Program-made: the position numbers and the translations under genes
Notes under the pieces: generated by a model
The model's database searches: none
Told to the model about the DNA's origin: nothing
What the model saw: only the letters and a program-made list of their open reading frames with translations
DNA from: Muricea muricata
Taxonomy: Eukaryota > Cnidaria > Anthozoa > Malacalcyonacea > Plexauridae
Direction of reading: 5' to 3'
DNA: 64,000 nt
Assembly (NCBI GenBank): GCA_963855995.1
Contig: OY979717.1
Coordinates: 22,904,746-22,968,745, forward strand
In this document: positions 1 to 64,000 of the stretch, piece after piece
Numbering within the stretch: the stretch's first letter is position 1
Layout of the letters: each line of letters opens with the position of its first letter

Positions 1-871
1 AGAACATTGAACAGTACAAACTAAAACGTAGAATTCGTTGTCTTTAAGGAACATCATTTTAATGTCTTTGCTAATGATGCAACAAAGAGGTCCTGGAATT
101 GGACAACATCACTGCTAGGAGTTGTAAAAACATATATTCACCAAAACCGGTTGGCTGAATGTCAATAACATCATATTCATTTAGTTTGTGTCCCAAACAT
201 TTCACTAAGGGAGGATTTTAAACAGAACAAAAGGAAATTTCTAAAATTTAACGCTTCTAAATTAGCAGCTTAACTCAACCTTTAATACCCATATGTGTCG
301 GCCATTGATACATGGTAAATACCAACCTAAAATGATCAGGCCTTGTGATTGGACTTTTGAAACAAAGTTATCATTGTTTATGATTCGTTCTTTAGAAAAG
401 CAATTTCAATAGTTTATTGTCTTTCATTGTTGTACCCAATGACTCACAAAGCATGTTAGTATAGGTTGATCATCTCCCGCAAAAATATTTTCGTACGAGG
501 TTATCGCGCTAATTTACTCAAAACCACGGTCCGAGTTTTTCGCCTCCCTCGCATTTTTAGGAAAAGCCGTTGCAACGAGGCTCTCTCGAACTTAGTGTTT
601 GGGTTTCAAGATCGCCGATGGATCAAAAGGGTTGAGTAGGCACTAAATAAATGCGTAGAACTTTAAGAAGTAGCACGCCAAATAATTATACTGATGTCAC
701 TGAGGGTCTAACAGTTATTTCAGCAATAAATGCTTTAAATGATTTATGAAGGATGAAGGAGAAATTATGGATATTGTGTAATCTATAACGGTTGGTGTCG
801 CCACTTTCGATGCTATATGAAAACCTTTTAAATGGATAACACTTATTATAGGTAACGATCAAGCCGGATTA
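1..871. other. Stretch without recognised gene
   Basis: I see no conserved coding sequence, splice-supported exon or repeat with clear boundaries. The short open frame that follows (872-1126, +) starts at GTG, resembles no family I know and may be chance. Confidence 0.5.
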
Positions 872-1665
872 GTGAGAGGTGCGAGTGTGGTCAGGCGTAT
901 TGAGGGGAAGAATACATTACTCCCTCTTTGGGGAGCGGGGCGAGGCACGCTTCACCTCCTTTTACATGTATCGTTACCGTTCATGACGATCTTATGGCAC
1001 AAGCAGGATAAGACATGGCTGACTTATTTACCAATGGGAGTCATAACAGGGACCTTTCAGTTATCTGCATTGTCCAAATTATATTTTGTTATAGAAATTA
1101 AACAACAAGCATCAGCCTTAGTTTAATACACAATTATATGGAAAAGCTATACGTCGTGGCTATCTTACGCTTGATCTTAAACCGACTACCCATGATCATC
1201 ACCGACTAAAAACAAATCTGTTGCCAAGGGAAAGGGGTGGCTTATACAACCAACATCGTAAAAACACAGTGTACAATAGGGGACGTTCAGGAAATGGAAT
1301 ATATCTTGAATGTACCGGCCATAACACTGCTCGAACACCCCTTACCCACCTCCCCCGACCCCTCAATGGACAACTTGCGCAAAGACTAACTGTTAGTTTG
1401 GGAATAAAGAAAGAAATTTCCAAAAAGAAATGATCAAAAGTAGAAAATGTACACATTTGTATTACGTGCAAGAATTTGTAACTAAATTAGTTTAATAGTT
1501 GCCAATTTACGCACGTAATACAAAAGTATACAAAATTTTCCAACTTTGCAGGGCTATATTTTTCGTATTTTACAACTTTTCGCAACCAGGCTTTGGACTT
1601 CTACTAATTTTAATGTGCTCTTTCTAGCTACGGTGATTGATTTCCTTCCTTTTACATACAACGCA

Positions 1666-1883
1666 TTTTAGATCAGTGGCGGATCTAGGGTAAGTCAAAA
1701 TAAATTACCACAGCTCATTCTAGGATATATTTACATTTTAAAATATCTTCAAAGCAACTTCATTGGTTAGATTTATTCTTTTGAAATTCATAACCTATGA
1801 CATTGTTATAAAACTATTTTGAATTTAAAATTGAGCTGCTATAAATTATTTTGACTTACCCTGGATCCGCCACTGTTTTAGAT
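1666..1883. repeat. 8-bp target site duplication of hAT MITE
   Basis: TTTTAGAT occurs at 1666-1673 and again at 1876-1883, directly abutting both ends of the 202-bp MITE. An 8-bp duplication is characteristic of hAT insertion. Confidence 0.9.
1674..1875. mobile_element. Non-autonomous hAT element (MITE)
   Basis: The 202-bp element has terminal inverted repeats that start CAGTGGCGGATC and end GGATCCGCCACTG, continuing inward with the shared GTAAGTCAAAATAA stretch. It is flanked by a perfect 8-bp duplication (TTTTAGAT). It has no coding capacity. CAG...CTG ends, an 8-bp duplication and short internal sequence are standard for hAT MITEs. It is younger than the repeat it interrupts. Confidence 0.92.
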
Positions 1884-2519
1884 GCAACGTTTTAGCGCAT
1901 GTTGTCCATTACCACCTCACCCTGTATCAAAAATCCCTGTTGATCCGTACATATTATATGCTATGCATTCCAGTCTACAGAAGTCCGAGCCTATCAAATT
2001 CTTTCCGTACCTGCTTTTGAGACCTTTTCTAGAGCAAGAGATGTATCTAAAATAGGTAAAAAACCATACATGAGCACTGCAAGTCACTGACTGATGGCGA
2101 TTGTGGTAGTTTAACCTGAGCACTGAAAGTGCTTACATACATATTATGGTGGTGTCGGGGCATGATGCGCACACAAAATTTTTAAAATTAGAAACTTAAA
2201 AATTAATCAGAAACTCAGAAATTTGAAAATTAACTTTTATGAGAAAATACCTCATTTGTGCATTAAGGTTTTTTTTACTTCCCCAAACTGAACTAAACAC
2301 TCACGTATATTAAATTTGACCCATGTACTTCTGTATGTACTACAACTGCTTGTATGCATGCTAATGTTGATGCTTCATGCAGTCGCACGAAAGCGATGAT
2401 GCAAAATATTCAAGAATAAAATTTAAAAGAAAATGGTGCATGGGGCAACCCAGCGAGCCACCCTTATTCGGTGTTCCTGCAAGTGTAACACGCAATGCAA
2501 GATGTAACAAGGTACTAAA

Positions 2520-4335
2520 TGTGTTACAATTTCTGCAAGTAAATTAAACTTGCTGAAATTATGTTAAAGTTGCAGCAGTTGTATTAAAGTTGCTGCAAAT
2601 TAAAAATAAAATTGCTGCAAATTGAAAATAAAGTTGCCGCAAAATAAAGTTGCTGCAAATTAAAGTTACTACAAATTAAAAGCCAGAATTATGCGCGCGC
2701 ATAGTAGCGTTCCAGTTGCATGTAGTTTAATGGCAAATATTATTTAAGCCACGGCCATTTTTCTATATTTTAAATTTGGCATTCAACGACAAAGACAGGA
2801 GATGTTTTGTAGTTCGTGTGTGGTGATCTGTGAGCCTGATTCAAATTTTTGTCATGCATGTCGTTGTAAAGTCGCGGAGGATGCAATTACATATTATTGA
2901 TGAAGTAATAACAGATTATTTTTATCGTGGCTTTGAATATAGTGCAATTTTAGGTTTGCTTAAAAAACACCGAAGAGTAGATATTCATGTAAAAGAACAC
3001 TTAAAAGGAAACTGAAGGAACTTGGACTAAAACGTAGAGAAGGCAATTATAACGAAGAAACTGTTTGACAGTGTATCAGTGAGCAGGAGATGCAAGAAGC
3101 AGGTAGCCTGGTTGGGTATCGTCATATTTGGCATTCTCTAAGATTGAGACATCACCTCAATGCCTCAAGACGAATGTTATCCACAATCATGGAAGAAATC
3201 GAGCCGGATAGAGTAAAAGCGAAAAGAGCCAGGCGGTTGACAAGAAGAAACTATGTTTCCCTTAGGCCATATTTCACATGGCACATTGATGGTACGTGCA
3301 CAGATTGTTAGACAGCCAAATTTTGTGCTAAATATTTTGAAACCGAATAATCGACCATATAAATCAAGTGTATTCCCAGGATAAGTGCATATTTGCACAT
3401 ATAAAGAACATCGTATCCATTAATTTGTTGTGTATTAAGTAAATTTTTAATATATGTATATTAAACAAATAAAACAATTATATTGAATTTGGTTCTCGTA
3501 GGAAATGAGGAATTATCAAGGCAGAGGTTTGTGTTATCTCCCAAAGCTGAAGGCTGACTGGCTGAGGCTATAATTGCACTACTTTAATTGAAAGCCACGA
3601 TAAAATAATCTTTTATTACTTCATCAATATTATTTATTGCATCCTCCGCGGCTCTACAGCCATATGCGTGACAAAAATTTGAATCAGGCTCTCATATCAC
3701 CCCACACCAGTGAACTCAATATCACTGGAAGGCTACCTGAGGTGGGAAAATTGAAGCCAAGTTGTTGAAGTCCTTCCCCGCAGTCTTTCCACGCAAGTAA
3801 AAACTCGCGCAAAAAGAACATGCTGCGAAGTTCTCGCGCCAGTGATTGCGCGCGACATAAAGACGCGTTTCTGGAAGTCAAACACACGTGTCTGGAAGTC
3901 AAGTTTGGTTTCAAAGTTTGCGTATCGGTATATACGAAGGTAGCCTTCCAGGCAGTTATATTGAGCCCACACAAACTGCAAAACCATTGAACTACATGCA
4001 ACTGGAACACTGCTATGCGCGCGCATAATTCTGGATTTTAATTTGCGGCAACTTTAATTTGCAACAACTTTATTCTGCAGCAACCTTTTTTAAATTTGCA
4101 GCAACTTTATTTTTATTCGCGGCAACTATATTTTTAATTTGCAGCAACTTTAATTTCCAGAAACTTTATTTTTAATTTGCCGCAACTAAATTTTTAATTT
4201 GCAGCAACCTTAGTTTGCAGCAATTTTATCCTTAATTTGCAGCAACTTTATCCTTAATTTGCAGCAACTTTAATACAACTGCTGCAATTTTAACATAATT
4301 GCAAAAAGTTAAATTTGTAATACATTTGAACAAAT
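2520..4335. mobile_element. Foldback element with integrase-gene remnant
   Basis: The left part (2520-2945) is repeated in inverted orientation at the right (about 3590-4335). The outer portions are imperfect arrays of a TTGCTGCAAATTAAA-like unit, on opposite strands. Next comes a shared block containing TATGCGCGCGCATA, then a block encoding the start of a transposase-like gene. The centre (2950-3580) is unique and carries more of that gene. The element has lost most of the catalytic domain and is therefore non-autonomous. I could not fix a target duplication, so the outer ends are approximate. Confidence 0.75.
2881..3309 (+). pseudogene. N-terminal fragment of DDE integrase-like transposase
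   Basis: The reading starts at ATG 2881 with an N-terminal helix-turn-helix-like segment (DEVITDYFYRGFEYSAIL), shifts frame near 3000 into LKRKLKELGLKRR, meets a stop near 3067, and continues as GYRHIWHSLRLRHHLNAS and finally FTWHIDG. The last motif is where the first catalytic Asp of the rve-type DDE domain is expected in the eukaryotic IS3-like (IS3EU) integrase family. The gene then ends in a stop, so two catalytic acidic residues and the rest of the domain are missing. The family assignment is from memory of this motif order; the breakage is seen directly. Confidence 0.7.
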
Positions 4336-4434
4336 TTTAATATATTTGCAGCAATATTTTTATTATTTTGAAGCATGTCCCTTTTAAAGCATGGCCACCA
4401 AACCTTTCAGTTTTTAGGCCAACAAATTCTTGTA

Positions 4435-4894
4435 CACAGCTGAAAACGTGTGACTTGTCAACAAGTTCTAACAATTTAAACTTGTTAATTTCATCAAGTT
4501 GCAAAAGATGCTCATTGCAAATTGTCATGTGCAGACTTGTTACAACTTATTGAAACAACTTGCAGCAAGTATGTAGACAACAAGTTTTGATAACTTGCAA
4601 CAGACTTGTCTCACAAGCCATACGAACGCATCCTGATATGGCAAGGGATTGCTGCTGTAACAAGATGTTTGCAAACATGTTGCAAATGTGTAATTTTCGG
4701 CTTCGCATGGCACTGTACGTATAATTTGTTGACAATTGTGTCCGTCATACTCGGGTCAACATCAAAGACCGTTAGCAACGGTTTGTTTACGAATTGTTTG
4801 TACACGACACCAATTATATTGAGAAATTGTCTCGTTAATAATCATTAGCTTATCGATCGATAAACTTGTTGTAACTTGCCCGCTTTTGGCTGTG
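4435..4894. mobile_element. TA-flanked element, family copy A
   Basis: The 460-bp element is bounded by CACAGCTG and GGCTGTG with TA on each side (4433-4434, 4895-4896). It contains dispersed copies of ACTTGCAGCAAGT and the ACGAACGCATCCTGATATG module. Copy C (16051-16496) is collinear, and the same motifs occur in the larger copy B (10224-12110). No coding sequence was found. TA duplications suggest a Tc1/mariner-like mover, but other TA-targeting families remain possible. Confidence 0.75.
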
Positions 4895-4952
4895 TATGTA
4901 AACACTAATTAAACATACAGAAGTAATTGTATCATTTATTTATTAATGTTAC

Positions 4953-5470
4953 CTGTAGTGTTTGCATGTCTGTTGAAGTACCAGCACTCAGGAGAATCGC
5001 CAGCATTTCTATGTGGCTGAAGTTCACAATGAACCTCTTTGTTTAAGTGTATGTCATCAGGGTGGCGGGCCTTTATATAATCCTCAAAAAATTTCCACAC
5101 TCGCCCGCAGCTGTCAATAAATTCAAGACACGACTCTCGACAAACCTTTTTTTCCTGGAATACGCTTTGGGTTCCATCACAACCCGGGAAAAAAACACGA
5201 CACAGTAATACTATCAAGTTTTTCACGCACTTTTTAATAGACGGGATGTCCATTTTAAAAAAGGCGCTTACTGCAGCTGGGCCAAAATTAAGGTATTGGT
5301 CGTAGTTGGTGTGCGCCTTATTATTATTTTTAAATTGTTTAGAGGGAGTTGCACAGACGTAATTGGGCAATGTAACTCCATGATTTTGACAAAAAGGATG
5401 GGTGAAGTTTACCAGAGGATAACATGAACTGGAGTTAAGCAATGGTTCAGGTTCTGCAGGGACGCACGTC
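4953..5470 (-). CDS. Exon encoding a frizzled-type cysteine-rich domain
   Basis: This 518-bp open exon has an acceptor ending ATTGTATAG (AG at 5472-5471) and a donor CTACAG|GTAAC (GT at 5952-style position 4952-4951). It encodes about 172 residues with twelve cysteines in frizzled-CRD order: CYPLVNFTHPFC, then LPNYVC, then SIKKCVKNLIVLLCRVFFPGC, then KVCRESCLEFIDSC, then a final HCEL...C. The LPN motif, the C-x7-C spacing before FFPGC, and the CRESC box are CRD hallmarks. CRDs bind Wnt or lipid ligands outside the cell and occur in Frizzled, SFRP, ROR and other receptors. The transmembrane or kinase part is not visible here, so the parent gene is undetermined. Further exons should lie on both sides. 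A decayed relative lies at 21603-21978. Confidence 0.82.
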
Positions 5471-6354
5471 CTATACAATTTAAAGATTTAAAAAGCAAAT
5501 TAAATGGAATATGTTTGTATGGGAACGGAACATCCGGTAAATACGATGTTGAAATCGTTTTACCCGAGTAGAAATAACTAAAAAAATTTTTGACAGCATT
5601 TTCATATATTACTTGTTTCGTGAGATATTTGAACTCAAGCATGTGAGCTGTCAAACGTACTAATCAAGAATTATTTCTTAATTAGACGTCCTGTTTTAAG
5701 GATGACGAATTACAATCTTAGATGTTTTCGGAGTGATACAGCCTTTGTCCTTTATGTTAGCGTTCCTGTTCAGTCAGATTTTAACTTATATATTCTTTCC
5801 TTTTGGTTATTGCGTCTCCGTCTATTGTATTAGTAGGATCTGCCTTAGTTTGGTCTTTGAGCCCATTTGCTTAGCCCTTAATTTACTCGTCTTTTGTTGC
5901 TGCTCATAGCCTTTGTCCTTGCCATTTGTTTAGATTATTCATATTGCTGTACATATAAAAATTTTGACTTTTGCCGAGGCGCGTATTATTTCGCCAATAG
6001 ATAACATTTTGCTGTTGTATGTCCGTTCAGTTTTATATAATACATCATCAAATTTAGAACATTTAATTGGGTGATTCTGGTCGCGTGATATTAAATAAAA
6101 AGTTCCATTTTCCAAGAGTACAATGGAAAAGGTTCCATTGCACTCTCACAATTCCCATCCGTCAAAAGGCTCTTCGTACGGTCTTCGTAGTTTACTTTAG
6201 ACTAGTTTCGGTCTTGAGATGAATGCGAAATAATTCAAATACTAAAATACGACTCAAATGCGTGTTGTTTTAAATGTTGAATAAATTGGTTTTGAAAAAC
6301 AATAGTCTGGTATTATATAAAACAAGGAATGAATGTTTCTATTCGTGCAATATT
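5471..6354. other. Non-coding stretch next to CRD exon
   Basis: No coding exon or bounded repeat is recognised. For the minus-strand CRD gene this would be intron or upstream sequence. Confidence 0.4.
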
Positions 6355-6480
6355 CGTGCAATAGTAAGAATATTTTCATTCGGTGAAAGATTGATTGTTC
6401 CATTGAACTCAGCTATCGCCTCGTTGAATGGAACAATCAATGTTTCACCTCATGAGAATGTTCTTACCATTGCTCTCATA
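6355..6480. repeat. Imperfect palindrome (hairpin, MITE-like)
   Basis: Arms of about 60 bp pair around a centre near 6418. TTGATTGTTCCATTGAA on the left matches GAATGGAACAATCAA on the right, and the match extends outward through TAAGAATATTTTCATTCGG versus CATGAGAATGTTCTTACC. The frame 6274-6516 read through it is a by-product of the palindrome. Confidence 0.7.
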
Positions 6481-6599
6481 AACATTGATTATTTGTATAA
6501 TAGATACACGGTATGACGTCATAACGTCGTAAGAACAAAAAAGTGTGATCGCTGATGACGTCCACATTATGACCGTCATACCTTGTATCTATAACTGAG

Positions 6600-8562
6600 C
6601 AGAAAAAATGACAGCAGCAAAATGTTATTTCTATATTTGTTCGATACAGTATAATAAAAAAGCGTAATTTTTTGCCAAAACATGCTTTTTATTGCGAAGA
6701 AAAGATTTTAGCACGCCATTTGACGTGATCATGATCTCTACAAAAACAAAACACGCCATTGGCTGTTGACAATTCCTGAAACAGTTGTAAATAGCTTGCC
6801 GCTGAAATGGTGTCACCGTGCAACTTTCTTCTAATGCATCACGGCTCTCGACCAATGAAAATCAAGAATGATACTATTACACAAAGTTTAATTGTTACTG
6901 AACGTACACGCGCAGAATTTGAATGCTCGCAACATTCAGCTCATGCAATGATAAACTTTGGTTTCACAGTCTTTGATAATAGTTTCCGTACAGGAAACAG
7001 AAACGTTCGACAATCTGGAAGAGCGAATGATAAAATATTTTCACCTGTATTCAAGCTCTTCAATGAAATATTTCCAAACATAGATAGCTGAAATGCTTTG
7101 ATTTATTAGCACAACTAGTTTATTTTGAAAATCAGTTGTTACAGCTGACTTCAACAGTAATCAATACGAGTATGTGAATATATACCTTTCCCCCTCCCTC
7201 CAATTATCTGTCTAGCGTCACTCCTCATTATATTATATTTACATTATAATTAATTTTCAAGAGACAAGACATTACTAAATACGACTATTTGCGACCGCTG
7301 CATGCACTGAATTTTCGATCAAATCTTAATTTTGCAATTCTTGGTAACTGTAAAATTTCCCAAGGAACATTTTATCTAACACAGGATGCAAACAGTCAAT
7401 CAAGCCCCAAAGCGACACAGTCTCTTTGACAGCAAAACGAATTCTTTGACTGTGGTACAGCTGATTATTTGAAATACTAAACATAATAAATAAATTGCTG
7501 TACCTGTTTTTGTCTTGAAGCTGGTTTTTGCCTGGTTCAAATTAAGAAAATAAGTCAAATTGCTGTAGTTTTAGTAGTTAGGTTGATATTAATGCTATCG
7601 TGCATCTAGAGCAAAGATACTTCATGCTATACGTAAAAGATCTAACAGATGCATAAAGCATGGTGTCACAACCATTTTGTTTGAAATTGATTCTGCCTAG
7701 CCAAAGATAAGGCCTGCTAGTGAGGCGGGCATTACAAGGATTATCAGATGAGAGTAATAAACCCAACTATTTTGAAGGCCAAGTACCAATCTATCAGACT
7801 CGAATTTATTCAATTACAAAATTAATTTTAAACATGTAAACGGTCGGAATTTACCTGCAACGTTTGAACTGCAAATCGTTATGAGAATCAATGCAAAGCT
7901 AACATCCCTCATTGTATTTCTTGCTTACAAGCACTCCTTTATGTTGTACTGATGTAGTCAATGTTGTTGTGTTGTACTATCAGTCGATCATGTTATGGCT
8001 GGTCTACGTTGAAATTGATGTAAGCAATTACCTTTTAAATTGTGAGGGTGCATGGAATGCGGATAATGTTAAGAATAGTACGTACATTAGCATATAGACC
8101 AGATATTTTTAGTCTATGTTTTTATTTATCCAGTCAACAAGTTTTGAAAAGTCTCCAAAAGAAAATAACTGAAAATTTCATGGAGAAAAGTATTAATCTA
8201 AGTCTTTAAAAATGAAGACCTTAATTTTGCATTAAACACTGGAAATTTTAAAAACGGGAAATATCTTCAGTAGATGTAGATAATCTAACCCACATCATTG
8301 CATAATAATGACAGTTACAGTTCACTATAATTTATACTAGACTCTTACTGGTTTACAAGATTGTTGTTTAGGAGTTTGCTTAAATTTATATAATACTCAT
8401 TAAAGCTTTGTTCAACTGTGAATACGTTTCAAGCTTTCGTACAACTTGAGCGAAATGCCAGTGTGACGTTATGTGCAAATGGTCTATAATGAATGCTCCA
8501 CTTTAAATAATTTGCTTGCGGCTGAAGCTGCAATTAAATATAATCTTACCTCGAGTTTCCTT
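6600..8562. other. Stretch without recognised gene
   Basis: Only short open frames occur (for example 6807-7091, +, starting with non-conserved sequence). I recognise no domain, splice-consistent exon or repeat boundary. Confidence 0.4.
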
Positions 8563-9052
8563 TTTAAGAAGGCGTATTTTTAAAAGCACTTTATTTGTTT
8601 TTCTTTTCAATTAAAAAAAAATCAAATTTTTCACACAGCTATTTCCGCATTTGTTTCTTAAAAACCTTTTCTTAAAACTAGCTTCTACGTACTGAATGGA
8701 ACAAAGTGAGTGAGTGCTGCAAACAAAATGAGTCAATCAGTAACAGATAAGTGAGCAACTTATTCATAATGTGCTCCCAAAAGAGGTCCGATGAATAATT
8801 TGCTTTCACAGGAAGTCGTAAGGTTGACTGCCTTTGTAGTGAGACGGGAAGTAGTGATCATCATGATAACATGGAACCTCCTGTACTTAAGTATTATTGC
8901 TAGCTAATTTTGCACATACCTACAAAAGGCATTTTTACATTTTTAACGTCTATATTCAACTCAGTACAATTCTGAATATATCTATCTAGTAATTGAAGTT
9001 TTCTTCGATAGCATGGTAGAACGATTTGCCCTTGCTATCTCTCAAACTAGAG
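8563..9052. repeat. Direct repeat, copy 1
   Basis: About 490 bp aligns in the same orientation with 9386-9880. Shared blocks include GAGTCAATCAGTAACAGATA, CACAGGAAGTCGTAAGGTTG and GAACCTCCTGTACTTAAGT. Divergence is moderate (substitutions and small indels), so the duplication is not recent. Confidence 0.9.
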
Positions 9053-9067
9053 TCGCTATATATAGAG

Positions 9068-9168
9068 GATATTACAAGGTGGCGCGAAGATATGAATATT
9101 ATTTTCGAAGAGGTTTTCAACACGAGAAAATAATATTCATATTTTCAAGCTACCGTGTAATGTAATTC
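9068..9168. repeat. Short inverted-repeat element (MITE-like)
   Basis: ATATGAATATTATTTTCG on the left pairs with GAGAAAATAATATTCATAT on the right, and the outer parts (TATTACAAGGTGGC and GCTACCGTGTAATG) also pair. It lies in the spacer between the two direct repeats. Confidence 0.65.
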
Positions 9169-9385
9169 TTTTTTTTAAACAGTCAGAAGTCGGAACAAGC
9201 GAAATGTGAATATATAAATCCCGCGGGAAAATTCACTCGTTTTTTACGCGTTACATATTTTTTCATATCTTCACTAGTGAAATATGGAAAATACTAGTGT
9301 TTTAGCTTAAGGTAAAACACTCCTAACCATATAATAAAATACTGTAAACACAAACAGGAGTCCTTTACAATTGAGTGAAATGTAA

Positions 9386-9880
9386 GAAGGCGTATTTTAA
9401 AAAGAATTTCTTTGTTTTTCTTTTCAAACAATTGATATTAGAAAAAACCGTATTTCCCACGCTGCCATTTCCGCATTTGTTTCTTGAAAACCTTTTATTT
9501 AAACTAGCTTCGACGTAAATGAATGGAAAAACGTAAGCGAGTACTACGAGTCACAAAGTGAGTCAATCAGTAACAGATAAGTGGGTGACATATTTGTAAT
9601 GTGCTCCCAAAGAGATCCGATGAATGATATGCTCTCACAGGAAGTCGTAAGGTTGACTGGCTTTGTAGTGAGACAGGAAGTAGTAATTATCATGATTACA
9701 TGGAACCTCCTGTACTTAAGTGTTAATGTTGGATAATTTTTCACATGCCTACAAAAAATGCATTTTACATTTTTATTGTTTATTTTTAATTCTGTACAAT
9801 TCTGAGTGTATCTATCTAGTAAGTGAAGTTTTCTTCGATAACATAGTAGAAAGATTGTCCATTGCTATGCTCAAACTAGA
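9386..9880. repeat. Direct repeat, copy 2
   Basis: Second copy of 8563-9052, offset by about 823 bp. It contains the same ordered blocks and no coding sequence that I can defend. Confidence 0.9.
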
Positions 9881-10223
9881 GCCGTTGTATAATACTTTAA
9901 CAAAAGCAGGAGTGCTTAATTTATCAGGGGGCAGCCAAGCGTCTTGTATCTGATAAAACTATAATTGCGAGCATTTTAAATGTCTTCAAAATTGATCCGC
10001 TCTACACCCATTTTACCAGTTTGATTCCGAATGAATTTTCAATATAGATCTTGTGTAAGCCGAGGAAATCGAGGCAAAACTTTTGTGAAAATCTACGTGT
10101 GTCTTATGCGGCGATTGTTACTATTGGAAATCAAATTATTGAGAATGTTGACATGAATTCAGCGTGGTACTGTCGAAAAGATAATTTTCACAGTGTCAGT
10201 CATATATTGTATTTATACTACTA

Positions 10224-12110
10224 CACAGCCAGAAACGCGCAAGTTGCAGCAAGTCTGCTGCAGGCTTGCTGCAAGTTGCGATCATCAAGCCGATATCAGG
10301 ATGCGTTCGCATCGCTTGCTCCGGCTTGATGACAACAAGTCTGCTGCAAGTTGTCAACAGGCTTGCTGCAAGTTGCGATCTGCAGACTTGCTGCAAGTTG
10401 CGAACTGCAGGCTTGCTGCAAATTGCGAACGGCAGACTTGTTGCAAGTTGCGAGCGGGAGACTTGCTGCAAGTTGCGAACTGCAGACTTGCTCCAAGTTG
10501 TCGAAATCAGGCTTGCATATCATATTGACAAAACCATAAAAAAACACAGGAAATAAATGAATTGCTTTATTCTATCCGTCTTACAGTATATACTCGTATA
10601 CATTTGTCATTTATTACGTTAACATTAATCATTATGTAAAAATAGCATCACGTCATTAGCATAAAAACTACGATCTATTAAAACATTAACATTAAAAACC
10701 GTTAAGAACCATTTTATTCTCAGCAGGCTAGCTAAAACATTGTCATCTGTTAGCACAGTCTTCTTCTTTATTCGACGCTGTCGATTTTTTCAGTATGTTC
10801 CTTCATATAATGTCAATATTTCACTTGCGTAGGATGGTCAAGTCTAAGATCATATGCATCACTTTTAATTCCTTAAAATTCTACAGAGAAATTTCAAATA
10901 GAATTATTAATCTCAGTGGATAGTACTGTAAAGTTTGAATCTTTTCTAGCTAAGTATTTTATATTTTAGTCAAGTATATTATATATATTGACGCTGAAAT
11001 TTATTTTACAGATGCATGCATTATCAAAACTGCTCAAAAAACAACAAAAGTACCGAAACGACCTGCTTTTCGCAAATGCTCTCAACACTATTAGACCTAT
11101 TCTAACTTGTACACGTTTTAAATAAAGAACACGTTGAGATGACAATTACCTTATGTATGGTGCAGTCGTGCCACATGCAAGCTTGACTTTTCTTCTTCGT
11201 TTTCGCTGGGATACTGTTGAATGTCTTTATAAATATCCGAAACACGAAATGTCTTTTCACCGATGAAAATGGTAAGAAACATGATTAAAATGTCATTTTT
11301 AGTCTAAACTCCCATCTATACACCAAGTAAAGAACTATACTTTAACTGTACCTCTATTTTTTCGCTTCAATATCTATTCAACCTTTCAAAGACTTGACAT
11401 CTTTTGTCGTTGTTTTTTAGATATCTTTCTTGCTGTTGCTTGCTGTTTGTCAAAAATAGCGAATACGGTCTGATCTTGATTTGATTGGCTGTTAGATTGT
11501 TCTTGAATTTTAAAAGCCAATCAAACGCTTATTATTACATATTATTCAATTTGCAGCAAGATTCTCTTGTATCAGCACTGACGCTTTCAACAAACTTGCT
11601 GCAATTTGTGGTTTCAGTCTTGCAGCAAGTCTGTGATATCAACTTGCAGCCAATTAATCTGAAAATATCAACTTGCAGCACATCTGAAAATATCAACTTG
11701 CAGCAAGTTTGAAATTATCAACTTGCAGCAAGTCTGTCGAACGCATCAAGCCTGATGCAATTTGCGAAAATCAGATTTGTTGCAAGTTGTTTGAAAAACT
11801 TGCAGCAAATCTGAAAAAATCAACTTGCAGCAAGTCTGATTTTCGCAACTTGCACCAGGCTTGATGCGTTCGACAGACTTGCTGCAAAAGTTGCTACGAC
11901 AGACTTGCCAAGACTTGATATCCACAAGCTTGTTGCAAGTTGTTGTAACAACTTGCAGCAAGTCTGCAAATATCAAGTTGCAGCAAGGCTGATCCTCACA
12001 TACTTGCTGCAACTTGATGAAGTCAACAGGCTTGCTGCAATTTGTTGACAACTTGCAGCAAGCCGGCAGAGTCCACAAATTGCAGCAAGTCTGTGGCGTT
12101 TCTGGCTGTG
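10224..12110. mobile_element. TA-flanked element with palindromic subterminal arrays, copy B
   Basis: Ends CACAGCCAGAAACG and CGTTTCTGGCTGTG are perfect inverted repeats with TA on both sides (10222-10223, 12111-12112). The left 300 bp and right 600 bp are arrays of the near-palindromic ACTTGCTGCAAGTTG motif in both orientations. The ~1-kb centre (10560-11520) is AT-rich with no recognised gene. The CAGGATGCGTTCG module is shared with copies A and C. Repeated subterminal motifs often serve as transposase binding sites; that role is inferred here. Open frames at 10193-10556 and 11746-12213 are translations of the array. Confidence 0.82.
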
Positions 12111-12112
12111 TA

Positions 12113-14135
12113 GAAATACATGCATGCATGCAAAACCCTCGCCTTAAAGATGTAACTATATTTTCGGAACATGAAGTATTGTCAGGATTGCTGTCATAGC
12201 AACACGCCGACACGGCAGTTTTTAATAATGCGTTCTATATTTTTAAATAACTGTGAAAATAATGAAAGAGTTGCCAGTTTTAATGACAAAATACTTAATT
12301 TTTTAAATGTCTGTGGTCCGTATGTCATCATGCGTATTGTGAACTTTGGTACGGTGTGAAATACAATTTATTACGCTGCATTATTTTAAACTATTAAATC
12401 TTTGTTTTGCAATAAAAACCATTTCAAGCCATGCATTTTTGATTAAAATAGCTACGGTCGTATTTTTCACCTGTAAATTATTTTCACACTTACAATAAAA
12501 CTACAGTCTTGCTTTTAAACGTAAACTTCAAAATCAAAATGTGAAATCATTACGGCTACTGAATATGGCTACCTTTTATGTACGTTTCCGTTTTTGTTTC
12601 CTTCTGTTGGTGCGTTTTTTCGTGGTCTTTTCCGTATTTTTGATTTATTTTTATTGTTTTTTAAAGATTTTCGTGATTTGTTTCCCAAACGATTTGTTGA
12701 CATTTATTTAAAAAAACCCTCGGAATTCAATGACGTCAGCTAAAAGGTTGAACGTCCAAACCAAACCAACACATAATGGTGGATGATTTTCGCATCTCAG
12801 AATTAGTAACCCTCGCCCCGGGCTTCGTCCGGGCAGCGCTCCGCGCTGCGGCCTCGGGGATTATCATTTATTATTATTAAAAACGGATAGCCCCGCAGTT
12901 AAAGCTGCTTTTCAAGGGGCCGTTTCTATATATAACATACTGTCATAATAATTATATTCTCATCTAATATACCTACTATATATTAGCATCATATATCAAG
13001 AATTCAAATTTTTATTAATTTTTCAAAGAAGTATATATAGCTACACATGTCTCACCCTGTTGTCATCTTTAGTCATCATGATCATTGACATAGTGATTAA
13101 TGTTTTAAAGTTCGTCGTTGAGGTTTGGGCGTAATTTTTGAGAATATCATTTGGCTGGGAGTTCCATGCATAGGCTCCTCGGTATAGCAATTTTTTTCAT
13201 GAGGTTAGATTTATTCTTATTTCATTTTTATAGCTTTTACCAGAAGGGCAGGATCAAGGTTGGGTTTATAGTTATCGCTCCTTAGTAGATGTTTGTGCAT
13301 GTCATTTTACATAAGACTTAATACAGTAGTTTGTCACACTTTGTCACTATGGAAATTTATCGTAAATTGGTGTTCAAGCATTAAATAAATATTTTAAAAG
13401 AGAAAGTACATGACATGGCAATTTAGGCACTACAAGTCTAGTTAGATTGTCAACCACGTCACACAATTTCAATTTGGCCAAATTAAAATTTCTAATCAAT
13501 GGAAGCTCAAATTCGCACTTTTTTTGCTCCTAAAATATCAGGGGTTTTTTTACTTACAGGTAGATAATAGCCATTATGATGTACCTCTAATGTTGTTTAT
13601 GATCTTAATGTTGAGAACCATTTTGAACTTCAGCCTATTGGTTGCTTGACATAATGTAAAATTTGTAAACATTAAAATTGTAATTATGGGTAATAATTTC
13701 AAATTCTGTTAATTTTTTATGATCAAATTACATGTGTATATATATATATAATATGAAATAGAATATATGTATATATAAAGCATGACTTCATCGTCTTCAT
13801 GTACTTATTGTTCCAGTCTTTACCCAATTCACCTTGACCCCGACCCACCTTGAGAAAGTGGAAATTGGTATCATTTGACAAGGAAATAAGCTTAATTAAT
13901 AAAAAGGCAAATACGTCGTTATTCTTCGGGTAACCTCCACTTATGTCTTACGTTAGGGTAGTAGGGGTTTTTACACTGACCGTTGCATTTTTTAGGCTTT
14001 CTAGAACAGGACTGTAGTATATAAAATGATCTTCTACCCTATATCACATTGTAATCCTAACCCGATTTCAACTGGGCTCTATACCATGGGACGGACTCAC
14101 TAACGGATCCGGAACAGTAAAGTTCGGAAACCATA
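12113..14135. other. Non-coding stretch; one GC-rich hairpin and a short TA tract
   Basis: No gene is recognised. A GC-rich island at 12806-12862 contains self-complementary CCCCGGGCTTCGTCCGGG and GCGCTCCGCGCTGCGGC segments and stands out from the AT-rich surroundings. A short (TA)n tract lies at 13738-13752. Confidence 0.45.
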
Positions 14136-14139
14136 TCTA

Positions 14140-15240
14140 CAGCATAGAGTTGAGGAAATAAGAGAACGTTCTGATCCAACCCTTTGGAGATTTGTACAAG
14201 GGGAACTAAATCCGCCTGATTCGCTTTCGCCAGGTTGCAGTGCAGAAAAGCTTTCAAAGAATCAAACTTGGTGGAAAGAACCAGACTTTTGAAACATTCT
14301 GAGGAGAGTTCGCAGACGAGTTACAACATTTAAAGGGCTGGAAAAAGTTACCGAAACAGGTGACTCAATTATGCTTATATTTAGATGAACATGGAATCAT
14401 AATATGTGACGGAAGAATCCAGCACTCATCTCATCATGAATCAGCAAGCAACCTATACTTTTACCATCGAAGCATTCGTATACATATCAACTACTGTAAT
14501 TCACGAGAGGCACAGAACAGTACATAACGCCGGCACGAGAAACCGTCATGTGTATTCCAGAGGACTATTAGATATTACGGGCTCGACAATCAGTTGAAAG
14601 AGTACCCAAGATGTGTGTAACGTGCAAACAAAAAAGTAAACCTTTGCAACCCCAAGGATTCCACAATTTTCACCGGAGCGTGTAAGTGAAGAACCACCAT
14701 TTACGAACACGGGCCTTGAATTTGCCGGTCCAATGTATGTGAAGGTACCGAGTCAATTCGATAATAAAGAGTCAGAAAGGTTTATGTTGCTTTTTCACAT
14801 TAGGATCAAGGAGACCAATTCATTTAGAAATCGTCGAGAATCTGTCGGTACCAACCTTCTTTCAAGCATTCAAAAGATTTACAAGTCGGAGAGATTTACC
14901 AAGTACGATATTTACGGATAACGCCAAGACCTTCAAAGAAGCTTCGCGAGAAGTAATGAGTATATTCAAATTGAAGAAATCCAAAAGATATATGTTGAAC
15001 TTATGCATGTGTCGTGTGGAAGTAGATAATCGAAAGACCTCCAGGGTAGTGGCCAGAGGGTTTGGTGGCCAGAGGGTTTTATGAGAGAATGGTACATAGC
15101 GTAAAACGTTCTTTGTAAACGTCGATCGGAAGTGGTTCTGTAACCTTCGGAGAACTCAGAAACTGCTCGTTGAAATTGAAACTACTATCGACAATCGTCC
15201 ATTAACATTTGTCTATGATGACAAAGAAGGTTGTAGTATG
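14140..15240 (+). pseudogene. BEL/Pao retrotransposon pol fragment (RNase H end to integrase)
   Basis: Fragments in shifting frames follow the order of a BEL/Pao polyprotein. First is RERSDPTLWRFVQGELNPPD then PGCSAEKL (the region joining RNase H to integrase). Next is VTCKK with further zinc-binding context, then LEFAGPMYVKV (start of the integrase core), a DNAKTFKEASREV stretch (second catalytic Asp region), and finally ERMVHSVKR and DNRPLTFVYDD (integrase C-terminal side). Several frameshifts and stops break it, so it is a fossil. No LTRs were identified; the repeat immediately downstream (15255-15870) may or may not belong to it. Confidence 0.88.
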
Positions 15241-15254
15241 CTATTACACCACTA

Positions 15255-15870
15255 GTATGCTCTTTCTAGCTACAACAAAAATTAGTCTTTAACGCATGTT
15301 GTCAATTACCCCCTCACCCTCTATCAAAAATCCCTGTTGATCGGTATATATTATATGCTATGCATTCCAGCCTTTAGAAATCCGAGCCTATCAAATGCTT
15401 TCCGTACCTGCTTTTGAGGCCATTTCTAGAGCAAGAGATGTATTTAAATAAGTAAAAAAACCCTACATGAGCACTGCGAATCACGGATGGCGGAGCGTAT
15501 TTTAGATTGGTGGGACTTACACAGAAAAAATTCAAAATTAGAAACTTAAAAATTAATCAAAAACTTAGAAATTTGAAAATTAATATTTATGAGAAAATAT
15601 TTTATTTGTGTATTAAAGTTTTAATTTAACTTTACCAAACTGTACTAAACACTCACATATTTTAAATTTCACCCATGTATTCCTGTTTGTGCTACTATTC
15701 AGTGCTTGCATGCATGCTCATGTTGATGCTTCACGCAGTCGCATGAAACCGATAATACAAAATATTCAAAAATAAAATTAAAGAAAATGGTGCATGAGGC
15801 TACCCAGCGAGCCACCATTCTTCGGTGTGCTTGCCAGTGTAACACCAATGCGAGATGTAATAAGGTACGC
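15255..15870. repeat. Dispersed repeat, copy 2 (pair of 1613-2510)
   Basis: Same-orientation relative of 1613-2510 without the hAT MITE, so it shows the empty state of that insertion. Shared blocks include ATATTATATGCTATGCATTC and GAGCAAGAGATGTAT. Confidence 0.75.
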
Positions 15871-16050
15871 GAACTTCTAACAAAGGCAGTTTTTTATAAT
15901 GGAGAGAATCAAACTATATATATGTGAAGAATAATGAAATAACAGCCCACAATTAGTTTAAGTCGCATAAATAACATCAAACGTTTAGGCGAATTCCTTT
16001 CAGTTTACAAGCTGCCCATCTCTATGATGCCAAGAAAGGCAACTCTTGTA

Positions 16051-16496
16051 CACAGCTGAAAACGCCTGACTGTACTTGTCAATAAGTTGTAACAATTTAA
16101 ACTTGTTAAAATCAAGCTCATTGCAACTTGTCATATGCAGACTTGTTACAACCTATCGAAACAACTTGCGGCAAGAATGTAGACAACACGTTTTGATAAC
16201 TTGCAAAAGACTTGTCGTCGCAAGCCATACGAACGCATCCTGATATGTCAGATATGGTAAGGTTTACTGTAACAACTAAGATGTTATAGCAAACATATTG
16301 CACTTGTGTAATTTCCAGCTTTGCATTAGATTGTAAAATTCCGTCATACTCCGATCAACATCACAGACCGTTAGCAACGGTTTGTTTACGAATTTTTTGT
16401 ACACGAAAGCAATTATATTATTGAGAAATTGACTCGTCATTAATTATTGGCTCGTCGATCGATAAACTTGTTTCAACTTGCACGGTTTTGGCTGTG
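16051..16496. mobile_element. TA-flanked element, family copy C
   Basis: Collinear with copy A, with ends CACAGCTGAAAACG and TTTTGGCTGTG and TA on both sides. It contains the ACGAACGCATCCTGATATG module and no genes. Similarity with copy A continues about 40 bp past the right end (TAATTAAACATACAG), so either a larger segment was duplicated or the true element is slightly longer. Confidence 0.75.
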
Positions 16497-16938
16497 TATG
16501 TAACCTCTAATTAAACATACAGGAATAATTGCATGTATCATTATTCTGCCCTAATCTCCGGAATTAATGAAGACGCAATACACACGCAGAATACATTGAG
16601 AACATTGTATTTGAGCCGAGTAAGCGACAGTATAAATATACAGTTAAATCCACACACTATTACAGCTAGAGAAAACCGATTTTATGAGAACAAATGTTCA
16701 GTTAGGGAGACGCCGGGAGGCCAGAAAAACCCCCCGCATGGGAGGAAATCTGAGTTGGGGCCAAGGCATGATTCCTTCCTTCCCCAACGAAAGAATAGAA
16801 CATAAAATGACGAAACAAACAATCTATATTCCAAGAGATTGTGTAACTTTAAGTAAATCGTTTGAAGTATATTGCAAGTATCTATTTTTGGAAGCGGGGT
16901 GCCGCCAACCAGCATGCATATGTCTGTCAATGATATTA

Positions 16939-16985
16939 GCGACCTTTAGAAACAAGACGGCGGTAGAATAGGACGGCAATAGAAA
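16939..16985. repeat. Partial end of the mariner-type MITE family
   Basis: GCGACCTTTAGAAACAAGAC and the following GGCGGTAGAATAGGACGG match the left end of the full MITE at 17038, but no matching right end is present here. Confidence 0.7.
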
Positions 16986-17037
16986 CGCGGTAGGACTGAG
17001 GCGAGAACGGCGTTCGTTCTCTACAAATCATCCTTTA

Positions 17038-17347
17038 GCGACCTCTAGAAACAAGACGGCAGTATAACAGGACTGCGATACTTGTTCACGTGATCAGCTG
17101 TTGCAATAACTGCGCATGCGCAAAATCCTTCGCTTTGCCGTCTTGCTTCGTTCACAACGTGAATTCTTACTGTTTACCGTCAGGTGGAGAACGTCCCCCA
17201 CCTGACGGCAAACAGTAAGAGTTCTCGTTGTGAACGAAGCAAGACGGCAAAGCGAAGGATTTTGCGCATGCGCAGTTATTGCAACAGCTGATCACGTGAA
17301 CAAGAAACGCCGTCCTGTTATACTGCCGTCTTGTTTCTAAAGGTCGC
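17038..17347. mobile_element. Palindromic TA-flanked MITE (Tc1/mariner-like)
   Basis: The 310-bp element is nearly a complete palindrome. GCGACCTCTAGAAACAAGAC starts it, its complement ends it, and the arms stay paired through GATCAGCTGTTGCAATAAC and CGCATGCGCAAAATCCTTCG to a centre near 17195. TA lies on both sides (17036-17037, 17348-17349). It abuts the recombinase end of the DIRS element, where it probably inserted. Confidence 0.88.
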
Positions 17348-17349
17348 TA

Positions 17350-17925
17350 TTGTCGTTAAGTAGCCGGCAGCCGGGGTTCAAAGCGGCTCCTGAAGCAAAA
17401 TAAACAACAAAAAAACGAATGACTGATAAGGCGTTATTAGACCTACAACGTAAGGCGATGTCTTGAATTAAACTGAGAGGCAGTGGCTCTTCCGGTTTGG
17501 TAGGTTTGGACAAACTGCGTTTCGCACCGTCCAAAGTCATTTTGACGAGTGGATGGTCCGTTGGGGACTCGGTGAGTCAACGTGAGCCTAAGCAATTCCA
17601 TACGCTGCACCCTCCAGGGTAGAGAAACCAAGGCCTTTCAGTCTTGCTGCGTTCGCAAGTTCTGTGATAAATAAAGCAACGTGAGCAGGTTGCGCTGGAA
17701 TCACTGGTACATCAGTCTTGGACAATGCCCACGTACGCCATTTCAGCCAGGCGGCCTGATTTTGCGCGCTGTTGAAGATGCTCGTGCGCCCAGTTGTAGC
17801 TCCATCATGTTTGGGACTAAATTCTTCAGAGAAATATCATCCAGCGTTCTCAGTGATATCCATATGAATTCGTTTGCAGAATATCTGTAAGAAACTGTCG
17901 TAACAAGTGTAAGTATTCCGTGCAC
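17350..17925 (-). pseudogene. DIRS tyrosine recombinase fragment
   Basis: The minus strand reads, across frameshifts, a core-binding segment (SSTARK, then WALSKTDVPVIPAQPAHVAL), a VPNGPSTR stretch, then MTLDGAKRSLSKPTKPEEPL and the start of the recombinase catalytic fold. This order matches the tyrosine recombinase of DIRS-type elements, which use recombination rather than a DDE integrase. The catalytic R...HxxR...Y part is not present: the sequence runs into the palindromic MITE at 17347. Confidence 0.75.
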
Positions 17926-18199
17926 AGACTAGGGAAACTAGAGCTTATTCACCAAAATGGGCTGCTCTCGCTGAATAGCGAACATTATCTCACAAGTGGT
18001 GTACCACAACACAAACTGCGTCTCAACTTCGCAAAATTGCGAATTATAAAATGCACTCGAAAGAGTAATGTGCAATACTGCGTAAGCAAAAGTGCGATTA
18101 ACAACATACTCTTACTCGAAAATCTAAGCGAAGTGCTAACATGTTAAAATTTATGCATCCCGAAAACACGGAATTTTTCCGTTTATACACGGCCGTCTG

Positions 18200-19037
18200 A
18201 CCTGGTCCTTCAATCAAGAGATCATGCAGCTTGGGCAAACAGAAAACGCTTTAACATACGATTTAAATACTAACCCAGGTGAATGTAGATAAGGCCGAAA
18301 TAAGCTTGATGGCCACTCGGGAATAATTAAAGTACCGATACATTAGCATTACAGCTTTGAAGTTCCCTTACAGTTACAGTGTGGACAATCAAATTAACAG
18401 GCGGGCATAGCCAGTTATTATCTTTGCTCCAGCCCCGAGCAAACGAGTCCACGCCGGATCAACATGGTGACTGGTGAAGCATGTTTAGAATTGAAACGAG
18501 GCAACTGAGAGTTGTAATATGAAGCGAAACGATCAATTGTATGGGACCCCATTTCACGTCTATGATGCGAAATATTCTAGCATTAACTGCCCAATCATCC
18601 TTGTCAACAAAGCGACTTAACAAATCGGCTTGCTCATTACAATCTGGAGGAACCCATTGAACGTCAAGCTCAACTGTATTTCTAATACAGGTCTGAAATA
18701 TTTGTAAGGCAATTTGCTGAAGGTCCAAGCGAGCGCTACCAATCGAAGCAATGCGAGCCGCGGCTTGGTTATCAGTAAAGATTTTTGCGCTCTTACCCTG
18801 CAACTGGTTAACACACGAAAGCAAAACATAGTAGCTATATAGCCTTAAGTTCGCGATGAGTAGAACTTTTGTCCAGGTCATCGCTAGTCCACATTCCGCG
18901 CACCATGGAACCAGCCAGCGTTGCGGTGTACCCGCCGAAAGCGAATTCGCTAGCATCCGAAAACAAAATGGTACACGGTGAAGGAGATGATTGTATGCGA
19001 TAGCCGTTAAAAACAATCAATGTTATGTTTGTGTGCC
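18200..19037 (-). pseudogene. DIRS RNase H domain fragment
   Basis: Minus-strand frames encode LFSDASEFAFGGYTATL (first RNase H Asp), THRELKAI (the Glu), KIFTDNQAAARIASIGSA (second Asp) and NEQADLLSRFVDKDDWAV, the typical RNase H signature of DIRS polyproteins, followed by a GW-KDNNWLCPP segment. At least one frameshift separates the pieces (between 18835 and 18830). The upstream RT part resumes beyond the foldback element at 20210. Confidence 0.88.
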
Positions 19038-20209
19038 AAAAAGGGAGGCATGTTGTAAAACGCGGAGTGGAGTGGATTTGTAAAACGCGGAGTCAAAGTT
19101 TGTAAAACGCGGAGTCAAAATTTGTAAAACGCGGAGTCAAAATTTGTAAAACGTGGAGTCAAAATTTGCAAAACGCGGAGTCAAAATTTGTAAAACAAGG
19201 AGTCAAAATTTGTAAAAAGTGGAGTCAAAATTTGTAAAACGTGGAGTCAAAATTTGTAAAACGCGGAGTCAAAATTTGTAAAACGCGGAGTCAAAATTTG
19301 TAAAACGCGGAGTCAAAATTTGTACAACAACTAATGTCATTCTATTATAATATACCACTTTATATGGCTGAAGACCACTAATGTAACTCGTCGAGGTTCC
19401 CATCCCATAATAAAAACGATGGCGACATGTCGATTTTACCAAAATGCATTGCGGTTATCAAGTATGAATAGCTGAAATAGGATGACACGAAGCAAAGCTA
19501 ATGAATTCAAATTTTAGGACATGTAAGAAAATAACCTATTGTGTCCTGTCTGTTCTTCAAAAGGTGTTAATTTGCCTTTTTAAACGATTTCAGACGGCAA
19601 TGCATTATGGAAAAATCGACATCCGCTATCTTTTTTGTTATGGCAGATTGCCTTCTAACATAACAGCGTGACACTCGACTATCAAGATATGGGAGTCTTG
19701 CGAATGCGAATGAACCGAAGTCTGGTTTCTGTCTTGCTGGACTGGACTGCTGGGCTTGGTAGGTTAGAGGTTGGTTTGGGCTTGATATATTGGATCAATT
19801 GGTGATCGCTGGCTATGGCTAATATATGTTGGTGTGAAACCGCGTTGAAGGGCGTCGCTTGTCGACGGTGTCATACCACGTTGGAAGGCGCTGGTTGTTG
19901 GTGTCACACCACGTTGGTGTCACACCACCGCGTTTTACAAATTTTTGACTCCGCGTTTTACAAATTTTTGACTCCGCGTTTTACAAATTTTTGACTCCGC
20001 GTTTTACAAATTTTTGACTCCGCGTTTTACAAATTTTGACTCCGCGTTTTACAAATTCTGACTCCGCGTTTTACAAATTTTTGACTCCGCGTTTTACAAA
20101 TTCTGACTCCGTGTTTTACAAATTTTTGACTCCGCGTTTTACAAATCCACTCCACTCCGCGTTTTACAAGTCCACTCCACTCCACGTTTTACAACATGCC
20201 AAAAAGGGA
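19038..20209. repeat. 9-bp target duplication of foldback element
   Basis: AAAAAGGGA at 19038-19046 is repeated at 20201-20209, directly abutting both ends of the foldback element. The duplicated bases belong to the DIRS sequence. Confidence 0.92.
19047..20200. mobile_element. Foldback (FB-like) element with 22-bp tandem-array arms
   Basis: The 1154-bp element begins GGCATGTTGTAAAACGCGGAG and ends with its complement. The left arm (19047-19330) holds about a dozen copies of a 22-bp unit centred on GTAAAACGCGGAGTCAAAAT. The right arm (19925-20200) holds the same unit inverted. The inner 600 bp has no gene but contains a second inverted pair (TCGATTTTACCAAAATGCATT and its partner). Foldback elements of insects (FB, Galileo) likewise have long arms of tandem units and 7-9-bp duplications; kinship with MULE or P families is an inference from the duplication length. 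Confidence 0.9.
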
Positions 20210-20945
20210 GCTCTTCCAGCCGAGCAGGTGTAAAATGCGTGGTCCCACGAGGCCCTTGTTTCTATAGCAAAATACATTTGGCGAATTAACAATCTAAATA
20301 CAAGGCCTACGGCTAAAGCACAAGAGATAACTGAACCCGCAATTTTAGCTAAAAAACAAGCAGAACAATATCCATCAGAAATAGCACTATTTAACAAATT
20401 CTTAAGTTTGCTAACTTTCTTTTCAGGAATAGAAAAATGCATGGAGACAGTGTTTATAACAAAACCAAGCCATTCGCCGATTTGCATTGGAGTCCAATGC
20501 GACTTTTGCTTATTACTTAAAAAACCACGAATTTGTCTTTAAGACTTGCGACAGACTACGCAGATCCTCATACTTAAATTCAGGTTTACTAAATACTGAT
20601 TGACATGGCGAAGATCAATAACTAAGCGCAGTTTCTTACCCTCGGCAACCGTGAGAGGGTTAACACAAAAAGGCTGTTTATCATGTTCCTGTACGCATGC
20701 ACTTGTTGGCTAACAGCTCTTCAATAGCCTAAGAGACCAATTGCTCTATGCTTGACTGCAGATAAATTGTTTGATGAAAAAAAAAGGGGGCGGATACTCC
20801 GCAAATGGCAATCTATAGCCGTATTCAATAATATAGAAAGAACAAAGTCTGATACGTTAAGAGTGTTGCGCCAAAAATTTAGTGCGCCCTTAAGGCGACC
20901 TTTTAACATTATCACCTCTATTGTTAGCGTTAAAATCGCCAACAT
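20210..20945 (-). pseudogene. DIRS reverse transcriptase fragment
   Basis: The minus strand carries, in several frames, an N-terminal RT lead-in (RLKGALNFWRNTLNVSDFVL), a KKLRLVIDLRHVNQYL motif (RT domain 1-2 with the IDLR block) and the late RT segment MQIGEWLGFVIN to YCSACFLAKIAGSVIS. The central catalytic part with the DD pair is missing, so it is internally deleted as well as frameshifted. Together with 17350-19037 it forms one DIRS element in the order RT, RNase H, tyrosine recombinase. Confidence 0.85.
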
Positions 20946-21191
20946 GCAATAATTCTAAAGCAAGAAACGAATTATACTCAACTTTATCACCGGCTAGTCA
21001 TCTGGTTTGCGTATTTGTCACTGAAGATGAGGAAGTCCAAGTTCAGGTGCAGGATGCAGCTAAGTGACCAAATGTTCCACAGTGAAAAATAAAGGAAAAA
21101 GAGAAAAACAAAATTAGTAAATTAAACAACCGTAGCACTATCTCCAGTGTGTGTGTCGCTGGTGTGTCGACTCGAAGGACGATCGCATAGA

Positions 21192-21478
21192 CACAGAGTA
21201 CTATGACACAGAGGGCTCACTTCATTTATTTTCCTATGATTTTTGCGTAACGGCCTTTTGCTCAAACGTGCGCTAAAGAGTGGTGATCACCAGCCTGAAA
21301 AATTCAAAATGGCGGCGAAGTTCAGAGTCATTATAAAGTTGTCAGGGGGGGTGAATGCCTCTATGCACTTACTGGGATAAAATTCTTAGCAAGTGCATCG
21401 AGGCATTCACCCCCCTGACAACTTCCAATCCGCGTTACGCTTTTTTCGTCGAGTGAGCCCTCTGTGTAGTACTCTGTG
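21192..21478. mobile_element. MITE with 7-bp target duplication
   Basis: Ends CACAGAGTACTATGACACAG and CTGTGTAGTACTCTGTG are inverted repeats that share the inner GAGGGCTCAC. An inner hairpin pairs AGTTGTCAGGGGGGGTGAAT with its complement. GCATAGA at 21185-21191 repeats at 21479-21485. It has no coding sequence. A 7-8-bp duplication would suit hAT or P-type elements. Confidence 0.85.
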
Positions 21479-21602
21479 GCATAGATACCCAAGCTATTTA
21501 TACATGATTACCATTAAAATGTATACCTGAGAACAATAGGCATTAAATTCCATTCAAAACGTGCAGAAAATAAATAACTGCTAAACTGCGTACCGCAGTT
21601 AT

Positions 21603-21978
21603 TAATTATTAAAGTTACCTGCAGTGTTTGCGCATGTCTGTTAAAGTACCAGCATTCGGGAGAATCACCAGCATTTCTATGCGGCTGAAGTTCACAATGA
21701 ACTTCTTTGTTTATGTGTATGTCATCAGGGTGGAGGATCTTTATATATTGTTCAAAAAATTTCCACCCTCACCCGCAGCTGTCAGCAAATTCTGGACAAG
21801 ATTCTCGACAAACCTTTCTCTTCTGTAATACGCTTTGGGTTGCATCACAACTCGGGAAAAAAACACGACACTGAAATACTATCAAGTTTTTCACGCCATG
21901 ATGATAAATAAGCGAGCCTAATTTTAACGCATTTGGGTAATACAAACAATCCTGGCAAAAGTTAATGAAACATCGCAA
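21603..21978 (-). pseudogene. Decayed copy of the frizzled-CRD exon
   Basis: The minus strand matches the 4953-5470 exon: KNLIVFQCRVFFPSC, then KRKVCRESCPEFADSCG, then further on the NAG(E)SPEC-like end and a TTACCT donor complement at 21614-21620. The reading frame breaks after DSCG, where the intact copy has RVWKFFEDYI. The N-terminal CRD part up to the LPNYVC region is missing. It is therefore an unprocessed partial duplicate that no longer encodes the domain. Confidence 0.85.
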
Positions 21979-21989
21979 TCATATTAGAA

Positions 21990-23260
21990 CAAAGGCACTC
22001 CCAACTCCCATCAACATGTTGATATCAAAATATGAATATTGCACTGGGTAGGTTTGTAAGTGCATAAACCACCATATTTTCATGCTTTAACTTAGCTAGT
22101 CAACATTGTAGGAAGAGAGGGGTAATAAGGAAGAGAAAACAGTAAATCATCCGATGTGTTCTATTAGGGAGAGGGGGGTAGTCCATGATTGTGGCCAAAT
22201 GAAATGATTTAACAGTTTTTTTATTTGATTTATAACACCTATGAAAATACGCCAATGTCTATAAACAGAAATCATTGAAAATTAATATTTAAGAGCAGTA
22301 TATCATAATAATTGAAAATTAAACAACTAGCGTTTGATAGTTTTAAGTGAAAAAAAATTGTGCTAATTGGTCTCTTTCATTTTTTCGTTCCGTCAACTGA
22401 TTCTCAAATCCAATTTTGACATCCTCCACCAAGGCCCAGACTTCATGTGAAACGGTGCAGCACCTCGATGTCCATTCAATGTTCAAAAATGCCTCATCGA
22501 GTTATGTTGAATCCTATGTACAGGTCAAAGACATAAACTTTGTTCCCTTATAGAATGACGCAAGCGCAGCCTAAAATGTGAGAAAAGAGGAAAACGTCAT
22601 TGGTGAAAACCAATTTTACTGGGGACGTTTGTTGTTTTGCAGAATAAGATAAGAAAGAGATACAGAATCAAGATGTAACCACATCGATTATTGGAGGAAG
22701 GTACATGATCGTAATACATGTTCTGCATAATTGACTCCAATCCCATCTGTCAGAGATGTACAAAACAGAAAAACTCTTTCTATGTTTGATCTCACACTGA
22801 ATAGCCTGAAGGCAGCCACAAAATTATTGCCCCTAGGGATTCGAACTTGCATTTTCTGGTTTCTAAGCCGCCGCCTCACCTATCGAGCTTTCGAGTCAAT
22901 GAGTTGGCTGCTGAGTTAAGTGAATAAGTGATATTTTTGTGAAGTCAACGTTTCTGTTAATGGAGCCCGTATTTCAATATTATTTTAGAATCATTCTTAT
23001 AGATAAAAATGCTAATGTAATATTATTCTGAGACTGCTGGGAAAAACGAACCCCATACGTTGTTTCGAGCGGGTTTGGAACTCGCACTGAGTTTCCATAT
23101 AGACAACAGCTATAGTTATAAACTGTCGAGTCAACAACAATTTTGTTGTTTATGATGTGAATCAATTTTAATGTTCACCAAAACGTGGTCCGTTTATTGT
23201 TTACGCTGTTAAATGTATAATGACGGGAAATAGCGAAGAAAAGAAAGTTTTGAACAGAAA
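21990..23260. other. Non-coding stretch downstream of CAP gene
   Basis: No gene is recognised. On the minus strand near 22840-22910 there is a tRNA-like patch with a B-box-like AGTTCGAATCCC, but it has no pairing acceptor stem, so at most it is a tRNA-derived SINE remnant. Confidence 0.4.
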
Positions 23261-23263
23261 ATT

Positions 23264-23286
23264 TTATTTAATGGTTATCTCCATCT
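23264..23286 (-). CDS. CAP gene terminal exon (tentative)
   Basis: The acceptor GTGCACAG|AG in phase 1 gives a seven-residue tail (EMEITIK) and TAA, and the stop overlaps AATAAA. An alternative acceptor near 23355 (GGCCAAG|AAGGG) would give a different 11-residue tail. The choice needs transcript data. Confidence 0.5.
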
Positions 23287-26200
23287 CTGTGCACGAACAT
23301 ATTCGATTCATTTAACTCACACTCAAAATGAATGCCATAAACCCTTCTTGGCCAATATTAAAAAATTAATCTTCGTCAGAGCGATCCTTTTTAAATTAAT
23401 TATATACATCAATCTAATTACCTTGATTCCCACCACCAACAGGACTGGTTCCTTTCCGTCTAACATTTTCGTCAAATTTTCCGCGTACGTTTCCGGCAGG
23501 CGTATATCGTGCTACAACAAATTGTGCGCCAGAATTAGAGACAGCTCTGCCCGCTCCCATATGTGTGCTTCCTGCCCATACGACCTGCGTAAAATGTCCA
23601 GTGCTTGTGCTGAATTGAGCACTTCTGTAATTGTATCCACTTTCTTCTTCATACCACATGTCTGTTGTTTTCTTGCCAGTTAAATCAGCACCTACACGTG
23701 GGAGACTACAGATGTTCAGCCTATATAGCCAACCATATAATTATTTAATGAGGTTGGGCACGCAATGAAGAATACACCTTTCCGGAAAGCCTACGTCAAC
23801 AAACACGAAAACGAGGCTCTATAGCCAAGGCCCTAATTTATGCGAAATTATATGTAAAATTCAAAGATGATTATACTTTGAATTTTACATGCAATTTCGC
23901 ATAAATTAGGACTTTGGCTATAAAGCCTCGTCTTCGTGTTTGTTGACGCATGCTTTCCGGAAAGGTGTATTGTGAAGCCCAAAATTCGCCATCATAAACC
24001 GACGACGAGAAGTGAGGTAGTTAGTTACCGCAAACTAAGGGCTTCATGATATATCATTCTCAATATCTTGCGAAAATCGAATTTACTATTTAAAATATTC
24101 AAAATATTTTAATAAATTCTGCAACTGTGCGTTAACCTTTATTTAGATAAAATTTATTACGTTCTCTTATTATATAGATATAATTTATTTAGATATAAAT
24201 TATATAGATAAAATTTATTACGTTCTCTTATCAACATACACTTCCAATCCATGTCACAATAATGGGCGCAAATACAAAAAAATAGGAGGTTGTACTCGAT
24301 TCTCGGAGCGATTTCTTAATTGACCATAACGAAAAAGATGGCGGATGCACAATTTACCACAATGTAGTGCGATCGAAAAGCGCTTCAAACCAGCAATATG
24401 ACCTTTGTTGAATGGCCGCTAGAGGAGGTTATTTTCTTTGGTTTGTCAAAGTTTTTTATATACGTCTTTGGATGTTTTTGTTGGCATATTTTTTCAGTCA
24501 TTTTTGTTAAATGCCCGCAAACCATTCTGGTAAAAATGCACATGCTGCAATCTTTTTCGTTTCGGTCAATTTTGTATACGCTTGTGATTTTGAGGACGCT
24601 CGCTAATATATGATTGTGCCTTATAAGGAGAGGGGGTCCAGGGGAATTTTCCCCGGAAAAAAATTAAAATCTTAAGCTTTGCAAAGGCCATTTCCTGTGA
24701 GCATTAATTTCTGCTAGAATCGTTGCAAATTTATTGTATCTTAGAAGAAAATTGCAATTGATGACAAACGTTTTGTAGTTCCACGATTATTTTGGGACCG
24801 ACTTTCAGCAAAATTTGAAATTTTGGAGGCTTTAACCCACGCCTCCCCCTAATTTACACTCCTTCATGTCAAAGCATTTAGGCTGTGTTTTTCTTCAAAT
24901 TTTTCCTGTATGTTTTTTAAACGTTTTGTCCAAAAGAATATGTACATATCGGTGCTGTTTTGTTTTAGACTAATATATTTGGTCAATTGCGTTTTCATCA
25001 AATAACACTAATAGATTTTGTTTACTAGTTGCAATATTGTTCAAGTCACAGATTGATTACTTTTCTAAAGCATTGCTATTATTATTTAGTTGCCGTATAT
25101 AACAATGATTTGCTGTCCATATTCATAAATCACAAATATTATCTTGAACAATATTGTTGAGCCGGAATCAGGTGTACCATGCTGAACAATATTGTTGACA
25201 ATATTGAACAATGTAAACAGCAAAACAATGTTCAATACAGTTTTCCTCGACATTTGCAAAAAATAGTTTAAGGAGATAAATGGGGATAACAGGTGACATC
25301 CAGTTGCTATAGTTAGTGAAATTGCACGTTGTTCCAAAAACATTATTACTTTCAACATATATGCTCGATTCGAAACCAGTATTATTAATTACCTGACATA
25401 TACGCAATGTTTTCTCCAAATTCCCCAGTGCCGTGCTGTATTTTATTTTGTTTAGCTAACTGTTTTGCCCACCGTTCAGCATCTGAAGCTAATTTTGAGG
25501 ACCATTTTAATGGCGGTGCTCCGTGTTGACGCCGATACTGGTTGTGACTGTCAAGTATGTCCTTCTTTAAATTTCTTGGCTTGCTGGCCGCAGCTGTAAC
25601 AGTATAACAATACGACATGAAATTTTGAGAGGAAACGCCAGAAATCTTGAGAGTTGAGCGTCGTGAAATGAATGGTGGCGGGGGTAGTGCACATGTATGA
25701 TTGGATGTGATGGTACGATGGATTGTATATAGACGATTGGATCTTGGTGGCATACCACCTTTTTCATTCAAACTTCAAATGAAAAAACGGTCGAGTTTGG
25801 TCTAAAGACTAAAATGTTAATTTAGATTATTGTTTTCATCAGTTACGAACTCCTGTCTTAACTCTGACAGATAAACTCCCTTAAATCTTAATTCTGAAAT
25901 TTTAATTTAGATTTTGTCTGTAGCACAGTATCTGAGGCGCTCAAAACTAGCGCTGACGTCGGCATTTCTATTTTTTCAGTGACGGTAACCCAGAAGGAAT
26001 TAATTGCATTGTTTTAAAACGTTTGGTTAACGCTCATACAAACGATATTACAACTACAATCCCTTTAAAACCCCTGGACATTTGAAATACCACTGCATTT
26101 GCACGTTGCAAGCAAAGACTCTTCATCACGAATAAGCAATCAATTGGGAGGGCCATTGCTCGTGACGTCGAATTCTGTTTTATCATTTCAGATTGTGGTT

Positions 26201-27142
26201 CAACTTATATTGTGTTAAAATATACTGAAGATCATTAGTTTTAAATTAAACAGTATATGGCAGAAAACAAGTTGATGTAATTTAACGAAAATATACGTAT
26301 GTAGACGAGCTTCGGATAATTAACATACCAGCGCTTTTATCAGATTTAGATACTTTAGATCCACCTGGCTTAACATTTTCTGGAAAATGTCCTACGACGT
26401 TCCCAGCAGGAAAATACCTTGCTACAACATATTGTGCACCATTCTTGGCAGTTGCTTTCGCCACGCCGAACTCACGGGAGCCAATCCAAACGACCTGAGT
26501 AAAATGACCCGTCTTCGAATTGAATGAAGGGTTGGCAAAACGGTAATCCTTAATTTCTTCATACCACATTTCGGCAGCCCGGCGACCTGGTAAATCCCCA
26601 CCTAAAGGTATTGTCAAGATAAAGACAGATAATTAATCAATACGACTTGTAGAGGCATTGATACATGTAGGGCATTAATTATACTTGCATGCTCGTAGCC
26701 TGAATTAGAGGGAAAGGATCTTTATTCTCTAAAAACTTGCCGATTGCCATGGCCTGCCTATAAGAAGCCCTGTACGAACAAACAATTTCTCATTGGCAAA
26801 AACTTTCCCTGTCAACGAAAAATTGTCAATATTGGCTGCACATATACGAGGAAATTAAACCTTTCAGTGAAGACTTAATCGAGTGCTTCTTGTAAAGTTT
26901 TCAACTATATATCAAATTGACGGAGCACAATGAAACATTTGATTTTCACCTGACTTATAACCAATGTTCTCGCCTTGGTCACGTGTACTGGCATGTTGAA
27001 TTACTCCTCTTTTAGCTAAGTCTCTGGCCCATTTATCAGCATCAGCAGCGAGTTTCGACGACCATTTTAGTGCAGGAGCGCCATGTTGACGACGATACTC
27101 GTTATGAGCATCTAAACAATCTTTTTGAAATTTGGTCGGCAT
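23264..27142 (-). CDS. Tandem double-CAP-domain protein (GAPR-1/GLIPR2-like), five exons
   Basis: Joining exons 27142-26950, 26601-26329, 25593-25393, 23691-23422 and 23286-23264 gives 960 nt, exactly 319 codons plus TAA. All four introns are phase 1 with GT-AG ends. Residues 1-155 are one CAP domain (HNEYR at 13-17, [24 protein letters not shown]) and 156-312 a second ([29 protein letters not shown]). Each domain is split over two exons at the same point. Both keep the conserved His, Glu and His. GAPR-1-type CAP proteins are usually about 150 residues, so this is a duplicated version. No signal peptide is seen (start MPTKFQKDC), suggesting a cytosolic or membrane-associated form. ATG 27142 is preceded by a strong acceptor at 27164-27162, so a 5' UTR intron is likely. 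AATAAA overlaps the stop. The last exon is the least certain. Confidence 0.85.
23422..23691 (-). CDS. CAP gene exon 4
   Basis: Acceptor CGTGTAG|GTGC, donor TCAAG|GTAATT. It encodes the C-terminal half of CAP domain 2 ([32 protein letters not shown], then a Gly-rich tail). 270 nt, phase 1 to phase 1; it is the paralogue of exon 2. Confidence 0.9.
23771..23971. mobile_element. Palindromic MITE in CAP intron 3
   Basis: A 201-bp, nearly perfect hairpin. AATACACCTTTCCGGAAAG at the left is the complement of the right end, and pairing continues through GTCAACAAACACGAA and AATTTATGCGAAATT to a loop near 23871. It has no coding sequence and no clear target duplication. It lies between exons 3 and 4 of the CAP gene. 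Confidence 0.88.
25393..25593 (-). CDS. CAP gene exon 3
   Basis: Acceptor ACTGTTACAG|CTGC, donor GTCAG|GTAATT. It encodes the N-terminal half of CAP domain 2 ([16 protein letters not shown] through GENIAYMSG). It resembles exon 1 closely in sequence and shares its end phase, as expected from exon-pair duplication. Confidence 0.9.
26329..26601 (-). CDS. CAP gene exon 2
   Basis: Acceptor ACCTTTAG|GTGG, donor GCTG|GTATGT. It encodes the C-terminal half of CAP domain 1 ([28 protein letters not shown]) and a Ser/Lys-rich linker ending KVSKSDKSA. 273 nt, phase 1 to phase 1. Confidence 0.9.
26950..27142 (-). CDS. CAP gene exon 1
   Basis: Start codon at 27142-27140. It encodes the N-terminal half of the first CAP domain, from [19 protein letters not shown] to GENIGYKSG. 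Donor TCAG|GTGAAA. The exon has 193 nt and ends in phase 1. Confidence 0.88.
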
Positions 27143-27160
27143 TGTTTTACTTCTGTTTCT

Positions 27161-27175
27161 TCTGAAAAAAAAAGA
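27161..27175 (-). promoter_or_regulatory. Splice acceptor in CAP 5' UTR
   Basis: On the minus strand CTTTTTTTTTCAG precedes 19 nt and then ATG 27142. This strong polypyrimidine-AG acceptor implies at least one upstream non-coding exon beyond 27175. Confidence 0.65.
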
Positions 27176-27199
27176 AATTTCGTATGTTAATACAAATAT

Positions 27200-29925
27200 T
27201 TGTTCTCAAATCTCCACCATCTTTAATTGGCTTAACTTTTTGTACTAGAGTGCTTGCTCCATATATATACTGAGCTCAATAAGCAATACTATAATGCACC
27301 TCATAACTGAGATGCAAAAAAAGTTGATAGTAATACTTAAATAAATTGAATATATATCTCAGTACTGAGCAAAACATGGCAAAAAATGTTAAAGGCATTC
27401 ATTTTTTAACTTCTTAAATTTTTAGTGTCCGTGTCCGCCAATGCTAATTAAAGAATTGTAAGTGAAAGAGGATTCATCAAAGAGCCATTTAGTAAAAATT
27501 CACACACGCATGTTTGCTCACTGGAAATAGTCAGCTGGAAAGTTGCATCATAATATTACTTTGTCTTATATAATTATTTCAAACAGAAATATCTCTGCTG
27601 GTCAATTAGAACAAAACACATTGATATTTAGATTTACGGAAAGGCTAGACTGTTGATATTTATTATACTAGTACTACCAATTAAATACGATCGCGGGATA
27701 CAATATTCATGTGCAGATCGAGCGTTAATACTCGAGCGTAAAATACCCGAAATCGTAGTATAGAATGCACTGCACCGTTTTATTTGGAAAAAGAAGATTG
27801 AATCCTTTCCATGGAATTATCTTAGTCGAGTTAAGACGACAATTTTGCTGACAAATAGCTTATACACTCGATTTGAGACATAGTGTCATGGTTAAAGACT
27901 GTTTTACGTACAATAGACAAGACCGCAATCAAGTCAAAATACTTCATACATTATATAACCTAGCTACGCCCCACAGGCACACGACCAATTTTTCTACGAC
28001 GACATCCGTATACACACCGAAGACCAAGATTATAATGCTGGCGCTAGACACATAACACATCCATTTATACTTCGCCATTACGGGGACTTGTCTCGAATGA
28101 CAGAGTACATGTATTATGTCTATCTTTACCTTTTGAGATATAGGTTTATTGCATGTGCAAAGTCGTTGTATTATTTAAAATACGTAATGTTTGCCTTAAT
28201 GTTGTTTACTGTCATATCATATTTCCATGCGAGTCAAAACGGACGTGACAAAACTTACGCACGTACTGTACTAAGCTATATATTACGCTACCTTAAGGCC
28301 TTTCAGAATACAATGACCCACGAATATAATAACATATATATGCACCATACTGGTAATCATTACACGTGCACAGGGTTAGATGTTAGATTTGGTGCTAGAT
28401 ATAACTTTGACGTTAACAAAAGTCACAGTTCTAAATGTTTTACGCACCTTTTGAAGCACGGATGCTACCTTCCCTATGTTCCACTTCAGAGATCAATCTT
28501 GATTTATGCCTTTGTATCAGTGCTTAGTGCCTACTGCTGTATTATTAGATCGCGGCGGCTCGTTCACTGAAAATATATTCAACTCACTTTCAAGTGCTTC
28601 CGATGGAGGCAACAATGAATTATATACAAACAATACTTGTCACTTGCAAACTATGCAACCAAATTGTGTCCAATGTAATGAAGTTACAATATTTCGTTCT
28701 ACCTTTATGAAAATTCAAACCATTTCGTTCAAACTTTGATTGGGAATTCATATTTATATAAATATGTATAATTCACCGCCAAACAAACAAACAAATCGCG
28801 AAAGAAATCAAAACTGTCTACTTCTAAATTTTCTTGAATGAAAGTATTTTGGTTGATAAACAACTTCTCATTACTCTCGAGCTCTTCCATGACTGATTTT
28901 CAATGTACCATGCATTTCACCTCGACATTTGAGTGCGACAATATAGAACTGTGCTAAACTAATGCTCTCTTTACAACAACAAGGCTTTCTTTATTATTGC
29001 ATTGTTTAATGATTCTCTATGTAAAACCTTCTCAATTATTAAATAAGTCGGCTTTATGTCAGTCTAACATAACCAGTTCTAAACAAATTTGAACATAATA
29101 ATTGTCTTATATACGTCTGTGTTATGTCTACTGAACGAGCTGGGTTGACCTGTAATAATTCCTTCTTGCAGTTGTTTGTAACGCATTTCACAATAGAGCG
29201 GCGGAAAGAAGAAAATGCTTGGCTATCTGCCTCGTTTTCGTGTTTTGATCCTTGGTTTCAGCTTTTCCAGGTTGGTAACGCTACCACCATAATTTAATAT
29301 CAATCGCCGAAACAATATGTATGATGAAACAGTATGTATGATTGCAGTGTAAAAACCGCTTGTATAGTTAAGATACGAAAATTAGACTCTGTATGTTCAA
29401 GAGACGAATTAAAACGAGGCAAAACTAAGTCCAATATCCTTTTTTTATTTCTTGCGTAGAAAAGCATTTCCAAATTGAGCCGCACATCCTAGAATATTAG
29501 TAATTTAAGCTTTCTATTTTAAAATGTGAGAAAAAAAAGCTTAGTTCAATTAAAGTCAGCAAACGTGAGTCTCGTGTAAAAAAATTATCAGATACAAAGA
29601 ACAGACGTGACCGCTTTTCTTAAAAAATTCGACCTGAAATGTGTTTCTGAAGTTTCCGATTGTAACCCCTGCATGATTGCATGAGTTGTCAAAAGTCCAA
29701 AATTCCGATGACCACTTTTTGCTACGAATTTCTATCTATGATGAGGCAATTTAATGCGATTGGTAGATGAGATCTTTTGAAATTTCACAAAATTCACGTT
29801 CTTTCTTTTTGCCCGTACCCTGTTTACATCTATAAATTTAATATCAGTTCGCATCAAGCACGCTCGATGGTCGCTGCATGGGAAGTCAAGATTTTTAAAT
29901 CACAGTAAATTTTACTGCAATCTAA
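27200..29925. other. Presumed CAP upstream region; no recognised gene
   Basis: An ATG-initiated frame at 28097-28570 (+, about 157 codons, hydrophobic and Tyr-rich, starting MTEYMYYVYLYLL) is the longest here. It resembles nothing I know, and in sequence this AT-rich a frame of that length is within reach of chance, so I do not call it a gene. Confidence 0.35.
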
Positions 29926-29929
29926 AAAC

Positions 29930-29975
29930 CTGAAGATGGAGTAAACTCCGAAACATTATTTTATGTATTTAATCT
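29930..29975 (+). ncRNA. Hammerhead-ribozyme-like core (possible Penelope-type relic)
   Basis: CTGAAGA (29930-29936) is followed by GGAG-TAAA-CTCC, which can form stem II, then GAAAC, then CAT...ATG (possible short stem III) and GTA, which fits the NUH cleavage triplet. This matches the hammerhead core layout CUGANGA-stem II-GAAA. Such motifs occur in the terminal repeats of Penelope-like elements. Stem I pairing is weak here, so it may be a decayed copy. No Penelope RT is visible nearby. Confidence 0.4.
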
Positions 29976-30194
29976 TGTCTAGATCAATAAGAGTTTTCTT
30001 TGTAGAGTTTCAAAGTGAATAGACACACAAAAATATACAAAATAAAACACTGGGTTAAATTTTAACCCATGGTTAGCGCTAACCTAGCTTTGAACATTCG
30101 GCCCCTGGGCGGATATCTGAGCTTTGTTAGGAATATTAAAGTCAAGACAACAGCTTCAAATAGAGCAAAAGACCTCAAGGTCGTGATCCGGACC

Positions 30195-30287
30195 GTGTAT
30201 CCTAGGAAACAGGAATTTATGCATCGTTATTGGTCACTGTTTGAGTGATCAATAACAATGCTTAAATTCCCGTTTCCTAGGATACAC
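30195..30287. repeat. Imperfect palindrome (MITE-like)
   Basis: GTGTATCCTAGGAAAC at the left pairs with GTTTCCTAGGATACAC at the right, with inner pairing of GGAATTTATGCAT and TTGTTATTGATC blocks. Confidence 0.75.
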
Positions 30288-30299
30288 CATGTCACAAGT

Positions 30300-32714
30300 T
30301 ATGCATAAGGTCTATAAATAGAACAATTTATTGAAAAATATTTTAAAATATGCTTGAAACAACTTGTGTTTTTTCTGTTTATTTATGTTCTATTCAAAGC
30401 TGCTGTCTGAGCTTTTATACTTTTCGACCACGTTTTCCACGCTTGGAAACTAAGAAACCAGCTTTTGACATCTCGTCTTATCCTCTGCGTCACAGATGCA
30501 TGTCAATTCTGCAGATTATATATTTGAGTAAAAGTCATCAGCCCCGAGTCCCTATAGCTTTCATTCTAGAATGCCAGTGGGCCAGTGCACGAACATCGTA
30601 TCCATCTTATATCCATCTATGTATGCATGTATCTGTCTATCTATTTTTGCTCTGCACGTTATGACGTCATACTGTGTACTTATAAATAAACAGGCTGTGG
30701 CAAAATGTTATCTATTTGATAAATATTTTTCTATATCATTGGGTCGAGATTTAATATCATAAACTGGCTATTGCTTCTACCAGGCGGTCAATATTTGAAT
30801 AGCATTTGGTCAAACAGCGTTTTGCGAAATTCTGTAACATACAACATATGATGGTCATGACTAAATCGTGGCTATATCCGCACATTCACATTTTAACATG
30901 CGCGGCACTCTGCTACATCTAGAGCCCGAAATTGATTGCTAAGTAAAGTGAACTCTTTGCTGCTCAAAATGTTCGAAATCTCTTTTAATCGCTCTTGGAC
31001 ATTATTTATTATTACACTTTAAATTGCATCATTTCATGATAATTACGACAATGTCAAGCTGTTCTCCCAAAACGATTTATTCAAATTTAACCTGAGGGGG
31101 CAAATGAGCATTCCTTAATTAATTGTATGTATTATCTTTTGAATAAATAGTTGTTGTTTTTACTCTCAACAGTTCCGATAGATTCCAAAGAATAAGTGAC
31201 ATACGCTTGAAATCCTTAATTAAGTTTAAAGTGAAGGGGAGTTATCACAAGTCATCATTCTGTCTGGTGATCATGGTAGCTTTCAAATCATGAAATTCGA
31301 GAATTTGTAGGTCAGTCTCAGATTTTAGCGACACTAGTGCTGATCTGGTTTGCGTAAAGCATATTGAATTTCAAAACCACACTAGCCTGTTTCTCAGTGG
31401 ATAATTTTAGTGCATATAACAATATCAGCGGATATCAGGCTCTTACGCATCACGCTTTGACAAGTGATATTTCAAAAAGGCCCCTAAACTCAGCTCACAA
31501 AGAAGCGAACGTCATTTCAGATCAGTTGATTGGCTCCAAGCCCATGACAATGTATACAGATGCTAGCGGCTATTGGACTAGAGACGAAAGTAGCTAATCC
31601 AACGTATAGGTGTATTATTATTAATTTAATTACGAAACGACGTCGACTTTGTCAATGCTACGTATATATGAATTAAAATGCACTTACAAATTGCATTTAA
31701 TACACAAACCGATGTCTATGCGAGAGCGTAAGGTCTTTATTGTTTTCCCCCAAGGCCTTCAACAAACAGCTCGCTCATACAATTTTGTATTCTTGCGCCA
31801 GACTTGCATGCAGGTAGTACCGCTTTCAGTTGAACAAAGTGACGCTTATAATAAATTTGGAATATTATTCATACATTCTAAATATGACTCAAAATATGTT
31901 CCCTCGATGTTTAGTTTTATGTTTGCCTAATAATTAACTGATTAAATAACATGTTTTGTTTCAGGATAAATGAAACTATTCGGATGCCATATATGAAGGA
32001 AAATAAATCTATATATGTCGGTGAACGTATTTCGAAATCTTAATTTCCAAAATCATCAATTCGCCTGCTTCAGCGGTTCAGGGATTCAGACAATAGGCTT
32101 TAAATCTCATGACCAAGCTTCGATTCCGCTTTACATGCAAGAATTGCGACTGTTCTTTCTCAGTTTGTTTAATATGGACAAAATAAATTGTTATGTAATT
32201 CTTTAAACTTACATTTTCTGAATCTTCTGGTTAGTCTGTGTTCCAACACGCAACCCTTGCCAAGAACACGTCGACCCGACTTTTGTGGGATTATATATTA
32301 GTCACATTCCTATATAATAGTTAAATGTTCAGAAGTTTTAAGTACACAATTGGTAATTTGATTCAGTCTCGTGCCTCTGACGTGATAACAACAAACACAC
32401 AGAACCCGTAACTGTCAGAAAGGTTTATGTAAACTAGATTAGCATCAGCCAATCCAGTTCCTAGATCCCGTAAGAAAGATCAGTCTTGATGAAATATCGC
32501 CCCCGCGTTAAAACGCCTACAGAGAAGATTCTCCGCCAAATATAAATGTTATCGTTTGACCGCAACAATATATACAGTATCTGAGTAAACCGAAACCACA
32601 CGTATACATTTCGCGCGCCTTCTTTCGATTTTATTGGCATGGCCGGAAGTGGACGTTTGCAAATTTTAGCCTCTCCAGGGGAGGCTGCGTTTTCTAGATC
32701 ATGATATGCGCGCC
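30300..32714. other. Stretch without recognised gene
   Basis: Several short open frames occur (30350-30664, 31364-31597, 31649-31930, all +), with no domain, splice support or similarity that I recognise. Confidence 0.4.
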
Positions 32715-32840
32715 GAGTGCCTGAAAATTATTTGGTTATTTATTAAATAAACAATTTTGAGCGTGATTTAAAAGTGGTTATTTATTAAATAACCAAACTT
32801 GAGCGTGATTTAAAAGTGGTTATTTAATAAATAATGATAA
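32715..32840. repeat. Short direct repeats, about 50-bp unit
   Basis: TGGTTATTTATTAAATAA followed by TTGAGCGTGATTTAAAAG is repeated two and a half times in tandem. Confidence 0.75.
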
Positions 32841-32924
32841 AAAGTAATGATATCGAGCTAAATAATAAGAAGACATTTGGCGCCCCATATTGAGTTACTT
32901 GGAATGGCATAATACAAAACATGG

Positions 32925-33312
32925 ACTGGACCCTGGACTGGACCCAAAATTGGACTCAAAACTGGACCCCAAATTGGACTCAAAATTGGACCCAAAATTA
33001 GACTCAAAAAATATAAATTTTTCCTGATAAAAACAACCAGGAGAATATTAATTAGCGCGTTTCATTTTACAGGCAAAAAACCTCACCTTTCCTTGACCTA
33101 TCTGTTTTATACTACATATAATACCGTCTAAAGTTCTATATTATGTTTTACATTAACCATATGTAAAAAAACGGACAAATGCTCAATAAACAACTTAACA
33201 ACTCGCAACACAGCAAGGAGAATTTGCGCCGTGGATGCGTGAATATATCCGTATAAACGATAAGCAAAATAGATATTTTCTATCAGACCCTCTTTTTTTT
33301 ATATTCCATATC
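32925..33312. repeat. Left member of a ~390-bp inverted pair
   Basis: It begins TACAAAACATGGACTGGACC, continues as a GGACCCAAAATTGGACTCAA minisatellite (about 21-bp unit), then unique sequence down to AGAGGGTCTGATAG-type complement. It pairs in inverted orientation with 47932-48335 at high identity. The pair brackets 15.4 kb containing the Polinton-like and TA-flanked elements. Confidence 0.9.
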
Positions 33313-34025
33313 GCAGACATATACACATTTATGAACCATACATACTGTAATACAGTTGTGTGGTTTGTCAGACAAAAGCGCACCATATTGTAGTTCCGTT
33401 TGTAATGGCATCGCGGTTATTTTCAAACAATGATCTACCACGTCTTACTCTATATCGTGTGTCGTGTTTTGTGGGTTAACTTCAGGCGTGGGTCGTGAGT
33501 AAGGTCGTAGGTCACTAATTTTCTAATCTCCATATGTGTCGTTAAAGAAAATAAAATTATCAGTTTATTACACACAACTGACACCAAGATAACACCTACC
33601 CGGACGCTATAGCTGTTGTGTGTGTCCAACTAGCAGTCTTTGACTTGGTCAGTTCAAAGTAAATTGATCGTGCTATACAGCCGTAAAGCAAAAACTGCAG
33701 CTACATTTTAGTGGAAAATGTCCAATCGACGTCTCTATTCAAAAGTAGTTTCGGGTTAGTCAGGCGAGAGTTCGGGTGAAAAATTTGCCGAAGGCCAAAG
33801 TCGGCAGCCTAGAAGCGGTGTATGTCACTCGCTTTTAGCCTATCAGACAGATCGGGAAGATGTTGCTTTGGAAAAAGCTTTAGAACTAAGCAAAGTAACT
33901 TTATTTCGTAAAGTCATTAAATTAGTGTTACTTTACTAATGTATGAATTTTCCAATGATTTTGTTCGAAACATCGAGGAAAACGTAACTGCTTATGAGTA
34001 AACTTAGAAAATACAGAACAATGAA

Positions 34026-34031
34026 CACTCC
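34026..34031. repeat. Target duplication, left (CACTCC)
   Basis: The 6-bp sequence directly before the left terminus AGTAGG recurs at 41778-41783 directly after the right terminus CCTACT. Confidence 0.93.
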
Positions 34032-34639
34032 AGTAGGTAACCCCCCCCATCCAGCGGCGGAAGTAATTAGTATGCAAGCACATTATTCAGCAAAGGAAGT
34101 AATTAGTATGCAGTAGTAGAATAGTCACAGGTATGGTCCCAGAAGTGACCAGAGCTCTTACCCCTAGAAATTAGTTCTTAGGTCGGCCGTGTGGACCAGT
34201 GCGCGCGCATGTTGACAGAAACCTGTTTAAAACGGGTTTGGTCCATTGTATTTGAGATATTACGTCATATCGTTCCACTTTTGCGCCAAAATGGTACAAT
34301 TGTGTGCTAGCAGTCACGCATCGGGCGCTTGCTTAAATATGTTCAAGTTACGTCGACTACGGAAACTTGTATTCAGCGAGGACATTATTTGGACTTTCTG
34401 CATCACCATTCCTATATAGAAGACGTTATTGGAAAGCACTTGCATTTTTAGCTATTATTTTAAACTGTTGTTTTAAATATTCCTGCTATTGCACGCTGTC
34501 CTTTTCCTGTATACTTTGTTCATTCCGTACATTTTACCAAACAGTTACATATAGCAAGTTAATATCGTTTACTCCGTCCCGAACGGTTTATATGTTGTTT
34601 AGGTCGTGGTATAGAAACGGCTTAAAATGGCCATGATGC

Positions 34640-36012
34640 AGTCGGTAAATCAAAATTGACCCTTAATTGACAATTCCCTACTTTTCTATTCTTTTTGTAC
34701 CAAGACAATCTATTGATTTATTATGGTTTCCTAGCACAATGCTAAAGGAAATAATCCTATAGTATAGGGGAAATACGTTTCATGCACTGGTGTGTACTTT
34801 GCCGCCGTTTTTGACACATTTCCCTGTTGACATTGCGCTGACGTTCTGTCTAACGAGAAGGAATAAGTTTTATTGAAAATTGGACTATATTCATATCATC
34901 AAAGTCTATACAGATAATCATAGTTTTCTAGTCAAGGCAATTGGGATAATTAAGAGAGGATATAATTTCCATCTCATGCAATGTTGTGTATTTTGTCACA
35001 AATTTTGACACTGTTGAATTTTTAATTACACTGTGCCAACGTTGTTTGTATTGAGGGGAAATTGGTCAGACTGTACTATTGGTCGGTGAAAAGGGGGAAA
35101 TTGGTTTTTATGTAGAGAAAGTTGGTAACTTGATTTAAACTGTGTCAGACTAATACATCGGGCAACGTAATTCTTTGCCCAAACTTCAAATGGCATGAGG
35201 CGGAACTGCTACTTTGTTCAGTCCTACGTATACCGTTTTGTTGTGTCATTGTATGTACACAATTAAGTGTGTGTTACATCATGCCCTAACTAATTGAAAT
35301 AATTGAATTTTTATTACACTGCACTAACGTTCTTTGTAATGAGGGGAACTTATAAAAGTTTAAAGTTCGTAGGGCAGGTTTAAAACAAAATTGACCCTTA
35401 CTTAACATTCTGCTATACTCATACAATATCATTTCTGAGTCAAAGGCAATAGAGGCGACTGAGAGGATATAATCCCGATAACCCCATGCAATGTTATTTA
35501 TTTTGTCACTGAGTTTGACACATTGAATTTTTAATTACACCGCACCAACATTTGTAATGAGGGGAAATTAACATTTTTTTATGACACTGCACTATTGCTC
35601 GTGAAATGGGGAAATTAGCTGTATATAGTGAAAGTTGGTATTTAATTTGAACTGCGTCAAGCAATCCGCTAATTTGCACATCTTACCGTCTGTTTTGTTG
35701 TGTGTATATAATATGTCCTAGCAAATCGATGCATATTGTTTTATAAAGGTTTAAGGCTAGTAGGGCATATTTAAAAGAAAATTGACCCTAATTTGACATC
35801 CTGCTACTCATATCTGATGTCATCGCATTAGTGTACTCAGATCGCAGATTTATCGTAGCTTCTTGAGACAATTTAATACGGACAATAGAGGTAATTTCTC
35901 ATTACAGTAGGCAATGTTTGTGATACTGAACTGCCACGTGGCAATAAGGACAATCCTGACACATTTCATTCTTTCGCAATGTTCTGCGTAATGAGGGGAA
36001 AGTTAATCAGTT
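34640..36012. repeat. Diverged ~400-bp tandem units in left arm
   Basis: Blocks such as AAAATTGACCCTTA, GAGAGGATATAAT, TTTTTAATTACACTG and AATGAGGGGAAATT recur in the same order at roughly 34650, 35390 and 35780. The mirror copy lies at 39798-41170. Confidence 0.75.
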
Positions 36013-36059
36013 TTGTTCAATGTTGGTACTTTGAACTGCTATCAAACTAATAAATCATT

Positions 36060-36570
36060 TATTACGGGACAGTTTTACTTGTCTCCCATCAAGAGACGCC
36101 CGGAACATTTTAAGGGACACACGGGAGTGACGGGACTTTCTTACGGGACACATTGCGGGACACCTTTAGGCGTCCCGATGTCCCGTACTAACCAATGGCC
36201 TGGCTACTATTACTGGAAATATTTTAACATCTACAAAATAAGAGACCCTATTCGGGCCACTTTTACGCGTCTCGCTTTAAAAGGACACGCGGAAACCTCT
36301 TACGGGACATAAGGGACTTTTTTACGAGACATAAGACATTTTTACATGTAGGCATCCCGATGTCCCTCACGTCCCGTCCATCTACATAATAGCATGCTTA
36401 TCATTACTGGAAATACCTTAACATATAGGGACGTAAGGGACTTCATTACGGAACAGTTCTACGCGTCCCGCTTCAAAGGACGTCCGGGACATTGTTACGG
36501 GACGCTCTTACGGGACACAAGGGACTTTATCACGGGACATTTTTAGGCGTCCCGCTGTCCCTTGCGTCCC
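36060..36570. repeat. GGGAC-rich repeat module
   Basis: The motif ACGGGAC or its complement GTCCCGT appears more than twenty times, in repeated ~185-bp modules that also contain ACTGGAAATA and TTAGGCGTCCCG. The mirror copy is 39240-39750, and one further module lies in the spacer (37600-37710). Confidence 0.8.
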
Positions 36571-36776
36571 GTTCCAACTAACATGTCATATGAACCCAAA
36601 GGAGTTCATTACGAACCCTTTTTACGCAACTTGCCTCATCAAGGGGCCGGTGAAAACACCTGCGAGCTATTTGTGAGCAGTTAGTAACGTAAAGGGAGAG
36701 TTTTCGAATTATAGGAGGAAAAGCAACTAAACCAACGCTCAAATGTTTTATTTTTAACACATTTATTAGTAATAAC

Positions 36777-37559
36777 TCAATTCATAAGGCGTGTGGAGAT
36801 ATTGTCATCATCATCATCATCCTCATTGCTTTCAGGAAAGTACTGTCCGTCTTCTAACAGAAGTTCCAAAAGAAATTTCCTTTTTTTAATAGCAGCAGTC
36901 AAAGCTTCGTCAGGATCGAAATCATCTTCGTCAACGAATGCATCTTTGGTTTTCATTATTTTCCGATGCACTGGATCCCTTTTCATTTGCGTCATCCATT
37001 TCAGGCGATCCAAATAAATATTTCCTAGTTTCTTTCGAAGGTCTGGTAAAATTTCTGAAAAGGCTTGTTTCTTTGCGTCAATTTCACTAAAACCACCATT
37101 TTGAAAACTTTGTACAATTTCATTGTGCTTTGTACGAAGTTCCATCGCTGCTTCGTGTATTAATACTTCCCATGGGTTCTCTTCTTCGCTTTCGTCAGAG
37201 TCGTTTATTTCTTCGGAACTTTCAGCGTCTCCCTCGCCTGATGAACTGAAGATATCTTCATCAGATGCTGTCGATGTTTCGTCATCGGATTCATTTCGCA
37301 TTCTTTTTTCACTCAACGTTTCTTTCGAAGTCCTTTCGTCACTACTTGATGCTGTCGACATTTCATCATCCGATTCACTCCGCACTCTTTTTCCATTCAA
37401 CATTTCTTCAGATTCTCTTTGATCACTAAGCGATTTGGCTTTAGAAAGATAATGTTGTCTTTCTTCTCCTGAGAGTCGATGGATATCTGCTAAATGGTTT
37501 GATAATTTGGCGAGATTCTTCTTACTGCAAATAGGACAATCCCTACGCCTCCGTGGCAT
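36777..37559 (-). CDS. Acidic zinc-finger-like protein, 260 aa, Polinton-like cargo
   Basis: An intronless frame from ATG 37559 to a stop at 36777. The N-terminus (MPRRRRDCPICSKKNL, then LSNHLADIHRLS) gives C-x2-C-x12-H-x4-H spacing, consistent with one C2H2 finger. Residues 50-130 are highly acidic and Ser-rich with two similar ESDDEMSTAS-like repeats. The C-terminus (about residues 135-260) is helical and charged, with KRDPVHRKIMKTKDAF, and ends in an Asp run. Function is unknown; finger plus acidic region would suit a DNA- or chromatin-binding regulator. The last third lies in the left inverted arm, so a broken copy of that part is at 38757-39033. It is the last gene of a same-strand trio. 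Confidence 0.8.
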   Translation of the reverse strand: MPRRRRDCPICSKKNLAKLSNHLADIHRLSGEERQHYLSKAKSLSDQRESEEMLNGKRVRSESDDEMSTASSSDERTSKETLSEKRMRNESDDETSTASDEDIFSSSGEGDAESSEEINDSDESEEENPWEVLIHEAAMELRTKHNEIVQSFQNGGFSEIDAKKQAFSEILPDLRKKLGNIYLDRLKWMTQMKRDPVHRKIMKTKDAFVDEDDFDPDEALTAAIKKRKFLLELLLEDGQYFPESNEDDDDDDNISTRLMN

Positions 37560-37612
37560 GTTACAAACTGCGTTTTATCGTTTATAGTACATACATAAAA
37601 AGTGTCCCGCGA

Positions 37613-37710
37613 CAAAACCCTCACATGCTTATAAAATGTCAAAGTATTTCCGGCAATAGTAGCCATGGTATTGGTTAGTACGGGACGTCGCAATGCCTAA
37701 AAATGCATCA
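37613..37710. repeat. Spacer copy of the GGGAC module
   Basis: GTATTTCC-GCAATAGTAGCCA and TTGGTTAGTACGGGAC match right-arm sequence around 39590-39640 in the same orientation but are diverged. It sits between two cargo genes and could be an intergenic control module. Confidence 0.65.
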
Positions 37711-37844
37711 CGATATAACCTGTCAGCTCCCTCGACCTTTTGGATCATAATAAACACTTTCCAAGCACTTGTCAACTGTTGCTTGGGCCATGTCTTCTTT
37801 TTAAATGAAACAAAGAAAGCGTGAATCCGCGTCATAAAAAAAAA

Positions 37845-38093
37845 TTAGTTTTCTGATGTCTCTGTTGCCTGATCGTTGGGCTCAGTTACTGCTGAAATTG
37901 TACTTCCTGGCGGGTTTAACTGTTTGTCAATGGGGCCATAGTTTTTAATTGTCTTACTGTTATATCCCATCTGCAGGTGACCTTCCAAATTTAAATCGTT
38001 ACGGCCAAAACTTACACCAAATTTAAACATTTTCTGTCTGTTATGATTTTTGTCTCTTTTGATTTTATCACTCTTACTATGACAAGTGCCCAT
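37845..38093 (-). CDS. Small Met-Gly protein, 82 aa, Polinton-like cargo
   Basis: ATG 38093 begins MGTCHSKSDKIKRDK. Met-Gly with Cys, Ser and following basic residues fits an N-myristoylation signal, possibly with palmitoylation at Cys4, so membrane attachment is plausible. The remainder is polar with a Thr/Ser/Glu-rich end. No homologue is recognised. It lies between the 151- and 260-codon genes on the same strand. The frame extends upstream without an ATG, and the MG start is the only in-frame ATG before residue 25. Confidence 0.65.
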   Translation of the reverse strand: MGTCHSKSDKIKRDKNHNRQKMFKFGVSFGRNDLNLEGHLQMGYNSKTIKNYGPIDKQLNPPGSTISAVTEPNDQATETSEN

Positions 38094-38186
38094 GTTACCT
38101 CTTACAAGCAAACTGAATGAAATGAAGAAAAACAACAAAACAGTACTTTTTAAAACTGTAACTTATTTCTTTGGTACATACACTGT

Positions 38187-38642
38187 CTAGTTACATTTTA
38201 ATTTGCACACACATAAGACATAATCAATTAGATTGTTAATAAATGCAGTTCTTTCAGATTCAGAATATATCTGGAACCAAACGAAACATGACATATCAAA
38301 CAGCGCTTCAAAGTAACCTCTGTGGATTGCTGATGGTTCTGGATACTTTAAAATCTTGCACGCTTCCACGACTCCTCGCCACATAACATCATGGTTCAAC
38401 AGTTCAAGAGCTCGTTCGGCATAACTTATCCACCGCTCTTCGTTGTCAAGCATCTTAAAGCATTCTCTGAACCTTGTCCATTGATTACCATCAGTTTGAT
38501 CACGTTTGGCCAATGTTTCTTCTTCCAATTGTTGAATCTTACGATAGACCATTTCCGTGAACACAAGATCAATGAGTTTTTCAACAGTCAGGGCATCAAA
38601 GTCAATTTCATCTACATACATTTGTTTAAGCAGGTGTGCCAT
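38187..38642 (-). CDS. Helical unknown protein, 151 aa, Polinton-like cargo
   Basis: ATG 38642 to TAG 38187, intronless. The sequence begins MAHLLKQMYVDEIDFDALTV and is predicted by eye to be mainly amphipathic helix, with a Cys/Trp-containing end (MSCFVWFQIYSESE, VCKLKCN). No signal peptide or clear membrane segment. I recognise no family. It is upstream of the two other cargo genes, entirely within the unique spacer, so it is present only once. Confidence 0.7.
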   Translation of the reverse strand: MAHLLKQMYVDEIDFDALTVEKLIDLVFTEMVYRKIQQLEEETLAKRDQTDGNQWTRFRECFKMLDNEERWISYAERALELLNHDVMWRGVVEACKILKYPEPSAIHRGYFEALFDMSCFVWFQIYSESERTAFINNLIDYVLCVCKLKCN

Positions 38643-38756
38643 TATAATTTTCTTTGAGTTTTTTAGACCAACTGTTCACAAGCACACTCGCTAAATAGAC
38701 TAACGTAATCATTGAATTCTCGAATGTTTTAAGTGAAATAAGCCGGACAAACCTGA

Positions 38757-39033
38757 GCCTTTTCAGAAATTTTACCAGAAACTAGGAAATATTTATTTGG
38801 ATCGCCTGAAATGGATGACGCAAATGAAAAGGGATCCAGTGCATCGGAAAATAATGAAAACCAAAGATGCATTCGTTGACGAAGATGATTTCGATCCTGA
38901 CGAAGCTTTGACTGCTGCTATTAAAAAAAGGAAATTTCTTTTGGAACTTCTGTTAGAAGACGGACAGTACTTTCCTGAAAGCAATGAGGATGATGATGAT
39001 GATGACAATATCTCCACACGCCTTATGAATTGA
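38757..39033 (+). pseudogene. Broken copy of the 260-codon gene's 3' end
   Basis: The right arm duplicates the final part of the zinc-finger-like gene in opposite orientation (LDRLKWMTQMKRD through the Asp run). It lacks the N-terminal two thirds and has an 11-bp deletion relative to the left arm near 38780 (ACCAG joins AAACTAGG directly). It cannot encode the complete protein. Confidence 0.85.
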
Positions 39034-41777
39034 GTTATTACTAATAAATGTGTTAAAAATAAAACATTTGAGCGTTGGTTTAGTTGCTTTTCCCCCTATA
39101 ATTCGAAAACTCTCCCTTTACGTTACTAACTGCTCACAAATAGCTCGCAGGTGTTTTCACCGGCCCCTTGATGAGGCAAGTTGCGTAAAAAGGGTTCGTA
39201 ATGAACTCCTTTGGGTTCATATGACATGTTAGTTGGAACGGGACGCAAGGGACAGCGGGACGCCTAAAAATGTCCCGTGATAAAGTCCCTTGTGTCCCGT
39301 AAGAGCGTCCCGTAACAATGTCCCGGACGTCCTTTGAAGCGGGACGCGTAGAACTGTTCCGTAATGAAGTCCCTTACGTCCCTATATGTTAAGGTATTTC
39401 CAGTAATGATAAGCATGCTATTATGTAGATGGACGGGACGTGAGGGACATCGGGATGCCTACATGTAAAAATGTCTTATGTCTCGTAAAAAAGTCCCTTA
39501 TGTCCCGTAAGAGGTTTCCGCGTGTCCTTTTAAAGCGAGACGCGTAAAAGTGGCCCGAATAGGGTCTCTTATTTTGTAGATGTTAAAATATTTCCAGTAA
39601 TAGTAGCCAGGCCATTGGTTAGTACGGGACATCGGGACGCCTAAAGGTGTCCCGCAATGTGTCCCGTAAGAAAGTCCCGTCACTCCCGTGTGTCCCTTAA
39701 AATGTTCCGGGCGTCTCTTGATGGGAGACAAGTAAAACTGTCCCGTAATAAATGATTTATTAGTTTGATAGCAGTTCAAAGTACCAACATTGAACAAAAC
39801 TGATTAACTTTCCCCTCATTACGCAGAACATTGCGAAAGAATGAAATGTGTCAGGATTGTCCTTATTGCCACGTGGCAGTTCAGTATCACAAACATTGCC
39901 TACTGTAATGAGAAATTACCTCTATTGTCCGTATTAAATTGTCTCAAGAAGCTACGATAAATCTGCGATCTGAGTACACTAATGCGATGACATCAGATAT
40001 GAGTAGCAGGATGTCAAATTAGGGTCAATTTTCTTTTAAATATGCCCTACTAGCCTTAAACCTTTATAAAACAATATGCATCGATTTGCTAGGACATATT
40101 ATATACACACAACAAAACAGACGGTAAGATGTGCAAATTAGCGGATTGCTTGACGCAGTTCAAATTAAATACCAACTTTCACTATATACAGCTAATTTCC
40201 CCATTTCACGAGCAATAGTGCAGTGTCATAAAAAAATGTTAATTTCCCCTCATTACAAATGTTGGTGCGGTGTAATTAAAAATTCAATGTGTCAAACTCA
40301 GTGACAAAATAAATAACATTGCATGGGGTTATCGGGATTATATCCTCTCAGTCGCCTCTATTGCCTTTGACTCAGAAATGATATTGTATGAGTATAGCAG
40401 AATGTTAAGTAAGGGTCAATTTTGTTTTAAACCTGCCCTACGAACTTTAAACTTTTATAAGTTCCCCTCATTACAAAGAACGTTAGTGCAGTGTAATAAA
40501 AATTCAATTATTTCAATTAGTTAGGGCATGATGTAACACACACTTAATTGTGTACATACAATGACACAACAAAACGGTATACGTAGGACTGAACAAAGTA
40601 GCAGTTCCGCCTCATGCCATTTGAAGTTTGGGCAAAGAATTACGTTGCCCGATGTATTAGTCTGACACAGTTTAAATCAAGTTACCAACTTTCTCTACAT
40701 AAAAACCAATTTCCCCCTTTTCACCGACCAATAGTACAGTCTGACCAATTTCCCCTCAATACAAACAACGTTGGCACAGTGTAATTAAAAATTCAACAGT
40801 GTCAAAATTTGTGACAAAATACACAACATTGCATGAGATGGAAATTATATCCTCTCTTAATTATCCCAATTGCCTTGACTAGAAAACTATGATTATCTGT
40901 ATAGACTTTGATGATATGAATATAGTCCAATTTTCAATAAAACTTATTCCTTCTCGTTAGACAGAACGTCAGCGCAATGTCAACAGGGAAATGTGTCAAA
41001 AACGGCGGCAAAGTACACACCAGTGCATGAAACGTATTTCCCCTATACTATAGGATTATTTCCTTTAGCATTGTGCTAGGAAACCATAATAAATCAATAG
41101 ATTGTCTTGGTACAAAAAGAATAGAAAAGTAGGGAATTGTCAATTAAGGGTCAATTTTGATTTACCGACTGCATCATGGCCATTTTAAGCCGTTTCTATA
41201 CCACGACCTAAACAACATATAAACCGTTCGGGACGGAGTAAACGATATTAACTTGCTATATGTAACTGTTTGGTAAAATGTACGGAATGAACAAAGTATA
41301 CAGGAAAAGGACAGCGTGCAATAGCAGGAATATTTAAAACAACAGTTTAAAATAATAGCTAAAAATGCAAGTGCTTTCCAATAACGTCTTCTATATAGGA
41401 ATGGTGATGCAGAAAGTCCAAATAATGTCCTCGCTGAATACAAGTTTCCGTAGTCGACGTAACTTGAACATATTTAAGCAAGCGCCCGATGCGTGACTGC
41501 TAGCACACAATTGTACCATTTTGGCGCAAAAGTGGAACGATATGACGTAATATCTCAAATACAATGGACCAAACCCGTTTTAAACAGGTTTCTGTCAACA
41601 TGCGCGCGCACTGGTCCACACGGCCGACCTAAGAACTAATTTCTAGGGGTAAGAGCTCTGGTCACTTCTGGGACCATACCTGTGACTATTCTACTACTGC
41701 ATACTAATTACTTCCTTTGCTGAATAATGTGCTTGCATACTAATTACTTCCGCCGCTGGATGGGGGGGTTACCTACT
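38757..41777. repeat. Right inverted arm of Polinton-like element
   Basis: Complement of 34032-37064. The inner boundary is where the match stops just upstream of AGCCTTTTCAG. Confidence 0.93.
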
Positions 41778-41783
41778 CACTCC
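41778..41783. repeat. Target duplication, right (CACTCC)
   Basis: Matches 34026-34031 exactly. Confidence 0.93.
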
Positions 41784-42444
41784 GTAGATAGTATTGGGAA
41801 TTGTTTTTTCCCAACACTAAAGATTCACACCAAGACTTTTTTTTTATGATTTTTTATTCGCTACAATAGTCACTCCTCGCTCACCGGCTCTTCACGTCAA
41901 CTCTGCTCATTCTCGCAATACTCTCAGATTATATTTATCTCTCACGCTCATATTTATCTTGTCAATCAACTGTTTTAGGCCGTAGGATGAGCGTCCAAAA
42001 GATGCAATTCCGTTGCACCCCTCATGGAACTACATAATTTTCACACGAATGGATAGATAAAAACTCACTTTATTCGAATCCGGTGCTCCCCAAGCGAAAC
42101 AGGTGCACAACTGGGAAAAAATTCCCTCCAAAGTTTGTTAATTTCGCGCTTTAAAATATTCGAGCCGCCATTGTTTTGGTGACGAATACGCATACGCGCG
42201 TCATCCAAACTCCGATTGCGCACGCGCATTTAACAAAAAATGGATTTTCCCTGTGGGTTTTTCTCCATTTACTATGTCAAAACCACAAATAAAAGACACG
42301 GAATAGAGCTCAAAATTTGTAATATTAACAAATAAACACACGCTTTTAAATATTTCCCAGAACGCACTGAAAACTACACACGCTTGCTTGTATGCTAAAT
42401 TATTTTAATTGATTTATTGAAATATTGGTTTTAACATTCTAAAG

Positions 42445-42697
42445 GACTGGTCATAAAGTATAGGGCGGGAGGCTATAAAAATTTAATTATTAAAATGCTA
42501 ATTTTGTGTGGCCCACCCCTGATTTTCCTACAAAATATACATGACCCACCCCCTATTTGGCACTAGAAATCCTTAACTGTCCCCCAAGTATATCCTTAAA
42601 ATCTTCATGACCCACCCCTATTTGTGACTTGAAAAATTCATGACCCACCCCTCAATTTTCATAGCCCCCCCCCCCCTATACTTTATGACCAGTCCCT
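42445..42697. mobile_element. MITE nested in the TA-flanked element
   Basis: GGACTGGTCATAAAGTATAG at the left and its complement at the right (CTATACTTTATGACCAGTCC) bound 253 bp, with repeated CATGACCCACCCC motifs inside. CTAA stands next to both ends and may be a 4-bp duplication. A loose end of the same family occurs near 44627. Confidence 0.8.
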
Positions 42698-43157
42698 AAT
42701 TCAATACAAGTTTGTGTGAGGTAAAAATCCACATGTATCAAAAAGGATGGATGATAAATAAATATACATACAACTATAAATAATAAATATATATACAATT
42801 CCCACGATCAAGGAACAAATTGAATATTTCAATAATTAAAACTAAAACCTCAGCTTAACTTAAAAAACATTTTTGCGGAAAGCAAAAGGATTTCCTATTA
42901 TTTGATGCAGGGGCGGTCAACGATCGATAATTGAGGCAGGTGTGTGTGCTAATAGTCATATATTCGTGTTAACAGACTACAAAAACAATTGATTTAAAAA
43001 TAAATAAATAATGCAGAACACAAATATAAATAATACGACAAACATTTTCGCGCAACAATGTTTCCCAGTTTGTCCCAGGCTTTAAGTTATATTTTTTTAA
43101 AAACCTCTGGCTGAATCTTTAATGTATTATTGAATAACTATGCAAGATATGTTTGGC

Positions 43158-43975
43158 TCAATTTAAATTGGGCATTCCATCTATCACAAGTCTGTTCCAT
43201 GGATACCAATCTTGAATTTCAATTGATGTTTGTTTGGTGCTCTTCTTACCCTCGATTGGCACATACTCGCTTGAAGTTGGCTCTGAAGAGAATCCGCAAG
43301 TCGAAGCCAACATATTATAATGTTCACATGGGACTACTTTTTGCACATTATCCATTGTCAAATCAGATGCCCATGGTGGCCAAGGAAGATTTAGTTTTGG
43401 TATTTCTTGGACTTTTTCATGAAGAATCATTGCAGCATTGTATAGAATTTGTAACTCATTAACTTCAGAATTGTTCTCAGTTTCTGTGTCCGAATTCAGA
43501 TTTTAATCATGAATGGTACAGTTTTCTTTATCCTTGTTTTCAGACTTATTTGACATATGTTCTCCAACCAATTCAGAAGAATCCAAGTTTTCAAGATATA
43601 CAATCTCACAAACATTTCTCATTTTAGAAACACAAAATACAAGTTGGGGGTAGCTTTTCATCAGTTGTTGCTTGAGTTTAAATGCTCTATATTTAGATGC
43701 ATCCACATTCTTGATGACTTTTGCAATGGTAACAAATTTCTCCAGAATGTCTTTCATGTACATTATTTTCTTTTCTCCAATTATCTCTCTCTCTATTACT
43801 TCCTTACAGAAAACATCATCTTTATGATAGCAGAATTCCAGTGCTACACAGTCTTTCCCCCGAATTTGTACAAGTATCCGTTCATCATTCTTTCTCTACG
43901 TAAAAGACCAGCATCAGTTGTTTCTGCCAACATGAGTGGTGTTCTTCTTCTCTTCTTTGTTATCTGGTGTTAAAA
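43158..43975 (-). pseudogene. 3' part of the TA-element gene (broken)
   Basis: Minus-strand frames read LLRRERMMNGYLYKFGGK then, in another frame, CVALEFCYHKDDVFCKEVIE. These are followed by KYRAFKLKQQLMKSYPQLVF with SKMRNVCEIVYLENLDSSEL and then LPWPPWASDLTMDNVQKVVP. The codon pattern is clearly protein-like but has at least two frameshifts. No known domain is recognised. It is collinear with the 5' part at 47100-47563 if the TTAA insertion is removed. Confidence 0.6.
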
Positions 43976-43983
43976 CAAATGTG

Positions 43984-46978
43984 TTAAGAGGAGATTTTTT
44001 AGAAAGTCGCGTTTTCTTGCGAAAACCGCTCAAAACTTAGCGACCAAGCCTTCGCGAAAAAATGCTCTGGCGCCATCTTTTGTTTTGAAAGTTTTCTAAA
44101 AATATTTGCGAAGAAAAACAGAATTTTACTGGATTTTTGGTTATGTCATGGGGCAAAACATTGCTAAATATAAAGAAGGATAACGTGGTAAGTGTAATAT
44201 CGTATTTAATGGACGTTATTTGAATTATTATTATGTTAATATGCACACGTATCTGACTCAGGAGTGAGCATATTTTAGCTGCAAAATTATCTGCTATTTT
44301 AAATTAATAATAAAACTGATTGAAAGCCACTGCTTTCGTCCTCTGGATGATGATCAGCTTGTTTACAACTCGTTGATAACATAAGTACATGGAAAACGTT
44401 AAAGGATTTTGCATTTTTAAGGAAAATTTGAGCATTTGTAATTTTAAATCCCTTTACTTCAATTTACTGATTTTACAGGCATTCAGTATACAACTTCATG
44501 CCATAGGCTATATAATCTGAAACGCCCTTTTTAGGAATGAAAATAAAATTTTCAGTCATATGTTTACAGTAAAGTTTTGAATTACACCAGCATCATGGAT
44601 GCAACAATCTGGTAGGAAGGTTGCTGAACCAGGACTGGTCATAAAGCAGAGCCTAACAGTCAACTGAGGCAGCATGCGTTACTAGTAAAGACACCAGACA
44701 GGCTCAAGGAGCCAAGCATGTTGACATCAAAACAAAATTGCCTATATGGTCATAAGGGCCAAATATTTTTTTTTCTTTGATAATTGCCTGAGGATTAACT
44801 CAGACCCCCCCCCCCAATAACCTGAAGTAAATCAATTCCTCTAGTAGTTAACCATGAAAGTATTTTTTTATAGATCTCTGTGACATTACTATTACAATCT
44901 TGAAGATATGATTACAGTATCTGAAAACATCAACCTCATTCTGTCAGTGCTGGGTGACAAAAACCAGCACATTGTGGAGTATTTTGTCTACAGTATAAAG
45001 TTATCAACATTTTCATTATATTCACACAAGAATAGATTGTATCATAAATAATAATCTGTGATTTAATAAATATTCATTTTCATCTTTCATTTTTTGTTTT
45101 CTTTAATAGCCTGCAAGAAAAGGTCTTCTTACAAATTCTGATATTTTTGCACATTTATTATGATACACTGTATATGCATGATTTAAATTATGCCTGGCCT
45201 GGCAGAATTCTAATAATTAGGTCCCACCCACCCATGTGTTTATTTTCATGTGTTTAAAATGTGTTTTTATCATTTAAAATACAATGACCAAATTGATTTG
45301 AAAGAAACATGAGTCATGATTGTTGGTGTGGACAGTACCTGTTAATGGTAGCACTCAGACATACTATAATTTGGTTGGTTTTAAAAATCATAAAAAACGG
45401 CCTTCGACCGCGCACTCACATATTTTTTGTACACTTACATACCCCTGGCTTAATGTGAAAGACAATTTAGCTTGTTCAGGTTTAGTTCTGGGGTTTATTT
45501 TAACCTGTGAAATTTAGGTAAAGCAGTATAAGGACAACCCCAATTTGACCAGATACACTAACATGATATAAACATTTAGGATTCCATTAAAAATCTTTCA
45601 AAATCAAATATTCATGAGTTTGAACTTGAGAAAAATAGTTGAAAATGTGTTTATATCGTTTAAAATACAATGACTGAATTAATTTGAAAGGAACATGAAC
45701 CATGAATGTTGGTGTGGACAGTACCTGTTAATGGTAGCACTTGGACATAATTTGGTTGGTTTTAAAAATCATAAAAAACGGCCTTCGACCGCGCACTCAG
45801 ATTTTGACCAAAACATATTTTTTGTAGACTTAAATACCTGTGGCTTAATGTGAAAAACAATTTAGCTTGTTCAGGTTTAGTTTTAGGGCTCATTTTAGCC
45901 TGTGAAGTTCAGGTTGAGCATTACAGAAATAACCCCAATTTGACCAGATACACTAACATGATAAAAACACCCAGGATTGCATTAAAAATCTTTCAAAATC
46001 AAATATTCATGAGTTTGAACTTGAGAAAAATAGTTGAGAATATGTTTATATTGTTTAAAATACAATGGCTGAATTAATTTGAAAGGAACATGAATCATAA
46101 ATGTTGGTGTGGACAGTACCTGTTAATGGTAACAGATATTGGACAGCCTTGAAAATCATGAAAAAGGCCTTCGACCGCACACTCAGATTTTGACCAAAAC
46201 ATATTTTTTATAGACTTACATACCCCTGGCTTAATGTGAAAGACAATTTAGCTTGTTCAGACAGGGTTATGGGGTAATTTTGAACGTTCAACTTTATTTT
46301 AGGACAACATACTATTGTTGTGTATTTGATGATTATGCAAATTTCACAAAAACAGCAAAAAGTAGTTTAAAGGCAATATGATGCGCAAATCTCAATTTTT
46401 GAACAATCAGGACATTTCCAAAGTGTTTAGAGATGAAATACTTTTACAGTATTAGCATATGAGCAAAAATCAGATTTTCTGAGATACAAATATTATGGTG
46501 GACAATTCTACAACGAAATTTATTAACATGCAAATACTGTTAATCACTTGGCCAATGACGTCCTCCAAACAGTGAATTTATCAGTTTTAATCTTTCAATG
46601 ATTGTTCTGTATCGTGAAAAAGTATTTTATGAACTTGATATCCAAATGAAATAGGGATATAAATGTAATATTTTACCTTCCACGTTCCATACTACCATAA
46701 GTAAATCAAACTCGTATCTTTATGACGGCAACATTCACACCAGTAAGACTTGATTATTATCCATTCATATGAACGAAAAGCCTAATACTTTTTTACCATG
46801 GATTGTTAGTCATTTGTTCAAAACACTTCTCATTTTTTCCATCATTTGCCCATGTAAAAAGCACTCAAAAAACCTTCGAAAGGAACACGCCGCCATCTTG
46901 TAAATGCGCATACCAATCCGTGCGACCTGATTGGTTTTGAGCAAACAATACGCGATTCTGTAAAAAATCTCCTCTTAA
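43984..46978. mobile_element. TTAA-flanked nested element
   Basis: GAGGAGATTTTTTAGAAAG and its partner CTGTAAAAAATCTCCTC are inverted repeats immediately inside TTAA (43984-43987 and 46975-46978). TTAA duplications are typical of piggyBac and Kolobok elements. The ~2.99-kb interior holds tandem repeats but no transposase, so it is non-autonomous. It interrupts the gene of the surrounding element. Confidence 0.82.
45263..46300. repeat. Three tandem ~385-bp units
   Basis: Each unit has, in order, TTTAAAATACAATG, GTTGGTGTGGACAGTACCTG, a CGGCCTTCGACCGC box, TTAATGTGAAA-ACAATTTAG and GACCAGATACACTAACATGA. Units start near 45263, 45655 and 46040; the third is truncated. Confidence 0.88.
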
Positions 46979-47099
46979 ACAAATTACCAAGTAATAACAA
47001 TGCTGGATATTCATAGCAATGTTATCCACATGTCCATATAACGCTAGAATTACTGTATATATACCTATCAAAGTGCCCCTACCTTGTCGAATGAAAACC

Positions 47100-47563
47100 A
47101 AGCTAAGAAGCGTCTCTCCCACAAATAATATACACATATCTCTGGAAGCACGTGGGCGTTTCTTTGTGGCAAGGTGGCTCTACTTCAGGTGATACTTCGG
47201 TAGAAGTTGGGCCTTTGCCCTTTACAGCTAGTTCTTTCGCCCTTTTCTCCTTTCTCTGTTGTCTGCGGATCTTCCCTTCATCACAAAATGTCTTCCAGCA
47301 TTTCATATGATGGAACCATTCTAAATTAATGCTGTCAGGATTCTTCTCCATGTACGAAGTGACAGATCCGTCATCGATGTTCTCATACGATTTTTAGCTA
47401 TTTCAGCTTGTTGACAATTAAGTTTGGCCCATTTGGACCTACACTCAAGACATTTCTTAAGCCTTTGGCGTGTAACTTTGCCATGATTATTTTGCATAAC
47501 CCAGTTTAGCTGATGTGCGCATGCGTATTTGTCACCAAAACAATGGCGGTTCGAATATTTCAA
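47100..47563 (-). pseudogene. 5' part of the TA-element gene, zinc-finger-like
   Basis: The minus strand starts inside the right inverted repeat with KYSNRHCFGDKYACAHQLNW, then KKCLECRSKWAKLNCQQAEI. It changes frame and continues NPDSINLEWFHHMKCWKTFC and a basic RRQQRKEKRAKE stretch. The CxxC...HxxxC spacing suggests a zinc-binding, probably DNA-binding, N-terminus such as transposases carry. Frame breaks near 47350 mean it is not intact unless an intron lies there. Confidence 0.6.
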
Positions 47564-47931
47564 AGCGCGAAATTAACAAACTTTGGAGGGAATTTTTTCC
47601 CAATTGTGCACCTGTTTCGCTTGGGGAGCAGCGGATTCTAATAAAGTGAGGTTTTATCTATCCATTCGTGTGGAAATTATGTAGTTCCACGAGGGGTGCA
47701 ACGGAATGCGTTTTCTAAGCATCTTTTGGACGCTCATCCTACGGCCTATTTTACTTGCCTAATTGCATTACCCCACTTTAGCATTCTGTAATAAAAAGTT
47801 TAATTTCTGTTGATATATAATCCCTATAATCCTATATACTATCCTTAATTAATGTCTATTTGTCAACTTTCCAACAATAGAAATAACTTTTAATACAACG
47901 TTTCGACTATCTTGTGGTATACAGAATATGG

Positions 47932-48335
47932 AATATAAAAAAAAGAGGGTCTGATAGAAAATATCTATTTTGCTTATCATTTATACGGATATATTCACGC
48001 ATTCACGGCGCAAATTCTCCTTGCTGTGTTGCGAGTTGTTAAGTTGTTTATCGAGCATTTGTCCGTTTTCTTAGATATGGTTAATGTAAAACATAATATA
48101 GAACTTTAGACGGTATTATATGTAGTATAAAACAGATAGGTCAAGGAAAAGTGAGGTTTTTTGCCTGTAAAATGAAGCGCGCTAATTAATATTCTCGTGG
48201 TTGTTTTTATCAGGAAAAATTTATATTTTTTGAGTCCGATTTTGGGTCCAATTTTGAGTCCAATTTTGGGTCCAATTTTGAGTCCAATTTTGAGTACAAT
48301 TTTGGGTCCAGTCCAGATCCAGTCCATGTTTTGTA
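47932..48335. repeat. Right member of the ~390-bp inverted pair
   Basis: Inverted partner of 32925-33312, including the TTTTGGGTCCAATTTTGAGT minisatellite and ending with the complement of TACAAAACATGGACTGGA. Confidence 0.9.
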
Positions 48336-48546
48336 CTGTGCCTCTTGGGCACCGGTCCAACTCACTTTGACCTGTCCATGTAGGACCTCACCACCGAACG
48401 TCTGCACCTTATCACACCGAACATTGTTCAGTGGAAGTTAAGTCATGACTGCACTGATTGCATTAAGAAAAAAGAAAAAAAAATATTCTAGTATTTGCGT
48501 TTTGGCTTTTCCTCTCAGCTTGGCGCTCTCATTACCGGTCGCTTTC

Positions 48547-48606
48547 AATCTCGTTCCCCGAGCCTGCGATCCTCTTGTCGAGGAACGAGAGGCTCTGGGA
48601 TAATCC
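48547..48606. repeat. 60-bp inverted repeat, left
   Basis: AATCTCGTTCCCCGAGCCTG through GAGGCTCTGGGATAATCC pairs perfectly with 50926-50985. It is itself partly self-complementary (TCGTTCC and GGAACGA). The pair encloses the P2X7-C-like gene. It may be the ends of one 2.4-kb element or two solo MITE copies. Confidence 0.85.
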
Positions 48607-48919
48607 ATCTCATAGTCGCTTCTGATTGGCCGTTGGAATAGAATGGAATGTAACAATCGAGCACATTTTAAACAAGATGTCTATACATGAACTCAAAAAT
48701 TCATATTCATTTTTTTTACTAAAACGATAGTTTGGTGGCCAAAATACAATAGAAAAGTTGTTTTAACCAAAACCGTTGAATAACTTCTGAGATACAACGG
48801 TTTAAAGTTTGAATTTTAAGGGAAAAATTTCTCGGGAACTGGGGACGAATTTAATGCTACGATGACGTATGCAAATGGACACACTGCGCACGCAAGCATA
48901 CAAACAATAATAATATAAT

Positions 48920-49443
48920 ATGGCTACGGCGCGAGCTATGGAAAGTGATTGCTCTAGCGATGGCGAAATTCTCGAACAATTTTCTGTGATCGAGCCGTAC
49001 ATTGATGAGCCACTTGCTGAAAGTGGCGATGAATTAGAAGAAAATGAAACAGACGACGAGGATGGCCTATCGTCTGCGACACTAGCGGAGAGGTACGACA
49101 AAGACGTGCCAGTTAGCACATGGTAAGTCACGCAACAAATTAGTTGATTAAAATAGGAGGAATTCTTACTCAAACGACTTAATAAATTTCACAAAATAGG
49201 TGCACATGTGGAAGTTGTGATGATTCCCATCTCACAAGCGCAAGAGAATTCCGTTGCTGCAAGGAAATTCTAGAGTGCCAAAGTAAATATACTTTTGAGG
49301 GAAAAGATGCAGCGTGCATTGTCGACGACTGGGACTTTCTGCCAATGGTACACAGAACTGTCCTCAAAAATGTTGGACCATTATTGACGACGAAAGAAGG
49401 AAAGAAGTATAAACATAAGAAGAGTCAAAGTGAAAACGAGTAA
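48920..49443 (+). CDS. Stand-alone P2X7 C-terminal (ballast)-like protein, two exons
   Basis: Exon 1 48920-49122 (donor ATG|GTAAGT) and exon 2 49200-49443 (acceptor AAAATAG|G) join in phase 2 to give 447 nt, 148 residues plus stop. Residues 1-65 are strongly acidic. Exon 2 encodes WCTCGSCDD, then EFRCCKEILEC, then CIVDDWDFLPMVHRTVLKNV. The W-C-x-C-x2-C...CC-x-E pattern followed by C...D...F...VL is the cytoplasmic ballast domain of P2X7 receptors, which binds zinc and guanine nucleotide in the mammalian structure. Here it stands without the ion channel, a form that I recall being common in invertebrates. AATAAA lies near 49674. The gene is enclosed by a 60-bp inverted repeat pair, so capture by a mobile element is possible. 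Confidence 0.82.
49123..49199 (+). other. Intron of the P2X7-C-like gene
   Basis: 77-bp GT-AG intron with consensus donor GTAAGT and acceptor ACAAAATAG. Removing it joins TG to G to form the conserved Trp codon. Confidence 0.82.
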
Positions 49444-49937
49444 GCACTTTTAAGTTATAGACATGTTGACTGTCGCTCACGCGATATCTCATGCTGTTCA
49501 TGTTGTAGACTTTGTAGCAATTGCTTTAGTGAAATAGTATGATCAAGTTTTATCTGTCACATGAAGTCTTCATGTCACATGAAGAACTTTTACTTTTAAA
49601 AATCTCATAGATTATCTCATATGTTTATATCAACTGAAATATAATCACTAGTTTGTAAAACTTAAAAGTTGAAATAAATATTTTTTAAACCTATACTGCA
49701 TTTCTTCATTTATACGCGCTGTGCTTGGGATCGCACTAGGAACCAAATTTGTACTGTTCACGTGCTGATCACGCGCTATGACCCCAAACCAATGTGCATG
49801 AGCTGTTCACGTGCTATGACGTCAATTCTATGTGCATGTGCTGTTCACGTGCTGACTACGCGCGGTGACGTCATTCAACAGTATCCTTATGACATTTCGC
49901 GGGAAAATAACTGCTGACGTCATTTGGCGGGAAATTT

Positions 49938-49966
49938 CCGCTGGATGGGGGGGGGGGTAATCTACT
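49938..49966. repeat. Relic terminus of a Polinton-like element
   Basis: CCGCTGGATGG, then a G run, then TAATCTACT, parallels the right end of the large element at 41755-41777 (CCGCTGGATGG, G run, TTACCTACT). No matching left end or duplication is visible, so it is a solo end. Confidence 0.6.
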
Positions 49967-49999
49967 TATACCACTGTCCAGCAATATAAACTACTGTAT

Positions 50000-51962
50000 A
50001 TAACTGCCCCATTGTGCATTTGAGAAGCAAGAAATAGAATTGTTATGCAATTTTTCCATGAACAGATCCATAGCTTCTCCTGGAAAAATTGAAAATATCA
50101 AGAATTTAACAATTAAATCACAAGCTTGAGATTTCTTCGAGGTGATTTGCAATAGTACACTAGTAGGATTCTACTAATAATAATTATATACTAGAATAAC
50201 CACGATTTGATTTCAGTAATTTTTTTTCAAATATCCACATTTCAATAATAATACAGGTTGCCTGGTTTTACTCACATTATCTACAGAAAATTGTGGAAAT
50301 AAGCAAGGCTATAGGAAATTGCCATGCATTCATTGGAAGGGACATTCAGACTAATTGACATAAACCTCTCAGTCTATTTTGCCGGACGTATTGTCTATTG
50401 CTATAGTATTAATACGTGTAATTGTAATAACATTCCAGTTTCTTTATTAAAATGGTCTTTAAAAACAGATAATATTTACATGTATATCTAAGTGATTCTT
50501 ACCATTCGACTTTCACAAAATGAGCTTCACTAATCACGATAGCTTTAAACCAAACTGGTAAGTTTTTGACCTTAAATTCTTTTGAAAACCCGGTCGTGCT
50601 TTGCTTTTCAGTTGGCCTTGATAAAAATAATGACATCCATGATCCATGTATTGCGCTTCGTGATCGGGATTTCTTCGATATAAACAACTACAGTTTTATC
50701 AACGCCGGATTCTGCTCTTTGAACTGAAATTTTGTTAACCTAGCTAGCGCTCTGGCGCTTTGGTTAACTCGTTATGAACAAAATCAAAAGAAAAATAAAA
50801 GAATTATTCATATATTTTCTTCGAAAAATCAAAATAAAATCTATATAATAATAGTATTTATTTATTTTTCTATCAGTAACGCATGCGCAGTTTTATCAAT
50901 GCCAAGATTTCTGGCTTCCGGTTACGGATTATCCCAGAGCCTCTCGTTCCTCGACAAGAGGATCGCAGGCTCGGGGAACGAGATTGGGTCGCTTTAGGCT
51001 ATCATAGGTCGTGCCCAGACTGCGCGCGGATCCTATGATATTAACCTTGGTTATTACATAACCTCATTTGCTGCAACTTCCGCGTTTCTGAATGCGTTAT
51101 TTAATACAAGTGAATATTCTACTTTCTGCTTCTTTGTTATGTTGATCGGTGAACATACTTGCGAGCTAAAATCCACAAGAATGCAGACTATGAAGTTGAG
51201 AAAATAGTGCTTGCACGACAATTTTTTAACTGATCGCAATTGATCCTAATTTTACTGAATGGATGAGTAAATAATCTTCTGTACGTACGATTACTTAAGC
51301 CACACTGTGACAAAGTGGGTCAATAATCATTGTGGTGTTTATTTGACAAGCTAACTGTACAGACATTACTCAATATGACACACAACCGCATATGTAATTC
51401 TACATTAATTTTACAACTGTCTTAAAAGACCAAACTTTGTCTCACACACTTATGCCATTAATCAATAATCAGTAAATCAATAATCCATTAAAGAACACAC
51501 CATATTACGCACTGTAATTAAATTTTTTTAAGTTTCTTGTGTTTTTAATCAGTTCTTGATAAATTCGCTTTAGAATGAGCTTCGTACGAAATTACTGTCG
51601 AATTGTTTTTCAAGTGTATGAAATGAAATGTTTGCGATTTTCCGGGAATCAAATTGAACATTCGTATCTTAAGTCACTTTGAATTACTCCATATATTTAG
51701 ATGATCTTTCATGCTTATGTGATGTTACATTTAATCAGAGTTTGTAGTATGCAACATTAATTAATTAGCCCAAATTAATTAGTTTAATAAAAAAACAAAG
51801 GAAACAAAAGGCCAAAACAATGAAAAACAAAGAGCAATGTTACAAATTTGGCCAGTAATTGTTCACGAGCACTACCAACCCTGTATATTCCGTGCACACG
51901 ACAATAATGTGTGAGGCAATAAAACATATAATTATGCACTAATTAACTGTATTTATTCATAA
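50000..51962. other. Stretch without recognised gene
   Basis: Besides the 60-bp inverted repeat at 50926-50985, I see only short frames (50499-50687, 51054-51239, -) with no recognised domain. Confidence 0.4.
50926..50985. repeat. 60-bp inverted repeat, right
   Basis: Perfect inverted partner of 48547-48606. Confidence 0.85.
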
Positions 51963-53464
51963 TTACTTTTTACCCCCAAGTTGGACGATGAGAGCAGAAT
52001 CCAAATAGATCTTATCTACATCGACATCATGCATCTCATTACCAACCCATGAACTGTGACCCTCGTTGTTGCGAACGAGCTTGCTCTCATCAGGCTTCCC
52101 GTAAATTTCAATGAAAGGAATACCAACACGCCACTTGCGAAGGTCTCGCTATAGATTTAGATTTCGCCGTGTTGAGAAACGATCAGACCACTCTGGTAGC
52201 AACAGGCTGCCAGATTCGGAGAAAGGTGCAAATTCATATATTTCATGGGTTTCTTCATACTCACTATCTTCTGGAAACACTAGTGTTGTCATAAATCTGG
52301 ATAGAGTAGTTTTAAGATGGCATTTCCAACCTTTATCAGTTAAGTAATCGAACAAACTTTTGTCTTCGCCTTTAGGCATGTTTGGTTCCAGACCTGGCAA
52401 GGTGTACTTGTGCTTCAAGAGAAATCCAACTTAGTCTGGGATTGTGGAACCAAGTCGATCCGGAAGATTATGTAGCGCACAATCTACTTTAGCAAGAGAC
52501 TGACGTAGTTCGCACTTTGCGCTGATTTCAAAATGTTCTTCTATTTCTCTTTTTTGAGGGCTGAAATAAGCTTGCTTCAAACTTCTCTCTTCGCATAAAA
52601 TACTGTATGTAATGGTAAGTCGAAAGCCTTCAGGAATTGGTCTGACTTCATGAATACAGTCTCCATAGAACGCGGCCCATTGAAACACACTAGAATCATT
52701 CGAGAGTTTTGAAAAGTCAAATACATGTTCATGACCATCATGGCTAATGACTAATTCCCCTCCTTTATGAGGCGAAGGCAAACATACAATAAGCGTTCCT
52801 ATCATATTGTCATGCGAGGGAGTGTCGACGTGTGGCTTGAAAAATCCATCTTTGCTATAAATACCCAATTTGTTTCTTTTCAGGCAAATTCTTCTTCCTG
52901 GGGCAAGTTCTTCTTCTATATGGCGATTAATTGAAAATTTCCCAGGTAATGCATCTGATTGTATGAACCTATCGTTTGTGATTTTATTTACCCATACGTA
53001 GCCAAAGTCAAATCTATCCGTCTCTATCTCATCGGCTAAACGAACTTCAGGATCGAAGACTGTTTTCATTTCCTTTAGATCTCCGAATCACGAGGGATTA
53101 CTGAATTTCAAAAGCTCCTCGGAAAGGATATTGTTGAGCAAAAATTCCTTCCATTCTTCGCCTTCTTCTGAATCTGCATTATGGGTTTGACTTTCAAGAG
53201 AAAATCCTCGAGATCTTCATCTTGTAGACGTACATTCCCTCCACAACAAAACACAGAATTAGAAAAGGCATGCTCCAGGCGGTCTATAAGTGGTTCGAAG
53301 TTTTTCACATCATTTCGAAAATAGTACCATTGCCGAATGTGATGACTGTTGACGACATAGCGTATTGGACGATTGCGCAGTGAATTCTGCACCGATAAAT
53401 TGTACATATGCGGTGCTTGATTTGCTTGTTCTCGTTGATCACGTTTAGCGAACACTTGGGCCAT
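51963..53464 (-). pseudogene. 2OG-Fe(II) oxygenase (prolyl-hydroxylase-like) pseudogene
   Basis: From ATG 53464 the minus strand encodes an intronless ~500-codon protein. The catalytic core has PHVDT (iron-binding H-x-D), NMIGTLIVCLPSPHKGGELV, AAFYGDCIHEVRPI (distal His) and GFRLTITYS (2OG-binding Arg). The C-terminus ends DKIYLDSALIVQLGGKK. Stand-alone oxygenases of this type occur widely in fungi and marine invertebrates. The frame shifts once near 53190, and three in-frame stops interrupt it: TGA at 53090-53088, TAA at 52433-52431 and TAG near 52150. Clear coding similarity continues past each, so these are disabling mutations. Flanking sequence shows no poly(A) tract or target duplication that would prove a retrocopy. 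Confidence 0.85.
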
Positions 53465-54367
53465 TTTTTGACTAGCAATTCTGCCCGTCAATTATAAAAT
53501 TATTACCATATAAAACGTGGCTAGTTTATCTTCAATATGTGCTAGCTGCTGGAACTTGATCCTCGTTTCAAAGGTTTGAATGTCATTCTGCCACTTATGG
53601 TGTGCTTATCCATATATGGTAATGGTCGCGAGTATTTATTCCAGGAATAACATTTTTCTTCCAGGAAAAGGCTAAAGAAAAATTCCGCGTAAATTTGTTA
53701 TTATTCTGCCTCTGGTGTTTAATAGCCTAACACTGTATGCTGTTTTGCCGAGTTCCTGGGAAAAATTCAGTACAGCTCACCTACTACAGCAAACTGAGCA
53801 AAGCTACGCATCGTTTTAACGAGCAGTATCACCTGAGTAATGTGATTTTATATCACCATAATTCAAATTAGCTTGATTACAAATTTATCCACAATACTTC
53901 CACGGTCAAGACAACACTATGAAAGCAAACATATTTCAATTCAGTCTCAATTCAAAATAGTGGATAGAATAAAATGTTATGTTGCCATAGTGACAACGGG
54001 GTCCAAGCTTAGCGGTCAAATGAAAGCAGCTTACTATAAGGCTTTAATTTTGGACGATTTGTCTCTGTAGTCGAAAACCGACTTATGCCTGGCGTATTAT
54101 TTATCAATGTTTAATGTTAACCTCGGAATTTGTGTGACCTGTCTTCCTTTATGTGAGTCGAGTATTTGACGTATCGGTTAATAGTGTAATACCCATTTGA
54201 GCATACGCCAATCACCATTCGCCACGGTTTATTCATTCGCAAGTGCCTGACACGACTCCTGACTGACCAATCAATCGCTTTGTTTCAGAAAATAAATAAT
54301 ATTGCAAACTCTTTATGAGCCGCCTGTTGGCGGTCGCACGAACAGGCTTCGTTTTGTGTCTATTCTT

Positions 54368-61786
<7,419 letters not shown>

Positions 61787-63347
61787 AGGTGATTTATCAG
61801 TTATATTAGTTAGGTTGAAGCTGGCTCCGCTTTAAAATATCTTTCGTGTTCAGATTTGTTGCTGAATCAGTGACATATTTCAAGATTCACTATTACTGCT
61901 CTTTTTGACCTGAAGTTGAAGAGACCTGGTTGTTCTCAAATATTGTTAGATAAGTCTGACACACAAGGATTTTAACTCAAGTGCTTGAATAAGCCGAACG
62001 GAGCCATCTTCAACCTAAAACTAGAAATAGATTGAGAAAAAGATTAGACTAGCATTAAAAAAGAAACAAAAAACAAAAAAAAAACAACTTAGATGAATTA
62101 GGGGAAAACGATATGCGTAAAAGATTTTGTCAGTTACAATGAAAACTAACAATAGAAACCACTAATAGGTTTTCAAACTATTGCGCCTGAAGGAATGGAA
62201 ATCAGTAACATTAAGCGGGATTAAACCGTTGAGAGAAAAAAAAATAAACGAAGAATTAATGTCGGAGGATGACCGATAAAGATAATAGCATTTAAGTATT
62301 GACAATGGTTTCAATGTAAACCGAGATGTCAAAAATTGACTCGTCCTAAGAAACCGTTAAAAAGCACGAGAGAAATAAATTGATAAACGAAGAAAACTTC
62401 GAAAAACAAAGAAGTTAAAATATGCGATAAAATGAAAATTGATGAGAATGTCATCATAAATTGACAAAAATTAATATACTTCAGAAGTTTTGAAGTGTAG
62501 GTAAAGAGAGAAAAATGTGTATAATATTGCACAAAATGATGTCATTGTGACAGGTTATTAAAAGTTGCAATTACCAATTAAAGAAGAGAATAAAACGAAT
62601 TAATTGTGCAACAAGAAGTACATAAAAATGGAAGTTGCAAATGCAACTATGATTAACACATGCTCACGCGTGCAGAAAGTGTGCGGCGCGTAGACAAATA
62701 AAGAGTGTTTAAGTAATTCCCAATTAAAATGACATTTAACTGTCAAAATACGTTAAAAAACAAAGAAATAAATGTGGGATAAATATCCCCCAAAATGAAC
62801 AATTATAGTAATTTTGCCAAACGGTAAAAAAAGTTAAGGTATGATTAAAATTCAATTCAAGATGTGAATTGATAGTAATGCATGTGATACGATACACATG
62901 TCATAATATTGATGATGTTACTATTGAGTAATTAATATGGATGAACAATTAAATATGAATTGTTTGTAAAAGCGAACAGGATGCAATCGAACTTATCGAA
63001 GCTACACAGACCAATATAAAAAATGTGAATATTTTTGTGCAAAATAGTGTTTGTGAATACTGAATACGAGTAATATACTTGTGTCAATGATTGCAAAGTA
63101 AACAAGTGAATATTTACTAAACTAGTACAACCAAAGAAAGTTGTACGTACTAAATGAGTCAAAGTGTAAAAGATGGGTGTTTATTGCTGCATGAGTCAAA
63201 TGTAAAATATGCCAGCATTTTAACACGTCAATAAACTTTTTTCTTTTCTTGTGCGTATGTGCTCTTTAAATTTACAGTAATTTTTTTATTTATTTAATCA
63301 CTCTCTTTTCGTTTCAGCGCAATTTTGAGTTCCTCACGCGTTTCCAA
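61787..63347. other. Stretch without recognised gene
   Basis: DED 3' UTR followed by AT-rich sequence. I see no exon, bounded repeat or RNA gene. Confidence 0.4.
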
Positions 63348-63644
63348 GTGTTTCTATAACTCGATAGGAACACGGAAAAAATGTCTTCTATTTCCTTTTT
63401 TAAATAGCCTTTTGAAAGTTACAATCGTTTTAATTACATTTTTTCAACTATTCTTCCAATTTTTGTTCGTGCAAAATAATAAAAAAATTCAGCCAATTTT
63501 TCAGCCACTTTTTACAATCAATTCACAAAAATTAAAAGTAACATACTTTACTTGCCAAATTCGAGACGAAATTCAGTAAAATCAAATGTCTTCTTCCTGT
63601 CTGGTGTTTAAATGTCTCGTGTTTCCATAGGATTATAGAAACAC
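63348..63644. mobile_element. Short element with ~28-bp inverted ends
   Basis: GTGTTTCTATAACTCGATAG with GGAACACGG at the left pairs with CGTGTTTCCATAGGATTATAGAAACAC at the right. The AT-rich interior has no recognisable gene. Confidence 0.75.
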
Positions 63645-64000
63645 GTTTTTTTAGCTTTCCACTAATCAGCGCCTTTGTTCTCAAAATGTTATTAGTTATG
63701 TTATTTAATATGTTTAAAATTTAATATATTAGACATCATCACCCAAGTCTTACACCGTACATATCTATACGTTTAGTAATAATGCCAAAGTCATGTCATG
63801 GCCTCCTATTTTTTCACAATTGGGCAGTAGTATTTGGAGAATGCGTGGTTCGAAAACCTAAAACGTGCAGTTCAAAAAATTGAGTTTTGAATCTAAGTGC
63901 TATAACATTCATAATAATATACAAGGAAATAATTCTCGACTGTACAAGATTGGTCAATTTCAGTGCAGTTAATAATTTCTAGTACAACAGGCGGTGGTCA
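63645..64000. other. Stretch without recognised gene
   Basis: Nothing recognised up to the window edge. Confidence 0.4.

What the first reader, a model, noticed from the sequence alone, without database searches (positions are those of the whole stretch)
34026..41783. 7.75-kb palindromic Polinton-like element without Polinton core genes
Termini AGTAGGTAACC, ~3-kb near-identical inverted arms and a perfect 6-bp duplication (CACTCC) match Polinton/Maverick hallmarks. The element is half the usual size and has no polymerase, integrase, protease or capsid gene. The near-identity of the arms suggests recent movement or ongoing arm-to-arm conversion. A non-autonomous, mostly inverted-repeat Polinton derivative carrying its own small gene set would be unusual.
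Basis: partly seen in the sequence, partly recalled or inferred. Interest (0 to 1): 0.88.

Follow-up and report, generated by a model that had tools for sequence, protein, structure and literature searches.

The report
Palindromic non-autonomous Polinton element family
A 7.7-kb piece of mobile DNA in this animal genome is a stripped-down, almost mirror-image relative of the virus-like Polinton transposons; it has jumped to several places, and its two halves have been kept nearly identical, which may show how such elements copy their ends.

Summary
The element is 34032-41777 (7746 bp), flanked by a perfect 6-bp duplication, with inverted arms of 3034 and 3022 bp differing by one substitution and two short gaps. 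Its genome is held. Its first 82 bp recur (95-99%) at both ends of two 18-20-kb elements: C4:11.78 with PolB and rve integrase plus chromodomain, and C2:31.59, which carries this element's arm and ORF1 beside an integrase 95-100% identical to that of C4:11.78, though no PolB was found in it. So it is a non-autonomous Polinton derivative.

New: (1) three other loci share its exact inner junction, so the palindrome arose once and moved; (2) 40 loci matching three arm queries have inverted arms, so the form recurs; (3) the two ends of one element are each other's nearest kin in 7 of 9 elements; (4) one copy has one arm of this element's type and one of another copy's.

I infer palindromes born by end duplication during Polinton DNA copying, mobilised in trans, with arms homogenised before or at insertion. 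Birth mechanism and timing are not proven.

The parts
34026..34031 (.). left 6-bp target-site duplication CACTCC
   Evidence: read directly; equals 41778-41783
34032..37065 (+). left arm, tip AGTAGGTAACC; 3034 bp to the inner junction of the palindrome
   Evidence: self-alignment; inner edge from the sequences
36013..36650 (.). zone of short GTCCC/GGGAC-centred repeats in the left arm (34.5 per kb against 0.59 per kb in the window outside the element); possible cis-acting site
   Evidence: function inferred only
36777..37559 (-). ORF1, 260 aa, zinc-finger-like N-terminus (CPIC...H...H, by eye) and acidic middle; straddles the inner edge of the left arm; 188 relatives at E<=0.01 in the protein collection, no Pfam family above cut-off
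37066..38755 (.). central unpaired part, 1690 bp
37845..38138 (-). small frame, 97 aa, contains MGTCHSK (myristoylation-like by eye); overlaps a 130-bp stretch (37939-38066) found again at 82-83% shortly ahead of the integrase gene in L049 and L054; coding status unproven
38187..38642 (-). ORF2, 151 aa, helical model; Polinton-linked gene under purifying selection
38755..38756 (.). birth junction of the palindrome (ACCTG|AGCC), shared by 4 loci; the 4 relatives without it continue ACCTG|TTCTCC
38756..41777 (-). right arm, 3022 bp, mirror of the left arm minus a 12-bp deletion near its inner end
38776..39033 (+). truncated copy of the ORF1 3' part in the right arm
   Evidence: tblastn residues 176-260; frame 38797-39033
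39160..39797 (.). mirror copy of the GTCCC/GGGAC repeat zone
41778..41783 (.). right 6-bp target-site duplication CACTCC

Best explanation
It is a non-autonomous, palindromic derivative of a Polinton/Maverick. SHOWN: its 82-bp tip and 6-bp duplication are those of full-size Polintons in the same genome; its arm plus ORF1 form the integrase-side end of one of them (C2:31.59); the palindrome junction is the same in 4 loci with different flanks, so it arose once and then moved as a palindrome; relatives without that junction have a different second end, so the far end was replaced by an inverted copy of the near end; the two arms were made alike again after copies split. INFERRED: the end was duplicated while the DNA was being copied as a linear molecule (snap-back or template switch of a displaced strand, as expected if Polinton PolB primes with protein at both ends); polymerase and integrase came in trans from full-size Polintons, of which this genome has many with long open PolB frames; arms were homogenised in that replicating form, where one strand can pair with itself, rather than slowly in the chromosome. 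The element thus works like a defective or satellite genome of a Polinton, keeping tips, a repeat zone and ORF1/ORF2.
For: Outer 82 bp shared at 95-99% with 7 of 7 ends tested, at C4:11.78 (both), C2:31.59 (both; 500 bp on the left), C9:7.44, C1:111.38 and C2:69.13. Polinton genes in C4:11.78, in C9:7.44 (PolB, rve and others 85-100% identical in pieces, in the 10 kb read) and, without PolB, in C2:31.59, which has this arm and ORF1. C2:69.13 (81-bp TIR, 6.6 kb) has this arm at one end and at the other 783 bp 96.3% identical to the right end of C4:11.78: the expected parent form. Junction ACCTG|AGCC in 4 of 4 palindrome copies, ACCTG|TTCTCC in 4 of 4 relatives. Arm substitutions within an element 1 (window) and 1 (C8:8.03) against 14-16 between them (Poisson P about 5e-6 for 1 or fewer when 15 are expected); 17 diagnostic sites or indels, each the same in both arms of each element; ends of one element are sisters in 7 of 9 elements. 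C1:12.81 mixed arms: 8 shared derived states (6 with the window, 2 with C8:8.03), 0 conflicting. A roughly 0.86-kb outer block in both arms of C1:113.16 and in no other palindrome of the window type. 40 loci with inverted arms. ORF2 within 20 kb of a PolB match in 33 of 78 places, about 0.65 expected. PolB frames up to 1396 aa.
Against: No extrachromosomal form, protein-primed replication or trans-mobilisation was observed; PolB is assigned by Pfam only. The one full-size element with this arm has no PolB match, and the paired one with PolB shares only the tip. The junction shows no clean microhomology by eye. Two copies inserted in opposite orientation, a deletion and later use of the outer ends would give the same product. 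ORF1 shows little sign of selection in this set (dN/dS 0.38 to 1.45 where dS is above 0). C12:9.33 has no duplication and a rearranged inside. The two ends of C1:108.4 are not resolved as sisters, and the sister pairs C45 (93/86) and C8:8.03 (91/88) fall short of the tool's starred support. The window tip AGTAGG is not the exact (AGT)2 of vertebrate Mavericks.
Confidence: 0.7

Rival explanations
1. The palindrome was born by chromosomal accident: two Polinton copies in opposite orientation, a deletion between them, then mobilisation by the two like outer ends. No copying error during replication is needed.
For: Gives the same anatomy; mosaic and rearranged copies exist (C12:9.33, C1:108.4, C1:111.38); no clean microhomology at the junction.
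Against: Does not explain why inverted-arm forms recur at 40 loci with three unlike arms, nor why arms become alike again after copies split.
Confidence: 0.25
2. Arms are kept alike by ongoing gene conversion inside the chromosome after insertion, not during transposition.
For: Long inverted repeats 1.7 kb apart are plausible conversion partners (general knowledge); the window arms differ by only one substitution.
Against: C1:12.81 sits in the genome with 21 arm-to-arm substitutions, one-arm deletions and a one-arm insert not erased, and C1:113.16 with 7 substitutions. The window copy may simply be young.
Confidence: 0.3
3. Assembly artefact: one arm duplicated by a fold-back read or a collapsed haplotype.
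For: Near-identical 3-kb arms are hard to assemble; C1:108.4 shows a duplicated end plus flank that could be an assembly or segmental duplication.
Against: Perfect 6-bp duplication at the outer ends, four loci with the same junction and different flanks, and arm-specific differences.
Confidence: 0.03
4. An unrelated cut-and-paste transposon with long arms (Foldback/Galileo type).
For: Long internally repetitive arms resemble Galileo (start of the abstract of PMC3573991).
Against: Same tips, 6-bp duplications and sequence continuity with rve- and PolB-bearing elements.
Confidence: 0.02

Closest known systems
Polinton/Maverick (adintovirus-like) elements
   Same: 6-bp duplication, AGT... tips; a paired full-size relative in the same genome carries PolB, rve integrase with chromodomain, and protease and AAA matches below cut-off
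   Different: 7.7 kb, no core genes, arms about 3.0 kb; intact vertebrate Mavericks are 12.7-24.6 kb with TIRs of 46-1447 bp (PMC8097293, section 7)
Non-autonomous DNA transposons in general (recalled)
   Same: keeps the ends, lacks the enzymes, several copies
   Different: most of the length is inverted repeat; it keeps an intact gene that is selected in its family (ORF2); the ends evolve together
Foldback/Galileo elements (search listing and start of abstract only)
   Same: long, internally repetitive inverted arms
   Different: 6-bp duplication and Polinton ancestry
Defective genomes of protein-primed linear viruses and end replacement in linear replicons such as those of Streptomyces (recalled, not looked up)
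   Same: one end copied over the other, TIRs of very different length
   Different: here seen as integrated, mobile copies in an animal genome; the process itself was not observed

Membership tests
Polinton/Maverick | 6-bp target-site duplication | tested here: met
   CACTCC in the window; 18 of 22 paired elements perfect, 3 at 5 of 6, 1 at 2 of 6
Polinton/Maverick | terminal inverted repeats with a repeated AG/AGT end motif | tested here: met
   AGTAGG in the window, AGTAGA in the second class; exact AGTAGT seen at one locus of the third class. By the strict (AGT)2 or (AG)3 motif of vertebrates the window itself is imperfect
Polinton/Maverick | encodes protein-primed DNA polymerase B | tested here: not met
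   absent from the element; a PolB family match is present in same-tip C4:11.78
Polinton/Maverick | encodes retroviral-like (rve) integrase | tested here: not met
   absent from the element; present in C4:11.78 and C2:31.59
Polinton/Maverick | capsid, ATPase and protease genes | tested here: not met
   none of 11 frames of C4:11.78 matches the element at E<=1e-3; which of those frames is the capsid was not tested
non-autonomous Polinton derivative | shares ends and internal sequence with a full-size Polinton of the same genome | tested here: met
   500 bp of the tip, arm pieces, ORF1 and part of the centre in C2:31.59; that element has rve but no PolB match
non-autonomous Polinton derivative | has moved without its own enzymes | tested here: met
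   4 loci with the same junction, each with a perfect duplication of a different sequence
non-autonomous Polinton derivative | mobilised in trans by Polinton enzymes | not testable with these tools
   inferred from shared tips and duplications
Bcl-2-like protein (ORF2) | Bcl-2 fold | tested here: inconclusive

The most novel reading that the evidence does not exclude
Polintons in this animal replicate as free linear molecules whose displaced strands fold back; this repeatedly spawns self-mirrored satellite genomes that hitch-hike on intact Polintons and have their two ends equalised at every cycle. C1:12.81, with one arm of each type, is a copy that escaped or preceded the equalising step. TIR length in Polintons (0.08 to 3.9 kb among elements with the same tip here) would then be a running record of end replacement, not a fixed trait.
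Probability: 0.4. Interest if true: 0.78.

Novelty: new variant of a known kind. Interest (0 to 1): 0.62.

Why it matters
Polinton replication and transposition are inferred mainly from their genes (recalled). A family whose ends can be compared with each other gives sequence evidence on that process: ends of one element are homogenised, ends are swapped between lineages (C1:113.16, C2:69.13), and defective palindromes spread. It also suggests that searches for core genes miss much Polinton-derived DNA: 40 loci with inverted arms were found here, although only some were read. ORF2, selected within its family and of unknown fold, is intact in the four palindrome copies of the window type, so a defective element may still provide something to itself or to its helper.

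Tried and rejected
IMG/VR viral contigs: no relative of ORF1 or ORF2 with single-sequence queries. Rfam: nothing in the window at the gathering scores. PHROGs: only weak matches, best E 0.0085. PDB by sequence: none for ORF2, one at E 0.2 for ORF1. ORF2 as a Bcl-2 relative: looked plausible by eye, not upheld; nothing convincing among viral models. Protein hits carry no taxonomy or context, so the host could not be named; animal is inferred from the Fz domain and a weak DED match. The ORF1 search of the own genome did not complete (9 tries). The 13.2-kb reading of C1:108.4, which is one of the 22 tip pairs, was dropped: an inner tip followed by the same ATTGAA shows a 7,795-bp element plus a duplicated end and flank. 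Literature: six searches listed no paper whose title or abstract start describes palindromic Polinton derivatives; the lists are capped, mostly titles and abstract starts were seen, Kapitonov and Jurka 2006 is not held, and Repbase reports were not searchable, so a prior report is not excluded. Four further searches concerned adintoviruses, Bcl-2 and panhandle genomes. Seen of papers: PMC8097293 passages and section 7; PMC6431247 passages; PMC11071296 passages.
Full report
WHAT IS THERE. The window holds an element at 34032-41777 (7746 bp) between two copies of CACTCC. Its arms pair over 34032-37065 and 38756-41777 (3034 and 3022 bp) with one mismatch, one short gap near the tip and one 12-bp gap. 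The centre is 1690 bp. ORF1 (36777-37559, minus) runs from the centre into the left arm, so the right arm carries only its 3' part; ORF2 (38187-38642, minus) lies in the centre. A zone of GTCCC/GGGAC repeats sits in each arm (34.5 per kb against 0.59 in the window outside the element).

SAME TIPS ELSEWHERE. The genome is held as G000, 453 Mb in 74 contigs. The tip pattern with a variable C run occurs 52 times, with none in the reversed control. By eye 44 of the 52 form 22 outward pairs, 12 with AGTAGGTAACC and 10 with AGTAGATTACC; 8 are unpaired. Of the 12, 8 have a perfect 6-bp duplication, 3 match at 5 of 6 (C1:111.38, C2:31.59, C2:69.13; counted by eye) and 1 at 2 of 6 (C12:9.33). One of the 8 perfect ones, C1:108.4, is really a shorter element with the same duplication. 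All 10 of the other class are perfect. One unpaired tip, C45:97691, has a partner at 102675 with a perfect CATACA duplication; of the other 7 only C9:7.44 was read. A third arm type was reached through ORF2 fragments: C9:9972938-9978803 has tips AGTAGTAATATAGG, arms of at least 1163 bp at 99.57%, and the duplication AATTTA, read by eye from the printed ends.

THE RELATIVES ARE POLINTONS. C4:11.78 (18.3 kb, TIR 303 bp, duplication GTCACA) has PolB in two frames (PF03175, E 1.1e-23 and 2.7e-13), rve (1.1e-12) with a chromodomain (8.8e-12), a C5 protease match below cut-off (0.0025) and an AAA match below cut-off. It shares only the outer 82 bp with the window element (97.6 and 98.8%). C2:31.59 (20.1 kb, TIR 82 bp) begins with this element's arm (first 500 bp at 96%, pieces at 93-97%) and a frame-broken ORF1, has no ORF2 match, and continues with integrase (95-100% identical in pieces to that of C4:11.78), protease-like (87.5%) and AAA (96%) genes; no PolB match was found in it. 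C9:7.44, read over 10 kb from its one tip, has PolB, rve and other genes 85-100% identical in pieces. None of 11 frames of C4:11.78 matches the window element. Intact vertebrate Mavericks have 6-bp duplications, AGT or AG repeat tips, 12.7-24.6 kb and TIRs of 46-1447 bp (PMC8097293).

HOW THE PALINDROME AROSE. TIR lengths among the 12 paired AGTAGGTAACC elements are 81, 82, 303, about 1530 (three elements), 1585, about 3030 (window, C8:8.03, and C1:12.81 in fragments) and about 3940 bp; C12:9.33 has 1261 bp and then a rearranged inside. C2:69.13 is the simplest small form: this arm, ORF1 and ORF2 at one end, and at the other an end 96.3% identical to the right end of C4:11.78 over 783 bp. C8:13.43, C1:108.4 and C2:17.26 are alike in the part tested except that roughly the outer 0.4 kb of that second end is replaced by 1.53 kb or more of the first end. 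In the window, C8:8.03, C1:12.81 and C1:113.16 the second end is gone and an inverted copy of the first end follows ORF2 at the same base (ACCTG|AGCC), where the four relatives read ACCTG|TTCTCC. One birth, then movement to at least four places, each with its own perfect duplication, is the plain reading. C1:111.38 shows that the opposite, PolB end can be duplicated as well: both 1585-bp arms carry about the first 190 residues of PolB.

ENDS EVOLVE TOGETHER. If arms mutated separately after one birth, the two arms of an element should differ as much as arms of different copies. They do not: 1 substitution within the window and 1 within C8:8.03, against 14-16 between them. At 17 sites or short indels the two copies differ and in each both arms agree. 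A roughly 0.86-kb outer block distinguishes both arms of C1:113.16 from the other palindromes of this type and resembles the end of another Polinton (91% to L060). In a maximum-likelihood tree of 19 end sequences (about 700 columns) the two ends of one element are sisters in 7 of 9 two-armed elements, three of them with starred support, two as identical rows and two with lower support; C1:108.4 is unresolved and C1:12.81 is split. C1:12.81 is informative: its left arm shares 2 derived states with C8:8.03, its right arm 6 with the window, none conflict (a 2-bp indel counted once), and its outer duplication AATGCC is perfect. It also keeps 21 substitutions between its arms and single-arm indels, so homogenisation is not continuous in the chromosome.

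HOW COMMON. Loci where an arm query matches both strands, neighbours less than 15 kb apart: 12 of 23 (window arm, 44 of 65 matches used), 15 of 24 (AGTAGATTACC arm, 41 of 75 used), 13 of 27 (third arm, 43 of 91 used); all 40 have the outward order. The rows dropped are the weaker and shorter ones. Only 40 candidates of each first look were scored, so counts are lower bounds; many third-type loci match only the inner half of the query and their tips were not seen; spans reach 15.7 kb, so a few may be two elements.

GENES. ORF2 has 150 listed matches in the genome, the number scored. Of the first 78 rows, 33 lie within 20 kb of a PolB match, mostly 8.3-10.6 kb, against about 0.65 expected under even spread; I used the first 95 or so rows of the 178 PolB matches, leaving out some second pieces. 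Between lineages dN/dS is 0.09-0.16, though dS exceeds 1 there; it is 0.15-0.43 among closer copies, and three very close pairs (3-7 differences) are uninformative or above 1. It is thus a Polinton-linked gene under purifying selection, intact in the palindromes of the window type. Two AlphaFold models (pLDDT 77 and 75) are helical; a Bcl-xL complex is the best but weak hit of the first, a lead only. ORF1 shows little constraint in the copies compared (dN/dS 0.38-1.45 where dS is above 0).

MECHANISM AND LIMITS. Shown: ancestry, one shared junction, movement, homogenised ends. Inferred: copying as a linear molecule with snap-back, help in trans by Polinton enzymes, homogenisation at or before insertion. 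A chromosomal birth followed by mobilisation cannot be excluded. 

Noticed in passing
window 4936-5487 (-), 52431-53087 (-), 54296-54784 (+): Host-like gene pieces: Fz domain (PF01392), 2OG-Fe(II) oxygenase (PF13640), and a DED match below cut-off (PF01335); they suggest an animal genome.
   Followed up: no
window 979-1122: 50-aa match (42%, E about 1e-4) to the AAA ATPase frame of Polinton C4:11.78, a possible Polinton relic in the window.
   Followed up: no
window 45252-46260: Tandem array of a 395-bp unit, 2.6 copies.
   Followed up: no
window 58128-61110: Five AT/TA dinucleotide tracts of 97-189 bp.
   Followed up: no
L043 1134-6526 (C1:108.4): A duplicated element end with the same ATTGAA flank 5.4 kb further on: segmental duplication or assembly duplicate.
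   Followed up: partly
L044/L045 (C1:111381614-111392324): Element with 1585-bp arms made from the opposite, PolB end of a Polinton: both arms carry the start of PolB.
   Followed up: partly
L055 1645-2172: GRF zinc-finger protein (PF06839, E 4e-19) in Polinton C4:11.78.
   Followed up: no
G000, many places: 178 PF03175 matches, many in open frames of 1000-1396 aa, several with equal scores and 1301-aa frames: this genome may hold recently active Polintons.
   Followed up: partly
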